From assembly GCA_032622095.1 (NCBI GenBank), contig CP136066.1, forward strand, positions 189,834,816-189,898,815: a DNA stretch of 64,000 bases, given 5' to 3'. Shown here piece by piece: positions 1 to 64,000 of the stretch. Position 1 is the stretch's first letter. The number at the start of each line of letters is the position of its first letter. The notes under the pieces were generated by a model. That model did not search any database, was not told the DNA's origin, and saw only the letters and a program-made list of their open reading frames with translations. Origin of the DNA: Siphonodentalium dalli. Lineage: Eukaryota; Mollusca; Scaphopoda; Gadilida; Siphonodentaliidae. Made by a program: the position numbers and the translations under genes.

Positions 1-181
1 CGCACGAAATGCTTCACATATGGTATATATCTAGCGCACGAAATACTTCACATATGGTATCTACGCACGAAATGCTTCACATATGGTATCTACGCACGAA
101 ATGCTTCACATATGGTATCTAGCGCACGAAATGCTTCACATATGGTATCTAGCGCACGAAATGCTTCACATATGGTATCAC
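1..181. repeat. Tandem repeat, about 30-bp unit
   Basis: About six copies of a 29-34 bp unit beginning CGCACGAAATGCTTCACATA and ending GGTATCTA(G) run from the first base of the window, so the array probably continues to the left. Copies differ mainly by a missing AG at the junction. Confidence 0.95.
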
Positions 182-517
182 GCTTGGTAGTGCACGCTTT
201 CGATTGCTAAATTATGGAATTACAGAATATGTCTTCGGTTCCGTTATCGCTTATTAGAACTTATGAAATGCCACGAGTAATTGCACGATTGATTCTTAGC
301 GGATACTGGGAGGCTAATTTAGTTCAAATGGGAGCTGAATAATAACTTTAGGATTTAATTATAGAATGTTCTATATTTCACTATGCATATTGTAGACAGA
401 AATGCATACTTCATAAGAAGTTTGTCGTTTATATCCCAGCACATTTGAGTCTTCAACGACGAATTGACTGCAAACTTTCTAGCGTGTGAACGTACCCTCA
501 CATTTATTAATTCTCTC
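182..517. other. No feature recognised
   Basis: Unique-looking AT-rich sequence between the left-edge array and the first TTAA element. I see no coding signal. Confidence 0.5.
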
Positions 518-745
518 TTAACCCTTCCATTACTGGAGCTTCCTACTTTTGCGAAAACCCTGTTCCAGTGCATTCTCTTATATATGCGAGTCTCCAATAT
601 GGTGCATCGCATATATAAGAGAATACCTTGGCCTAACAATATTTACATTGACCGTGTAAGCCATTGTATTCTCTTATATATGCGAATACACTGGCATATG
701 ATCTTTAATGCTGCCCCAACGGAACTACCGTCATGAAAGGGTTAA
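518..745. mobile_element. TTAA-bounded MITE, family A, copy 1
   Basis: The element begins TTAACCCTTCCATTAC and ends GTCATGAAAGGGTTAA, so its ends are inverted repeats flanked by TTAA, as for piggyBac-type insertions. Inside are two copies of the hairpin module CATTCTCTTATATATGCGAG with its inverse. It has no coding capacity. Other copies are at 7889-8152 and 33694-33959. Confidence 0.85.
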
Positions 746-1032
746 TGAAGCCTAATGATGACATTGTTGAGTTACATGTTATTATGTGAACTTCTTGGGA
801 GAGTTGACCGAAAGACAGAGGGCTTATGCTGATTGTAAACACTGTTGATATGAACATGACACTAACACAATTTTGTTTACGCTATTTGTCTCAATTGTTT
901 CATTTTTGGTTTTTTTTATATATTATTTATTCCTATAAATAATTATGTCATCTTTGTGGGAAACATTCTTGACTTATGTTGATGTTGCTCAAATTTCTTA
1001 TCTTAAACTCACATAGAAGCTGTGGATATGTC

Positions 1033-1370
1033 TTAAAGGCACGGATGACCTTCGCGGTGGTTATTGCTGTTAAAATAGTCACACCCGTTAAACTGCCATA
1101 AACAGAAAGAATATTAAAATATAGAAATATTCCGTTCTAATACCAATCATAAATATCGCGTAAATAGCATAAACAAAAGCCAGGTTGTGTAACATTTTTG
1201 GCTTTTGTTTACATAACAAAGCGTACAAACTTGACACTAACATACTATTTACGCGGTATTTATCAGTTTGTGTATATTTTAGTATTATTTCCGGTTATGC
1301 CGGTTTTAACAAATGTGACTATTCTAACTGCAATATCCACCGCGAAGGCCATCTGGGCCATCTGGCGACA
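1033..1370. mobile_element. TTAA-type MITE, family F, copy 1 (worn right end)
   Basis: The left end TTAAAGGCACGGATGACC with CTTCGCGGTGG is mirrored near 1338 by CCACCGCGAAGGCCATCTGG, but the last bases including the right TTAA have decayed. A better copy lies at 50813-51271. Confidence 0.65.
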
Positions 1371-1566
1371 ACTGTAATAAAAACACACTTGTTTTCGAAT
1401 CTTCTTTGTCATAACTGCAAAATAATTACGAACAAACGAAATTTATTTAAATTAAACTAATAATTCCAAAGCTTAGTCTGTGTTATTGTGTTAGCAAGAT
1501 AAGCTTCCTTACTTGCTCAAGTATTAAGCAGCGTGAATTCCGTTATTTATTCCTTATTAAAAAAAT

Positions 1567-2550
1567 TGGGAAAATGTGGGAAATGACCACGAAAACGTCT
1601 TTAGTAAGGCGAGATGAAATATTGGGTGAAAAATATCCGGGTCAAAAGTAAAAAAATGCCTCGAAAATAGGCAAAGTCCGAAAATAAACGGTAATTATCT
1701 GAAACAAGTTCGGAGTCTTAAATGGTCACCTCGACCAAAAACTTTGGGCCGAAAACATTTTGGGTCGAGTCCAAAAACGTGGGTCGAATTTCAGTTTTCG
1801 CTCTGCTCGGTCGGGAAAATGAGACAAAATGACCCATGTTCATAAATGGCCACATGGGCCGAACTTTTTTAGCCGAATTTTTTTTTGGTCGAGTCCGAAA
1901 AAGTGTGTCTAATAGAAAATCCCGCTCTGCTCGGTCAGAAAGTTTTTGGAAAATGTGGCAAATGACCATGGCAACTTCTTTAGTAAGGTAAGACGAAGTT
2001 TCCTGTGAAAAAAACATCCGGGTTAAATGTTCAAAAATTCCTAGAAAATTGGCAAAGTCTGAAAATAAACGGAAATTGTCCGAAACAAGTTCGCCGTCAT
2101 AAATGGCCATCGGCCAAAACTTTTGGGCGGAAAATTGTTTGGGTCGAGGTAAAAAAAAAGTGGGTCGAATTTCAGTTTTCGCTCTGCTCGGTTAGGAAAA
2201 TTTGGGAAATTGCGGCAAAATGTCCCATATTCATAAATGGCCACCTGGGCTGACCTTGGCCGAACTTTTTCAGCCGAAAAAGTGAGTCTAATAGGAATTC
2301 CCGCTCTGCTCGGAAAATTTGGGAAACTGTGGCAAATGACCATGGCAACGTCTTTGGTAAGGTGAGACGAAATTTTTTATAAAACAAGATCCGGGTCAAA
2401 AGTTCAAAAATGCCTCGAAAATAAACGGAAATTGTCCGAAACAAGTTCGGGTCATTAATGGCAACCACGGCCAAAAAGTTTGGGAAGAAATTTTTTTTTG
2501 GACACAACCGAAAACTAAAATTTTCCCGACCGAGCAGAGCTGGACTATTT
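1567..2550. repeat. Diverged tandem repeat, about 375-bp unit, about 2.6 copies
   Basis: Units start near 1567, 1948 and 2321 with GGAAAATGTGG(G/C)AAATGACC and each contains AAATGGCCA and TTTCGCTCTGCTCGG segments. Copies differ by many substitutions and indels, so the array is old. Short open frames across it are by-products of the repeat. Confidence 0.85.
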
Positions 2551-3967
2551 GGCGGCCTGGCATACTCTCGATACCAAATTGCGTTGAACAAAATGTTGAT
2601 AAATAACACTTTTTGTGCAATTTTATATTACAGTTGACAGTCTTTAACATTAATTTTTGTCAATCAATCGATTCTGATAACTGAAGCGGCATTTCAAGAA
2701 ATGTTGTTTGTGTACCTTTATCCATATAAGGACCAACAACATCATACCTAAACCAGAAGACTCCATATCAGTACAGCAGAGCCTGGAGAGCAGGGTCGTC
2801 AATGGAGCTTTCCGCGTATATTCATTTATTAGATAAACTTAAGGTTGCTATGCGACCAGGCTTCTGCAGAAACACTTTAATTAGTTTTAGAGTGCTATCG
2901 ATAAGCATGCAATAATACACCCGTGATCACACCTTATTTATCAATTGTGAGATATATCTCGACTGAAAAAATGAAAAAAAAGGTTATAATCATTGTGGAT
3001 TACCAACATTATTGCACAAATCGAACTTTCAGTTCATTATGAAAAGGTTGTTTGAAAGTAGGCAATTTAAGTTATTTAGCACTGACAGTATGCGCGGATG
3101 TAAAACTTAGGGTGAACAACAAAATTCCAATGCAACAAGCGGCGACCGACTCAGCTTATAGGTAGACAATGTTTGCTAATAATTATATGATTATCAGCGA
3201 TGGAAAAGTCATTTGACACCCCCGTAAACAAACATGGTATCACTGACACTGATGTTGTGACCGAATAGTTTTAAAAATGAATGTGTCATCCATCACTCAA
3301 ATGAATGTTTTATCGCCCAGCGATCTTAGTTTGCGCTCACTTGGCATATTTAAAGGAATTTCCGGTTTATTTACGAATTTATCGTAAATACATGCAATAG
3401 ACACGTTTGGACTTTTGGGTGCCAAAGTCACGGAGTGATAGCGCCCCGGTGTGACATCATGTCTGTGCGACTTGACAACTCTCGGGTCCGACAATGGTCA
3501 GACCATATCACGCAGCTTGAAAATGACAAGTTGGTTTAAAGATGCTAAATCTTATGTTTCGTCGATATATTTAACTATATAATGGTAAATTTTCGATAGT
3601 GGAGAAGGCGGTAATACTAGCAACATATTTTTCAACTGAGCAAAAACTAAAAAGAGAGCCGACTAACATCGGCAGTCAGTTGGAAGTTTCCCAACCGTAT
3701 GGGGATGTCAGGTTGGAAATTTCCAACAGTTGGAAAGATTATTGTACCAGTTGGAAAATACCAACGGAAGGGGGTGCAAATAGAAATCATCAAAATGTGT
3801 TCACGGGGAGGGGTGCAGTAGGAAATTGCAATGTGAGCACCCCGAACGGGGACCACCTAGCCACGTCTCTGTACACAGTCGGCAACGACAGTAAGTGGAT
3901 GTTGATGAATATGTTATCGACGGTGATAAACAGTACACTGTGCACCGGAAATTTGCAATACAACGCG
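2551..3967. other. No feature recognised
   Basis: No gene, long inverted repeat or tandem array was found. A cluster of TTGGAA-type motifs near 3670-3780 is locally repetitive. Confidence 0.4.
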
Positions 3968-4082
3968 ATAAAAAGCACAGGTCCCCAGAACAAAATTTGA
4001 CCCCACCCCCTATGATACTTAATCCTATTAAGTATCATAGGGGGTGGGGTCAAATTTTGTTCTGGGGACCTGTGATAAAAAG
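3968..4082. mobile_element. hAT-type foldback MITE with perfect 48-bp arms
   Basis: Arms 3976-4023 and 4027-4074 are exact reverse complements around a 3-base loop (CCT). The terminus reads CACAGGTCCCCAG. Both sides carry the identical 8-bp direct repeat ATAAAAAG (3968-3975 and 4075-4082), the target-duplication length of hAT elements. Family assignment rests on that length and on the terminus only. Confidence 0.85.
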
Positions 4083-4354
4083 GGCGTTGCGTGATCACTC
4101 TTACGGACTATAAAGAATCACATCGGGGAATTAAGCATTAGATTCACGCTTTGTATAATAATCCAGTAGGGACCCACCCTTGGTTAACTGGTTCGCTGCT
4201 AAATATCCTATATACACATAATGAAATGCGTATATATATTTCAATAAACAGAACATTATTAAATTTTAATCTCGGGGTAGGTAATTTACTACATTTGCAC
4301 TATGTTCTTAAATACCCCCCCCCCCCCCACATGTAAACATGTACATGTGTGATT

Positions 4355-4615
4355 AGGTTATGAGCCTGGATGTCTCATTAGGCTATGGTTATAACATGGA
4401 TGTCTCATTGGGCTATGGTTAGGAGCCTGGATGCATCAGTAGGCTATGGCTATGAGCCTGGGTGTCGGGACTATGTGATGGTTATGAGTCTGGTTGTCGG
4501 ATTAGGTTAGGGTTATAAGTTTCTTTTTCAGAATATGTTATGGTTATGAGTCTGGTTGTCAAATTAGGTTATGTATATGAGCCTGGATGTCTGATTAGGT
4601 TATGGTTATGAGCTT
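4355..4615. repeat. Degenerate minisatellite, about 36-bp unit
   Basis: Roughly seven loose copies of a unit built from GGTTATGAGCCTGGATGTCT plus CATTAGGCTAT. Confidence 0.8.
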
Positions 4616-5360
4616 GACAATTTTATGTTTTAGTTTCGAACGAAATCGTAGGTGTAATCATATGTCTGTATTTTAGCTTCTTTGTAAAATTTGTCATTGA
4701 GTTATGCCCATTGGTTTGCACACACAAAACGCTCAATTTTACCATTTTATTTTACTCAAATTGAACATTTTCAACCCAAAAAACAGACCATGACAGAGCG
4801 AATGTCAGTGATAGAGCTATTGTAGAGCTGAGAAATATTTGAAATATAAAAAAAGTTATTGTATCAATTTGATAAAAATGTCTTACAAGCGCAGATGACA
4901 TAATTCAGGGGAGACGAATCGGGCTATTGTCCTATAACCAATAACACAGAGTTGGCCTTCACTGAATAGGAAAATCCTGTTGCGCATCCAACTTTTTCAC
5001 TCTTTTGTGAACTTTCCCAGTTTTGTCAAATAATTAAACTTTCAAACCAGTAATAACACATTTAACGCAGGCTACACTGGCTGTTATGCCCCCGAGATAC
5101 TTATTTTTCTATGTTTCAGACCCCCTACAATCCGATAAATCGTGTACTGCTACCTAAAACATTCGAAGACATATATATTGTAAAATATTTAAATAATGAC
5201 ACATGTGATTGTTGCAAAGCGACAATAATCAAAATGGCTATTTCATGTCGTTTTCAAACCCCTGAGCAGCCATGATTAAAATATATTTGTTCATGAATGT
5301 TTCATGCGGACACTAACTTTTCTCAAATCGCTTGTATTAGCCTAACACTGCAAATTGATA
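4616..5360. other. No feature recognised
   Basis: AT-rich sequence without coding or repeat signal that I could support. Confidence 0.4.
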
Positions 5361-5920
5361 AAAATGGTCGTTAATAAATGGACAATCCGACCACGCGTGG
5401 CACGTGAGTTTGGGATTGTCCACTAAATTACGACATATATAGATATAGATATAGATATAGATATAGATATAGATATAGCTTCATATTAAATCTAAAGGGT
5501 AATAACTCTATAAAGAATGTACCTTTACTAAATGACGGAGATTTGTGTGAGAAATTTGCAACACCACAACAGATCAACTTTTGTGAAATATAAGTCAAAT
5601 TCTTCCCTTGGATGGGTTCTTCCCTTGGTGGGTGGGTTTGGGGGAGGTTTGGGGCACGCTCTTTAAAAACTCTTCTTCGAATATTTCCATTATTTCATCA
5701 ACAACTCTTCTTCAAATATCTCCGCTATTTCGTCAAAAACACTTCTTCTCATACAAATCACCGTTATTTAGCAAATTAATATTATGTATAGAATTATTGC
5801 CCTTCATATTAAATATGAAGCTAACATGCAGGATCAGCAAAACATGTCTTCATTTAGTGGACAATTCCAAGCTCGCGTGCCACGCGTGGTTGGATTGTCC
5901 ATTTATTAATGACCATTTTA
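5361..5920. mobile_element. MITE with about 68-bp terminal inverted repeats
   Basis: Left arm 5361-5428 and right arm 5853-5920 are near-perfect reverse complements, beginning AAAATGGTCGTTAATAAATG and containing the palindrome CCACGCGTGG. No target duplication is clear and no protein is encoded. Confidence 0.85.
5432..5481. repeat. (GATATA)n microsatellite
   Basis: About seven hexamers of ATAGAT, lying just inside the left arm of the surrounding MITE. Confidence 0.95.
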
Positions 5921-6409
5921 GGTACCGATTGTCCATTTATAAGTGGACAATCCTTGAAGAATTGCCTGGAATAAACTGTATGTGACGGTTTTAACTCGAA
6001 AAATGCACGATTTAATCACTTTGTGTGCGATTTTGCTTTGCGTCGCTTACAATCGTGGAATTTTCCCGGATAAATAATGTCTATGTTTATTGAGAAATCG
6101 GCTCACGAAAGTCACAAAAAGTATGCAACCTCGAGCTGGGACCAACCCCTACTGTGAAGTAGATTATTGAGGAACAAGTGTTAACAGCGAAATATATCCC
6201 CTGTCTTGTTTGTTCAATGTTATATATTTCCCTGTCAGAACGAATCAGAACATCATGTTTTGTACTTGTGGAATACGATCTCTACCGGCGTAACTATAGA
6301 GTAGAGATGCATGGCATGATCTAGTGTTTACTCTTCTCAATATCAACCCTCACCGCTTCATCTAATCACATGATCAACATATATCTTGCATCCAAAGTTT
6401 CTGATTTTT

Positions 6410-6885
6410 TTAAAGGCCCAGTTAATTTTCGATCTCCCAGATTACATTATATAAAACATATGCCATATTATATACCATTTGAAAGAGGAAGCTCCAAAAC
6501 ATTGTAATATCAACTTATCCGGTGTAATAAACTGTGGACATGTTGTTTTTGTTGAATTGCCAATGCGTTTTGTCATCAAGATTGAAGTAAAAATCAGTAT
6601 TATTTTGTTCAATGCATGCATGGGGAATAACTATATATATTAAAGATAGAGGTATTCTCCTTCCATTGAAAAAGTTTGAATTCTGTTGCATTCTGGTTGC
6701 CAAAGGGGGGAAGTCTTCAGCAGTTTTCTATTTCTCTGTGGGCATCTTCTGAGACACAGATGTTTCAAATAGTGATGAATAAAAGTAATTTAACCATATT
6801 TTATGTCATAGATTGTTATTAAAACCGTATATCAAGTCACTATAAAAAAAATAATCGGCGACTCGAAAATTACGTGGGCCTTTAA
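6410..6885. mobile_element. TTAA-bounded MITE, family B, copy 1
   Basis: Starts TTAAAGGCCCAGTTAATTTT and ends AAAATTACGTGGGCCTTTAA, inverted ends flanked by TTAA. A second copy at 27037-27476 shares most of the interior, including GGAAGCTCCAAAACATTG. Confidence 0.9.
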
Positions 6886-7317
6886 GGACAAAATGTCAAT
6901 TCAATTGGTATTTAGTTTAATAAATAAAATGTTCGCACCGCATGTATAATTGGTGTTCAAAACCGCCATGTGTCTTCAAAATCGAACAATTCTCCGGTTT
7001 TACATCAAATGTATTCCACTCTCATCACCGTTGTGCCCAGGTACTCAAATTCACAATATAAAAAAATGTTAACCAGAACATCCAGCCAAGTCATAGGAGA
7101 CGTCATTCTGTTTTCTGAGGCCAGGTGGAAACGAATATAAGTTTAAAAAGAAAACCTGGCATGAATTCCATGCGACTCGTGTAAATATCAGTCCCGGTCT
7201 CAATACTATAAATCTTCTATACATGTAAATTACAAGTTTATAGAAAAGTGATTCCATTTATTCATAACAACAGGGTCGTTTTCTCATTTCTGTTTACATT
7301 ATGCGAAGATATAGAAA

Positions 7318-7466
7318 ATACCTACAGTTTATGTTTGAATAATGAAACATCTCATTCGTATATGGAAAGAATATCGAATTATCACGAGCGGCTTGCTCGA
7401 TATTTCTCTCCAGACACGAATGAGATGTTTCAGGTATTCAAACAAAAAACTGTAGGCATTCTTTTT
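7318..7466. repeat. Imperfect inverted repeat, arms about 70 bp
   Basis: The left arm with CCTACAGTTTATGTTTGAAT and GAAACATCTCATTCG is mirrored in the right arm around a short centre near GAGCGGCTTGCTC. It sits just beyond the 3' end of the claudin-type gene; TTTATT at 7463-7468 would read AATAAA on the minus strand. Confidence 0.75.
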
Positions 7467-7656
7467 ATTATATACGCCTAATTGATGCTCAAAGTTACGG
7501 TATTTAAAACAATACAAATGAGCACATGACGTGTGAAATGTTTTTGATACTTCTCGTTTCAATGTTTTCGAATTCCGAAGCGTTACTCGTGTATAAATGT
7601 TATGGTATCGACCGACCCCTGATGGGTCTATATTCCTGTGTGGTGTGTGGTGAATG

Positions 7657-10600
7657 TTACGAGCTTGCGCCTTCGGCTGACTTTTTCCTGAAGATATAGA
7701 TCATGATCCCAGCCACTAGAGACAATATCCCAGAAAACCAGGCCAGGTGGAACGACCAGGCTTTCTTATCCCCGAAGGCGGCCGAAATGCTGGCAACAGC
7801 CGCAAATGCCGCGATTGCTGAAAGAGAAATAATGAGCAGTGTTAATGATGAAAACGTCTAACTTCGCCCATCAACAAATAACAGACTATTAACCCTTTCA
7901 TTACGGGAGCTGCGCTTGTGCAGCATTAAAGATCCTGTGCCAGTGCATTATATTATATATGCGAGTCTCCCGTAGGGAGCATTGCATATATATAAGAAAA
8001 TGCACTGGCTTACAAGGTCAATGTAAATATTGTTAGGTCAAAGTATTCTCTTATATATGCGAGTATCCATGTGAAAGACTCGCACATATAAGAGAACGCT
8101 TTGGCACAGGGTTTTCGCCAAATTTCAGGAAGCTCCAGTCATGGACGGCTAATGTGGTCGTTGTGGCAACAAACCGGTCCGAACCATGAAAAAATTTGTA
8201 TATTTCTGCATATATTTGGGAAATTTGTTATCTAAGATGGAATCTAACATGGTTGTCTATAAATGTATATTACATCAGTTCTAGAAATAAGTCATCCTAT
8301 ATACGGTATTTTGTGGCATAGGAATTACGCAGTTATACCTTGTGTGAAATTAGCGTACGAGTGTGAATAAAGTGACGCGGAGAGAAAAATAAAACAATTG
8401 CAGCCATAAAATGGCTGTCAAAATGGCCACAACTCAAAGCCACGACACGCCAAAAGCAACATATTGTATCCTGATTTTACGGAACAATGATTTGTGAATG
8501 GACTAATGTACAAATATGTCACGCTTGTAATTGCCGTTATTTTGGAAAGTGGATGTAAATATGTGACCCGCCATATCAAATCCAGTCGGAAGTAGGAATT
8601 TTGTTTACCCTGTGCCAATGCATTCTCTTATATATGCGAGTCGACCACAAATGTCGTGATCAATTATATGTTGTTGGAAATAAACTAGGCATAGTGTTTA
8701 GTTTAAATGAGTTATTTGTTCAGCAGAATCCCGCCACTATGCTATGACTAAATTGAATTTGATATTTTGAAGTACAGAATACAGTACAGTCACAGTCTGT
8801 GTGACTGTTTCAAATTCATAATATACGTCGAAGAAAACAGCACATTACAGAAGAAATTTTGCTGAACAAATAGCTCCACACAACATAGACAACGGGATTA
8901 ATAAGTTCCATCAATTACGTACAACAACATATAATTCAGTTACCATACCTGCATGTACATCCTCGAAACGTGAATTGAAGAAAATGGTGACTGATTTCTC
9001 TCGCGCAATTATGCGAAGCCTCATAATTATAACGTGACCAAACCACGTGGCCAAGTCACGTGTTGACATTTACCAAACTATGACTGATATTTTACGGACC
9101 TAATAAATTATACGTAAATATATAGCATATGTCGTAAAAACGGAATAATGATCTGAGAAATAAAGTTCCAAAGGCTCATAGAATCAAAACACTGACATAC
9201 ATGTCATAGTCTGGCACCATATCGTATTCTGCGAAGAAATGCCTAGAAAACATACAGTTTAAATTTGCGAGTGTTGATACACGTACCATTAGATTGGAGG
9301 GGTTTGTACTACTATAGTTGCCGTGTCTTATAATCGCCTACACTATTAGCTTAAAGTGGTATGTATTACTCGACACCTTCTGCTCCTCTCAAATAAGTCT
9401 GCATGCTATTACAATAAGTGTGTTCTATAGGGTCCAGAACCTATTTAGTGACTCACCTGACACGAAAGCTAGAATCATGGATACTAAACGTAGCTTGTCT
9501 ATACTTTTCAGTAAGTTGACGATCAATGTAGCTAAGGTGGCCAACATGACTAGGATAGCTGTTACGGCGAAGAATCGACATGCCATGAGCCCAGCTGTAA
9601 ATAAATCAAAATATATTCAATTCAGCACTTATTTACTCTTATAAAAAAAGTGCTGAAGGGTACACAGGGTTTGTGATCGATCGACACTAACGTGGTTACA
9701 TCAATTTTGTTCCTGAAAGCCTGACGCCCATCAAAGCCGACAAAGCCTGGTTTGTTTTCAGTTTATTATAATTTCCATTGGAAGGTAAAATAGATTTCTC
9801 TTTCAGAAACCATGGCACACACGGAGACTAAACGTCATTTAAAACGAGAGTTTAAAACCAGTGTACCCTTCAGCACATTTTCAAAACCTGTATACACTTT
9901 GGCACTTTTTATTGAGAGTGAACCCTTCAGTCGTATTTACCCTGGCACCGTAAAACCATAACAAGATCATCCTTGATTTCAGTGACTAAAATTGAGACAT
10001 TGATGTTATCGAATAAATTTGACACCAATTTCGACACAGATAGGTAGGAGTTCATGCTAGCAATTTCGGTGAATATACTTTATTGTTTATAGAGTATTAA
10101 TTTGTCTTCAAGTTTGCGAGATTTCCTGATAATGGCTTGACCTCTGTCCGGCCATCAAGATTGGTGGTGTCTTGAGGCCTAAATATGCCGAAAATCAAAT
10201 CCTATTTTTGTATAAATACTTCGGGTATCATGAACGTGTGTTTTTTGTGAAAAATCGGAACAGACAATCCATACATTTTATGCGTTATTTTCAAAGTATT
10301 ATCATTCTTATCATGCTTCACTCTTGAAAGTCTTGTTGAAATCCACGAACCTGTATTTTTATAATAGATGGCCAAAGACATGCTGTTCTCGATACAAGAA
10401 CATGTGTCAACACGAACATGACCACGACCATCACACGTGTTATTTTCACACTAATTTTAGCAATTTGTTTTTGTCAATTTTGCACCCCCCCCCCTCACCT
10501 CTGACACCCCAATCTCGCACATTTTCACATGTTAGAAATCCCTCTTAAATTGTTTGTTGAAAAGTGTCATATGGCATACAGAATTGTAAATAAACGACGA

Positions 10601-12359
10601 ATTTTATGAAGTGAATATATACATATATATATACAGTTGTATTGATATATTAGTTATTATTGCCAATGCCATGCACTGACAGTGTATTATAGATATTAAA
10701 TGACATATCTTGTAGTTGCTTGAGACGACATTGATAAATATATTGTCTTCGTCGATGAAAACGCCTCCATCGTTTAAAAGTCAAAAGTATTCATGGAATT
10801 ATTTTATTGAATAACAAAACATACACGGAATAGCACGCAAATAAATGACCGTCACATATTTCAAGGGAGAGGACGGGAACTAACACACAGTCACAAGAGC
10901 ACAGTCTACCACTCTTCATTTGCACCTGGTGTATGTCATCATCTAAGGTGTCGCGGACATAGAAAATGTTTATTCGAAATAACATGGAAGATTGGTGTGT
11001 TGTCGTGTGTTCGAATCGGCAACAAGCTGTTTGTGCGGGTCACGTCTTGGTGGTCTACGGTTCGCGAACACAGAAGAACATCTAACAGGCACCAAATCGA
11101 CTATATATCGTCAAAAATCGCGTGAGAAATAGAAATATTAATGTTGATGTTATTAAATATTTATACAAATCCAAATGATAGTGGTGTCGGCTCGGATGCA
11201 AAAATGCTATGAGGTCAGAACACAAAATTAGTGTATAATTAAAAGCAATAGCTTATCATTTACATTCCCAATTTCACCTCCCTATACTTCATATCAGACT
11301 CACACAAACATTTGATATGTCACCTCACACTCTTGTCTATACCGATCTATACTTCGTTCCGCTATACTAAATCTATTTTCAATCAATTTCTTTCTATTAC
11401 TCCATATGGAAAAAACAAATCTCATTTTGATATATCTATCGATCCAGCCCAAACTGTGAGTAGCTGAATAACATATATACCACCAACTATCTTCTAAAAT
11501 TACTATGAACACCATTACCTAATATTATGTCATCATTCTAACAGTGTGGACTTATTCACACGTAATCGGAAACGATCCCCATAAGATTTATGCTTGATGC
11601 CGGATCCCCTCCATACAACCAATATTCATGCTTCATATTTTCTACCATGCATTCTTTTTAATTATATGGTAGAAATACTGTTGTTTTTTTGTTTGAACAT
11701 ATTTATTGTGACCCACATATACATAGAATAATTTACATAACACAGAATATATGGATAATGTTGTGGGTGCACAGGGGATCGGAGCACACGTTACCAAACT
11801 TAGTGAGGCTGCTCTCCCCTGGCGTTCAGCTGCTGATGAATATAAATCGATGGTGTTGCAGGAATGAAATTTGATGAGAGTTTTGTTTTCTTATTTGTAT
11901 GGGGGACGGTCTCTCATACAATCGGCCAGATACATGTATACATAGGGGAACCGTCTCCCAATCAAAAAATGTAGGTTGTAGTTGTGGCTATGGCAGTGGG
12001 CGGAGCCCCACATCGATGGGAATAGTGATTACTAAAATCGGTCTGTGGATATGATGAATGATTGTACTGTCTCGAATAAACGCATATTCAATACTGTTTA
12101 CTGTTTACTGTTTACTGTTTACATCAACACAGAAGAACGCGTATTCGAATATCCGAGTTTCTTTAGAACAATATCGATCTTATTTCATCATGTTATTTTT
12201 TATCTCAAGTCATCTTTTTATCTTATGAGAATTTGAACTTGTCTGTTATCAGCTACACTTTTTATCTTTGTTGCTCATGTGTCTTTTAAATATTTAGATT
12301 TTTTAACCACTCGATGTATGCGCATTGAAACAAATTTATTGTGGAATGCGTTTTAAATG

Positions 12360-12392
<33 letters not shown>

Positions 12393-13016
12393 CCCTCTGA
12401 AAGGCCACATTGTGCATGCTAAACGATGCACGTGTTGGTATGGCGTTAAAGTGATGTAAAACACTCCGGTATGGTGATCAAATATAAATGGAGAATAATC
12501 TTGTTCAAAGTAGTAAGTTTTACAAATAGTATCAATATTGACAACACACACCGTCATTCTTGTATATGAATTAAATGCAGTGACTCTCGATGGCGAAATC
12601 GTTTTCGTTAGTTTATCGCTAATAGATGCGTCCCGAATCGAGTAGTAAATATTTACAATTGAACGTAGTTCTGACGATGTTTTCTATGGAGTGGTACGGT
12701 CGATTTGCTTGAAATTTCCGGCGATGATAGTAGAATGCTACATTCAACCAGTTGGCATAGCGCCTGAACACTAACTGAACAGTTTCACGCACCCGAACAA
12801 GTACATAATATATCTTTAAAATCAATTGTTCTACATACCTGGTACTTTTGCAAAGTCAAAGCACTTATCAGATCCTCTTTGGCAGGCTTTAAATAACCCA
12901 GAATGATTGCCGAAGGCGTCTAGCAGCCAGTGAGTCGTCCCTACTGCAACAATTTGGAACAAAATGGCGAGACCGATGGCCGCCATCCCAATGAAGAGAA
13001 ACATTTTAGTGTCCAT
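7657..13016 (-). CDS. PMP22/claudin-type four-pass membrane protein, 3 exons
   Basis: Seen: exon 1 13016-12839 (ATG, donor GTATGT), exon 2 9594-9457 (acceptor TTTACAG, donor GTGAGT) and exon 3 7817-7657 (acceptor TTTCAG, stop TAA). All joins are phase 1 and give 158 residues. Hydrophobic segments lie near residues 5-27, 60-84, 95-120 and 126-147. The first outer loop holds W30, G40-L41, C45 and C52, the W-GL-C-C pattern of the PMP22/EMP/claudin family, and a possible N-glycosylation site NHS at 37. The tail is short and basic (RKK). Known: members are plasma-membrane proteins of junctions, myelin or epithelia. Inferred: the exact subfamily cannot be told by eye. The length is normal for PMP22-like proteins and short for vertebrate claudins. 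Several MITEs sit in the introns and upstream. Confidence 0.9.
7889..8152. mobile_element. TTAA-type MITE, family A, copy 2 (truncates an open stretch at the gene 3' end region, inside intron 2)
   Basis: Left end TTAACCCTTTCATTACGGG; worn right end CAGTCATGGACGGCTAA. Two hairpin modules of the CTCTTATATATGCGAG type lie inside. It sits just upstream (in transcript direction) of exon 3 of the claudin-type gene, in intron 2. Confidence 0.8.
8563..8650. mobile_element. Truncated end of a GTGACCCGCC-type MITE
   Basis: TATGTGACCCGCCATATCAA followed by CCCTGTGCCAATGCATTCTC matches the left end of the full element at 13268-13737, then the similarity stops. Located in intron 2 of the claudin-type gene. 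Confidence 0.75.
9643..9885. repeat. Possible small MITE with short inverted ends
   Basis: GTGCTGAAGGGTACAC at 9649 is inverted as GTGTACCCTTCAGCAC near 9861-9876. No target duplication was recognised. It lies in intron 1, close to exon 2 of the claudin-type gene. Confidence 0.45.
10608..10635. repeat. AT/ATAC microsatellite
   Basis: A short run of ATATATAC-type dinucleotides in intron 1 of the claudin-type gene. Confidence 0.8.
12096..12122. repeat. (TTTACTG)n short tandem repeat
   Basis: Four heptamers in a row in intron 1 of the claudin-type gene. Confidence 0.9.
12361..12392. repeat. (ATA)n microsatellite
   Basis: About ten ATA/TAA triplets in intron 1 of the claudin-type gene. Confidence 0.95.
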
Positions 13017-13082
13017 GGCTGTGTTTCGAATTCACTCTGACGGTCACCAGTAACACAATTCGTGGGTATGCAGGCGTCTTCG

Positions 13083-13089
13083 TTTTATA
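13083..13089 (-). promoter_or_regulatory. TATA box of the claudin-type gene
   Basis: The minus strand reads AATATAAAACG about 70 bases before the start codon at 13016, a good distance for a short 5' leader. The fold-back element at 13268-13737 begins about 180 bp further upstream. Confidence 0.6.
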
Positions 13090-13267
13090 TTGAATGGACA
13101 AGAACGTCACTAAAGTGGTTTGTCAAGTGGATTTTCTGTACCAGACGCCTTCGGTGACCAACACGTAAATTAAAGTGTGGCAAAATATCAGAACACAATC
13201 ATCACAGCTGTTGTTGGGTGAGACTGGCTATTCCCGGTTTCTGACTGGTACTTGTGGAATTCATCGA

Positions 13268-13737
13268 ATATATGTGACCCGCCATATCAAATCCAGTCGT
13301 AAGTCGGTATTTTTTTACCCTGTGCCAATGCATTCTCTTATATATGCGAGTCGACCATATGTCGCCTCGCATATATAAGAGAATGCATTGGCCTAACAAT
13401 TTTTTATCATTTTTTAAAAATAAATGTTTCTTACAATTTTTAGGAAATAAAATAAAAAACATCCATTACCCAGCAGGGAGCCCCACACATATATAGAAGC
13501 ATATAGAAGAGTGTCGTCTGCTCATGTTTGTCTGGGGCTCTGTACGGGTGAAATTATAAAATTGTTAAAGAATACAAGAAAAATTTATTAAAATTGTAAA
13601 AAATTGTTAGGCCAATGCATTCTCTTATATATGCGAGGCGACCTATGGTCGACTCGCATCTATAAGAGAATTCATTGGCACAGGGTAAAAAAAATCCCGA
13701 CTTCCGACTGGATTTGATATGGCGGGTCACATATATA
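13268..13737. mobile_element. MITE with GTGACCCGCC ends and two hairpin modules
   Basis: Inverted ends begin ATATGTGACCCGCCATATCA and extend about 120 bp on each side. They contain CCCTGTGCCAATGCATTCTC and a complete hairpin module. The centre (about 13400-13610) is AT-rich. It carries no protein. Confidence 0.85.
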
Positions 13738-13898
13738 GTAATTATGAGGGTGTGTGTGTGCAAACATTCCATTAATATCAAACCATTGGTATTTTTAATA
13801 ATACATTTCCATGACAAACTACGTACATCAATGTGCATATAATATAGGTTAATCTGTCTAGAAGATAAACGAAAACGTTAGTGTTTATTATACAACAA

Positions 13899-14451
13899 TG
13901 TAGAGTAATGATCCATGATACATACTAAACATATCTATCTCAACCGATGGGGGGGGGGAGACAGGAATATACTATGTAGAGTAACGATCCCTGATACATA
14001 CTAAACATAGCTATCTTAACCGATGGGGGGAGACTGGAATATAATCGAACTATAAGTGACCCCAACCAAATTGCCAAGGTCATACTCGGAGAGGCCGCGA
14101 CCTATGAGTTATGCAATACTAGCCACAAAGGAAAGAAGTTCTTATGTAATAATTCCCAGTTCACCCATGGGTCAGTACAGACAAAGAGATGCACTAATGA
14201 CGGCTACCAGTCATTAGCGATATATAACCAGACATTAATCTACTCTTCAATTAGTTTCGGACTTCAGACTAATTGGCAGGCATCAACATCAGGCCGCTAA
14301 TTAATAAGCGACGCTTTCGGTCGTTCTATGACATCTATGATTGATTCACAATTATGTATCATTTACCATCACAAGCTGTTGACTATATATACATTGATAT
14401 TAGATGTGAATAAACGATATACAAGAACTGAGTCCTGACTTCATTCTTCCA
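13899..14451 (+). repeat. 5' LTR, 553 bp
   Basis: Starts TGTAGAGTAATGATCC and ends CATTCTTCCA. U3 opens with a duplicated segment of about 73 bp (13899-13971 and 13975-14045). A TATATATA run at 14384-14391 and AATAAA at 14409-14414 are candidate promoter and poly(A) signals. It differs from the 3' LTR only by 10 rather than 7 G in one run and by one missing A. Confidence 0.95.
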
Positions 14452-14539
14452 CATAGATGAAATGATGCCGTTAGCAGTTCTGCGTCTCACTACTACACAA
14501 CTTGAAGTCTCGGCCACTAAACGATCAAAACCAAAGAAG

Positions 14540-14775
14540 AATACAGAAGATTGCTGCCAAAACAAAGAAAAATACAGAAGATAGCAGCCAACCCAAAAAG
14601 AAAAAACTTTATAAAATTGCTACAGAAGATTGCTGCCATAACAAAGAAAAATACAGAAGATAGCAGCCAAACCAAAGAGAAAAAACTTTATAAAATTGCT
14701 ACAGAACATTGCTGCCAAAACAAAGAAAATACAGAAGATAGCAGCAAAAATAAAGACAACTTTATAAATTGCTTA
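14540..14775 (+). repeat. Leader tandem repeat, 79-bp unit
   Basis: About 2.8 copies of a 79-bp, adenine-rich unit starting TTGCTGCC at 14551, 14630 and 14709, between the 5' LTR and gag. An open frame through it (14551-14892) encodes Lys/Gln/Asn-rich repeats and is probably not a protein. The sequence just inside the LTR, CATAGATGAAATGATGCC, does not start with TGG, so no standard tRNA primer site was recognised. Confidence 0.8.
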
Positions 14776-15058
14776 CGAAGATCACAGCCAGAAGAAGATA
14801 ACATAGACGAAAAAGAGAAGAAAAGACGAAAGAATCAAAGACAAGAACAAATAGACAATTTGAACTCGACAGTTGTGATAGTTTATTCATAGGATTTGGT
14901 GAGTCAAACTTTTTCATTTTTGCCAGATGTGCGTTTTCACACCTTGTTAGAGGCGTGATTATTAACACCCAATTCCACCCTAAATTGTTTTCGCGTGGTA
15001 TGGCCCTTGTCCCCAAACAATTTTCAAACAAAACAGATAGCAGATTTAATTAACTTTC

Positions 15059-16265
15059 ATGGAACCACCGCCACCCGAATCCGTGGAATATTCTAATCAA
15101 GATAGTTTATTTAATCGAACTTTCAATATGGAACGAGAATGCCACCTACACGCGGCCAGTAATCCAAACATGCAAGACATAAATGTACCAAATCCATCCT
15201 TTCAAATTCCGAGCGCACAAGACACACAGAATACCCTCATATCTCAATTAACGCGAGAAATAGGTCAATTTAACATGACAATGCGTGAAACTTCTGCCGC
15301 CACCCATTCACTGGCCACAGTATCTGCCATTATAGGCATGAACGCAATGGTTACATCATTTGATGGCAAACCATCAGAATTTTCAAATTGGATGCACGAA
15401 ATTGAGAAATATTCCTCGACACTTGGGGCAGAGGACGAAACAATAATTAAAATAGCGGCCCAGACAAGTCGTTCATCTGTTTCCGAATTCGTGCAACGAT
15501 ACATCAATGACAATACGGTTAACGGCACACTAACGGTCACATGGCCTGATTTGAAAGCGCAGTTGCGATCCCGTTTCAGCGCGATAAGTGACGCACCACA
15601 GGCTCTGGCCATGTTGCGAACATTAAAACAAACACACCAGGAAACACTACCTATGTTTGCAGAGAGAATTCGATCACTCCCAAACACTGCCTTTATTAAT
15701 GAAATAAATACACAGGCGGTACAAACACAATTGGTAACATTTTTTTGCGGATGGAATACGCGATGACCATATCAAATATACCTTAATTAAAGATGACCCA
15801 ACGTCGCTCGACAGTGCCACAGAGATCGCAATGAAACAAATGAACATTAAACAGAGGTTCAAACTTCGCTATGGTGATAGAACATCGAGGTCAAATGAAC
15901 AACACCAAATACACGACTCCTTCCCACAACCCATGGAGGTTGACCATTTTAGGCGACGTCCCATACTATGGAGACCGCGCAATAATATATCTAATAGCTA
16001 TGCAACTAACAAACCAATGCACCGCGCAAATCATTAGCAAAAATCCCCATTCAGAATGCCATCCAATTTTCAGAATACTAACTTTAATAAACAAAGCAAT
16101 TACATCCGCCAGGATCGAGTAAACAATATAGACTACAACTCAAACCGGCCAAACTTCTCAAATAAAATGAAACGCCAGTTTTGCACACTATGTAAGATGA
16201 ACAACCACGATATACGAAATTGCCGAAGACGCATAGCCAATAACAAACATTATTTAAACATGTAA
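15059..16265 (+). pseudogene. gag: gag, broken by one frameshift and one in-frame stop
   Basis: The first frame (15059-15766) opens with ATG and runs 235 residues. A T7 run at 15740-15746 carries one base too many to stay in the frame that continues downstream. That frame is open except for a TAG at 16035-16037 and reaches a zinc knuckle C-X2-C-X4-H-X4-C at 16182-16223, the RNA-binding motif of Gag nucleocapsid, then stops at 16263-16265. Gag assembles the cytoplasmic particle that packages element RNA. The T7 indel could be a sequencing error, but the TAG is less easily explained that way. The near-identical LTRs mean any damage is recent. Confidence 0.8.
16253..16259 (+). promoter_or_regulatory. 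Candidate -1 ribosomal frameshift site, T TTA AAC
   Basis: This canonical X XXY YYZ heptamer is in the correct phase for the gag frame (codons TTA AAC) and lies one codon before the gag stop. Slipping back one base enters the frame that contains the ATG at 16268. A downstream stimulatory structure was not worked out. Confidence 0.7.
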
Positions 16266-16267
16266 GA

Positions 16268-16924
16268 ATGTCTTTGAAGAAGCCGCAAGGACATTCTAAA
16301 AATCATAATCATCATCATCATAATACATCACATCAGAGCGCGAGATATCAAACTAAAACCGTATTCAAAACACCGTCAAAACATATGACCATAAATAAAT
16401 GTCCACCTAATTACCAGAAGCTAAGTAGTTATGCAACTAAACCAGCGACTGGTACCCTAAACACCAGAGCAGCACGTGTTACTATAAAAGAACAGAGACA
16501 TCGTTCAGACCAGGCCAATAACTTGAAACCTAAAACATCTTATCATGCTGATACGAACACGAACAAACACGTGCATTCTCCAATTATAAATAGAAATTCC
16601 GCTGGTCACGTTAGAACAGATATGAATAAACGATTACATAAGATCGTTCCCAAACAAAAGGACATTCATAGTGAAGTAAACACTAAAACTCGAAACCAAC
16701 GACAAGCTAATCGAATTGCAACGGTTTACCAAAATAATAATAATAACGAGCCGAGTAAAAACTGTCAAAGTATAAATAACCAGTCTGAACAGATGCAATT
16801 GCATACATTACCTAAACTCAAATACCATGCAGAGATTGCACAAGGACTGCAACAACAATTATTAAAATTGGTAACCAACGCATTAGGGCATTACTTGACT
16901 CTGGGGCAAGTACAAGTTGCTTAA
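16268..16924 (+). CDS. Middle reading frame of the retrotransposon (gag-pol linker)
   Basis: This 218-codon frame starts with an ATG two bases after the gag stop and is one base behind the gag frame, so it could be reached by slippage at 16253-16259 or by re-initiation. Its product is polar and basic, rich in Asn, Gln, Lys and His (HNHHHHN near residue 15), with no domain I recognise. Its last 109 bases overlap the pol frame, which is again one base behind. It may be a nucleocapsid-like extension or a linker to protease. The composition bias means the real function is unknown. Confidence 0.6.
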   Translation: MSLKKPQGHSKNHNHHHHNTSHQSARYQTKTVFKTPSKHMTINKCPPNYQKLSSYATKPATGTLNTRAARVTIKEQRHRSDQANNLKPKTSYHADTNTNKHVHSPIINRNSAGHVRTDMNKRLHKIVPKQKDIHSEVNTKTRNQRQANRIATVYQNNNNNEPSKNCQSINNQSEQMQLHTLPKLKYHAEIAQGLQQQLLKLVTNALGHYLTLGQVQVA

Positions 16925-19900
16925 AATACGACGTATATCGATCCCTTCGAAATAAGCCCCCGTTAATAAAAGAAAAAATAATTCTGACCTCAGCAACAGG
17001 CCAAAATATGCAAGTATACGGCAGTATACATTTGCCCTTCAAAATTGGATCAATGTCATTAGTACATAAATTCTTTATATTACCCAACCTAGCAAGATCA
17101 GCGATATTTGGTCGCGATTTTTTAACAGACAAACATGTAAGACTCTATTTCGATTTGAATGCATTTAGAGTAGGCAACAAAACATTTCCCATGTTACAGG
17201 ATTTACATATAGCATCATTGCTACGTTCGCGGCAAGATATCAAATTACCACCCCATTCATGTGCATTGGTGAACACAAAAATAATTGGTACACCAGACAT
17301 GTATGAGACACCATATCTTGGAGTAAGTCACGCCGATATCGGCGTATTTAAGGATGAACCTAATGTGTCCATTATGGACGGGATAGTTTCTGCATCAAAA
17401 CGAGATATACCGGTCATGATCATGAATAATTCAGACTCGTATATGTCTATATTTAAAGGTAATATAGTTGCGAAAACACATGGCCTAAGTTCAGACCAGA
17501 TCTGTCAAACAAAGGCTAAAGTACTCACCACAAATAAAATGAATGATTCTCAAGAAGTATTTAGTATAGAAAATCAAACAAAAATATCTAAGGCTGGCCA
17601 GAAACCATTCAAATGGGACGATATATGTGCCCCCGACCACCACAAAATTGAACTACTTGAACTGGTCTCCCAATATCAAGATGTGTTTACAAACGACCCA
17701 AATAAGGTAGGATTTTGCGATAAAATAGTCATGCGCGTGGATACCAAACCAGATGCAGAACCTATCTTTTGTCGTGCGTATCCTACTCCATTACATAGAC
17801 GCGAACACATGGAAAAAGCACTTCAAAAATTATTAGATGCTGGTATTATAAAGAAAACTACAAACGCGAGTTGGTCATTCCCTGCCTTATTGATCCGTAA
17901 GGGAATCGTAGATCCTAATGGAAATCAAAATTATAGACTATGTATAGACCTGAGAAAGTTAAATAAAATCACCGTCCCATTACGATGGTACCTCCCCTCT
18001 TTTACCGAAGTTTCCAGCCGCCTCCAAAAATCCAAAGTTTTTTCCACAATCGACATTAGCCAAGCTTATCATGTTATCGGTGTTCTCAAAGAACATCAAG
18101 AAAAGTTAACTATGAACACAGATTTCGGATTGTTTTCTTTTACAAGGGCCCCATTTGGCTATTGCAACTCGAGCGCGACGTTTTTGACATTAATCGATAA
18201 AGCATTGGAAGGGTTAAGTTTTGTTGACAGCTTCGTCGACGATTTAATTTGTCACAGCGAAACGGAGGCCCTCCATAAACAGCACCTCAAAATAGTATTC
18301 GAACGACTCAGAGAGTATGGATTAGTAGCACGATTAACAAAGTCCCAATTTTATATGAAAGAAGTAAAATTTTTAGGGCATATCATATCACAAAATGGAA
18401 CCCGCCCAGATCCCGCCAAAGTTAAAGCCATACAAGATGTGCCAGCCCCAACATCAGTGAAAGAAGTCCGTAGAGTATTAGAGATTTTTAATTTTTATCG
18501 GAACTATTGTAAAGATTTCTCCGACACTGCTGCATCATTAATTAAATTAACTGCTCGTTACGCAAAATTTGCATGGTCCGAAGAATGTCAAAATGCTTTT
18601 GATACACTAAAACAAAATTTGCTTAAAGTACCTACTCTGGCCTACCCTGATAGGAACAGGAAAATGATCTTATATTGCGATGCATCAATGCATTCAGTGG
18701 GGGGATCATTAGTCCAGCCATACCCAGAAAACAAATTAGAAACGGATATCAAAACCCCGGAATTTCCAATTTGCTTTGTTAGCAAAAAGTTGAATCACTC
18801 TCAACGAAATTACAGTACTACAGAGCGCGAAGCACTCGCCATATATGTATGTCTAAAGAAACTCAATTTCTATCTAGAAGGATCGGACGTAGAAATACGA
18901 ACAGATCATTTACCCCTAGTTTCTATGTTTCAAAATACTCAGATGGCTAATAAACGTATTCAAAAATGGTTTATTGAAATTTCCGCATACAATCCAAAAC
19001 TTACTTATATACAAGGGTCTGAAAATATCGCCGCTGACTTTTGTTCCCGGGTGGACCCGACAAACCAACAGAGTATGTCAGAGTGTTCAATGGAGAGCGA
19101 AGAGAAAACGCCATATGACATAGCGATCAATGACGGATCACTAAACATATTAGATTCACAGAAAATAAAAAATTACGTCAAGACAATAGGTAAACAAAAA
19201 GCGCATACGTTGCCCGATACTATATTAATTTCCGAAAATGAACAACTAAATGTACCTACCAATATCGAAGAAATGCAAAAAGACGACCATATTATATCAG
19301 ACATAATTCGAAAATTAAAATCCGATAAACCACCCGAAAAGATAACAAAGCAATATATATTGAAAGACGGAATTCTATACTATATGTCTGTATTTAATGA
19401 GCAAGCATCAGAACGCATTTATGTCCCGGAAAAGCTGACTAAGCAGATAATTTCTGAATATCATATTGTCGATCATTATGGATCCCAACGAATGTACCAT
19501 ACCATACGTTTGCGATATTATTGGCCACGAATGTTCCCAATGATAGTCAGTTTCGCCAACAATTGCCACATTTGTAAACAAAGAAATCAAAACACTGCCC
19601 GTATTCCAAATCAAATGACGGATATACCGAGCCGACCAGGGGAAATGATCGCGATAGATTTAATGGGAAAATTTAACCCACCCACAGCCAGCGGCAATTC
19701 CTACATTCTAACGGTCATAGATTTATTCAGTTTACACAAAATGGCATATGCGCTTCCCACAAAACATGCCGAAGTGGTCGCTGAAAGACTTATGACTCAG
19801 TATTTCACCATATTTGGTTATCCAGCCTGTCTGGTCTCAGATAATGGCAGTGACGTATGCAGTGAGGTATTCAAAATAATATCTAACTACTATGTTATTC

Positions 19901-20985
19901 AGCATCGCAAGACCTCGTTCTATGCACCGTTCAGCAACGGGTCAAGTGAACGATCTCATCGCGACTACAATGGAATATTAGCCAAATTAACTGAAGGAAA
20001 TCCAACATCATGGGACCTATTTCTCAATTTCGCATCAGAAGCCATGAATTTTCATGTCTCAGCAACGACTCAATTTTCTCCATATTTTTTAACTTTCTGC
20101 AGACACCCCCAAATAAATATTGACAAGATACTGACACCGCGACAGAAATACACGGGTGAATGCCTCATTCAACAGTTACTAGAGAAGCAGCACTTCGCAT
20201 TTCAATTAGTTAAACAAAATATGAAACAAGTCAAGACGAAACGAAACGAAAACAGTAAAGGTAAAATACCGGAATTTCCCATAGGTTCCCAGGTCTATGT
20301 TAAGAATCACAGACAAACCCATAAACTAGGTATGAAATATGATCCATTTTGGGTGATACTTAAACAAACAGGACCAGTTTCGTATGTAATTCGTAATCAA
20401 ATTACAGGCAGTTTATCTAAAAGTCATGCCAAACATTTAAAATTAGCGACGACTAAATGGCATACACCACAATTACAGGAGAACCAGAAAGTTCGGAAAA
20501 GCAGATTTGTATTCCCACATAAGTCATCAACACAAAGCTCCGATGCTGACATATCGAGTAATAGCAACAATTCGGACACCGAAAATGAGAACCACGATAC
20601 AGCCCCTTTAACACAGTTAATACGACAAAACCGCGTCATCCGGGACGGATCGGATTCAAATGAACCAGTGCCCCTACCAGAGATGGCACATAAGTTGATA
20701 GCATCAAAGCGCGAACATGAAAAACAATCATTTTCATCAACCGAACCATATAACCCTTATGATATGCTAACGCAAAACGATGAAGCAAAAATGTACAATG
20801 CGAGTTCATCAACCGAGCCATACAATCCGTATGACATGTCAACCCAACAATTAGTACAACAAAACAAGCGTAAAAGCAAGTCCAGTTGCGATACATATAA
20901 CATGTCAACCGAAAATTATGATCCTTTCGATATAACCACTCAAACCGACAAAAATAGCACAGACGAACAGAGCATGTCGATATAG
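16816..20985 (+). CDS. pol: Pol polyprotein: protease, reverse transcriptase, RNase H, integrase
   Basis: The frame is open from 16816, but its first ATG is at 17008, after the protease active site D-S-G-A at 16897-16908, so it is probably made by frameshifting. Numbered from that ATG: RT has a catalytic FVDD at 409-412 after the LCIDLRKLN and STIDISQAY blocks; RNase H has D558 and the TDHLPL block. Integrase has a zinc-binding H819...C853-X2-C856 and a D884-D945-E981 triad with 35 residues between the last two, as usual for DD35E integrases. The tail (from about 1150) is Ser/Asn/Asp-rich with a repeated STEPYNPYDM motif. No chromodomain is seen. All key residues are present and no stop breaks the frame, so this part looks functional. 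Confidence 0.95.
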   Translation, partial: TQIPCRDCTRTATTIIKIGNQRIRALLDSGASTSCLKYDVYRSLRNKPPLIKEKIILTSATGQNMQVYGSIHLPFKIGSMSLVHKFFILPNLARSAIFGRDFLTDKHVRLYFDLNAFRVGNKTFPMLQDLHIASLLRSRQDIKLPPHSCALVNTKIIGTPDMYETPYLGVSHADIGVFKDEPNVSIMDGIVSASKRDIPVMIMNNSDSYMSIFKGNIVAKTHGLSSDQICQTKAKVLTTNKMNDSQEVFSIENQTKISKAGQKPFKWDDICAPDHHKIELLELVSQYQDVFTNDPNKVGFCDKIVMRVDTKPDAEPIFCRAYPTPLHRREHMEKALQKLLDAGIIKKTTNASWSFPALLIRKGIVDPNGNQNYRLCIDLRKLNKITVPLRWYLPSFTEVSSRLQKSKVFSTIDISQAYHVIGVLKEHQEKLTMNTDFGLFSFTRAPFGYCNSSATFLTLIDKALEGLSFVDSFVDDLICHSETEALHKQHLKIVFERLREYGLVARLTKSQFYMKEVKFLGHIISQNGTRPDPAKVKAIQDVPAPTSVKEVRRVLEIFNFYRNYCKDFSDTAASLIKLTARYAKFAWSEECQNAFDTLKQNLLKVPTLAYPDRNRKMILYCDASMHSVGGSLVQPYPENKLETDIKTPEFPICFVSKKLNHSQRNYSTTEREALAIYVCLKKLNFYLEGSDVEIRTDHLPLVSMFQNTQMANKRIQKWFIEISAYNPKLTYIQGSENIAADFCSRVDPTNQQSMSECSMESEEKTPYDIAINDGSLNILDSQKIKNYVKTIGKQKAHTLPDTILISENEQLNVPTNIEEMQKDDHIISDIIRKLKSDKPPEKITKQYILKDGILYYMSVFNEQASERIYVPEKLTKQIISEYHIVDHYGSQRMYHTIRLRYYWPRMFPMIVSFANNCHICKQRNQNTARIPNQMTDIPSRPGEMIAIDLMGKFNPPTASGNSYILTVIDLFSLHKMAYALPTKHAEVVAERLMTQYFTIFGYPACLVSDNGSDVCSEVFKIISNYYVIQHRKTSFYAPFSNGSSERSHRDYNGILAKLTEGNPTSWDLFLNFASEAMNFHVSATTQFSPYFLTFCRHPQINIDKILTPRQKYTGECLIQQLLEKQHFAFQLVKQNMKQVKTKRNENSKGKIPEFPIGSQVYVKNHRQTHKLGMKYDPFWVILKQTGPVSYVIRNQITGSLSKSHAKHLKLATTKWHTPQLQENQKVRKSRFVFPHKSSTQSSDADISSNSNNSDTENENHDTAPLTQLIRQNRVIRDGSDSNEPVPLPEMAHKLIASKREHEKQSFSSTEPYNPYDMLTQNDEAKMYNASSSTEPYNPYDMSTQQLVQQNKRKSKSSCDTYNMSTENYDPFDITTQTDKNSTDEQSMSI

Positions 20986-23188
20986 GAAAATAAAATATGT
21001 AAACAACTACCATAATTAGATAACATACATAATCATAAAAGCAACTAACCTCATACACTCAACTCTATATCCAAAAGCACGAAACGAAAACAGCTCACAC
21101 ATGTATAAACTTTAACTGAATAAAACTCAACAACTAACTCCAGGAACAAACTGACAAAGTAAAAATTACCAATTTCTAACAAAGACGACCAGATCTATAC
21201 CGCGCGAAATGCAACGAATATTATTGGACAATCTCCACCTATCATAAATAAATAGAAGGGTGAAGGGAACTGCACAATGCATTCCGACCATCCTAACCGG
21301 CCTGCGGCCGGAAACTACACAACAAGAAAAACAAGCGAAACCAGGACTGCCAGACCATGTGCAGTGCATGTAACACGATATGGCAATCACACACGCACCA
21401 AGTGGGTGACATATTTCTTTTCACCAACCCGCCCAGATGCACAAAATCGAGGCTTAATTAATCAAAGAAACCGATCTGAACTATACAAAGTGGGTTGGCC
21501 AATAATACAGAAATTTAACGCCATGTACCCGTATATATCACGCACATGGCCCCCTCACAGCAAGGCAATATTTCATCTCCAGCAAGTTATCACCTGGCGG
21601 CCAACACGCTTTATTATCGCATCAATCAACAATTCGGGAGACGCGAATAACTTCGACCTCTTCAAATTTCAGGCGAATTGCATGCATTAATTTAAATGCT
21701 AAATCAAAGCAAGAAACATGAAGCATTTCCACTCATACAAGTTAGATGCCAAGTTCATAATTTGTCAGACAGTTTTGCCTCATTAGCACTCAGATAATAG
21801 CATGTGTCACGACGGACACATATACTAATTAAATTATTCACGCCCCATCTTCGGAATAATTATCACAGACACCGAATAAACAATTACGTCATAATGAATC
21901 GTGTTAATCACCACAACGGTAATCATACACATAATCACGCGTAGTTACCACCCTGTGTTCAATCCAATGCAATAGCGACGATTCATAGCTAAAATTATCG
22001 CTGGTCCGGCCGGGTAGAATGTAGACCATTAAATTGATCCCGTACAGAAGTGCAGTCAAAGTCTGATCAACTTTGATTCCACATAGATCAAATGAACTAG
22101 TATAGAGGCCAGGAAACGCATCTCAACACATACGCGTAACTACTCTTCATATAAACATATCATGATTCATTATACTCCCAAAGATAGCTTTACCGGTTCA
22201 AGTTATCCAAATAATCACAATTATATACCGCTTGTAAAATATCTTAATCTCAAGTGTCAAAATCGCCCCACGCTACATCGACAAATACAATTGTCACATG
22301 GCGGGGTATGACAATAACATAGGCTGAAATGAGGGCCTACATTAAGGGACAAGCGCATATATCTCAGTATATAACTTTAATTGTGATGTAGCAATGCCAA
22401 GCATCAATGATGACCGAATCAATCGATATTTTTACCGTACGCGCGCGATGTAAAACTTCAAACCCAAGTACCCAGTTGATATCGTACTCCGGTATAAATC
22501 ATACGACATTATGTGAAAACAAATTTATTTCTATCTCAACCACAAATAAATATCACATGAATGCAAATGGCAGCCCATGTTTGAAGCAATCGCACAAATC
22601 CCAATATTTGTATATACAAAGCACGACTAACAACAGAGCCTACACCCCTCCCTCAATATTTAAACCAATTGAGTCCCACCCGAATCATTTTAATGATGTA
22701 ACAGTTCTCCCGATTTTTTTTATTATCATGATAATTTTAATCATTATTATCCAACCCCATTTCCAAGTCATTACAACCGAATGCCTCCCAAAATACAAGC
22801 TTTGCAAACGCACATCTTATCGCAATAATGAAACAGTTTGTCCACAAGCCAGGAGCCGGAAGTGGACATTAGCGCTCGCCAATCGAGCACATCCATGAAC
22901 TCTTGAACGAAGTATCGTTCACCCACTGATTGTTCAACATAATTATTATTGCATTACATGTATTCTAATGTCATTTATATTGATACCCTTTATATTATCA
23001 CACTTATGTTACCTCATCATGCCAACCCTCTTCATAATGCATATGGCTTCAACATGTACATAGATATATATATTCAATTTATACAATTTTTGCTGATGAC
23101 CACACATCGTAACTTATATGCATACCGAAGTATCCAACCCTTAAATTTTAACACCAGTAGTCAAAATCTGAAAATAAGGGGGACCTTA
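20986..23188 (+). other. Unexplained 2.2-kb 3' region of the retrotransposon, with two medium ORFs and a purine tract
   Basis: Between the pol stop and the 3' LTR lie open frames at 21277-21690 (137 codons, basic, no known domain) and 22407-22898 (163 codons). The second has a strongly hydrophobic stretch of about 17 residues rich in Ile and Phe, followed by three cysteines, so a membrane protein is possible but there is no signal peptide or fusion motif to call it an envelope. AAAATAAGGGGGA at 23171-23183 is the likely plus-strand priming purine tract. Confidence 0.5.
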
Positions 23189-23739
23189 TGTAGAGTAATG
23201 ATCCATGATACATACTAAACATATCTATCTCAACCGATGGGGGGGAGACAGGAATATACTATGTAGAGTAACGATCCCTGATACATACTAAACATAGCTA
23301 TCTTAACCGATGGGGGGAGACTGGAATATAATCGAACTATAAGTGACCCCAACCAAATTGCCAAGGTCATACTCGGAGAGGCCGCGACCTATGAGTTATG
23401 CAATACTAGCCACAAAGGAAAGAAGTTCTTATGTAATAATTCCCAGTTCACCCATGGGTCAGTACAGACAAAGAGATGCACTAATGACGGCTACCAGTCA
23501 TTAGCGATATATAAACCAGACATTAATCTACTCTTCAATTAGTTTCGGACTTCAGACTAATTGGCAGGCATCAACATCAGGCCGCTAATTAATAAGCGAC
23601 GCTTTCGGTCGTTCTATGACATCTATGATTGATTCACAATTATGTATCATTTACCATCACAAGCTGTTGACTATATATACATTGATATTAGATGTGAATA
23701 AACGATATACAAGAACTGAGTCCTGACTTCATTCTTCCA
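23189..23739 (+). repeat. 3' LTR, 551 bp
   Basis: Matches the 5' LTR along its whole length; the only differences seen are a G-run of 7 instead of 10 and one extra A in GATATATAAACC. Poly(A) signal AATAAA is kept. Confidence 0.95.
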
Positions 23740-23745
23740 CAACAA

Positions 23746-24888
23746 CTATACCACGTGTTTTAATTATTGCATAGCTATATACGGCATGCAACATGTATAT
23801 GTGCAGAAATAAGAATATTATAAGCTACGATGATATTGTTTTCCAAGAGAACTTCGTTGCATATCATATAGATCTCGCGACTGGTCACAGTGTTCCACAG
23901 CCTGTGTGCAGAATCTATATAAAAGTACAGCGGCCTTGTGAAAAATATTGGTAAATTTTACATGTTGTGATAAAACGCCCTATTTGACATATGTATAAAT
24001 GAAAGTAATCAAGATTCAGAAGAGTGCCAAAAATATCCAGAATAGCTCATGGTTGCCATGACAACCACCTGGATACATATACAGAAGTTATCTGAATAAT
24101 CATAATTGCTTAAATGCACTGACAGCTTGTTTACATGAAGCCCTTTCGTGTTATTCACACATTGAAGTATTGTTTAGTCCGTTTAGAGGAGCGAATTCTA
24201 TTGTACTGAATTCAAAATGGCCGCCTACATGGCCGCCTAAAAAATAACAATGGTCGTTTTTGGCCATAGTGTAGCAACTACATAAAGATTCTATTCTCAA
24301 AGTCCTGACGTTCATGTGGTATGATGAAAATCTTGTGGAACAAATATGCTAGATTACTGATGATTTGACTATAATGTATCGAAGGATAGAAACTAATTGT
24401 TACCGGGGATATTGGGCTTACGGTGTAGCGATGACGTCACAGTTTCTCTTGCTGATCTCTTGGATCACCGATATTTGAAAATTCAAACAATTTTAGGTGT
24501 ATTCATTCTAACTCAAGCATATTGTCATTTGATAGACAAATTAGAATAGACAAACCAGCTGCATTGATCCCCAAATTCCCAAAACAAGTCTTCTTGTTTA
24601 CTACAAAACGGAAAATACCCATCGTTGCCATGACAACCATTCGAGTGCAAACACTTGTTGTCTCTTAATTCTACCCATATTGCACTGCTATTGCCCACTA
24701 ACTACACGAAAGCAGCTCAATATATGGCTATTCGAGTTGGACATGCATAGCACTGTTTACCCCTTGACACAATAGTATTAAAAATGCTGGACAATTTGGC
24801 CGCTATTTGTGAGAAAATTGCCCTTATTTATTCTGCGTAGCACCATTTTGGTAATTTTTGTGTTGTGTCAAACTTGAAAATTGGCGAG
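23746..24888. other. No gene recognised
   Basis: AT-rich sequence with scattered AAAATGGCCGCC and CATGGTTGCCATGACAACC motifs, which look like worn repeat fragments. Confidence 0.4.
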
Positions 24889-26044
24889 ACATGACACTGC
24901 TCGGTGATTCTGATACACATGGCACTGCTCTGTGATTCTGATACACATGACACTGCTCGGTGATTCTGATACACATGACACTGCTCGGTGATTCTGATAC
25001 ACATGACACTGCTCGGTGATTCTGATACACATGACACTGCTCGGTGATTCTGATACACATGACACTGTTCGGTGATTCTGATACACATGACACTGCTCGG
25101 TGATTCTGATACACATGACACTGCTCGGTGATTCTGATACACATGACACTGCTCGGTGATTCTGATACACATGACACTGCTCGGTGATTCTGATACACAT
25201 GACACTGCTCGGTGATTCTGATACACATGGCACTGCTCGGTGATTCTGATACACATGACACTGCTCGGTGAATCTGATACACATGGCACTGCTCGGTGAT
25301 TCTGATACACATGACACTGCTCGGTGATTCTGATACACATGACACTGCTCGGTGATTCTGATACACATGACACTGCTCGGTGATTCTGATACACATGGCA
25401 CTGCTCGGTGATTCTGATACACATGGCACTGCTCGGTGATTATGATACACATGACACTGCTCGGTGATTCTGATACACATGACACTGCTCGGTGATTCTG
25501 ATACACATGGCACTGCTCGGTGATTCTGTTACACATGACACTGCTCGGTGATTCTGATACACATGACACTGCTCGGTGATTCTGATACACATGACACTGC
25601 TAGGTGATTCTGATACACATGACACTGCTCGGTGATTCTGATACACATGACACTGCTCGGTGATTCTGATACACACGACACTGCTCGGTGATTCTGATAC
25701 ACATTACACTGCTCGGTGATTCTGATACACATGACACTGCTCGGTGATTCTGATACACATGGCACTGCTCGGTGATTCTGATACACATGACACTGCTCGG
25801 TGATTCTGATACACATGACACTGCTCGGTGATTCTGATACACATGACACTGCTCGGTGATTCTGATACACACGACACTGCTCGGTGATTCTGATACACAT
25901 TACACTGCTCGGTGATTCTGATACACATGACACTGCTCGGTGATTCTGATACACATGGCACTGCTCGGTGATTCTGATACACATGACACTGCTCGGTGAT
26001 TCTGATACACATGACACTGCTCGGTGATTCTGATACACATGGCA
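24889..26044. repeat. 28-bp satellite, about 41 copies
   Basis: The unit is GACACTGCTCGGTGATTCTG plus ATACACAT, nearly homogeneous. Variants (ACACACGACA, ACACATTACA, ACATGGCA) recur together 196 bp apart (near 25673 and 25869), which is seven units, so blocks of units have duplicated. Because 28 is not a multiple of three and the unit has no stop on the minus strand, all three minus frames are open; these are not genes. Confidence 0.98.
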
Positions 26045-27036
26045 TAGTAAATGATGCAACAATATAAGCATTTGCAATGGTACGAAATTATACTAAGTGT
26101 TTATTCTAAGTCTTTCCGGGACATTAGATTATTCACATGATCGCATACTTCCCTTGATACCCACAATAAAGTTCGAAATTTATCACGGTATGGTAGTTTT
26201 AGAGAGTTTGTATGCAGTATTTCGGCTTAAAAATCGCATATTATAGTTTTTAGGTAGCAATTTGCATAACTACTTTTTTAAAGGAAAATTCACCATAATA
26301 CAACAAAAAATTGTTCTGCAAATGGCTACCAAAAAATTTAATATGCAATGAAATATGTTTGATTTATTTTCTCGCAGACATTAATTATTTCAGATGGTAG
26401 ACTGAGCGCATGCACTAGTTGGATTTATAAGCTTATTAACGATGTTTGCTTTTGGCAAATATTTCTTGTCAAACCAGGGGGGGGGGGGGGGTCGGAAAAA
26501 AAATTCAGGCACGTATGGCATTTTTTCCCTTTCGATCATTTTTTGTACCCACCCACCCCCACCGCCAAATTTGTTTCCGTTTTCGGCAGTTTTTTCCGAC
26601 CATTTTTTTACACCCACCCCCTTTTAACACTAAAACAGAGATTTGCGGGGGAAAATTCACTGTAAACAGCTGCAGTATATGAATTTCTGTGCATACTATT
26701 TATCATGGATGTTAACATGGACATGTAAATAGGAATGAGTCATTTTGAGGTCATTCGGCCAAAAAACATGGCTGCCAGCGGCCATCTTGGATTTCAAAAT
26801 TTGCAACAAAATACAACACGATAACTGCCTGCAGTCAGTTTACCAGTTATAATTACATTATTTCTCTCATTAAAAGTGGTTTTGAAGCCCAACTCATTGC
26901 CAAAACACTAAAAAATCAAGCAGGAATTTTTTTTTTTAGTTGCGGAAAAAATTGCTTATTGGTGGCTTTGACCACCCACCCACCCCTGGTCAAACTCTTT
27001 ATTGGCCAACCTAAAAAAAAGTTGTTATTATTTTTT
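26045..27036. other. No gene; G- and C-run repeat at 26459-26640
   Basis: A run of 14 G at about 26469 is followed by CACCCACCCCCACCGCC and CACCCACCCCC stretches separated by T-rich spacers. Related segments lie at 44645-44765 and, inverted, at 46180-46235, so this is probably a dispersed repeat. ATGGCTGCCAGCGGCCAT near 26768 is another motif also found near 63636. Confidence 0.5.
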
Positions 27037-27476
27037 TTAAAGGCCCACTTAATTTTCGAACCTCCAGATAATTATATATAAAAAATATCATTTGACAGAG
27101 GAAGCTCCAAAACATTGTAATATCAACTTATTCGGTGTAATACACTGTGAACGTGTTGTTTTTGTTGAGATATTGTCTTGTGTTCTGTGATCAAGTTTCA
27201 TTATTTTCAATGGAAGGGGAATAACTCTATATCTTAAAATATAGAGTTCTTCCGCTTCCATTGAAGATACATTATTAGTTTGAATTCTGTTGCATTCTGG
27301 GAGCCATGATAACGGGGGAATCTTTCTATAATTTCAGCTATTTTCTATTTCTCTATTTCAAATGGTGATGAATTATAGTATTTTAATCATATTTTATGGC
27401 ATATATTGTTATTAAAACCGTATATCAAGGCACTATAATAAATAATCAGTGACTCAAAAATTAAATGGGCCTTTAA
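27037..27476. mobile_element. TTAA-bounded MITE, family B, copy 2
   Basis: Starts TTAAAGGCCCACTTAATTTT and ends AAAATTAAATGGGCCTTTAA. The interior is alignable with 6410-6885 with indels. Confidence 0.9.
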
Positions 27477-27817
27477 AATAGAACATTTCTGTCATATTGT
27501 GAGGGTGAATTGGTTATAGAGGATAAAGATTTCCCCTTCAAATTGAAAGTTTGAAATTGAGCTTTTTGTTTTAATTAACAAATGTGGCGCCTTCTTAACT
27601 TACAATTTACCTGTTTTGATCCTCGGAACATGACCGAGATCATGCGAGATGTAACAAAAGCGAGCATAATCTCAGGTTTCACACAAGTACCGTCACGGAG
27701 CCTCAAATAATTCAAATAGACTCCATACACTCGCATATCTGCCAGGCATTGCCGTATGGAAATCTGCATTAATGTGCCAGAAAGCGAATGCTAATAAATA
27801 TTCATATGTACCACAGC

Positions 27818-27985
27818 TACAGTAATGCCCTAAATAATCGAAATATGGCTTGTTGCCATTCATCGGAAAGCTCTCACTGAGAGCTTTCCGATGAATGGCA
27901 ACAAGCCATATTTCCGACTAAATCCTGAAAAATTACCCATAATTCTGCTGCGGTTAAGGAGTCGATTATTTAGGGCATTACTGTA
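27818..27985. mobile_element. Tc1/mariner-type MITE with nested perfect hairpin
   Basis: The 164-bp element begins CAGTAATGCCCTAAATAATC and ends in its inverse, ACTG, with TA on each side (27818-27819, 27984-27985), as for Tc1/mariner. Inside, 27840-27876 and 27878-27914 are exact 37-bp reverse complements around a single base. It lies about 180 bp beyond the 3' end of the light-chain gene. Confidence 0.85.
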
Positions 27986-28165
27986 TATACCCATGATAAG
28001 TAAAATCTATCTAGTTCAGCCTGTGGCTATGCTGCCGGAATGTTCCTGCAATTAGCATGCCGTGCAAACTTGCTATAGCGTGATGTGTACTCACCCTTAT
28101 TTTGGGACTCGTTGGCCAGGTTTTCGATCGCAATGTTTTAATGACACTTGGTTGTGAAAATAATG

Positions 28166-28171
28166 TTTATT
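28166..28171 (-). terminator. Poly(A) signal of the myosin light-chain gene
   Basis: AATAAA on the minus strand about 120 bases after the stop codon at 28290. Confidence 0.6.
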
Positions 28172-28289
28172 TGTCGATAGTTTTCAATAAATTAGGAGGA
28201 AACAAAACATAATATACATATACTGTAAAACGTTTTGCGCGACAGAACATCATTGGTCTTTGGTGACTTGCTTGTCTGGTCAACTTCGC

Positions 28290-31200
28290 TTACTTGTCTC
28301 CGAATGGTCCTGCCATCACTTTCTTGATGAATTCTGAAAAAATAAACGGAATGACGACAATCAAAGCAGTTAAATTGTTAAAGTCTAAATTATATTGTAA
28401 TTTAAGTTGAATATTTGTCTCTGAAACACGCATTCTGATTGGTCGAGAGTTGCTAACTTTAGTTTTCGTTTCACCAGGATCGGCCGCTGATCGGTTAACA
28501 ATTATTTGTCCTCTAAATTCGATTCGAGCCTCTCTAAGTATCGACTCGAGTCGAATTTCGTATATAATTGCGACTCAATAAAGGTCCTCTATATATTACC
28601 ATAAACAGGGAAGTTATATTGTATACAGAGGAAACGCTAGGATTATTTTTTAATTCAAGCCTTATATGTCACTTTAAGTGAATAAATATTCCGGGATTCT
28701 AACCTTCGTATTTCATGTTTCCGTCGAGATCCTCCCTGGTTTCAGTGAATTTCATAACGTTATCCATGTCCCCATCAGTCAGTTTCTCGCCTGCAAAATT
28801 TCATGAAAACACTATATAAATGTATCAAATTTAAAACAAATGTCTAGTCAGATCTGGAGAAAATACATTTCGAAATGTCATGTATTTTTCGTGCATTTAG
28901 GTTCTTAAACGGACATGGCACAACTGTGTTAACAATATAGTTAAACTTGGCATAGAAGTTTGAATCAATATTTTTTACCAGAATTTAATGTTGATTAAAA
29001 AAATAATACAAACCAATGTCGAAAATAAGGCACCTTTTATAATCGGGTTCCTTGTTATGTGTCATTTGGCAACTATTGTTTGTTAAAAGCTATCTTAAAA
29101 CGGATTGTATGTCCAGCAGGTCTATTATCAGGATATACTTGTTTCGTCCATCCATTTGGATGGTCGGCATAAATCGGACTCTACATAATTTAGAGAGCGC
29201 TTCATATTTACTGGTCCCAGGTGTTCACAGAAAATTACAAATGACGCTATTTGGCGAGTGACGATCGGAGCGAAATGAAATTTCCCAATTTTTTTAAGCT
29301 TCTTTTTAACATCAAACATTTCTTTTTTAATTTACATGCGATCAGTTGAGCTTTGTTTTGATATATGCAGTTATGCTCACGATTTAGCACTGAACTCTAT
29401 GAAGATCCTCGTATAGTTTGGATGAATGGCAGAATTTTGCGTATTTTCGTACATGTGATCAGTCGAGGTTTGTTTCGATAGTCATATCACATCATGGCGA
29501 CATAGTATGAAGACAAGACCGCTTGCTCTACCACTACACCCATTGTAAAGTAACGATTGGAAATTTAATGGATTCAGTGGACAATATATAGTTATTGCAC
29601 AATATACAATAATTGACAAAAGTGTGTGTCGAATGGTTTAGTAATGTCACCGATAATATGCAGCCTCTTGAGTCAAATGATAAAATTCTCACTAAGGCTG
29701 AAGCTTCACGATGTGACTAATAAGGTAACGTTTTGCTGACACTTGTAACCAATTGACACATGTTTGAAGCCACTTTATAGATCATAACGAGTTGTATCGT
29801 GCGAGATATATATGATGTCATCAGATAAGTATTTATGGATAATGTTGCGACACAAATTTAAACATTGTAGGTTTGTTAGCATTATTATCGAGCCGTGAGA
29901 ACCATACTGTTGTCAATTGCTGTATCTAGTGGCCCATCTATATGTCGCTACAGCATTTACATTTCTTAGAGCACAATCCCATTGTTACAATCGCCCCCTG
30001 ATTTTTGGTAAAGACATCAATTCCCAAGGCTGGCGAATGATTGTTTCAGTGATTATCCCATTGTTAGGCACACGCAACTCATAACAGACAAATCGAACGG
30101 GCGCTTCAAAGTTGGACCAGTTTTCTGACATATCTATTCACATTCAACGGCGATCAGTTCATGTTAATCGCGTTGTTGGGCGTGGCTAACCGGCTATTGT
30201 GTCCAATCGCGGCCAGCGCACGGATTGTGCGTCGTGGTCAAAACACGCTCAACGGCACATTTCCAGTTGATAGCATTATGCGGGATCAATTGTGCTCTAA
30301 GTCGGTCAGAGCACGCGAATAGTTCTTTACCAGAATAAATCTCGTCTTCGACTCGATTGATTCTGGTAAAGAACAATTATTGTGCTCTAACCCTTACTTA
30401 AATCAACTATAGTTGCAGTAGATCAAACGCAGTTTCTGATTGACGCTAGACAGTGTGAACCTTTGAGCCAATTTCCATATGTACATTTTAAAGAGGTCAG
30501 ATGAAACATTTTGAATGGGGAAATCCATGCAAAGCTCCGCAGCAAAAGTAAAATATGAAGAAGTTATCTGGGAATTAAAACAGCAATATCATTAAACAGA
30601 TATAACATTTAACTGGCGGCTGGACTTGGTAAACTGACAATTTTTGCTATAAATTTATTTTTCAAAATTATTTTCTCGAATTACAACACTTTTTGAATAT
30701 TATAAAATTCAAATATAAAAACACCAACTTTCTAATGGAAAAAAAACCCAAGCCAGATAAATATGTATTGTTTTCAATACCGCACAAAGTTACACCCAGA
30801 AATATTTGTAACTCTGTAACTTTTGCTGCGGAGAATTGCATGGAAATGCCCATTCAAAATTGGTCACAAGACCTCCTCCTTGAGGCCTAACCAAATCAGT
30901 CCAATATGGCCTCCAGAGATATGTTCATCAAATTTTAAAACTAGTAGATAAGTGTCACAAAATTCACATAAAACAACTAGCAATCTTATCATATGTAGTA
31001 AATAGCACTATACTGGAAGCAGATTAAAACAATATGTGGCACTTACTTACCAACCGAAATATGACTTTGTGCGAACGCACAGCCATAACAGTCAGATAAT
31101 TTCCATAAGAGAAAGCATATGTTGATTCAGGAAAACTCCCATCAAAAATGTTTTGTTGAGATATCCACATTTTATATTGCCAAAACGTATTTATTTTCAA

Positions 31201-34200
31201 TTTTCCAATGTGAGGGTATGAGTTGTGACTCAACTTCACCAGAAGTAAAATGCTATGTTTGGCACCGACTGTAGTGTCTGGTTTATACAGTGGGACAGGT
31301 TCACTCAACTACCCAAGCATATAGCCAACCTGGTCCAAATCACAATCAGGATTAATCACGAGATTGTTCAATGAATGCCCACTGGCAGAAAGAAACTGAA
31401 TACCTTACTCGTATTTAAATTCGCGCAGTACTATTTTTCGAGCGAAAAATAGTACGACTGCCAAGTTTAATCTAAACCACGGTCCATAGGAAATACAAGA
31501 GGGCTATGTTGCTGAGTTTACATATAATATGAACGGTTGTATAGACAATTACGCCTTTTCATGTGAGCATGTATTTACATTCGGCCAACCGCTATCAAGA
31601 TAATTGCAATGCCAAGCGACAAATCATGGTAACACAGACATTGTTGAAATGATTGTATAAGAAATACTAATATCCCAGGTCGCCACAGAATTATGATGTA
31701 TGTAATTACTAGTTTATTGTCTACACGATGTAAATCGTGTTTAATATACTATCTTCAGCAATGACTAAGAACCGAAACTGTCATCAGCTCCAAGATATAT
31801 GAAAATATCACAGAAGTATTACGAAAATATTTTTGTCAGTTTTAAATTCGCGCAGCTAGGTGCGCGAATTTAAAGTGCGCGAATTCAAAACTGAGCGAAA
31901 AATAGTACTGCGCGAATTTAAATACGAGTAAGGTTTAGTGATATAGTCAAACAGAGCTGTGTGAAACCTGTATGTGACAATTCAAATTTCAAACACTCAC
32001 TTCAAAAACATGAGAATAAAGTCATGTTCTGTGGCATAATGTATGGGTTTCATAATGTATGGGTTTCATAATGTATGGGTTTCTCGACAAAACATTCTTG
32101 ATAAAGATCTCCAAAATCAGGATTTACTTTTATTTATGGAAATTGCTCAACTACAAAACCTGTAAGTGCGCACAAAGTCGGCTTTCAATTGTGAAGAAAG
32201 TATCAAATGTTTCCAATTTATGTCATCCGGTTATTCTTTCTAAAAAGACAGAATGTCAATATGGGGAAATAAAAGTTGAAAGTATTAAATTATAATACTA
32301 ATGATCATTTATCGTACATATGCATAATTACATGTATTTTATTTGAATGTGTAACTTTTCATGTATTAACTGTTATTTGCAACTGCCTCCATTTGGTGTA
32401 TTGCAATAAATCATCTTATCTTATGTAAAGTGTTATTTACAGTGTATAATGCATGTATAGTTTGTGCCATTTTTTTTCTATTTTAAAATTTATCCAACTT
32501 GTTTTGGGAGTCCATATTGGAGCGGTTTAGTTAAACCTTAAATTGTCATCGCAACTTTCAGATTGCTTGCAGCTTTCGATCAGGGAACCAGTCAATTCAA
32601 CAAGAGACATTTACTATGTCATTAGTGCGCGCAGATAAACAGACACGAGAGTCGCAGAAATAATGACAGACGACATCTAGATAGCTATTTTCCTTCACTA
32701 AGCAATTGTATCAACTTTGAGACGAAAATCATTCATTAAATGTACTTTTACTTCCATGAACTAGAAATTTAGACAGTTGTTGTCGAATATCGCGCGATAG
32801 ACTGGTCCTTGTCTTTGTTCACCGAAAAGTTGAAAACGTAGTAAATAGACCCTTTCTGCCTTTGTTTTTTTTGGGGGGGGGATACGCGACGACGTGTAAT
32901 TATTAGTTTAATTGGAGGCTTGTGTGTATGTATATACTAACCGAGACACGTGAGCACATGGCGCATTTCGGCGGCTGAGATGAAACCTTGACCTTCTCTG
33001 TCGAATGTCTTGAACGCTTCCATGAAATCCGCAAACGTTCCGGTCTCCTTCTCGTCAATGGCCTTCTTGTAAATTGTGAGGAATTCGTCGAGTTTGTATG
33101 ATTTTTCTCCTGAAAAGAATTGTCAGTCTTTTCATGGAACAAGTTCATATTCTGAGTCTCCAAATATGTTTAAAGTCATTCACATTGGCGAAAAGTCATT
33201 ATTCGGGACAGAAATTCAAAATCAGTTTTGGTTTTGATCAACCCATATATGTAACCAATTTAGGTTTTGATCAAAACCAAATACTCAATACCAACTAGTT
33301 TTGATCAAATCCAAAATTGATTTCATATATGAGATAAAGTTCAAAACCAGTTTTGGTTTTGATCAAAACCAGATAGTACTTGGTATTTGGTATTGATCAA
33401 TACCTAATTTGGTTACATATATGGGACAAAGTTCAAAACCTATTTTGTTTTTTTTAAGTTTAAGAGTGTATGGATATGCTCAGAACTTCAGATGATAAGT
33501 TTAATAAGAAACGGCCATAGCATATTATCTAAATTGTTCCTACAAATGAATAGGATTTTTTCCGCGCTTTTTTTGATATGTTCGTCTATCTGTCGTCTGA
33601 TTATATTTTCTGAACATCCCTCCAGATGAAAAAGAGACATTCCGATGTATATGTTTATAACTGAGTGGGAGAAGTCATCAAGTAAAGCAAGGGTTAACCA
33701 TTCCATGACTGGGTCTTTCTGAAATTTTGTGAAAACCCTGTGCCAATGCATTCTCTTATATATACGAGTCTCCCATAGGGAGCCTCGCATATATATATCA
33801 GAGAATACATTGGCATAGCAATATATACATTGACCTTGTGAGGCAGTGCATTCTCTTATATATGCGAGGCTCCCTATGGGAGACTCGCATATATACGAGA
33901 ATGCACTGGTACAGGGGTTTTAATGCTGCACAGCATATCTTACGCCATGAATGGGTTAAGAGGACAACTAGATGATCTCGTTTGAGGACACTGCATCTGG
34001 TCCTGGTCTACATGTGAGAATGTTATGACACTAAACATAAGAGGTTATAAGTGCTGCCACTTGTCCTCTCATCCTATACCGCTTGTGAAGTTTAACTTAT
34101 TGACATACCATAGTAAGGCTACATATGATATATGGCTCGTGTTTAGTCCTGACTGGTGTCACTCCCACTTTCTGGTACGCGGGATTTCGATGAATATTAA

Positions 34201-37200
34201 AGGGATAATTTACACTAAATCCAGCTATTTATGGAACCATCTCCTGTTATACTCAACAGAACATATGCAACAAATGAATGAATTTGAGCCATGGATTAGT
34301 GCAAAATACACTCATGTGCTCTATGAATGATGCAAACAACATGATAATTATAATGAAAATAAATTCTTCAATAAAAACTCCAGCCATTTATTCATTTTCA
34401 ATATAATTACCATGGTGCTTGCGTCCTTCATAGAGCACATGAGTGTATTTTGCACTAATCCATGGCTCAAATGCATTCATCTGTTGCATATATTATGTTG
34501 AGTATAAAAGGAGATGGTCCCATAACTGGTCGAATTTAGTGTAAGCATCCATTTAAGAGTACACAATCCGATTCGATTGGCCCCGTATCATCAGATTCAA
34601 CAACAACATTTCTTCAACATACACTTTAGTTATATATCAGAATCGATTAATTACCAAACAAAATAATGCTAACCACTGTCAACTATAGTATAATAACATT
34701 TACAAAAAATTGTTATATATATGAACATTTTGTTTCACGCAATTTGGTATCGATAGTATGTCGGTCGTCTCGTCGAAAATTTGCTAGAACGTAAATATTC
34801 CAGGTGATGAAAAATAACAGGTTTCAAAAATCGATATCTGATAACTCTGAGCTTTGCTGTGCATGGGTTCCTCGACTCGAATCAAATATTTTTACCATGA
34901 ATCTCAAACTCTCAACTATAGATGGCGGAGTTATCATGGAAACATATAATAGAAAATTCAACAGTTCATTGGAACCTTTGCACTGGTATAGTCTATATTG
35001 GTATTTTAGTAATTTTCCCCAGGGGGCTGTGGTACCACCGAGCTGACTGATTACTTTCTGTGTGGGGTTCATTCCCAGATAATTTATTAAAACTCACCCA
35101 TTTTGTCGGTTCCACCGAGCTGACTGATTACTTTCTGTGTGGGGTTCATTCCGAGATAATTTATTATAACTCACCCATTTTGTCGGTTCCACCGAGCTGA
35201 CTGATTACTTTCTGTGTGGGGTTCATTCCCAGACTCCTCAGCACGTCGCCGACCTTAAACGCGTCAACCTCTCCATCACGGCCATCCCAGAAATCGAAGA
35301 GTTCAAACACCTCAGTTACCTCTGAAAAAATAATTTTAATAATATCTCTGACCGTCCGTTACCTCTTTTTATCAAATAATTAGACCCTACACCTGGCCTC
35401 ACAGTTTTAGTAAGACACACGTGTATTGTCGACACGCGCAGTGACGTAAACGCTTAACAAAGTGATGTCGATGTCAATGCAGGACCTATAGTATTATGTT
35501 AATTATAATTATGATATTCGATTTGTGTCGCATTATTTAGTGCTAACTGTGAGATAAACATGGGTGATAAGGGTGGTTGAACAATTCTGTAAACATGAAA
35601 AGACACATTGATATATTTTTAAGGTGTCTTCACTTCCTCTTTGGTTGTGATAAGGTAAAGAATGTTAATTTTAACTCCACCAGTTTCGAGATTGTTTTTT
35701 CTTGCTAAAATGTGATTATGGGATCAAATGGATCTGAGATTCTTCGTAATTTTATACGAAATGTATTAACCTCGTCCACTAAATTCGATTCAAGCCTCGC
35801 TAAAGCTCGGCTCGAATGGAATTTAGTGCACTCGGTTAATAAATTTCATATGGAATTGCGACTCATCAGAGATCCTCTGTATTTACTAAATTCTCATTGA
35901 CGAGTAGTTCTCTTTGGAAATGTTCATATAATAAGTTTCTTAACTATTTTATTAGAACATTACCACCAACTTGAAAGAATATGAAACTTTCTGCAATTAT
36001 GTTACATTTTGGTCATATCGTCGTCTACTTATATTTCCTGAATACCCCTCCAGATGAATTATAGACCATTTCAGTGTGCACACTTTTATAACCGAGTGCG
36101 ATAATCCATTTAGTATCGAAAGGGTTAATTTTGAACATTCAAAATCAGAGAAGGTTGCGATCCATCATCATAGTCGTTGTTCATTGCTTTTGCTTTTATA
36201 GAACACTAGTAGATTAGCCCGCCACTGGCGGGATTGGTCCCATGGCTTTGGTCGATCCATTAATTTTTGATTTTCGAGGTAACCCCATACGTCGTTGCCA
36301 CCGATGATGCCCGATATATCGCCCAAGGTCATATGCGGGTACCCGTGTCAAGGTCATGTTGGGTGGACAAAATAACCCGACAATATTTCCCGTCCCGAGT
36401 TGACCATACATAACAAATTTCACATCGATGTCACCGCTGACTACCGAGATATCGCCCAAGGTCATTTGTGGGTACCCGTTTCAAGGTCACGGTCACCTCG
36501 GGCGGACAAACTGACCAGACGAAAATCTCCCCCGTCCCTTGGAACCCCTAAGTACGAAATTTCGTCTCGATATCCCCAGTTTTTACCTGCCGTATATTTT
36601 CACTAAAGTAGAGAAACGCTCTATAATAGCGACGCCTCATATACAAACGCTCATTAATTATCACGCGATTAACCCATCAATCCCCATTACGGTGGCAGAT
36701 GAAGGATGAAGGAGTGGTCGCACGTGCTCGCGAATGGTCCGAGTACACTGCCTGTGTATTTTTACCCTTACACAGTAAGTTTGGGTTCAATCGGCCCAGC
36801 AGTTTTCGTCTCGATATCCCCATGCAGTTTCCGAGACGGTCAAATGCCGTATATTTTCACTAAAGTAGATAAACGCTCTTTAATAGCGACGCGTCATATA
36901 CAAACGCTCATTAATTATCACGCGATTAACACATCAATCCCCATTGCGGTGGCAGTTGAAGGGTAAATGAGTTGTCGCAAGGGCTTGCGAATGGTCCGAT
37001 GACACTTCCGTGGGGTTTCGTTTCAGGAAGGATATCTCTAACTACTTTCCTTATATTGTAATTGTTTGTAAACATAAATGTATGATTGCATTATAATACG
37101 ACAAATACACAAATCAAACGGAATAACGGATATAATTCCACTATGGAATTATTTCAGAAATAAATAAGTCAATATGAACCTATAGGTGCATATTTAGGTT

Positions 37201-40002
37201 GAATATGAACATCTTTGCACGAGGATATGTTAGCGATTGCATATAATTGTGAAATTATCGCGAAAACAAGTGTTCGGAGAATACTGACATGATTAATCGT
37301 GATAATATAGGTGCATAGACACGCGACTGAAACATTTTGAGTCGTGATATTCATCATGGGAACCCATAAAGTCTGTTTTAAACTGAACGCCATTAAATGT
37401 TTCGATGTTGAAATCTGACTCAAATGTACACCGATCTGTTTTGGTGTCTTAAGGGACCCTTCTTTATGTTAAAGTCACATGGCGGTTTTCGCTCCAAAAT
37501 ACACCTAATAATATTCTAATTTGAAAGGTATCGAAATAGGTCGATAAACTACCTTTCTGCGAGCAGTATATGTCTCAGAAAGACGTATTGAAGCAATAAA
37601 ACAAACAATTTGGTGCACGATGTTTGGGTGGCAAACAAAAAACAGCCACTATGATTTGCACGGCATGGAATAAAAAGAGCGTTCCGCGCGCGTTAGTCTA
37701 TTCCTGATATGGTAGAAATAAAGAGTGTTTCGAAAACTGAAAACAGCTGGAAAATGGCCGTGACCATGGCAAGTATTTGTCAGAGCAGATGAAGCCGACA
37801 CGTCAATAGTTGGTTAATTTGTCAACCTATCATTTTCCGTCTTACAAATTAATACAAAATACAACTTTGAACAGCCATTTTCACGACATGGAACAGAAAA
37901 GAGCGTTCCGTGTCAGTATGTTCCTGATATGGTAGAAATAAAGAGGGTTTCTCGAAATTCTGTGTGAAAAATTTAAAATAGCTGTAAAATGGCTTTGACC
38001 ATGGAAAGTATTTATCGGAGCATGTGAAGCTGGTATATCAAAAGTTCGTGTATTTTTCAACCAATCTTATATCTTCTTCCTAATTACGTTGATATAATTT
38101 GGAGCTCGAATGAGCCATGTCCGGTTAACGTGTCTCATTGTTTCGCTAAATAAATATAAAATGCAAATAATATATGGGGGGTTTGCGCTTAATAATGGCA
38201 TATTTTAATCAGTATCTAATTGAAGTCATGTAAAACTTACCTTCGATATCGGTTTGTGATAATCCGGAAGACTGAAAAAAGAGAGGAAAATAGTTAGCGG
38301 AATGTTTTGTTGTAAGTTCTCACAGGATAGACACAATAGAAGATGAACGATACAAGATGATTACTGCAATACACCTCAATGGGCAGTTGCACAATGGCGA
38401 TGATAATTAAATAAATTATATGAACATTACACAAATATATAACTATTAGAAATTATCGATATATGTCTGCAATATTGTCGCTATCAATTGCCAATTCTAC
38501 AGTAGCTGTAAGTTTCTCTTTTTGGCAAAGAAGGCTGGGATCATGTCGCATATTGCATTAATAGTTTGCTTTATCTCGTTACTCATTATGAATAATAATT
38601 TATCAAAATCCGAAAGTCCTAAAAACTTAGGAAAGGAATTGGCTAATTAAGTACAATAAATTTCGCATAAATCTTTGTATGCAACATATTTCATCACAAA
38701 ATTATATTAACTTTCAGCCTGCTTCGTTCGGCGCCGCGTACACATTGGCTGCGGACACACGTACCACAGTAGCGATGGCATAGTAGGTGTGACAATTTAT
38801 TATGGTGTAGTTTGGTGACAATTGGATGTCATAATTAATATGCCATAGCAAGCCATGTCGCCTTCTGAAAATTCGCACAATGAGTTTACCAAGCTCTGCC
38901 AGCGACAGTCGATATCTCAAGGATGTATCTACCTGAATGTCTTGTCGATGTTGATCTTTACTCAACACGCAGTTTTATATTTTGTATGCTATAAACACAC
39001 AAGTTCACTCACTTGATAACTTAATGAATAACCCATCTCAACAGTAATGATTGTTCTTACCAATGAAATTAATATAAGTAGATAAACATGCATTCATTAA
39101 GATCATATAAAAAAACGTACCACAATAATGATATGTATTTGAGTCAATGAGTAAATGCCACCAGGCCACGGTCAAACACAATTCTGGACGATCTATCGTG
39201 CAATTATATATATCGTCGTGAATACAATTTAGCAAAACGTAATGAGTAGAGATCAACATTGGTGAAAAGCAATGGTTAATTGGTCCGATCGACTCATTGT
39301 GCGGAAAATCAGCGGGCGACATGGATAGCTATGGCACAGAATTATGACGGACCAATTGTCACCAAACTCCACCATAATAAATTGTCACACCTACTATGCC
39401 ATCGCTACCGTGTTACGTGTGTCCGCAGCCATTCTATCTTGGACTTGTAATGGGGGCTGTTTGTGCCTTCCTTTCTCGATCTCAAGTTTATGATTGCTCA
39501 CTCTTAATCTGGTGAAACTCAACCTTGCTTCAGCTGATTTACACTCCAACAGATATGTCTCTAATTTATACATAATCTTGAAAAGTATGTACGTGCGTAA
39601 TTTGTTACCGCCTATAGTGCTTTATGGTCATCGAACAAAGAGGTCAATATCTTCAGCCTCCAACTTTTTCGATAGCTCATTCTCTTGAAATTATTTCGAT
39701 TTATCAGTGCTTGAAATTTCTCTCCCGTAATTTAGAAATAAAGAATTGCCACCTGGATTAGATGCAAATATTTTGGAGAGCTTATGAAGCCGTTATATCA
39801 ATATTTCGTGTAGTTGTCAACCAATCTTATATCTCCTTCAAAATTACGTAGACAAAATGTTGAAGCTCGAATTAGCCATATCCGTTTAATCAAACTCTGA
39901 TAATATAGCCCCCTTTTACATCGCATTCCCTATATTCGTAAAGTTTTCAGTAACATAAATTCAAAGGCGAGAACAAAATTAAAGAGTTGGTATACTAACC
40001 AT
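28290..40002 (-). CDS. ELC: Myosin essential light chain, 6 exons
   Basis: Seen: coding exons 40002-40000 (only ATG), 38270-38240, 35321-35175, 33109-32942, 28790-28704 and 28333-28290, all with AG/GT borders and matching phases, giving 159 residues. EF-hand loops lie at 21-32 ([12 protein letters not shown]) and 97-108 ([12 protein letters not shown]); a third loop near 130-141 is degenerate. The end reads [11 protein letters not shown]. Known: this protein clamps the myosin lever arm beside the IQ motif. In molluscs the domain-I loop DFWDGRDG helps bind the calcium that switches contraction on. The close match to that loop and to the KKVMAGPF tail is the best clue to the organism. Intron 3 is crowded with MITEs, and the 3' end of exon 3 is triplicated (35035-35265). 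No damage is seen. Confidence 0.95.
31402..31934. mobile_element. TIR element, 39-bp ends, in light-chain intron 4
   Basis: The left end ACCTTACTCGTATTTAAATT with CGCGCAGTACTATTTTTCG is perfectly inverted at 31896-31934. Extra GCGCGAATT repeats lie at 31845-31885. It is non-coding and no target duplication was recognised. Confidence 0.85.
32036..32083. repeat. 16-bp tandem triplet
   Basis: Three direct copies of ATAATGTATGGGTTTC. Confidence 0.95.
33205..33450. repeat. Cluster of TTTTGATCAAAA-type palindromes
   Basis: At least five copies of GGTTTTGATCAAAACC-like palindromes, arranged around CATATATG segments, form an imperfect inverted repeat in intron 3 of the light-chain gene. Probably a fold-back element. 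Confidence 0.7.
33694..33959. mobile_element. TTAA-bounded MITE, family A, copy 3
   Basis: Starts TTAACCATTCCATGACTGGG and ends CGCCATGAATGGGTTAA. It has two complete hairpin modules (about 33745-33812 and 33846-33912), the best preserved family A copy here. Confidence 0.9.
34197..34556. mobile_element. TTAA-bounded fold-back element, family G, about 170-bp arms
   Basis: Arms of about 170 bp meet near 34375. Ends are TTAAAGGGATAATTTACACT and the inverse of TTAAATGGATGCTTACACT. Its right TTAA is the same four bases as the left TTAA of the adjoining family C copy. Confidence 0.85.
34553..34900. mobile_element. Truncated TTAA-type MITE, family C, copy 3
   Basis: The left end TTAAGAGTACACAATCCGAT and the interior (CAGAATCGATT, GGTTCCTCGACTCGAATC) match 46611-47071, but similarity ends near 34898 and the right end is missing. 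Confidence 0.75.
35035..35265. repeat. 77-bp tandem triplication of the 3' end of light-chain exon 3
   Basis: CCACCGAGCTGACTGATTAC recurs at 35035, 35112 and 35189, exactly 77 bp apart. The right-hand copy is the genuine end of exon 3 with its donor (ATGG|GTGAGT at 35175). The other two repeat the coding end; the middle copy and the boundary of the left one also repeat the donor within intron 3. Confidence 0.95.
36290..37015. repeat. Local direct repeats in light-chain intron 2
   Basis: TATCGCCCAAGGTCAT...GGGTACCCGT occurs near 36317 and 36450. A block of about 160 bp starting TGCCGTATATTTTCACTAAA occurs near 36590 and again near 36846. These are non-coding dispersed or tandem repeats. Confidence 0.75.
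37630..38110. repeat. Tandem duplication, about 240-bp unit
   Basis: Two copies share AGAGCGTTCC, TTCCTGATATGGTAGAAATA and GACCATGG(C/A)AAGTATTT. A third diverged copy lies at about 39720-39900, still within light-chain introns. Confidence 0.75.
38746..39431. mobile_element. MITE with about 80-bp terminal inverted repeats
   Basis: The left end TGGCTGCGGACACACGTACC and 80 bases inward are mirrored at 39352-39431 with about three mismatches. It lies in intron 1 of the light-chain gene. No transposase was recognised. Confidence 0.85.
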
Positions 40003-40099
40003 TTTGAGTCTGCTGTTATTCTGTAGAGGAAGACTGTTTCTTATCGTGCTGGATTGTATAGACTGTGGAAATGTACTGACCCATGTAAATCTTTGCAGC

Positions 40100-40106
40100 T
40101 TATATA
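40100..40106 (-). promoter_or_regulatory. TATA box of the myosin light-chain gene
   Basis: The minus strand reads GCGTATATAAGCTGC about 100 bases before the ATG at 40002, which would place transcription start near 40070 and give a 5' leader of about 70 bases. Confidence 0.7.
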
Positions 40107-40124
40107 CGCTTTCGGGTATCAGAC

Positions 40125-40210
40125 CACATGAGGGGGCGACCACGTGAGAATACCCGCTCCAGACGTGTATACTAATCGACCGCACCATATGTCTTCGTGC
40201 AAATCACGTG
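40125..40210 (-). promoter_or_regulatory. E-box cluster upstream of the myosin light-chain gene
   Basis: Four CANNTG sites lie within 110 bp of the TATA box: CACATG 40125-40130, CACGTG 40141-40146, CATATG 40186-40191, CACGTG 40205-40210. E-boxes bind bHLH factors such as MyoD in muscle genes; function here is inferred from position only. Confidence 0.45.
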
Positions 40211-40569
40211 CAACATGCGGCGACGGATGTGTACACCAGATATTGAATGGCATCGTTTTATGTATTATGTGCATATTGACAAGACTTACGCAATTTTTAC
40301 TTTCGTCTCAGTGGGTACAGTTTATCACATGGTATAGATGTTTCGTAAGCTTGGGTTGTGAATATGTCCCATGATGTGTAAATGAGATTATTCCAACGGT
40401 ACCCATAACCAGACCATGCATTAGAACCGGCAAACATGCTGAGAGGCACGCGTTCGCAGTTTCGATATACACTAATTGCGGAATGAACATCAGTTGTATG
40501 TTATGCAATGGTTTATTACTCAGACACAATATGTGCAACATGATAATTAGATAAATATCATGACTGAAC

Positions 40570-40745
40570 TACACTCAATATACAGAAAACAACTGAAGTA
40601 TAAGCATCATCCACCATCACCGCCGTAACATCGTCTACGCCAATATCGCCATAATCACTACCATCGTCGTCCGTATTTGTAGTATCATCGCCATCAGTGT
40701 CGTCATCGTCTACGTCATTATAACCACCATCATCATATTTATTCA
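40570..40745. repeat. Trinucleotide-rich low-complexity stretch
   Basis: Repeated ATC/CGTC/ACC triplets give an aspartate-rich open frame on the minus strand. It looks like an eroded microsatellite, not a gene. Confidence 0.6.
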
Positions 40746-40746
40746 T

Positions 40747-42269
40747 AATCACCAAATGTGTTAATGCGTAATGTGCTAGTTGCACGATAACATGAAGCTA
40801 CTCCGAATGTTCAGGTTGCAATCTAACATAGAAATTAATTTTGTCGCTGTTTTGTCACGTTTCTGTCATCAGAATAGACTGGTAAATATACATGAACGAA
40901 GTCAAAGTCCCATTCATTGTGATCATAGAATTGAACACGTTCGCTTTTAATCTGTTTGTGGCATATCGTAAATAAAGATCGTTGTATCTCTTATGTGCGG
41001 GAGTTGAAACAGCTGATGAATTTCGAAAACTTTGTCATGGTATGTAAAACATGTAAGTTGATATTTCGTGTATTTATAAACATATTTTGATCACCGAATC
41101 GTGACAAACGCCAGAAATTACAATGTCTAATTTGAAGCCTGAAGATCGTAGTTACTTTGGAGATTAGAGACACGTGGTGGTTTCCAACCATGTTGATTAC
41201 AGGTGGACAAGAAAATATATACTTCAACCATGAGCGAATTGCTTAGAAAATATACTCCTATTGGTGGAAATGTATCACCGTAGTTGTTTGAAAAAGTCCT
41301 GTACGGTCCAAATCGACACAAAATTAATAAAACATTCCTGGGGTAATTTTCAGCGAAACAATAAAGCTTGCAATAACCCTCATTTATATGTTACGGGTAT
41401 CCACAAAAGCATCCACCAGTTTTACGTTAGAAACGAGTAACAAAGGTCATAATTGAGAACGTTCGTTATTATATGCTGATTTTCTTAAACGAAACCATTG
41501 GACGCTCTTTATCAACGATAATCACTGGAAATTTTGCTAGCCTGAAAAACAATTCAAAACGTGTTTAAACTTCCCATTTTTGAACGTCTGTCAATACAGA
41601 CCATGCATCAGAACCTCGTATATTAAAGTGTTTAATAGCTCATTGAAATATAAAACATACCTATGTTTTAAATGGTGTCAAACATGGTTCGAACTGCCAC
41701 TTGCCAAATTTGCCAATGGCAAAAATAATTCACATTTGGCGAAAAATATTTTCATTTGGCAAAAGTTTTGGCAAGTCACTTTTTAATTCCTCAAGAAAGT
41801 TGAAAGATATTGGTCAATAAATACCATGTTATATTATAGTGGTGTTTTATATGGTCTCGGAAAAGTTAACACCTTTATTAAGATGCAGTAAATATCAAAT
41901 CGGAGCGTGGATATTTAAATATTCCTGGAAATATAAAGCACTTCTAATGATTTATTCTCATGACACATGACAGATACGTATGGAGATTAACATAACTTAT
42001 ATACAAAAATTGGTAACAAGTATATATATATACAATATGTACAAATGTATGGCGGCATTGGAGATCATGTAGTTACGATTATAATATTATATGTACTCGT
42101 TCGAAATGTTTAATACTTATCAAATACTAAATAGTTCAGATGGTATATGTCAACCAGGCGGATTTTCGTCGAACCTCTTAAAAATGGTATGTATAAATTT
42201 GCATAGACGCCGTATTTGGCATGGGTTTTGTACATTGAGAAGTTCATCCATTGTTGTAATGTTTGGTCT
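40747..42269. other. No gene recognised
   Basis: AT-rich intergenic sequence. A local cluster of TTTGGCA/TTGGCAA motifs at 41690-41780 is the only patterned stretch I noticed. Confidence 0.4.
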
Positions 42270-42482
42270 ATTCAGGTTAGTGTTCGGTATTCGACGGATT
42301 TCGGTATTCGAATATTCGGTTCGAATAACGAGCGAATATTCGAATAGTATTGGAATATTAGATAAATTATAAAATTATATATAGATAACATATTTTGGAA
42401 CCAATTTATTATTTAATGAAATAGCATATTTATCCATGCACATGCTATACGCAAAAAAGAGAGAAGAAAAAAGTATTTTGGC

Positions 42483-43352
42483 TTAACACGTTCGCTGCCA
42501 CTACGAGTTAACTCGTAGTAAACGGTTCCATGGGGACTGCTGCTATGAGTTAACTCGTAGTAATGTTCATACCACATAAATAATAACACAATCCGCAAGC
42601 AATGTTGGTGTATGTGCCAATACATGCCCAATGATCCCATTGATCGATTTTATATGTATAATTACGATGGCTTGAGATACAACGATTCCCACAGCGTGAA
42701 CAGGGGGTGTGGTCCAGATAGCAATCTTGGTAGGATACTCCAATTCACCAGGACCTCACCTGTACGTCCCTGAACCATGAGACACATGTGCAACTAGACC
42801 ATTCCCGGACACATTGTGTATATATAAAGGAATTGTCGATAAAATCCGGATCAAATGAAAGATAAAACGTGTTATAAAGCTCCTACGAGATAACTCGTAG
42901 TCAGCACCTGGGATGAAACTCACCAGTGGTCATCGCTGGTGCCAGCTACGAGTTATATCGTAGGTAAATACATATTATGTTGTTGACGTCTTATTCGACG
43001 TAATCTGTACCAATTATCATATATACATTCATTTACCATGTCTTACATACGATATGCTTGTACATGTATAGCACTCTTCGTCATCTAAGACACTGACAAA
43101 TTAATTGTAGTTACCTACGAGATAACTCGTAGCCGGCACCAGGGATGAAACGTTAATAAATTCCGTCTCATGTGCCGACTATGAGTTGTCTCGTAGTAGT
43201 CTTATAACATGTTTCAGCATCATATGACCCGATATTGGTCGAACCATTACTCATACATACGTAAAATATCATCTACTATCAGCAAAACATCAAATCCCAT
43301 GTCGGCATATGGGATGGAATTACCCATTGGTTTTCAGCAGTGAACGTGTTAA
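42483..43352. mobile_element. TTAA-bounded element (family D) nested in the hAT relic
   Basis: Ends are TTAACACGTTCGCTGCC and GCAGTGAACGTGTTAA. The interior holds at least six palindromes of the type CTACGAGTTAACTCGTAG at about 42502, 42545, 42882, 42949, 43115 and 43180. No protein is encoded. Confidence 0.85.
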
Positions 43353-43408
43353 TAGCATGAGTTTGTCTGTTTATGAAGTTCAAGTAGTCAATGTGTCCCA
43401 TGCATGGC

Positions 43409-43669
43409 TTAAAGGTTCTTGTTCAAGAAGTGTAACATTCGGACAGTCTGCGGCTTCAACCGGTTGCCTTTTTCAGTAGAGATCAGCCCCGCGGTAGAGA
43501 ACGCGCGTTCAGACGATACACTGGTGACCGGTATACCGAGATAGAACTTAGCTAATTTGGCCACTTCGGGGTAAAGTGACAACGCGCAAACAAAACTAAA
43601 CGATGCCTTATATGTCCGCTTCCTATGACCACATGCAAGCACGGTCTGGTTTACACCTAGCCAATACAA
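43409..43669 (-). pseudogene. hAT transposase C-terminal fragment (hATC dimerisation domain)
   Basis: An 86-residue open frame reads YPEVAKLAKFYLGIPVTSVS, then SERAFSTAG and NRLKPQTVRMLHFLNKN, the conserved hATC dimerisation block near the C-terminus of hAT transposases. The N-terminal zinc finger and catalytic region are absent, their place being taken by the nested TTAA element and unrecognised sequence. The product could not transpose by itself. Its position inside matching hAT-type ends confirms the family. Confidence 0.9.
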
Positions 43670-43983
43670 TTATTTCGACGTCATGACGCCAATCAAATCA
43701 GAACGTTACAGTTACGTCACATTAATTCGTTTATGGTAGGTGGAAAATATACTATACTTTTAATAGACCCTAAGACTAATAACAAACCAGGAAACAAATA
43801 CCCGGAGATTATTCTCGAATATTCGAATAGTCAAATAATTATTCGAATATTCGAATATTTATTTTTACGAGCGAATATTCGAACATTCGAATATTCGGAC
43901 CGAACACTAATTCAGGTATTCTTTTGATATATGACATTTTCTCTCGCTCTCAAGCGCTTCACATGTGTATATGGTTAATATAA

Positions 43984-44304
43984 CTGAAGGGGTCATTGCC
44001 ACCGTATTTTAGTGTTGTGTACCCAGCTTTACGAAAAGGTGTTTTTGGTGCCCAGCTTGACCTTTGTGGTTTTATGCTATATATGTTGTCGTAAATCATA
44101 AAGTTATATCCCCGGGAAAAAGCAATTATTTGTCATAAATGTCAATTTTGAAGATTTTTACCCATGCGCCATTTGATAGCATGCTATATTTCTTCAACAA
44201 TTGTGTGTTCAAAGCATTACAAAGGTCAAGATGGGTACCCACAACACCTTTCCTTAAAGGTGGGTACCCAGCACAACAAAATATGGCGACAATGACCCCT
44301 TCAG
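43984..44304. mobile_element. MITE with CTGAAGGGGTCATTG ends
   Basis: CTGAAGGGGTCATTGCC at the left is inverted at the right (GACAATGACCCCTTCAG), and the similarity continues for about 45 bp including GTACCCAGC. No target duplication was recognised. Confidence 0.8.
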
Positions 44305-44644
44305 CGTTAGGATACCAGAACATAATTAGATCGCGACCATGGTCCGATTAATAGTTTGTTGACAAGATATAGACTTTAAAAAGAGATTATTTTTTTTTCA
44401 TCATGTTGTGAATTTCTGTCTAGCAAATATTCCGACGATCTTATCTTATAAACAGCGCCCATGCTTCCGCGAACAAACAGCGGTCGATAATAAAGTGCGT
44501 TCTCAATCATATTTGTTAAATCCGCCATTTTTATTTCAACTTGATCAACCTCATGCTGACCGTGTAATTTTCAAATCTGTTAAAGACCCAAAGTCCGATA
44601 TGAGTCGGATTTGACACCAAATAATATAAAATTACATAAGCATC

Positions 44645-44765
44645 AGGGGGGGGGGGGCGTAAAAAAGTTGCGAGACGTGGGGTGGTTTTTTTACATTGCC
44701 ATTTTTTTTACACCCACCCACCCTTTCTTGCATTTTTTTTTCATAAAATTTTAGACACCCACCCC
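44645..44765. repeat. G-run/CCCACCC repeat
   Basis: A run of 12-13 G is followed by T-rich spacers and CACCCACCCACCC, like 26459-26640. The G-run side has G-quadruplex potential. Confidence 0.6.
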
Positions 44766-45295
44766 AAAACCCCAACGCTTTATGTTGATCCCCTCTGTAA
44801 AAACGACCAACTGCTCTATATTGGTCCCTTCTTTGAAAGACCAAATTAAATGTTACTTCCTGTTTACAAACATGTACAAGACAAATATTTTCTTGGCTGA
44901 TAATTATGCGATAATCAGCAGTAATCAGCGATAATCTCAACTAAATTGAACTCTAAGCAATCAACAAAGGTAGAATATGATGTGATTATATTGGTAAATT
45001 TATAACCCAGCCTATTCATCTGTGTGAGTAGATGAAAAATATGTTGAATCCCCAGGAATGACAACAAAAAATAACTAGGGCCAGTGATATATAGGGTCTA
45101 TAATAGAATAAAAAATTACACAAAATTCAATTTCCTTTTTTTCAGACATCAACCAGCATCAACTAGTAAACCTAGAGCCTATATATATAGTAATACCAAA
45201 AAGGAAAATGTGCATATGAATTAGCTTTTATGTATGCCTGCATGACCACCGACCCGACCTCGCATTACGACTTAGGACTAGGCCTAAAATAATGT

Positions 45296-45626
45296 TTAAC
45301 CCTTTGAGTTGAACGCGGATAGTCAATTTAGTGCCAAATCCATATACACGGATGTGCATTTTAGTGACATGTGACCGTGGAGATGAGGTCACAGTAAGCG
45401 TAACGTCATTGTGTTGGTGTAGGGAAGATAACTCCAATTTGGTCTTCTGTTTACAGTATACCGGCTGCACTCTTGATTTACTATTGTATGTCTACCTGTG
45501 TCTACTATATATTATTAACTATACATTAATCTGATACATTGAGAATACCGGCAGTTATTTGAACGAGTGGGAGCCCCGCGCCAGGGTGCTACTAATGCTC
45601 TGGGGCCATAGTGTTCGAAGGGTTAA
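45296..45626. mobile_element. TTAA-bounded MITE, family E
   Basis: Ends TTAACCCTTTGAGTTGAA and GTGTTCGAAGGGTTAA are inverted and TTAA-flanked. The termini resemble the TTAACCCTTTGAGTGCC segment found at 60488 and 61690. Confidence 0.8.
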
Positions 45627-46179
45627 AAATAAAATGAGTTGGCCTGCGTTGAGGGTCACATGGCCATAATTGTATCACATATGCTGATATGCAATCACTT
45701 TTAGTGTGCAAACACTGATACAAATACTTATTTCATACATTACACTCATGCATCAACTAACTGTATGAATAAAGAATTTTTGTAATTAATATTCTGTAAT
45801 GAGTTGTTAGCTGATATTGTCAGACTGCATTAAGTTCACCCTACCCTAGAGCTATCTGAATTTTTTTTTTTATTTAACTACACCGTGAACTAGACAATTT
45901 TCATTATAAAAAACTGCCAAGCAAGCTGAAACAGACACAATAAAAAAAATTTGCGCGCAAAACAAATCAATGAAAATTTTGGGACCCACCCCCACAATAT
46001 TCACTATTTTTCCATTTTATATCAACTTATGGGGGTAATTATAACAATATTGAATGTATTAGTGCTTCTCATATTGCAACAAGCCACAACATATCAACAA
46101 ATATGTTTAAAACAGTTGAAAATATATCAATGAAAAAAACTTTTTAAAAAGTGGTCAAAAACTGTTTCCGGCGTCGGGT

Positions 46180-46235
46180 ACCCACCACCCCCCTACCTCA
46201 CGTCTCGTAAAAAACATTCGCCCCCCCCCCCTGTG
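46180..46235. repeat. CCCACC/C-run repeat, inverted copy
   Basis: GGTACCCACCACCCCCCTACC, then ACGTCTCGTAAAAAA and a run of C, is the reverse-complement arrangement of the repeat at 44645 (which has CGTAAAAAAGTTGCGAGACG after its G-run). Confidence 0.55.
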
Positions 46236-46610
46236 AGCATCGCGAAAATCTACGAAAGGTATATATATATATAATATTATAGTATTATAGTAATGTTTAT
46301 GACCATGAGCATCTATAACCAAAGTTGTTATACTTTTATTTGCATCAACATTTCCGCCAAAATATAAATATATATCGTTATGGTGCACTCATAGCACAAA
46401 TGGTTTATTATATTGTCAGAATGTTTGTACCATCTTAGCACTTTGCCATGACGTAGTTTGTTTGCGTTGTTCGTCATCCTTGTGCGCTCTTTTAACGGAA
46501 AAGCCTGGTCAAGTTATAGCTCTCGGAGGGTGTCTCGAGTCAAGTATCTAACCATGTGCTTCGTTGTGGTTTGGGTCATAACAAACTGTGTCGAATAATA
46601 AGCACAACAG

Positions 46611-47071
46611 TTAAGGGTACTCAGTCCGATCAGACGGTCCCCATACTATAGAAGATACAACAACAACAATATTTCTTCAAAATACGCTTTAGTTGTCAGA
46701 ATCGATTTATTGCAACAAAATAATGCTGACCACTGTCAATTGTGGTATAAAATTTCCGAAAACTTGTTATTTATCAACATTTTGTTCAACAAAGTATCAC
46801 GAAATTTGACCGTATTACTACTAGATTTTACAGTTATTCATCTTCATCCGCAATTTTGTCTGAGACTCTCCGTTTGACCCCGGGTTTCTGGGCCACATAT
46901 TATTACATGCCTGATTATTACACATCTCGAGAAATGAGAAACTTCAAAAGTCGACATCTGATCACTCTGAGCTTTGATTGGTGGGTTCCTCGACTCGAAT
47001 CAAATATTTTTTACCCCAGAAGCCAAAGAAATAGTAATTTAGGAGCGTCTGATCGGATTGAGTACCTTTAA
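46611..47071. mobile_element. TTAA-bounded MITE, family C, copy 1
   Basis: Left end TTAAGGGTACTCAGTCCGAT, right end CGGATTGAGTACCTTTAA. It shares an internal GGTTCCTCGACTCGAATCAA block with 57793-58251 and 34553-34900. Confidence 0.9.
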
Positions 47072-47192
47072 ATGTTCTGAGTGGCGTATAGGATGCAGAT
47101 GCGATAATTATTATCACGAGGCGCTATCTCTTCCCGACAACACAACAAAAACAACAATAAACATATCCAGATATGATCAGATATATACCATT

Positions 47193-47652
47193 TGTGTCAG
47201 CATGGTAGTTTACATGGTAGTTTACTGTGTCAGCATGTATGGTAGTTTACTGTGTCAGCATGTATGGTAGTTTACTGTGTCAGCATGTATGGTAGTTTAC
47301 TGTGTCAGCATGTATGGTAGTTTACTGTGTCAGCATGTATGGTAGTTTACTGTGTCAGCATGTATGGTAGTTTACTGTGTCAGCATGCATGGTAGTTTAC
47401 TGTGTCAGCATGTATGGTAGTTTACTGTGTCAGCATGTATGGTAGTTTACTGTGTCAGCATGTATGGTAGTTTACTGTGTCAGCATGCATGGTAGTTTAC
47501 TGTGTCAGCATGTATGGTAGTTTACTGTGTCAGTATGTATGGTAGTTTACTGTGTCAGCATGCATGGTAGTTTACTGTGTCAGCATGTATGGTAGTTTAC
47601 TGTGTCAGCATGCATGGTAGTTTACTGTGTCAGCATGCATGGTAGTTTACTT
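47193..47652. repeat. 25-bp minisatellite, about 18 copies
   Basis: The unit is TGTATGGTAGTTTACTGTGT plus CAGCA, with TGCAT/TGTAT variants. There are no spacers, so it is not a CRISPR-like array. Confidence 0.97.
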
Positions 47653-48564
47653 TCTCTGACTTTCTTAAAATTCCCTGTCCGATTTGACACCGCATTTGAC
47701 AAAATGTCTTGAGCCAATTTCACCTCACCATGCATTATAAAAATGAAAAACAATGAACATTATTCGTATGGCACCGGCATCGCAAAACTACACGAAATCA
47801 TCGATAAATAATATATCGAAAACGATCACAAAAACTCAGATTGAGCAACGCTCTTTATTATCATCTTGTTTTTGTACAAAGGAAACACGAACGCTCTTTA
47901 TACGACGCAATCGTTGGCATATTTGCTGGGCTGACAAAAATTCTAAATGTTGAAACTTCATATTTTGAGAGTCGATATCTCATCATACCTGTCCACCAAA
48001 ACCTCATATTAAAGGTCCATTTAATTTAATGCACATATCACATTATACAAATCCCCGCGTCTCACGAAAACAAAGGTGACAACTGTTTTGTTATCTGACA
48101 AAGGAGTACACACGAACCTTCTAAATGGCATGCCTAAGTACGCGCGTATATTCATTAATCCAGCTCGAAGAGTTAATTTTATGTTAGAATCCTCGCTTTT
48201 TAGAAAATAAAACGTTCACATTTTGGATCAATTGATACACCCATCATTTGCGGAGCTATTGTCCGGTTAGTTTGCTGGTCGCATGGTGAGATCGGTTCAC
48301 GGAAGGAATTGATAAATAGTAAAGAGTGGCTATTTGATAATTAGAGCTTATGGTAAAGCGGACGGAACCGACTTTGGAATCGTTAGTCCATCGGCACCAC
48401 ACACAGGCTTGTGATACATCATTTTGAAGATAATGACATTGCGCACCAGATAGGATCCGGTGTGAAATATGAAATAGATGCAAAGGATGATTTTTTGGAG
48501 TTAAATTGTCAAAAATCGATAAAAAATTCAATTTTGGGTAAACTTGAAGGGAAGTGGATAAACA
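47653..48564. other. No gene recognised
   Basis: Unique-looking sequence; a fragment TTAAAGGTCCATTTAATTTA near 48009 resembles a worn TTAA-element end. Confidence 0.4.
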
Positions 48565-49255
48565 CACATGATATTCGCGGTGTTTAGTGCTGATGTCACA
48601 TATAGCGCATATTCTAGGTATGTGAATAGTTAAATTTGGTATTTTACTCTCGAGTAGTAAGTTTGACGAAATTAAAAAAAAAAAGTGACAAAAGTTAGCT
48701 ATTTTTTCAACTTTTTGTCCCCTTTGAGGGGAGATATGTGCACTTTGCTTCGATAAGAGATCTGTTTAGGACTAATGTCAATCCCTTCCACAAGTGGCTA
48801 GTTAGATCGGTTTACATCACCCCTAACCCAATAACGCAGTATTTCCCAGTGTATGGAATGAAATGAGATATTCCATCTGTTTCTATTTATATAATCGCGG
48901 TTTTTCGTACTGATGTAATATATCTTGCATAAATATAGGTATCCGATGGGATAAATTCGGAATTTTGCACCCATGTAGTAAGTTTTGCGAAATTTATTTT
49001 TAAAATTGACCCCAAAAAATGCAATTTTTCAACTTGTTATCTCCCTTTGAATGGAGATATTTGAAATGTGTTACAACAAGCGATCCCGCAATTTTTTTTT
49101 ATTTACCACAAATATATACTGCACAGGCCTCTTTATGACTAAAGTAATTCTCGCCCCATAATTGACTGGTTATAAACGGTTTACATCATCACACCCCAAT
49201 AAGACAGTATTTCCCAGTGTATGGTATGAAATGAGATTTTCGATCTCTTAATGAT
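48565..49255. repeat. Diverged tandem duplication, about 335-bp unit
   Basis: Copies begin near 48575 and 48898 and share TTTCAACTT...CTCCCTTTGA and the segment CAGTATTTCCCAGTGTATGG. It lies directly beyond the 3' end of the nuclease pseudogene. Confidence 0.75.
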
Positions 49256-49275
49256 ATTTATCTGATTTAGTTAAG

Positions 49276-50010
49276 TCAAAGTAAAATTGTCAAATAAAAA
49301 CAAATGATATAACTGCGCAAATTTGCACAGCCATATATATGCATATATTGTATGTTCACATATTGTGCAACTATTAGTCGATCTCGATCGGCCTCTATAT
49401 CAGTTTGCCGGTTGAAGGTATTACCGCATGACTCATTGCCTGAGCACCTACATAACTCATTGCACTTTGATCTCAAAGAACAAGAACATATCAGATCTTT
49501 CAAAATCTCCGAAGCAGTTGGATCTTCAAACAATACAGGAGTTAAGCCGCCATCACCATTCTGCCACCCGTGGTTCAATGGCGATCCATTTGGGGTTTCA
49601 AGAACATTGGTCCATATTTTTATCTGCCAACTTGAACGCGTTGTATGCTGTCTGAAGCTGCTCTCACATGGAGGCAATTTGGCAATAGATTTATCACATT
49701 TATTAGACAGTCTTAGTCGCAAATCATTTAAATTAGTGTGACTGGTCATCTCCTTTCCACTTGGATCATATAGTGCTGCCACCAAGGACCTGGCCGAGCT
49801 AACTAAATCGTCCTCGTTTTTGGTTCGATCCCCTAAAAACATTAAGTCTATAAATTTAGATGGACCGTGTTTCATCAGGGTGCTTAAAACAGACTTTTTC
49901 CCGATTCCGAACAATGATGATACAGAATCACACCCTGTTATAGCATGGGCTGCTGGTAAGATAGAACACATATCGTGGCCTATATTGTCACATATGTCAT
50001 GAACTGGAAT
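49276..50010 (-). pseudogene. FEN/XPG-like nuclease pseudogene, C-terminal part
   Basis: Read from 50010 downward it gives IPVHDICDNIGHDMCSILPA, then HAITGCDSVSSLFGIGKK, a late metal-binding Asp followed by a helix-hairpin-helix like that of FEN1/XPG nucleases. The end is cysteine-rich (CSCSLRSKC, LCRCSG). Known: this superfamily cuts DNA flaps and structured DNA. The N-terminal part lies at 59595-62520; the two are separated by a 9.6-kb transposon that entered exactly between FIP and VHD codons. This half has no internal stop. The related proteins I can call to mind are uncharacterised, repeat-associated ones in invertebrates, so it may itself come from a mobile element. Confidence 0.75.
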
Positions 50011-50047
50011 CACAGTGGTGCAAGATCGGTGTAGCATATGGTGTAGA
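50011..50047 (+). repeat. Left terminal inverted repeat of the 9.6-kb transposon
   Basis: 37 bp beginning CACAGTGGTGCAAGATCGG. CGGTGTAG/GGTGTAG copies follow at 50027, 50040, 50051, 50447, 50513 and 50537. Confidence 0.95.
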
Positions 50048-50285
50048 CATCGGTGTAGAATTATCAAAATGGCGGACACCGGTAGTTCGTTTTGGATATG
50101 CTCCTTGTAATTCATGATGTTTTGAAGATATTTGTACTGTGAGGAAAACCGTTATACACAGATTCACTTGGAATTATATCGGTTGTTATAGGAATACCAT
50201 ATTCTTTGTGGATTTAATTGGTATTATTGTCAAAAACACGTTTTAAACCAACATACTGACGATTGTCAACAAATTGGCAAGAAAC

Positions 50286-50348
50286 ATGTGGGTTTTTGCA
50301 CTATTTTTGGCCTTATCGGTACTGCCTTCATCGTTAAACTCTGCCCAG
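50286..50348 (+). CDS. Possible signal-peptide exon
   Basis: ATG at 50286 opens 21 codons reading MWVFALFLALSVLPSSLNSA plus Q, an excellent signal-peptide shape, followed by a donor-like CAG|GTATTG at 50349. A possible partner is the open stretch at 51272-51545, preceded (before a MITE insertion) by an acceptor TTCTACAG at 50794-50801 and by codons reading FKCYSC. The phases do not join cleanly, so this is a candidate only. Confidence 0.35.
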
Positions 50349-50812
50349 GTATTGTAATTATAATGTTAGATCGAATCGAATTTGATTCGTTGTGTGGCGT
50401 TTTTTTAAATTGATTTAATTGACGATAATTTAAACATCATAAAATACGGTGTAGAAATGTTATGAACATGAACCTGGTTGCTTGGATACCAAAAAATAGC
50501 AAGATTACATGGCGGTGTAGAGGAAATTATTTATAGCGGTGTAGATTGGGCACAGATAGACAATTCAAAATTATTGAATTAACAGCAGATTTCTACGAGC
50601 ATAAGGCATTTGTTCATGCAGACATGTTTGGTAACATATAATACCTAATTAATGTCTAAATATAATACGTATAATAGATATTGGAAATTAGATTTAAATA
50701 TAAACATGACTAATTAACTATAAGTGGGTGTTTGGGTGGTCTGTATATACGTAGCACACGTTCTATTCAATTGACCTTCCAATACATGTTTACTTCTACA
50801 GGAATGCAATGT

Positions 50813-51271
50813 TTAAAGACACGGTTGGCCTTGGCGGTGGGTATCCTGTGAAAATATTTCCACCCGACAAAAACCGCCACAAACAGAAAGAACATCAAAA
50901 TGTAGATAGACTTTGTCCGTATACAAATAAGAAATATCGCATAAACAGTATGTTATGGTCATATGTTTGACCATTGTTATGTAAACAAAAGCTTAACAAG
51001 TTACTTTTCTGGTGTTTGTTTATATTATGATGGTAAACATAAAGAGCGTTATTTGTTGGTCAATTCCTGATATGGAACTAATAAAGAGCGTTTATGCCAT
51101 TTGTGTGTGATTAGCCAGTAGCATTCTGCTGTCTTCTGTAACACAATTCAGGCTCTTGCTTAGGTAAAATATAGTAGGTCTTTATGATAACATGCTGTTT
51201 ACGCGATGGTCATGGTATATATGAACGAAATTTTGAATATTTTCGACAACAAAGGCCTCACGTGCCTTTAA
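50813..51271. mobile_element. TTAA-bounded MITE, family F, copy 2, inside the transposon
   Basis: Left end TTAAAGACACGGTTGGCC, right end CCTCACGTGCCTTTAA. It splits what looks like an exon: joining the flanks at a single TTAA opens a frame that runs on to 51545. Confidence 0.85.
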
Positions 51272-51545
51272 GTGCTACAGTTGTGCGAAAGTTCACGAAG
51301 ACATGCAGACAGCAGTAGACCATGGCATCAAAGAGCACGAACATGATATTCTCAAAATCAGAACATTGGAGACGGATTCGACCACCGGTAAGATGGGATA
51401 TCGGACGCAGAACTTCAATCTTATACCCAGATTGATATCCGAGACAAATCAAGTTGTGGTTGTCGAAAGTCCGATAGGATCAGAATACTCTATTCGAATC
51501 GAACAGATGTGCTATAGTGGAATGTCGGGGTTAATATTTGCCTGA
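51272..51545 (+). other. Open stretch of unknown function inside the transposon
   Basis: About 90 codons including KVHEDMQTAVDHGIKEHEHD and ending LIFA, then TGA. No domain recognised. It may be an upstream exon of the YqaJ gene or a small separate gene. Confidence 0.35.
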
Positions 51546-51899
51546 AAGTCTGTGTAGAGTAGGTTAATAGAACCAATTACCAACTAATCAATAAGTATGT
51601 GGGGCCATTGCTTTACTGGTTCAGAAGTATAGCGAATCATATGTTTGGAAACAGATCAATATCACAAGGAAGAAGTCCTACTTGCCTGGAAGAATATCGT
51701 ATCAGAGACCAGTCATGTGACTTGGGGAGAAAGTTGCAATAAAATACTAGGTTTGCTTTAGATCGTGGCTTTTCGGTTGTAATTCTCTAAGTGACCGATT
51801 GGCCCCGCGACAGACTTCAGGCGAATTCTCAAACTGCTAGCTTTGTAAAAGTTGTTGTGGTAATCATATATTCATGATGTTTGCTGTTATAATAAAAGA

Positions 51900-54800
51900 T
51901 TGTGTATCTACAAAACTGTGTCTGGACCTGAGTTACCCAACGTGGAGAGACGATCTACGGCCGATTATAGGACACAGATGCCAATTGTCGAGGAACAGTA
52001 CTTTGGCATGAGTGATTTGACATTGTGCGATGAGAACGAAATGATGAGTCCTATACCCAAGAGGCTTAGATCGTCAACGCCGCTGAAGACACCAACCGAT
52101 AATCGCGTGACATCATTGGGTCTTATTGTGACGCCAAAACAAGCACATGGTAATCTCAGCCACGAGGAAGCCGATATACTGGATGACATAACTGCCCAGC
52201 TCCCCAACGTGATGAAAGAACTCAACAAGGTCGGACAATTAGAAAATTGGGCCGCGTTTAACACCTTAGTGGGCAGTGGTAAATTTCCGATGCAAAACAT
52301 CGCTTTCCATTTGTTTATGGATGTATGCCGTTTCCTATCATCAGAAAATACTGTACGGATGCGATACAATGCAGTTGTAAAGAAATTTTGGAGGATAGGT
52401 TATCGCCTGTTTCACGGCAAATGTTTAAGATTTATGGGTGGACCCAAATATCTAGGACACAATACCGCCGACGGTGAAGACAAATCTCAAATATGTCCTC
52501 TCGATACACGGATCAATATAACTGACATGTTATATATCGTTGATGATATTGGACAATTCATAGCTGCTACACATGGGGTCAGTCAATTGTTTGTAAAGGG
52601 TAACCGGGTCAGCCTTTCTACACAGTCAAACTACGTTCATATTGGCAACTCTCCCAACAAAGAAGACGAAATAAATCCACGATTCGTCTAGCAGGGCAGC
52701 GATGCATGGCATAAAATTCGAAACACGGCATTGATTACTGGTAGTATATTTTTCAAGGGCTTGGGTTTGGGTACACTCAAGCAGCAGATAAGTCACTTTG
52801 ATACGGTTGTATTAGGAAAGGAAAAGGAGACATTTACATCGGAAGTGCAGGAACGTCTAGATCATGGCTCACTCAACGAGATCAACGCTGTCGGAACTCT
52901 TGTTGGAAAAGTACTGCCAGTTTTCGAACCGTATTTGAAGTACACAGAGGAAGGTTGCTACAGTATTCAAATGGGTAGCGTGCCCGTTGTGATCAGCCCA
53001 GATGGGAGTTTTCGGACTGATGTTGACAGCAACGCCTCGTTCGGAGTGGAATGCAAATGCCCCTTTCCTGGGAAAGCTTGAGCTACACCAGTGTGCTACA
53101 AAATGCCACCATATTACGTCCCACAAGTCATGGCCGAGATGTACTCTCTAAGCACATCCAAACTGTATTTTATTTGCTATTCCACCGAGTCATCAACAGT
53201 CTTCAGAGTGAGCTTCGATGAAGAGCTATGGCGAGCGATGAGGCAGATGACGGACATGTTATATGGCGACTCGAAAAATCCCGGAACAGAAGGAACTAAA
53301 TAAGATGGTTAACTGTTTTGTGGACAAGAATGTTGAATATATTGCTGAATTCCCATCACTGTGTTCTATCACATGTGATCCCGAGAATAGCAGTGAGCGG
53401 TTTTGTTTCCATGGAAGCGCAGCCACTTCTGATATGAACATGAGTGACACGATCAACTCAATTCGAGGTGTCCTTCGGAATTTACAGTTGACGACCGAGA
53501 AAGCGTATCGATTCACGAGGACAAGAGCTACTGAATTTCTTGGTTTTATGATCTCAGATGTTGACCGGCAACCTAATGAAGGTGACAACTTTGTTGTTCC
53601 CATTGCGTATGGTATGAATGGTTATAGCCTTCCGAACGATACTCTACGAGCTATGATCGTCTCCGTTCTGAAGGAATGCTGGACGAGGGGTCTTTACACA
53701 CCGATTGTGTCTTTTTACGGACAATGGCACAAACTGTCAGTACGTGATGCGAAAGAGATACCCATGACACTTCTACAACTACAAAAAGACGTCTATTCTG
53801 AAGTTTAAAAAATGTCGAAGAGTACCTTGGTGTACACAATGACAACGTTGAATTCGCCTTCTAGTAAAGACGTGACAGTCGAGGTGTGTTTTGACGAAAA
53901 CTGGAATGTCCACAAGCGCATCACTCTTGGCAGCAATGATGACACGTCTATAATTATTATTACGAAACGAGTTCAGGCTCTGCTAAAAAAAAGGAGACAA
54001 TCGAGAAAGCAGCAAAGGATGACGAGCTTTAAAAGGAGACGGATACCATCCTAAGCGCCTTGCCCCCAACTGTTGTAGATGAGATGAGCCATGAACTGGT
54101 AGAAACAATTCGAAGTGCAGCATGCGCAGCCCCATCGTCTGTGTCAGGTCAGTGGTTTGTTCTTACTGTTTGGATATTCATGATATAGGTTGGTTGCATG
54201 TACAACTTTGATTTCGGTTATACTTACAGAGTGCTTGTCGATTGGATTATTTATGGAGTTGGAAGACCACGTTAACGCCCCGTGTTCATGTAGGCCCCGG
54301 CATTTTACTAAAGCGGCGGGGATACTAATATGGCTGCCATAATCCTACAATGACTTTCAACCTGCCATTCAAGCCTTAATTATATTTTATACTAAGTGTA
54401 ACATGTGACTTATTTCAGACATAATATGATAACAGTGTAAACAATATTTTATTAAAATATGTACATGTCACATGTATAAGTACAATTCATCGCATACCTA
54501 ATTGCAATATATTTTTGCTCGACACCATTACAGGTGCTGGGGAAGAAGACGTTTCTCAGAATGTTGATTTTCCTTCTACATCACATCATGCTGACAACGG
54601 TCTCGATGACAACGAGAAGATAGAAAATGACGTTCTATTTACGGACAATGTCGTCACCCAACAGCAAGACCTGTCTACACCAGCCACAACACCGGTGTGC
54701 ATCGACAAAAACCTTATTGCTATGAACATGTTTGAAGTATTTTGTGCGTCTGAAGACAGAACTATGTCTTTTGAAGACTTCATGACTAAATTCCAAACGG

Positions 54801-57518
54801 CAGCAGTGATCAACAGCAATTTCAAACGACCAGAGCTTGTCGCACTCATGGCACCTTCTTTGTGTATTTTACGATATCATGGGTACAGAATATACATGTC
54901 AACGTCTAAATATATGCTAGCAAACATCGTATGTGAGTTATTTGGGGATGGATCTATATCAAAGAGGAGGGAAGCAAACCACAGACAGCTTTCATCACCA
55001 CGTTCCCTAAAAACATTAGCCAAGAATGCAGTCGAAAAACTATCGAAAGACACCCTGTGTTGTGTTTATGCTGCACACATTTTCCCCGACAGGTTGGAAA
55101 AGTGGTACTCAGATTCTGCTTTCGGGACCAGTGTCAATATTAAAGATGTGGAAAGTTTCCCCGAGCCACCCGTTTGGTTTTCAAAACCAGAATACTACGA
55201 ACCGCTTTCGAACTACATTTTCGTGATATTGGACGCCTATCACCAGCTTTGTGGTCTACGAAGACTCGTCTGTGGTCCAGGGATTCCCAAAGCTGGTATC
55301 GAAAGCAAACAATTCCACCTGGTAGCTGAGCAAAACATTTCAAATAAATGCGGTCTAACGTTAGCACATGCTAGAGATATGATAGACAAACAGAGTGTTG
55401 CGTATGCGGTCCTTACCTTTTCCGAAAATGTTGAAGATGCATTACGTCAAAACGGTGCTGAATCAGAGGCTGACTTGTGTAGGTTGGTTCGGAACTGGTA
55501 CCTATCAGAGGATGAGCCAGGAATATCGGCCCGAGAAAGATGTATGTATAAGCTACAATTCAGGCAGTGGCTTTTAAAGGACGTGAGATTCTGTGAGTTC
55601 CCCCAATATGGATCGTATGTCAAAGACATACCTATTGTTCTTTACGAGGGACTACTAGTTGGGATCGAGAGAAAACTTCAACTTTATTCTTTCGTCAAAA
55701 ACGTAACATATAACGTGAGGTCAATAGGGAGTCTGGACATTGAGAACTTCTTGTCCAGCTTTCAAGATATCGACCCGAGGGGAACGGGAGTCATTCGACC
55801 CGACGATATATCGTCTGCTCTCAGCATAGCTACTGAACTACTTTCAGCCAAGATGGACTCTGGCAGGTCAGTCCTATTCCATTTGGGGTTTTAACTTTCT
55901 AACAGACTATAACCACAGGTAACTATTAAAATAAGTATATGGACCATGACGAACAAACAGAGCAACTTGAGATGTGTCCGACATGGCAAATTGTTTTAAT
56001 AACAATGATACTTTTTTGCATATGGTTTCTATCGGCTATATACACAGAGCGACATTAACAGTCTTGCAAGTGTGTGGACGTTTAATTCATATGGCACGAC
56101 GTCGACCACGTTATTATAGCCTGAAAGGCCGCAGGGCATATCCAATAAAACGTCCACACACGTGTTGTTCTGTGTTTATTACACACCTAATGTACAACCG
56201 AATGTTTATTAAACTAAATAAGCTATTCCGCGACAGTTATGTACAGATGACAGTAAATTGGACATAGAAGGAACGTTTGAACCATAGTCGGGTTCTAGTA
56301 TAAACGTTGTCAAACCGGACGTCATTTGTGTTGCTTTTTCTGTATACCACTCATATTGTATTCACATTATAATTTATATCACGACATACTGCCTCTTTTC
56401 TTTGTTTATTAGTAATAGGTTTGTAATAAATCATAACATATTCGATTCCGTGTCATGTCGTTTGTTACTATTTATTTTCAGGGGGTTCTACATGCACACT
56501 GCTAAAAAAAAAAAAATGTACCCATGCAACACGCATTCAACTGGTGATCATTGGTTAGACTCCAACGTAGAAGACGAGGAATTGAATAATCCCGACGACA
56601 TCACAGTTGTGAAAGATCTATCGTGCATCATTCTGAAGTAGGCCTATATATGTATAACACGGTTGATGCGTATTAAATGCATCTACAGTACATGCATCTA
56701 CAGTACCACATACATGTTATAAAATGTAAGCATTTTTTGCGGCATATGGAAATGTGATCGCCTGTGACAGTGTAAACAGACATAACGCGGGTCTAATTTC
56801 ATATGTCCCATGTGATATGTTGTCTGTCTACACCGTCGCATTTTCCATTTTCGCAAAAATGTGTCGATATATAATAACATTTGTCGAAATGTATGTGTGT
56901 ATGTGGTAGTGTAGATATCAAATTACCAAAGAACACAGTGAACGAAATTACAAATAATTTTATTCATTATATTATCGAAAACGACACATGTGTGATCGTT
57001 TTATTGGATATGACACTCGTTCGATTACTTCATTGTAGCCTGCAACCCCTCGGACTATAATGACGTGATCGACGTCGTGCCATGTCCGCTAAAACGTCCA
57101 CATGACATCCGTGTCTCGTTCTGTGTATATTACTTGGCGAAAATTAATACAGCTATGTCCAGGTTACTAACAAATTCACGTGTGATATATACACACTCTT
57201 TGTACTAAATTTATAACATATTATGAGTCACATTACTGCGTATATAGCCCAAGTTTCCAAAGATAGTTATTGTCTTGGGGAAACCCCTCAAAATATGTGG
57301 GAGTATAGGGGAACACTACTATATCTATTTTCTTCAGGGACCACCAGTTCGATCGTCAGGATCGAAATCTACGTAAACGGAAGAGGAAGTGTGGGCGGGT
57401 TTCCCAGCCAGAGGAGCCTGCAAGAAATCCATTTCCGGTACGGGAGTATCATCATGTTCAGGAATCAAAGATATTTGCCGATGTCAGACGGGGATTGAAC
57501 TTCAAGGATATTGAATAA
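51900..57518 (+). pseudogene. Transposon gene: YqaJ-type nuclease plus large unnamed domain, 4 exons, N-terminal half broken
   Basis: Exons read 51900-54147, 54534-55866, 56482-56637 and 57338-57518, with consistent phases at the three introns. The first exon shows the YqaJ pattern: W-x5-R then ITGS, HGSLNE, SPDG and ECKCPF, a PD-(D/E)xK nuclease core as in phage exonucleases. It is interrupted by stops at 52689 (TAG), 53079 (TGA), 53806 and 54031 (TAA) and by shifts in A-runs near 53272 and 53985. Exons 2-4 are fully open (about 560 codons) with VILDAYHQLC, RNWYLSEDEPGI and GSLDIENFLSSF blocks and a basic tail (RKRKRK). I recall similar uncharacterised proteins in other marine invertebrates but cannot name the domain. 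The conserved Asp and Glu blocks make it a candidate transposase (inference). Confidence 0.75.
56078..57092. repeat. Inverted repeat pair in introns of the YqaJ gene
   Basis: GCACGACGTCGACCACGTTA at about 56094 is inverted near 57052-57085 (ATAATGACGTGATCGACGTC). Both sites also share AAACGTCCACA and TTCTGTGT(T/A)TATTAC in direct orientation. Probably remnants of a small repeat family. Confidence 0.5.
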
Positions 57519-57792
57519 AATAACTATAACTATTCGGTGATGTGTTTTGTGATGTATTTTCCATTTGAGTTGACGACAACAACAACAATTAATGAGGCGT
57601 TCTTCATGCATCATTTCGTATCATTATAGCCATAATCCTTATAACAATAAGGCAGCTAGTTAAAATGGTTATGTTTCAAGTTATCCAATCTACTAGGGTG
57701 AGATAATACAATCAATTTCGAATATGGAATAACATTTTATTGAAAATAACAACCATATATGTCTATATGGAACATGCATAAAAATGTAATTG

Positions 57793-58251
57793 TTAAAGGT
57801 ACTCAATCCGATCAGAGGGTCCTATATTACTATTTATTTTGCTTTGGGGGTAAAAAATTATTGATTCGAGTCGAGGAACCTACCAATCAACGCTCATACA
57901 GGGTGATCAGATATCGATATTTGAAGTTTTGTTATTTCTAATTTTTTTGTCCCAGAACACGCCGTCAAAAGGATGTTCACGGTCAAAATTGCGTTATTAT
58001 TACCACTTGATTTTAGAGTTATCCATCCTCGTCTGTTTGAATACTGTTTCTGATGTACACATCTCGAGAAAATTACGAAGTTAGGGGCAAGTATTAGTAC
58101 AAATCTTGAGAAAATTACAAATTTCAAAAACCAATATCTAATAACTCTGAGCTTTGTTTGATGGGTTCCTCGACTCGAATCAAATATATTTTACCCCCAA
58201 AGCCAAAGAAATAGTAATATAGGACCCTCTGATCGATTTGAGTACATTTAA
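57793..58251. mobile_element. TTAA-bounded MITE, family C, copy 2, inside the transposon
   Basis: Ends TTAAAGGTACTCAATCCGAT and ATCGATTTGAGTACATTTAA, with inverted similarity continuing for about 95 bp into each side (GGGTCCTATATTACTATTT, GGTTCCTCGACTCGAATC). Confidence 0.9.
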
Positions 58252-58465
58252 ACATAAGCAATAAAAATAGAAATAAAAAATCCGCTGCTTTATAATTATA
58301 ATGGTGATATAAAAAATACTGAATATAGTCATCCTGACTGTTCACAAATGAATTAACCACCTGTAAATTATAGTGGTCATAATACTGCTTATAAAATAGT
58401 CATCCTGACTGTTCACAGTTATGCCATCTGCACACGTTGTTCACATATATGAAGTACACTACCTT

Positions 58466-58929
58466 CTACCTTTTACCATGACAATTGTCCATATGTGCCT
58501 TAAGGGCGGCACGCCACGTGTATATCTTGCCACACCCGCACCTAAATATGCGATCGTGCAGGTGCACCGCCCGCCGGTGATCATTCAGTGTATCCTTCCT
58601 TGTAAACGTCGACTGGCAGTCGTCGCATGTGAATGTATTATGTTGGTGAACACCTTGTACGTGTCTCTTTATGGCGTATTTCTAGTGAATGTCTGTGGGC
58701 ATTTCTCACACTTGAAAGGGGTGCCAGTGTGTTTTACCATGTGAGCCACAAGCTGGTGTTTCTCTCGGAAAGAAGCCTTACAGTCGAACTCACGACAATG
58801 GTGTTTCCTCTCACCCGTGTGAATAGTCTCGTGCTTAATTAAATTAAACTTATTCTGGAAATGTTTTCCACAATAGGAACACAGGCTGTTGTATGTTGGT
58901 TCTTCGACTTCAATGAACGATTCTTCCAT
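58466..58929 (-). pseudogene. C2H2 zinc-finger gene of the transposon, one-base frameshift
   Basis: From ATG 58929 the frame gives CSYCGKHFQNKFNLIKHETIH, the linker TGERKHHC, a second finger (HCREFDC...HMVKH) and the start of a third (CEKCPQTFTR). Near 58678-58682 one base is missing from an A-run. The adjoining frame then finishes finger three (KRHVQGVH), a fourth (CDDCQSTFTR...HRRAVH) and a fifth (CGCGKIY...HMDNCH) and stops at 58466-58468. About 154 codons in all. Known: such fingers bind DNA. Inference: it may bind the GGTGTAG subterminal repeats of its own element. It is convergent with the YqaJ gene. Confidence 0.85.
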
Positions 58930-59557
58930 TGCTTGTATGCTAAAATTAGAAATGAATTAGGTTCAATAAATTTGGGGATTTAAGTGATAATTAATATATA
59001 ACGTAGGCTGTAAATTGGGATGGGTGCGTTATGCTCTGCTTCAGTTAACTGAAACTACAAAGAGTGCAGCGTATCGATTAATCTACACCGTCTTTTAAAA
59101 AGACATCTACACCGTCATAATTATTAAATTTATTGTCCAAAAAGTCATCATCTACACCTTCATATTATCATTTAAAATAAAAAATAGCATTTCAATCAAA
59201 ATATCGAAAAACATACGAGTTTTTGGGCTAAAAGATTACACGATATATTCCTCATATAAATTCACATCGGTGTGAGAAGAAATCCGTGTGATTACTAAGC
59301 TAATTTCGTGACAATTGAAGAAAACGAAGTCGTTCTACCGCCTCGCTGAACAACAACAGAAAACTGACATGTTTGATCGCGCTAATACAGTATTACATTT
59401 TACATTTATGAACGGCAATTGTGTCCTATGTGTTCTTTGACATATTTTAGTTCAAGTATAACTAACCTCCGTGCTGAAAAAGATTGTTAGCAATAGAAAC
59501 ATTCAAAATGTAAAACAGCGTACGTTTGATGACCTTGTCCGGCAGCCATATTGGATT

Positions 59558-59594
59558 TCTACACCATATGCTACACCGATCTTGCACCACCGTG
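59558..59594 (-). repeat. Right terminal inverted repeat of the 9.6-kb transposon
   Basis: 37 bp, reverse complement begins CACGGTGGTGCAAGATCGG. CTACACCG/CTACACC copies precede it at 59083, 59107 and 59152. Confidence 0.95.
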
Positions 59595-60573
59595 GGAATG
59601 AACCTGCGTTTGTCAGAGATAGTTGTAATCGTAACAGTTTCCACCCACAACTCTGGAGAATTGATGACAACGCGAAGAGCCTGTCCTGACACTTCACAGG
59701 ACTGTGTGACATGCTAGAAAATGCGAGTGTTCGCTTCATCGTGATATGCTGAACTCGCCATGTCAGAAATACCTTCACACGTTTGACAATCAGCGCAGCT
59801 TCAAATCCCCAAGTCGGTATTAATGTGCGAGACGGATGGTTCTTCAATTGATCGGTGGCATGGTCCACAACATATTTACATAAATATTGACAGAGTGATA
59901 CTTTGTTATGTGAAACGCTGAGGAATTTTTTCCACGGAGGAACTGGTCGACCAGAGACAACGTGGTAGACCTATTCTGATGGCATAGACCCACCGCTGCG
60001 ACGGACACGTTCTGCACTCTTTCACAGAGTCTGGATTGTCGTATCTATCAAACACTTCTACCATGGTATCAGCCGTGACAAAGCAATCAATAATCGGCGT
60101 CAAGGTTTGATAATGATCTATATTTATCTCCTGGGATCCTCTGAATGTTTGCCATGGCATCCCGTATATACACCGTGCTCGTAGAATCGCGGGTATGGAG
60201 AGAGTTAACACACTGGGATCCTCTGAATGTTTGCCATGGCATCCCGTATATACACCGTGCTCGTAGAATCGCGGGTATGGAGAGAGTTAACACACTGGGA
60301 TCCTCTGAATGTTTGCCATGGCATCCCGTATATACACCGTGCTCGTAGAATCGCGGGTATGGAGAGAGTTAACACACTGGGATCCTCTGAATGTTTGCCA
60401 TGGCATCCCGTATATACACCGTGCTCGTGTACTGTGAAGTATTCGCGAATATAACAATGCCAGTGTTCTGGAAGTCCAAGTTTTCTTTTAACCCTTTGAG
60501 TGCCAGGGGCCGATCTCATCGGCCCAAAACCTACAAAATAAGTCTTAAAGAATATAAGAATAAATTATTAAAA

Positions 60574-60614
<41 letters not shown>

Positions 60615-62520
60615 TTAGGCCAATGCATTCTCTTATATATGCGAGGCGACCTATGGTCGACTCGCATATATAAGAGAATGCATTGGCACATGGTATCAGC
60701 CGTGACAAAGCAATCAATAATCGGCGTCAAGGTTTGATAATGATCTGTATGTATCTTCTGGGATCCTCTGAATGTTTGCCATGGCATCCCGTATATACAC
60801 CGTGCTCGTAGAATCGCGGGTAGGGAGAGAGGTAACACACTGGGATCCTCTGAATGTTTGCCATGGCATCCCGTATATACACCGTGCTCGTATAATCGCG
60901 GGTAGGGAGAGAGGTAACACACTGGGATCCTCTGAATGTTTGCCATGGCATCCCGTATATACACCGTCCTCGTAGAATCGCGGGTAGGGAGAGAGGTAAC
61001 ACACTGGGATCCTCTGAATGTTTGCCATGGCATCCCGTATATACACCGTGCTCGTATAATCGCGGGTAGGGAGAGGGGTAACACACTGGGATCCTCTGAA
61101 TGTTTGCCATGGCATCCCGTATATACACCGTGCTCGTAGAATCGCGGGTATGGAGAGAGGTAACACACTGGGATCCTCTGAATGTTTGCCATGGCATCCC
61201 GTATATACACCGTGCTCGTAGAATCGCGGGTATGGAGAGAGGTAACACACTGGGATCCTCTGAATGTTTGCCATGGCATCCCGTATATACACCGTGCTCG
61301 TAGAATCGCGGGTATGGAGAGAGGTAACACACTGGGATCCTCTGAATGTTTGCCATGGCATCCCGTATATACACCGTGCTCGTAGAATCGCGGGTATGGA
61401 GAGAGGTAACACACTGGGATCCTCTGAATGTTTGCCATGGCATCCCGTATATACACCGTGCTCGTAGAATCGCGGGTATGGAGAGAGGTAACACACTGGG
61501 ATCCTCTGAATGTTTGCCATGGCATCCCGTATATACACCGTGCTCGTAGAATCGCGGGTATGGAGAGAGGTAACACACTGGGATCCTCTGAATGTTTGCC
61601 ATGGCATCCCGTATATACACTGTGCTCGTGTACTGTGAAGTATTCGTGAATATAACAATGCCAGTGTTCTGGTAGTCCAAGTTTTCTTTTAACCCTTTGA
61701 GTGCCAGGGGCCGATCTCATCGGCCCTAAACCTACAAAATAAGTCTTAAAGAATATAAGAATAAATTATTAAAATTGTAAAAAAAAAAATTGTTAGACCA
61801 ATGCATTCTCTTATATATGCGAGGCGACCTATGGTCGACTCGCATATATAAGAGAATGCATTGGCATTGGCACATGGTATCAGCCGTGACAACGCAATTA
61901 ATAATCGGCGTCAATGTGTAATAATGATCTGTATTTATCTCCTGGGATCCTCTGAATGTTTGCCATGGCATCCCGTATATACACCGTGCTCGTAGAATCG
62001 CGGGTAGGGAGAGAGGTAACACACTCAACCAAGATCACTTTTATTGGTTTTCCGCATTGATCCATCTGCATGAAAGATAGAAGCCGGCACTGGTCCAACA
62101 GGATGGGACATGACCGTTGAGAGGGATAAGTCACTACGTGACCTCGTTAATGACAAAGCTCTCCGGAATATTATTTCTGGATTCATTGCAGCTTTGACAG
62201 TTTTGTCGCTGCCCAGTTGCAACTTTGACTTCTTCATCATGTCAGTAAAAGTATTCAACCCTGATTTTTCAATTGGAGCATAGAGAGTATTCTGGTCATT
62301 GTCCTGTTTAGTCAGTGAGCGTTTTATGAATTTGGTCAATTGTTTCTCTCCTGTTTACATGCAGAAAGGAGAGAACACTGTACTTCGACGGACTCTTGAA
62401 ATCCAGATCAAATGTTCACAAGACTTTCAGCCTCAGGATGAGCTGATAGTTCAAATGGATTCACAATGGTATTCTTCACGTGGCTCATTTCGGCCAATTT
62501 GGCCGTTTTCTTCATGGCTG
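59595..62520 (-). pseudogene. FEN/XPG-like nuclease pseudogene, N-terminal and middle part
   Basis: Read downward from about 62507: MKKTAKLAEMSHVKNTIVNP, then after a TGA and frame changes a block ending GSMRKTNKSDLG (62339-62025), then VYIRDAMANIQRI (inside the 82-bp repeat), VEVFDRYDNPDSVKE (about 60060), RPVPPWKKFLSVS (59940), HDEANTRIF followed by a TAG (59730) and ELWVET...KRRFIP up to the transposon. The order of acidic blocks (RDAMA, FDRYD, HDEANTR, later GCDSVS) mirrors the metal-binding residues of FEN1/XPG nucleases. The segment usually holding the DTD pair seems deleted between VVINSP and ELWVET. Several shifts and stops plus the repeat expansion show it is dead. Confidence 0.75.
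60065..62025. repeat. Macro-tandem array carrying an 82-bp coding minisatellite
   Basis: The segment starting TGGTATCAGCCGTGAC recurs at 60065, 60691 and 61875. Units 1 and 2 each contain an 82-bp array (about 3.6 copies at 60134-60427; about 10.8 at 60759-61640), a TTAACCCTTTGAGTGCC segment with GGGCCGATCTCATCGGCCC, an A-run (about 34 in unit 1, 9 in unit 2) and one hairpin module. Unit 3 has a single 82-bp copy and then rejoins nuclease coding sequence. The 82-bp unit (GATCCTCTGAATGTTTGCCA...) is the pseudogene's own VYIRDAMANIQRIP codons. Confidence 0.93.
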
Positions 62521-62540
62521 CTTTTCATCTGACGTGTGTG

Positions 62541-63209
62541 TCGGGATAATTGATGTGGAGGATTTATGTAAATGTTAGCCCAAACTACATTTCCAAGTAA
62601 CGATGGTTTTGTTGTTTATTTAGAGGAATAATACCGCGTCAGATGAATTCAGCCCAAATATGTTAACAGTTGTCGTGTAAAACATTCGGCAGTAGGTTAG
62701 CGTTATTTAGTATTTGTGGATGTCCTTTAACGTGGGGAAAATAGACTACTGCTCTTGAACGAGCACGTGAATTTGTCGTGTTTAATGTATAGCAACTTGA
62801 TAATCAATAACAGAGGCATTCTCTGTCAAATATGGTCGCTCTATTTACGGTATTAATTGCGGAACTTTCTAAAGTAAACTACGCGTAAACGGATACATAC
62901 GGTAAATTATAGAAGGTGCCCTAATCGGCCTAATCGCCCTAATCGCCCCAGAGCCAACACGCCCCAGTCAACGTGTGTCAATTCGGTACCTACTATAACA
63001 TGTACCCGAGGCTGAGTCCGATGTATACGGGTGTTATATAGCGTTTGGTCCGTTGTTTCTCAATGAATATTATTGAAATTTGGTGTATATGTCCGGGCTG
63101 GGACATGGAATACAACAACGTTTGAATTGTTTTTAAATTTACAAATTTGTTGATTTTATTCATTTTTTTTTTCGTTCTGAAAACACACTATAAAGTGTAT
63201 ATAATATAA
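62541..63209. other. No gene recognised
   Basis: AT-rich flank; a small CTAATCG(C/G)CC repeat lies at 62931-62948. Confidence 0.4.
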
Positions 63210-63508
63210 TAACGAACACGAGACATACATAATTTATAAACTGTTAACAAAAGATATCAAATTCAATACATGACAAAGATGACTCAGTGGAGTTTATAAA
63301 GTGAACATAAAAACATTGAGGTAAGAATCTTTTTAAGGAATGCAACTTTATTTAATGATAATAAACACATAAATTAAAATAACAAACATGAGACATACAT
63401 GATTCATAAACTGTTAACAAAAGATATCAAACTCAATACATGACAAAGATGACTCAGTGAAGTTTATAAAGTGAACATAAATATATTAAGGTAAGAATCT
63501 TTTTAAGC
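63210..63508. repeat. Tandem duplication, 171-bp period
   Basis: AACTGTTAACAAAAGATATCA and GACAAAGATGACTCAGTG recur 171 bp apart with few changes. Confidence 0.9.
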
Positions 63509-64000
63509 ATCACTAAACCGTTTAGCACAGTCCACTTCACTCATCCGATCATCACCAAACTTCATATTTATCGTGATATTGATCTATCAGATGAGAGCTA
63601 TCAAATATTTTTTTAATTTCATAGGATAAAATGGTCGCCAGCGGCCATATTGCATTTACGTTATATGTTATCGCGTCATGTCGATATCTAGTATATATTA
63701 GATATGCTTGAGAAACCACCACTCTTTAATTCACACCAAGTTCTCAGCTGTCATGTTCGGATATTAGAACCCATAGCCATGATATATGGTTTATTTTGTG
63801 TATACTAGTAATATAGTTATTTTCAGTACCTTTATATACCAGTACTGTGTATAACAATGCATATAAATCAATCCATGTATACATGTATATTGATTGAACG
63901 GATTCAGTGGTTTTGTCCATCAGTCTATCAAATTTGCGGGGAAAACATGGCCACAAGCAGTACACCCTGCTAAATTTCGAATTTGAATCAATTGGCGCAC
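63509..64000. other. No gene recognised
   Basis: Unique-looking sequence apart from GGTCGCCAGCGGCCATATTG near 63632, which resembles a motif near 26768. Confidence 0.4.

Follow-up and report, generated by a model that had tools for sequence, protein, structure and literature searches.

A decayed transposon of the scaphopod Siphonodentalium dalli with recombination-signal-like ends and a predicted P element-type transposase that contains a nuclease

The genome of the scaphopod Siphonodentalium dalli carries, inside another gene and bordered by a 5-bp target duplication, a transposon of about 9.6 kb with terminal inverted repeats (TIRs), located within the 64-kb stretch of DNA analysed here (the window). 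The copy is decayed, and its family has relatives in clams and mussels. Very probably it is a DNA transposon of the cut-and-paste type, with a transposase predicted to belong to the P element-type DDE enzymes and to hold a nuclease of the YqaJ/lambda-exonuclease type within its RNase H fold. The ends resemble the antibody-gene recombination signal, but the enzyme itself probably lies outside the RAG group.

The TIRs (50011-50051, plus strand, and 59554-59594, minus strand) are 41 bp long, instead of the 37 bp given in an earlier note on this DNA, and 95% complementary; as that note had described, they begin with CACAGTG on the left and CACGGTG on the right and are flanked by direct copies of GGAAT, at 50006-50010 and 59595-59599. 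The interrupted gene lies on the minus strand, with its upstream part at 59600-59713 and its downstream part at 49276-50005, and joining the flanks with a single copy of the duplication yields a frame of 282 amino acids that spans the junction (...KRRFIP/VHDICD...). This in-frame rejoining, already noticed, is backed by two paralogues, C3:162502006-162502638 (89%, query 3-213) and C6:165918239-165918682 (88%, query 3-148), which are both uninterrupted over the junction (after residue 22) and at the DNA level carry one ATTCC there. Since both empty sites hold a single ATTCC, the boundaries of the element are supported beyond the reading frame. Subterminally, the motif GGTGTAG occurs six times in a single orientation at 50028-50544 (plus strand), where the copies are probable transposase binding sites, and five times at 59083-59577 (minus strand), where every copy is directed from the right end towards the interior.

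A search of the 2.2-Gb genome for the end, as the earlier note had suggested, with the pattern CACNGTGGTGCAAGATCGGTGTAGCATATGG and at most three mismatches, located 81 places, including the two ends in the window, and none with a control pattern. The start is exactly CACAGTG at 61 of the 81, a share that is biased upward because the search pattern requires CACNGTG, and some of the places are duplicates of one insertion. The duplications were tallied over nine insertions in which both ends were read, excluding two places (TAACT/TAACT and AATTA/AGTTA) that share the flanking sequence of the AGTTA site and look like segmental duplicates. Other duplication lengths, which the earlier note had named as grounds against its reading, are in the minority: the duplication is a perfect 5 bp at six insertions (GGAAT, ACTGT, ATTAC, TTATT, TATAC, and AGTTA), matches at four of five positions at one (GCAAT/ACAAT) and measures 6 bp at another (AAAGAT, read from the flanks, with a negative 5-bp test), while a match is absent at the last one, whose ends are separated by 26.5 kb and perhaps belong to different elements. 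No genome copy that combines an intact gene with the two ends was seen, and both ends occur together with transposase coding sequence only in the window copy and in a small remnant, L033. The 71 listed matches to the C-terminal core all lie outside the intervals of 20 and 24 kb that end pairs enclose on C2 and C1.

Comparison with the sister copy L017 places the probable start of the transposase gene (ATG TTT AA..) at 50809-50816 on the plus strand, where it is split by a nested insertion of 450 bp (50817-51266) with a TTTAA duplication, which is missing from L017 and other sister copies and to which pieces elsewhere (L025, L020) are related. The N-terminal zinc-finger-like part (FKCYSCAKVHEDMQTAVDHGIKEH) follows at 51267-51509 (plus strand; tblastn with the relatives P0025/P0045), and after a second nested insertion (51510-51980, ACAGATG duplication), also missing from sister copies such as L017, the part ahead of the first catalytic Asp occupies 51981-52517 (plus strand), as delimited by sister copies and relatives. 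At 52517/52518 about 540 bp comprising the VDGKKIN..GDIDLWG block and D1 have been lost, a segment kept in L017, L018, L019, L026, L028, and L029. The YqaJ/lambda-exonuclease-type domain (52518-53267, plus strand), recognized by Pfam PF09588 and by relatives, is damaged in the window, with stops at 52689-52691 (TAG) and 53079-53081 (TGA) and a frameshift at about 53250-53295, and the Pfam match of this fragment (E 0.0095) falls below the cut-off. Alignment to relatives assigns the RNase H strands up to the second catalytic Asp to 53251-53808 (plus strand), where the motif reads SFYGQW vs SFDGQW in the sister copy L067. Downstream on the same strand lie a predicted GT...AG intron (54148-54533; splice signals and alignment to relatives), the C-terminal core (54534-55866; 56% identity to P0001) with LDAYH (DxxH) and SLDIENF (catalytic Glu), and a C-terminal exon (57324-57515) with 59% identity to residues 1477-1537 of Mercenaria P0045. 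A frameshifted C2H2 zinc-finger gene is encoded on the minus strand at 58466-58929 and occurs a second time in the right end of copy L034. Of the cargo reported in the earlier note, the zinc-finger gene is present, and the YqaJ-type nuclease gene corresponds to a domain within the transposase polypeptide of the relatives.

In these relatives transposase and nuclease form a single polypeptide with near-invariant D, D, DxxH, and E residues, and the nuclease, with its own D/E/K residues, lies in the sequence after the first conserved Asp and before the second. The nuclease triad, characteristic of the PD-(D/E)xK fold of the YqaJ and lambda exonuclease family, is kept in 46/46 relatives, and the closest structural matches of the domain are LHK-Exo and lambda exonuclease. 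A transposase of the P fold that encloses a nuclease is highly probable. In the structural model the predicted catalytic fold, an RNase H fold of the P type with a helical insertion domain, scores 30.7 against P vs 13.0 against Transib and 11.6 against RAG1, and the nuclease is predicted to be inserted within one sheet, after the strand bearing the first Asp and ahead of the later ones. At the sequence level, the P-type RNase H profile PF21787 is touched in five of twelve long relatives, with a best full-length score of 20.8 bits vs a cut-off of 24.6, and searches of solved structures by sequence found no transposase. When the first-Asp block was joined to the later block, two of five constructs matched Pfam, the same two as without the block and over essentially the same profile region; the putative first catalytic Asp is therefore assigned on conservation and on the model. 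Pfam scans of the twelve long relatives gave no match to a THAP domain, a weak test for P0043 and P0048 because their N-terminus is cut or different, and a C-x2-C...H...H finger takes its place at the N-terminus.

The earlier note suggested an undescribed superfamily or a RAG/Transib-like element with a lost or unrecognised transposase, an interpretation that the present results support in part. Descent from the Transib/RAG line would account for the CACAGTG ends (with the pattern bias mentioned above) and for the 5-bp duplications, which the excerpt of PMC7204232 describes as typical of RAG, RAG-like, and Transib elements, and RAG1 and Transib, which likewise are DDE enzymes with an insertion domain, do appear among the structural matches. 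However, the predicted fold is clearly nearer P, profile scans of the window and relatives gave no Pfam match to a RAG1/Transib-type transposase, the family has a YqaJ nuclease, no RAG2-like gene was seen, and the remainder of the repeat is unlike the protostome consensus in that excerpt, so that such descent is very unlikely. A divergent P, Kolobok, or ISL2EU family already catalogued in Repbase/Dfam is improbable as well. The P-hAT-MuDR-Kolobok group shares this fold and the DxxH signature, and proteins of the YqaJ or lambda exonuclease type also occur in ISL2EU and KolobokE; yet the family differs from the P superfamily (Drosophila P, THAP9, Galileo) in its CACAGTG ends, its 5-bp duplications (vs 8 bp in the accessible part of PMC7776569), the insertion of the nuclease after the first-Asp strand, a C2H2-like finger vs THAP, and a sequence similarity below the Pfam cut-off. 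KolobokE shares a C/DxxH-type DDE transposase and a lambda-exonuclease-type nuclease, but places the latter downstream of the transposase domain (PMC9587614, in the portion available), and Kolobok targets TTAA, whereas the 5-bp duplications here vary in sequence. ISL2EU, of the PHIS superfamily, encodes its YqaJ nuclease in a separate second ORF, has a THAP-bearing DDE transposase, and produces 2-bp AT duplications (PMC4482050, as excerpted). Searches of the published papers listed no such element.

A non-autonomous TIR element that happens to carry a YqaJ-DDE gene of host or foreign origin is very unlikely. Two complete end pairs, L031 and L035, showed no match to the transposase, and L065, a long related frame (31% identity) in this genome, showed no inverted repeats in the 6 kb to its left or to its right; against this, the left end adjoins the same gene start in L017-L019 and the window copy, L033 retains a piece of the gene together with a left end of about 72% identity and its own ACTGT duplication, and the protein has a predicted transposase fold. 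A dimer might bind the inverted repeats together with the GGTGTAG repeats that point inward. The transferred (3') strand would be cut and joined by the RNase H site, with a stagger of 5 bp, and cleavage or trimming of the opposite (5') strand, at the ends of the element, could fall to the nuclease domain. In Tn7, TnsA and TnsB, a PD-(D/E)xK nuclease beside an RNase H DDE transposase, share strand cleavage; the division of labour proposed here would be similar, within a single chain in which one domain encloses the other, unlike the two bacterial proteins. Action of the nuclease on the non-transferred strand is put forward tentatively, at less than even odds. Alternatively, the nuclease of the same enzyme might act after excision and resect the 5' ends left at the broken donor site, so that repair by homologous recombination recopies the transposon and its copy number rises. 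LHK-Exo and lambda exonuclease, the nearest structures to this triad-bearing domain, are processive 5'-3' exonucleases, and P element excision sites are repaired from a template; but a resecting enzyme needs no place inside the catalytic fold, and this role is considered rather unlikely.

Taken with due reserve, the family may constitute a new animal transposon superfamily, in which a P element-fold transposase holds a lambda-exonuclease-type nuclease in its catalytic fold, two unlike nucleases in one chain cut the two strands as a single-chain analogue of TnsA+TnsB, and the heptamer-like CACAGTG ends and 5-bp duplications arose independently of RAG/Transib. If so, it would be, within the literature searched, the first P-type transposase to carry a nuclease within its catalytic domain, and a natural two-nuclease enzyme whose strand-cleavage logic is directly testable. 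A likely function would also be provided for bivalve proteins annotated as 'uncharacterized', 'YqaJ viral recombinase domain-containing', or 'EF-hand domain-containing'; in one clam genome, such YqaJ domains have been counted as viral (PMC7826175, in the excerpt). Moreover, an RSS-like heptamer with a 5-bp stagger would not be a mark of RAG/Transib descent alone, which would matter wherever the origin of V(D)J recombination is argued from ends and duplications.

The element occupies positions 50011-59594, with a copy of GGAAT on each side, and the inverted repeats claimed in the earlier note were recovered at its ends, although at 41 bp (95% complementary) instead of 37 bp. Removal of the element together with one GGAAT copy yields a minus-strand frame of 282 amino acids in the interrupted gene (49276-50005 and 59600-59713). 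This gene, for which no Pfam family was found, has at least 151 matches in the same 2.2-Gb, nine-contig genome, and two close paralogues (88 and 89% identical) run uninterrupted across the junction, where the DNA of both contains a single ATTCC. These are paralogous empty sites and therefore fix the boundaries independently of the reading frame, corroborating the limits and the exact frame rejoining proposed previously. Several matches to the interrupted gene score equally and have frames of 1,467 aa, although they lie on different chromosomes, suggesting that this gene is itself probably transposon-borne; its window copy lacks 57 bases present in both paralogues. Just beyond the right end of the element lie arrays of an 82-bp tandem repeat, at 60131-60428 (3.6 copies) and 60758-61629 (10.6 copies), with 98-100% matches.

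Members of the family have their ends in common and insert precisely with a 5-bp duplication. Left and right ends each gave at least 40 scored matches in the genome, and the search suggested earlier, performed with a 31-bp end pattern (up to three mismatches), returned 81 matches (42 and 39 by strand) vs none for the reversed control. CACAGTG, the consensus of the RSS heptamer, starts 61 of the 81, a share biased by the pattern, which favours this sequence, and by places that are copies of one insertion. Among nine insertions with both ends read, the 5-bp length held perfectly in six and at 4/5 positions in another, but one duplication was of 6 bp and one insertion showed no match. Four copies on contig C3 (52.55-52.61 Mb, L017-L020) have a common flank, AATCACAAAATGACCGTATA, and three of these loci (L018-L020) also contain other zinc-finger genes, which looks like one insertion multiplied along with a gene cluster. 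The copies at L021-L024 (G000:C8 63157954, 63164641, 63171328 and others) lack the outermost 12 bases; a common flank starting TGTGATCAAGGCATCGCG on different chromosomes and the 6,687-bp spacing of the three on C8 suggest that a truncated element is carried by another repeat.

In the four complete copies counted, GGTGTAG repeats are directed inward from both ends (within 600 bp of the left/right end, 6/5 in the window, 2/5 in L031, 4/4 in L033 and 2/1 in L035), with none in the opposite orientation over the same distance, and are probably binding sites. Further GGTGTAG occur mid-element in the window copy (three) and L035 (five), and GGTGTAGA is present 11 times in the element and nowhere in the remaining 54.4 kb of the window.

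For the C-terminal frame (54533-55894) 17 relatives were found, of which P0001, P0004 and P0005 extend upstream into the window frames left unconnected in the earlier note. Two profile searches detected 28 and 47 relatives in partly overlapping lists, the long ones including proteins of Mercenaria, Ruditapes, Mytilus and Solemya. Read from the N-terminus, most of the long proteins begin with a C-x2-C...H...H finger. Next come helices carrying FWRIGYRLFHGKxLRFMSG, then CVDGKKIN...GDIDLWG, and a helical stretch leads to the YqaJ domain; this is followed by LGFMISDLDR...PIAYGLKGYSL, SFDGQW, an acidic linker that varies, LDAYHQ, DLIDKQS, SLDIENFF and a basic tail. In the Mercenaria protein P0045 the key residues are D307, D604 (nuclease), D846, D1227 (DxxH) and E1397; its segments 3-66, 83-242, 439-692, 709-937, 982-1439 and 1477-1537 match the window colinearly, and block 243-438, with D307, is absent from it. 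Database records assign four relatives (P0026, P0033, P0034 and P0037) to bacterial MAGs (Candidatus Thiodiazotropha, Sedimenticola); these are probably host sequences binned with a symbiont. Across the whole genome, 71 matches to the C-terminal part were found: besides the window, three places (two on C7 and one on C9) are ~83-95% identical, and the rest are lineages 28-53% identical, of which some have open frames 843-1,173 codons long.

Alignment of 86 family proteins, counting at each site those with a residue there, indicates that both sets of predicted catalytic residues are strongly conserved. The first Asp is kept in 51/52 (the sole exception is a fragment starting downstream), the second in 55/57, the nuclease D, E and K in 46/46 each, the D and H of DxxH in 44/44 and the catalytic Glu in 39/40. 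The SDxDR Asp, an early candidate, is unlikely to be catalytic since Asp occurs there in just 49/58.

The window copy is dead. An insertion of 450 bp between copies of TTTAA cuts off its inferred start codon (50809) from the rest of the gene, and a second insertion lies between copies of ACAGATG; ~540 bp including the first Asp, present in L017, L018, L019, L026, L028 and L029, are missing at 52517/52518. The gene also has stops at 52689 and 53079 and a frameshift at ~53250-53295, and the second Asp is Tyr, being Asp in the sister copy L067 (~95% identical). The 450-bp repeat (50817-51266) probably represents a dispersed family of its own, based on related pieces in L025 (95% identical) and L020 (83%). 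Another nested element or foldback probably lies at 57793-58251, with inverted arms of 104 nt (88% complementary, 251 nt apart) and related pieces in L022, L027 and L036. The zinc-finger cargo noted earlier is a minus-strand C2H2 gene (58466-58929) that recurs in one other copy, in the right end of L034 (94% DNA identity over 1 kb), and was not found in L031, L033 or L035. One subfamily probably carries it as a passenger.

Between the affiliations offered in the earlier note, an undescribed superfamily or a RAG/Transib-like element, the second was rejected, and the element was classed as a DDE cut-and-paste transposon that probably forms its own superfamily beside P. Membership in P itself was also rejected, as the element differs from P elements in duplication length, THAP and profile match. 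Searches of the PMC library listed no such element, nor any paper that mentions "P element transposase" together with "YqaJ", so that it is undescribed as far as that library goes. According to passages of the respective sources, ISL2EU resembles the present family in carrying YqaJ (PMC4482050) and KolobokE in carrying a lambda-exonuclease-type nuclease (PMC9587614).

Modelling predicts that the nuclease lies within a catalytic domain of P type. The RNase H site would carry out cut-and-paste of the element and the nuclease may process the other strand. A nearly as likely reading is that the nuclease resects the donor site instead; cleavage of the non-transferred strand is preferred because the insertion makes the nuclease part of the same catalytic module.
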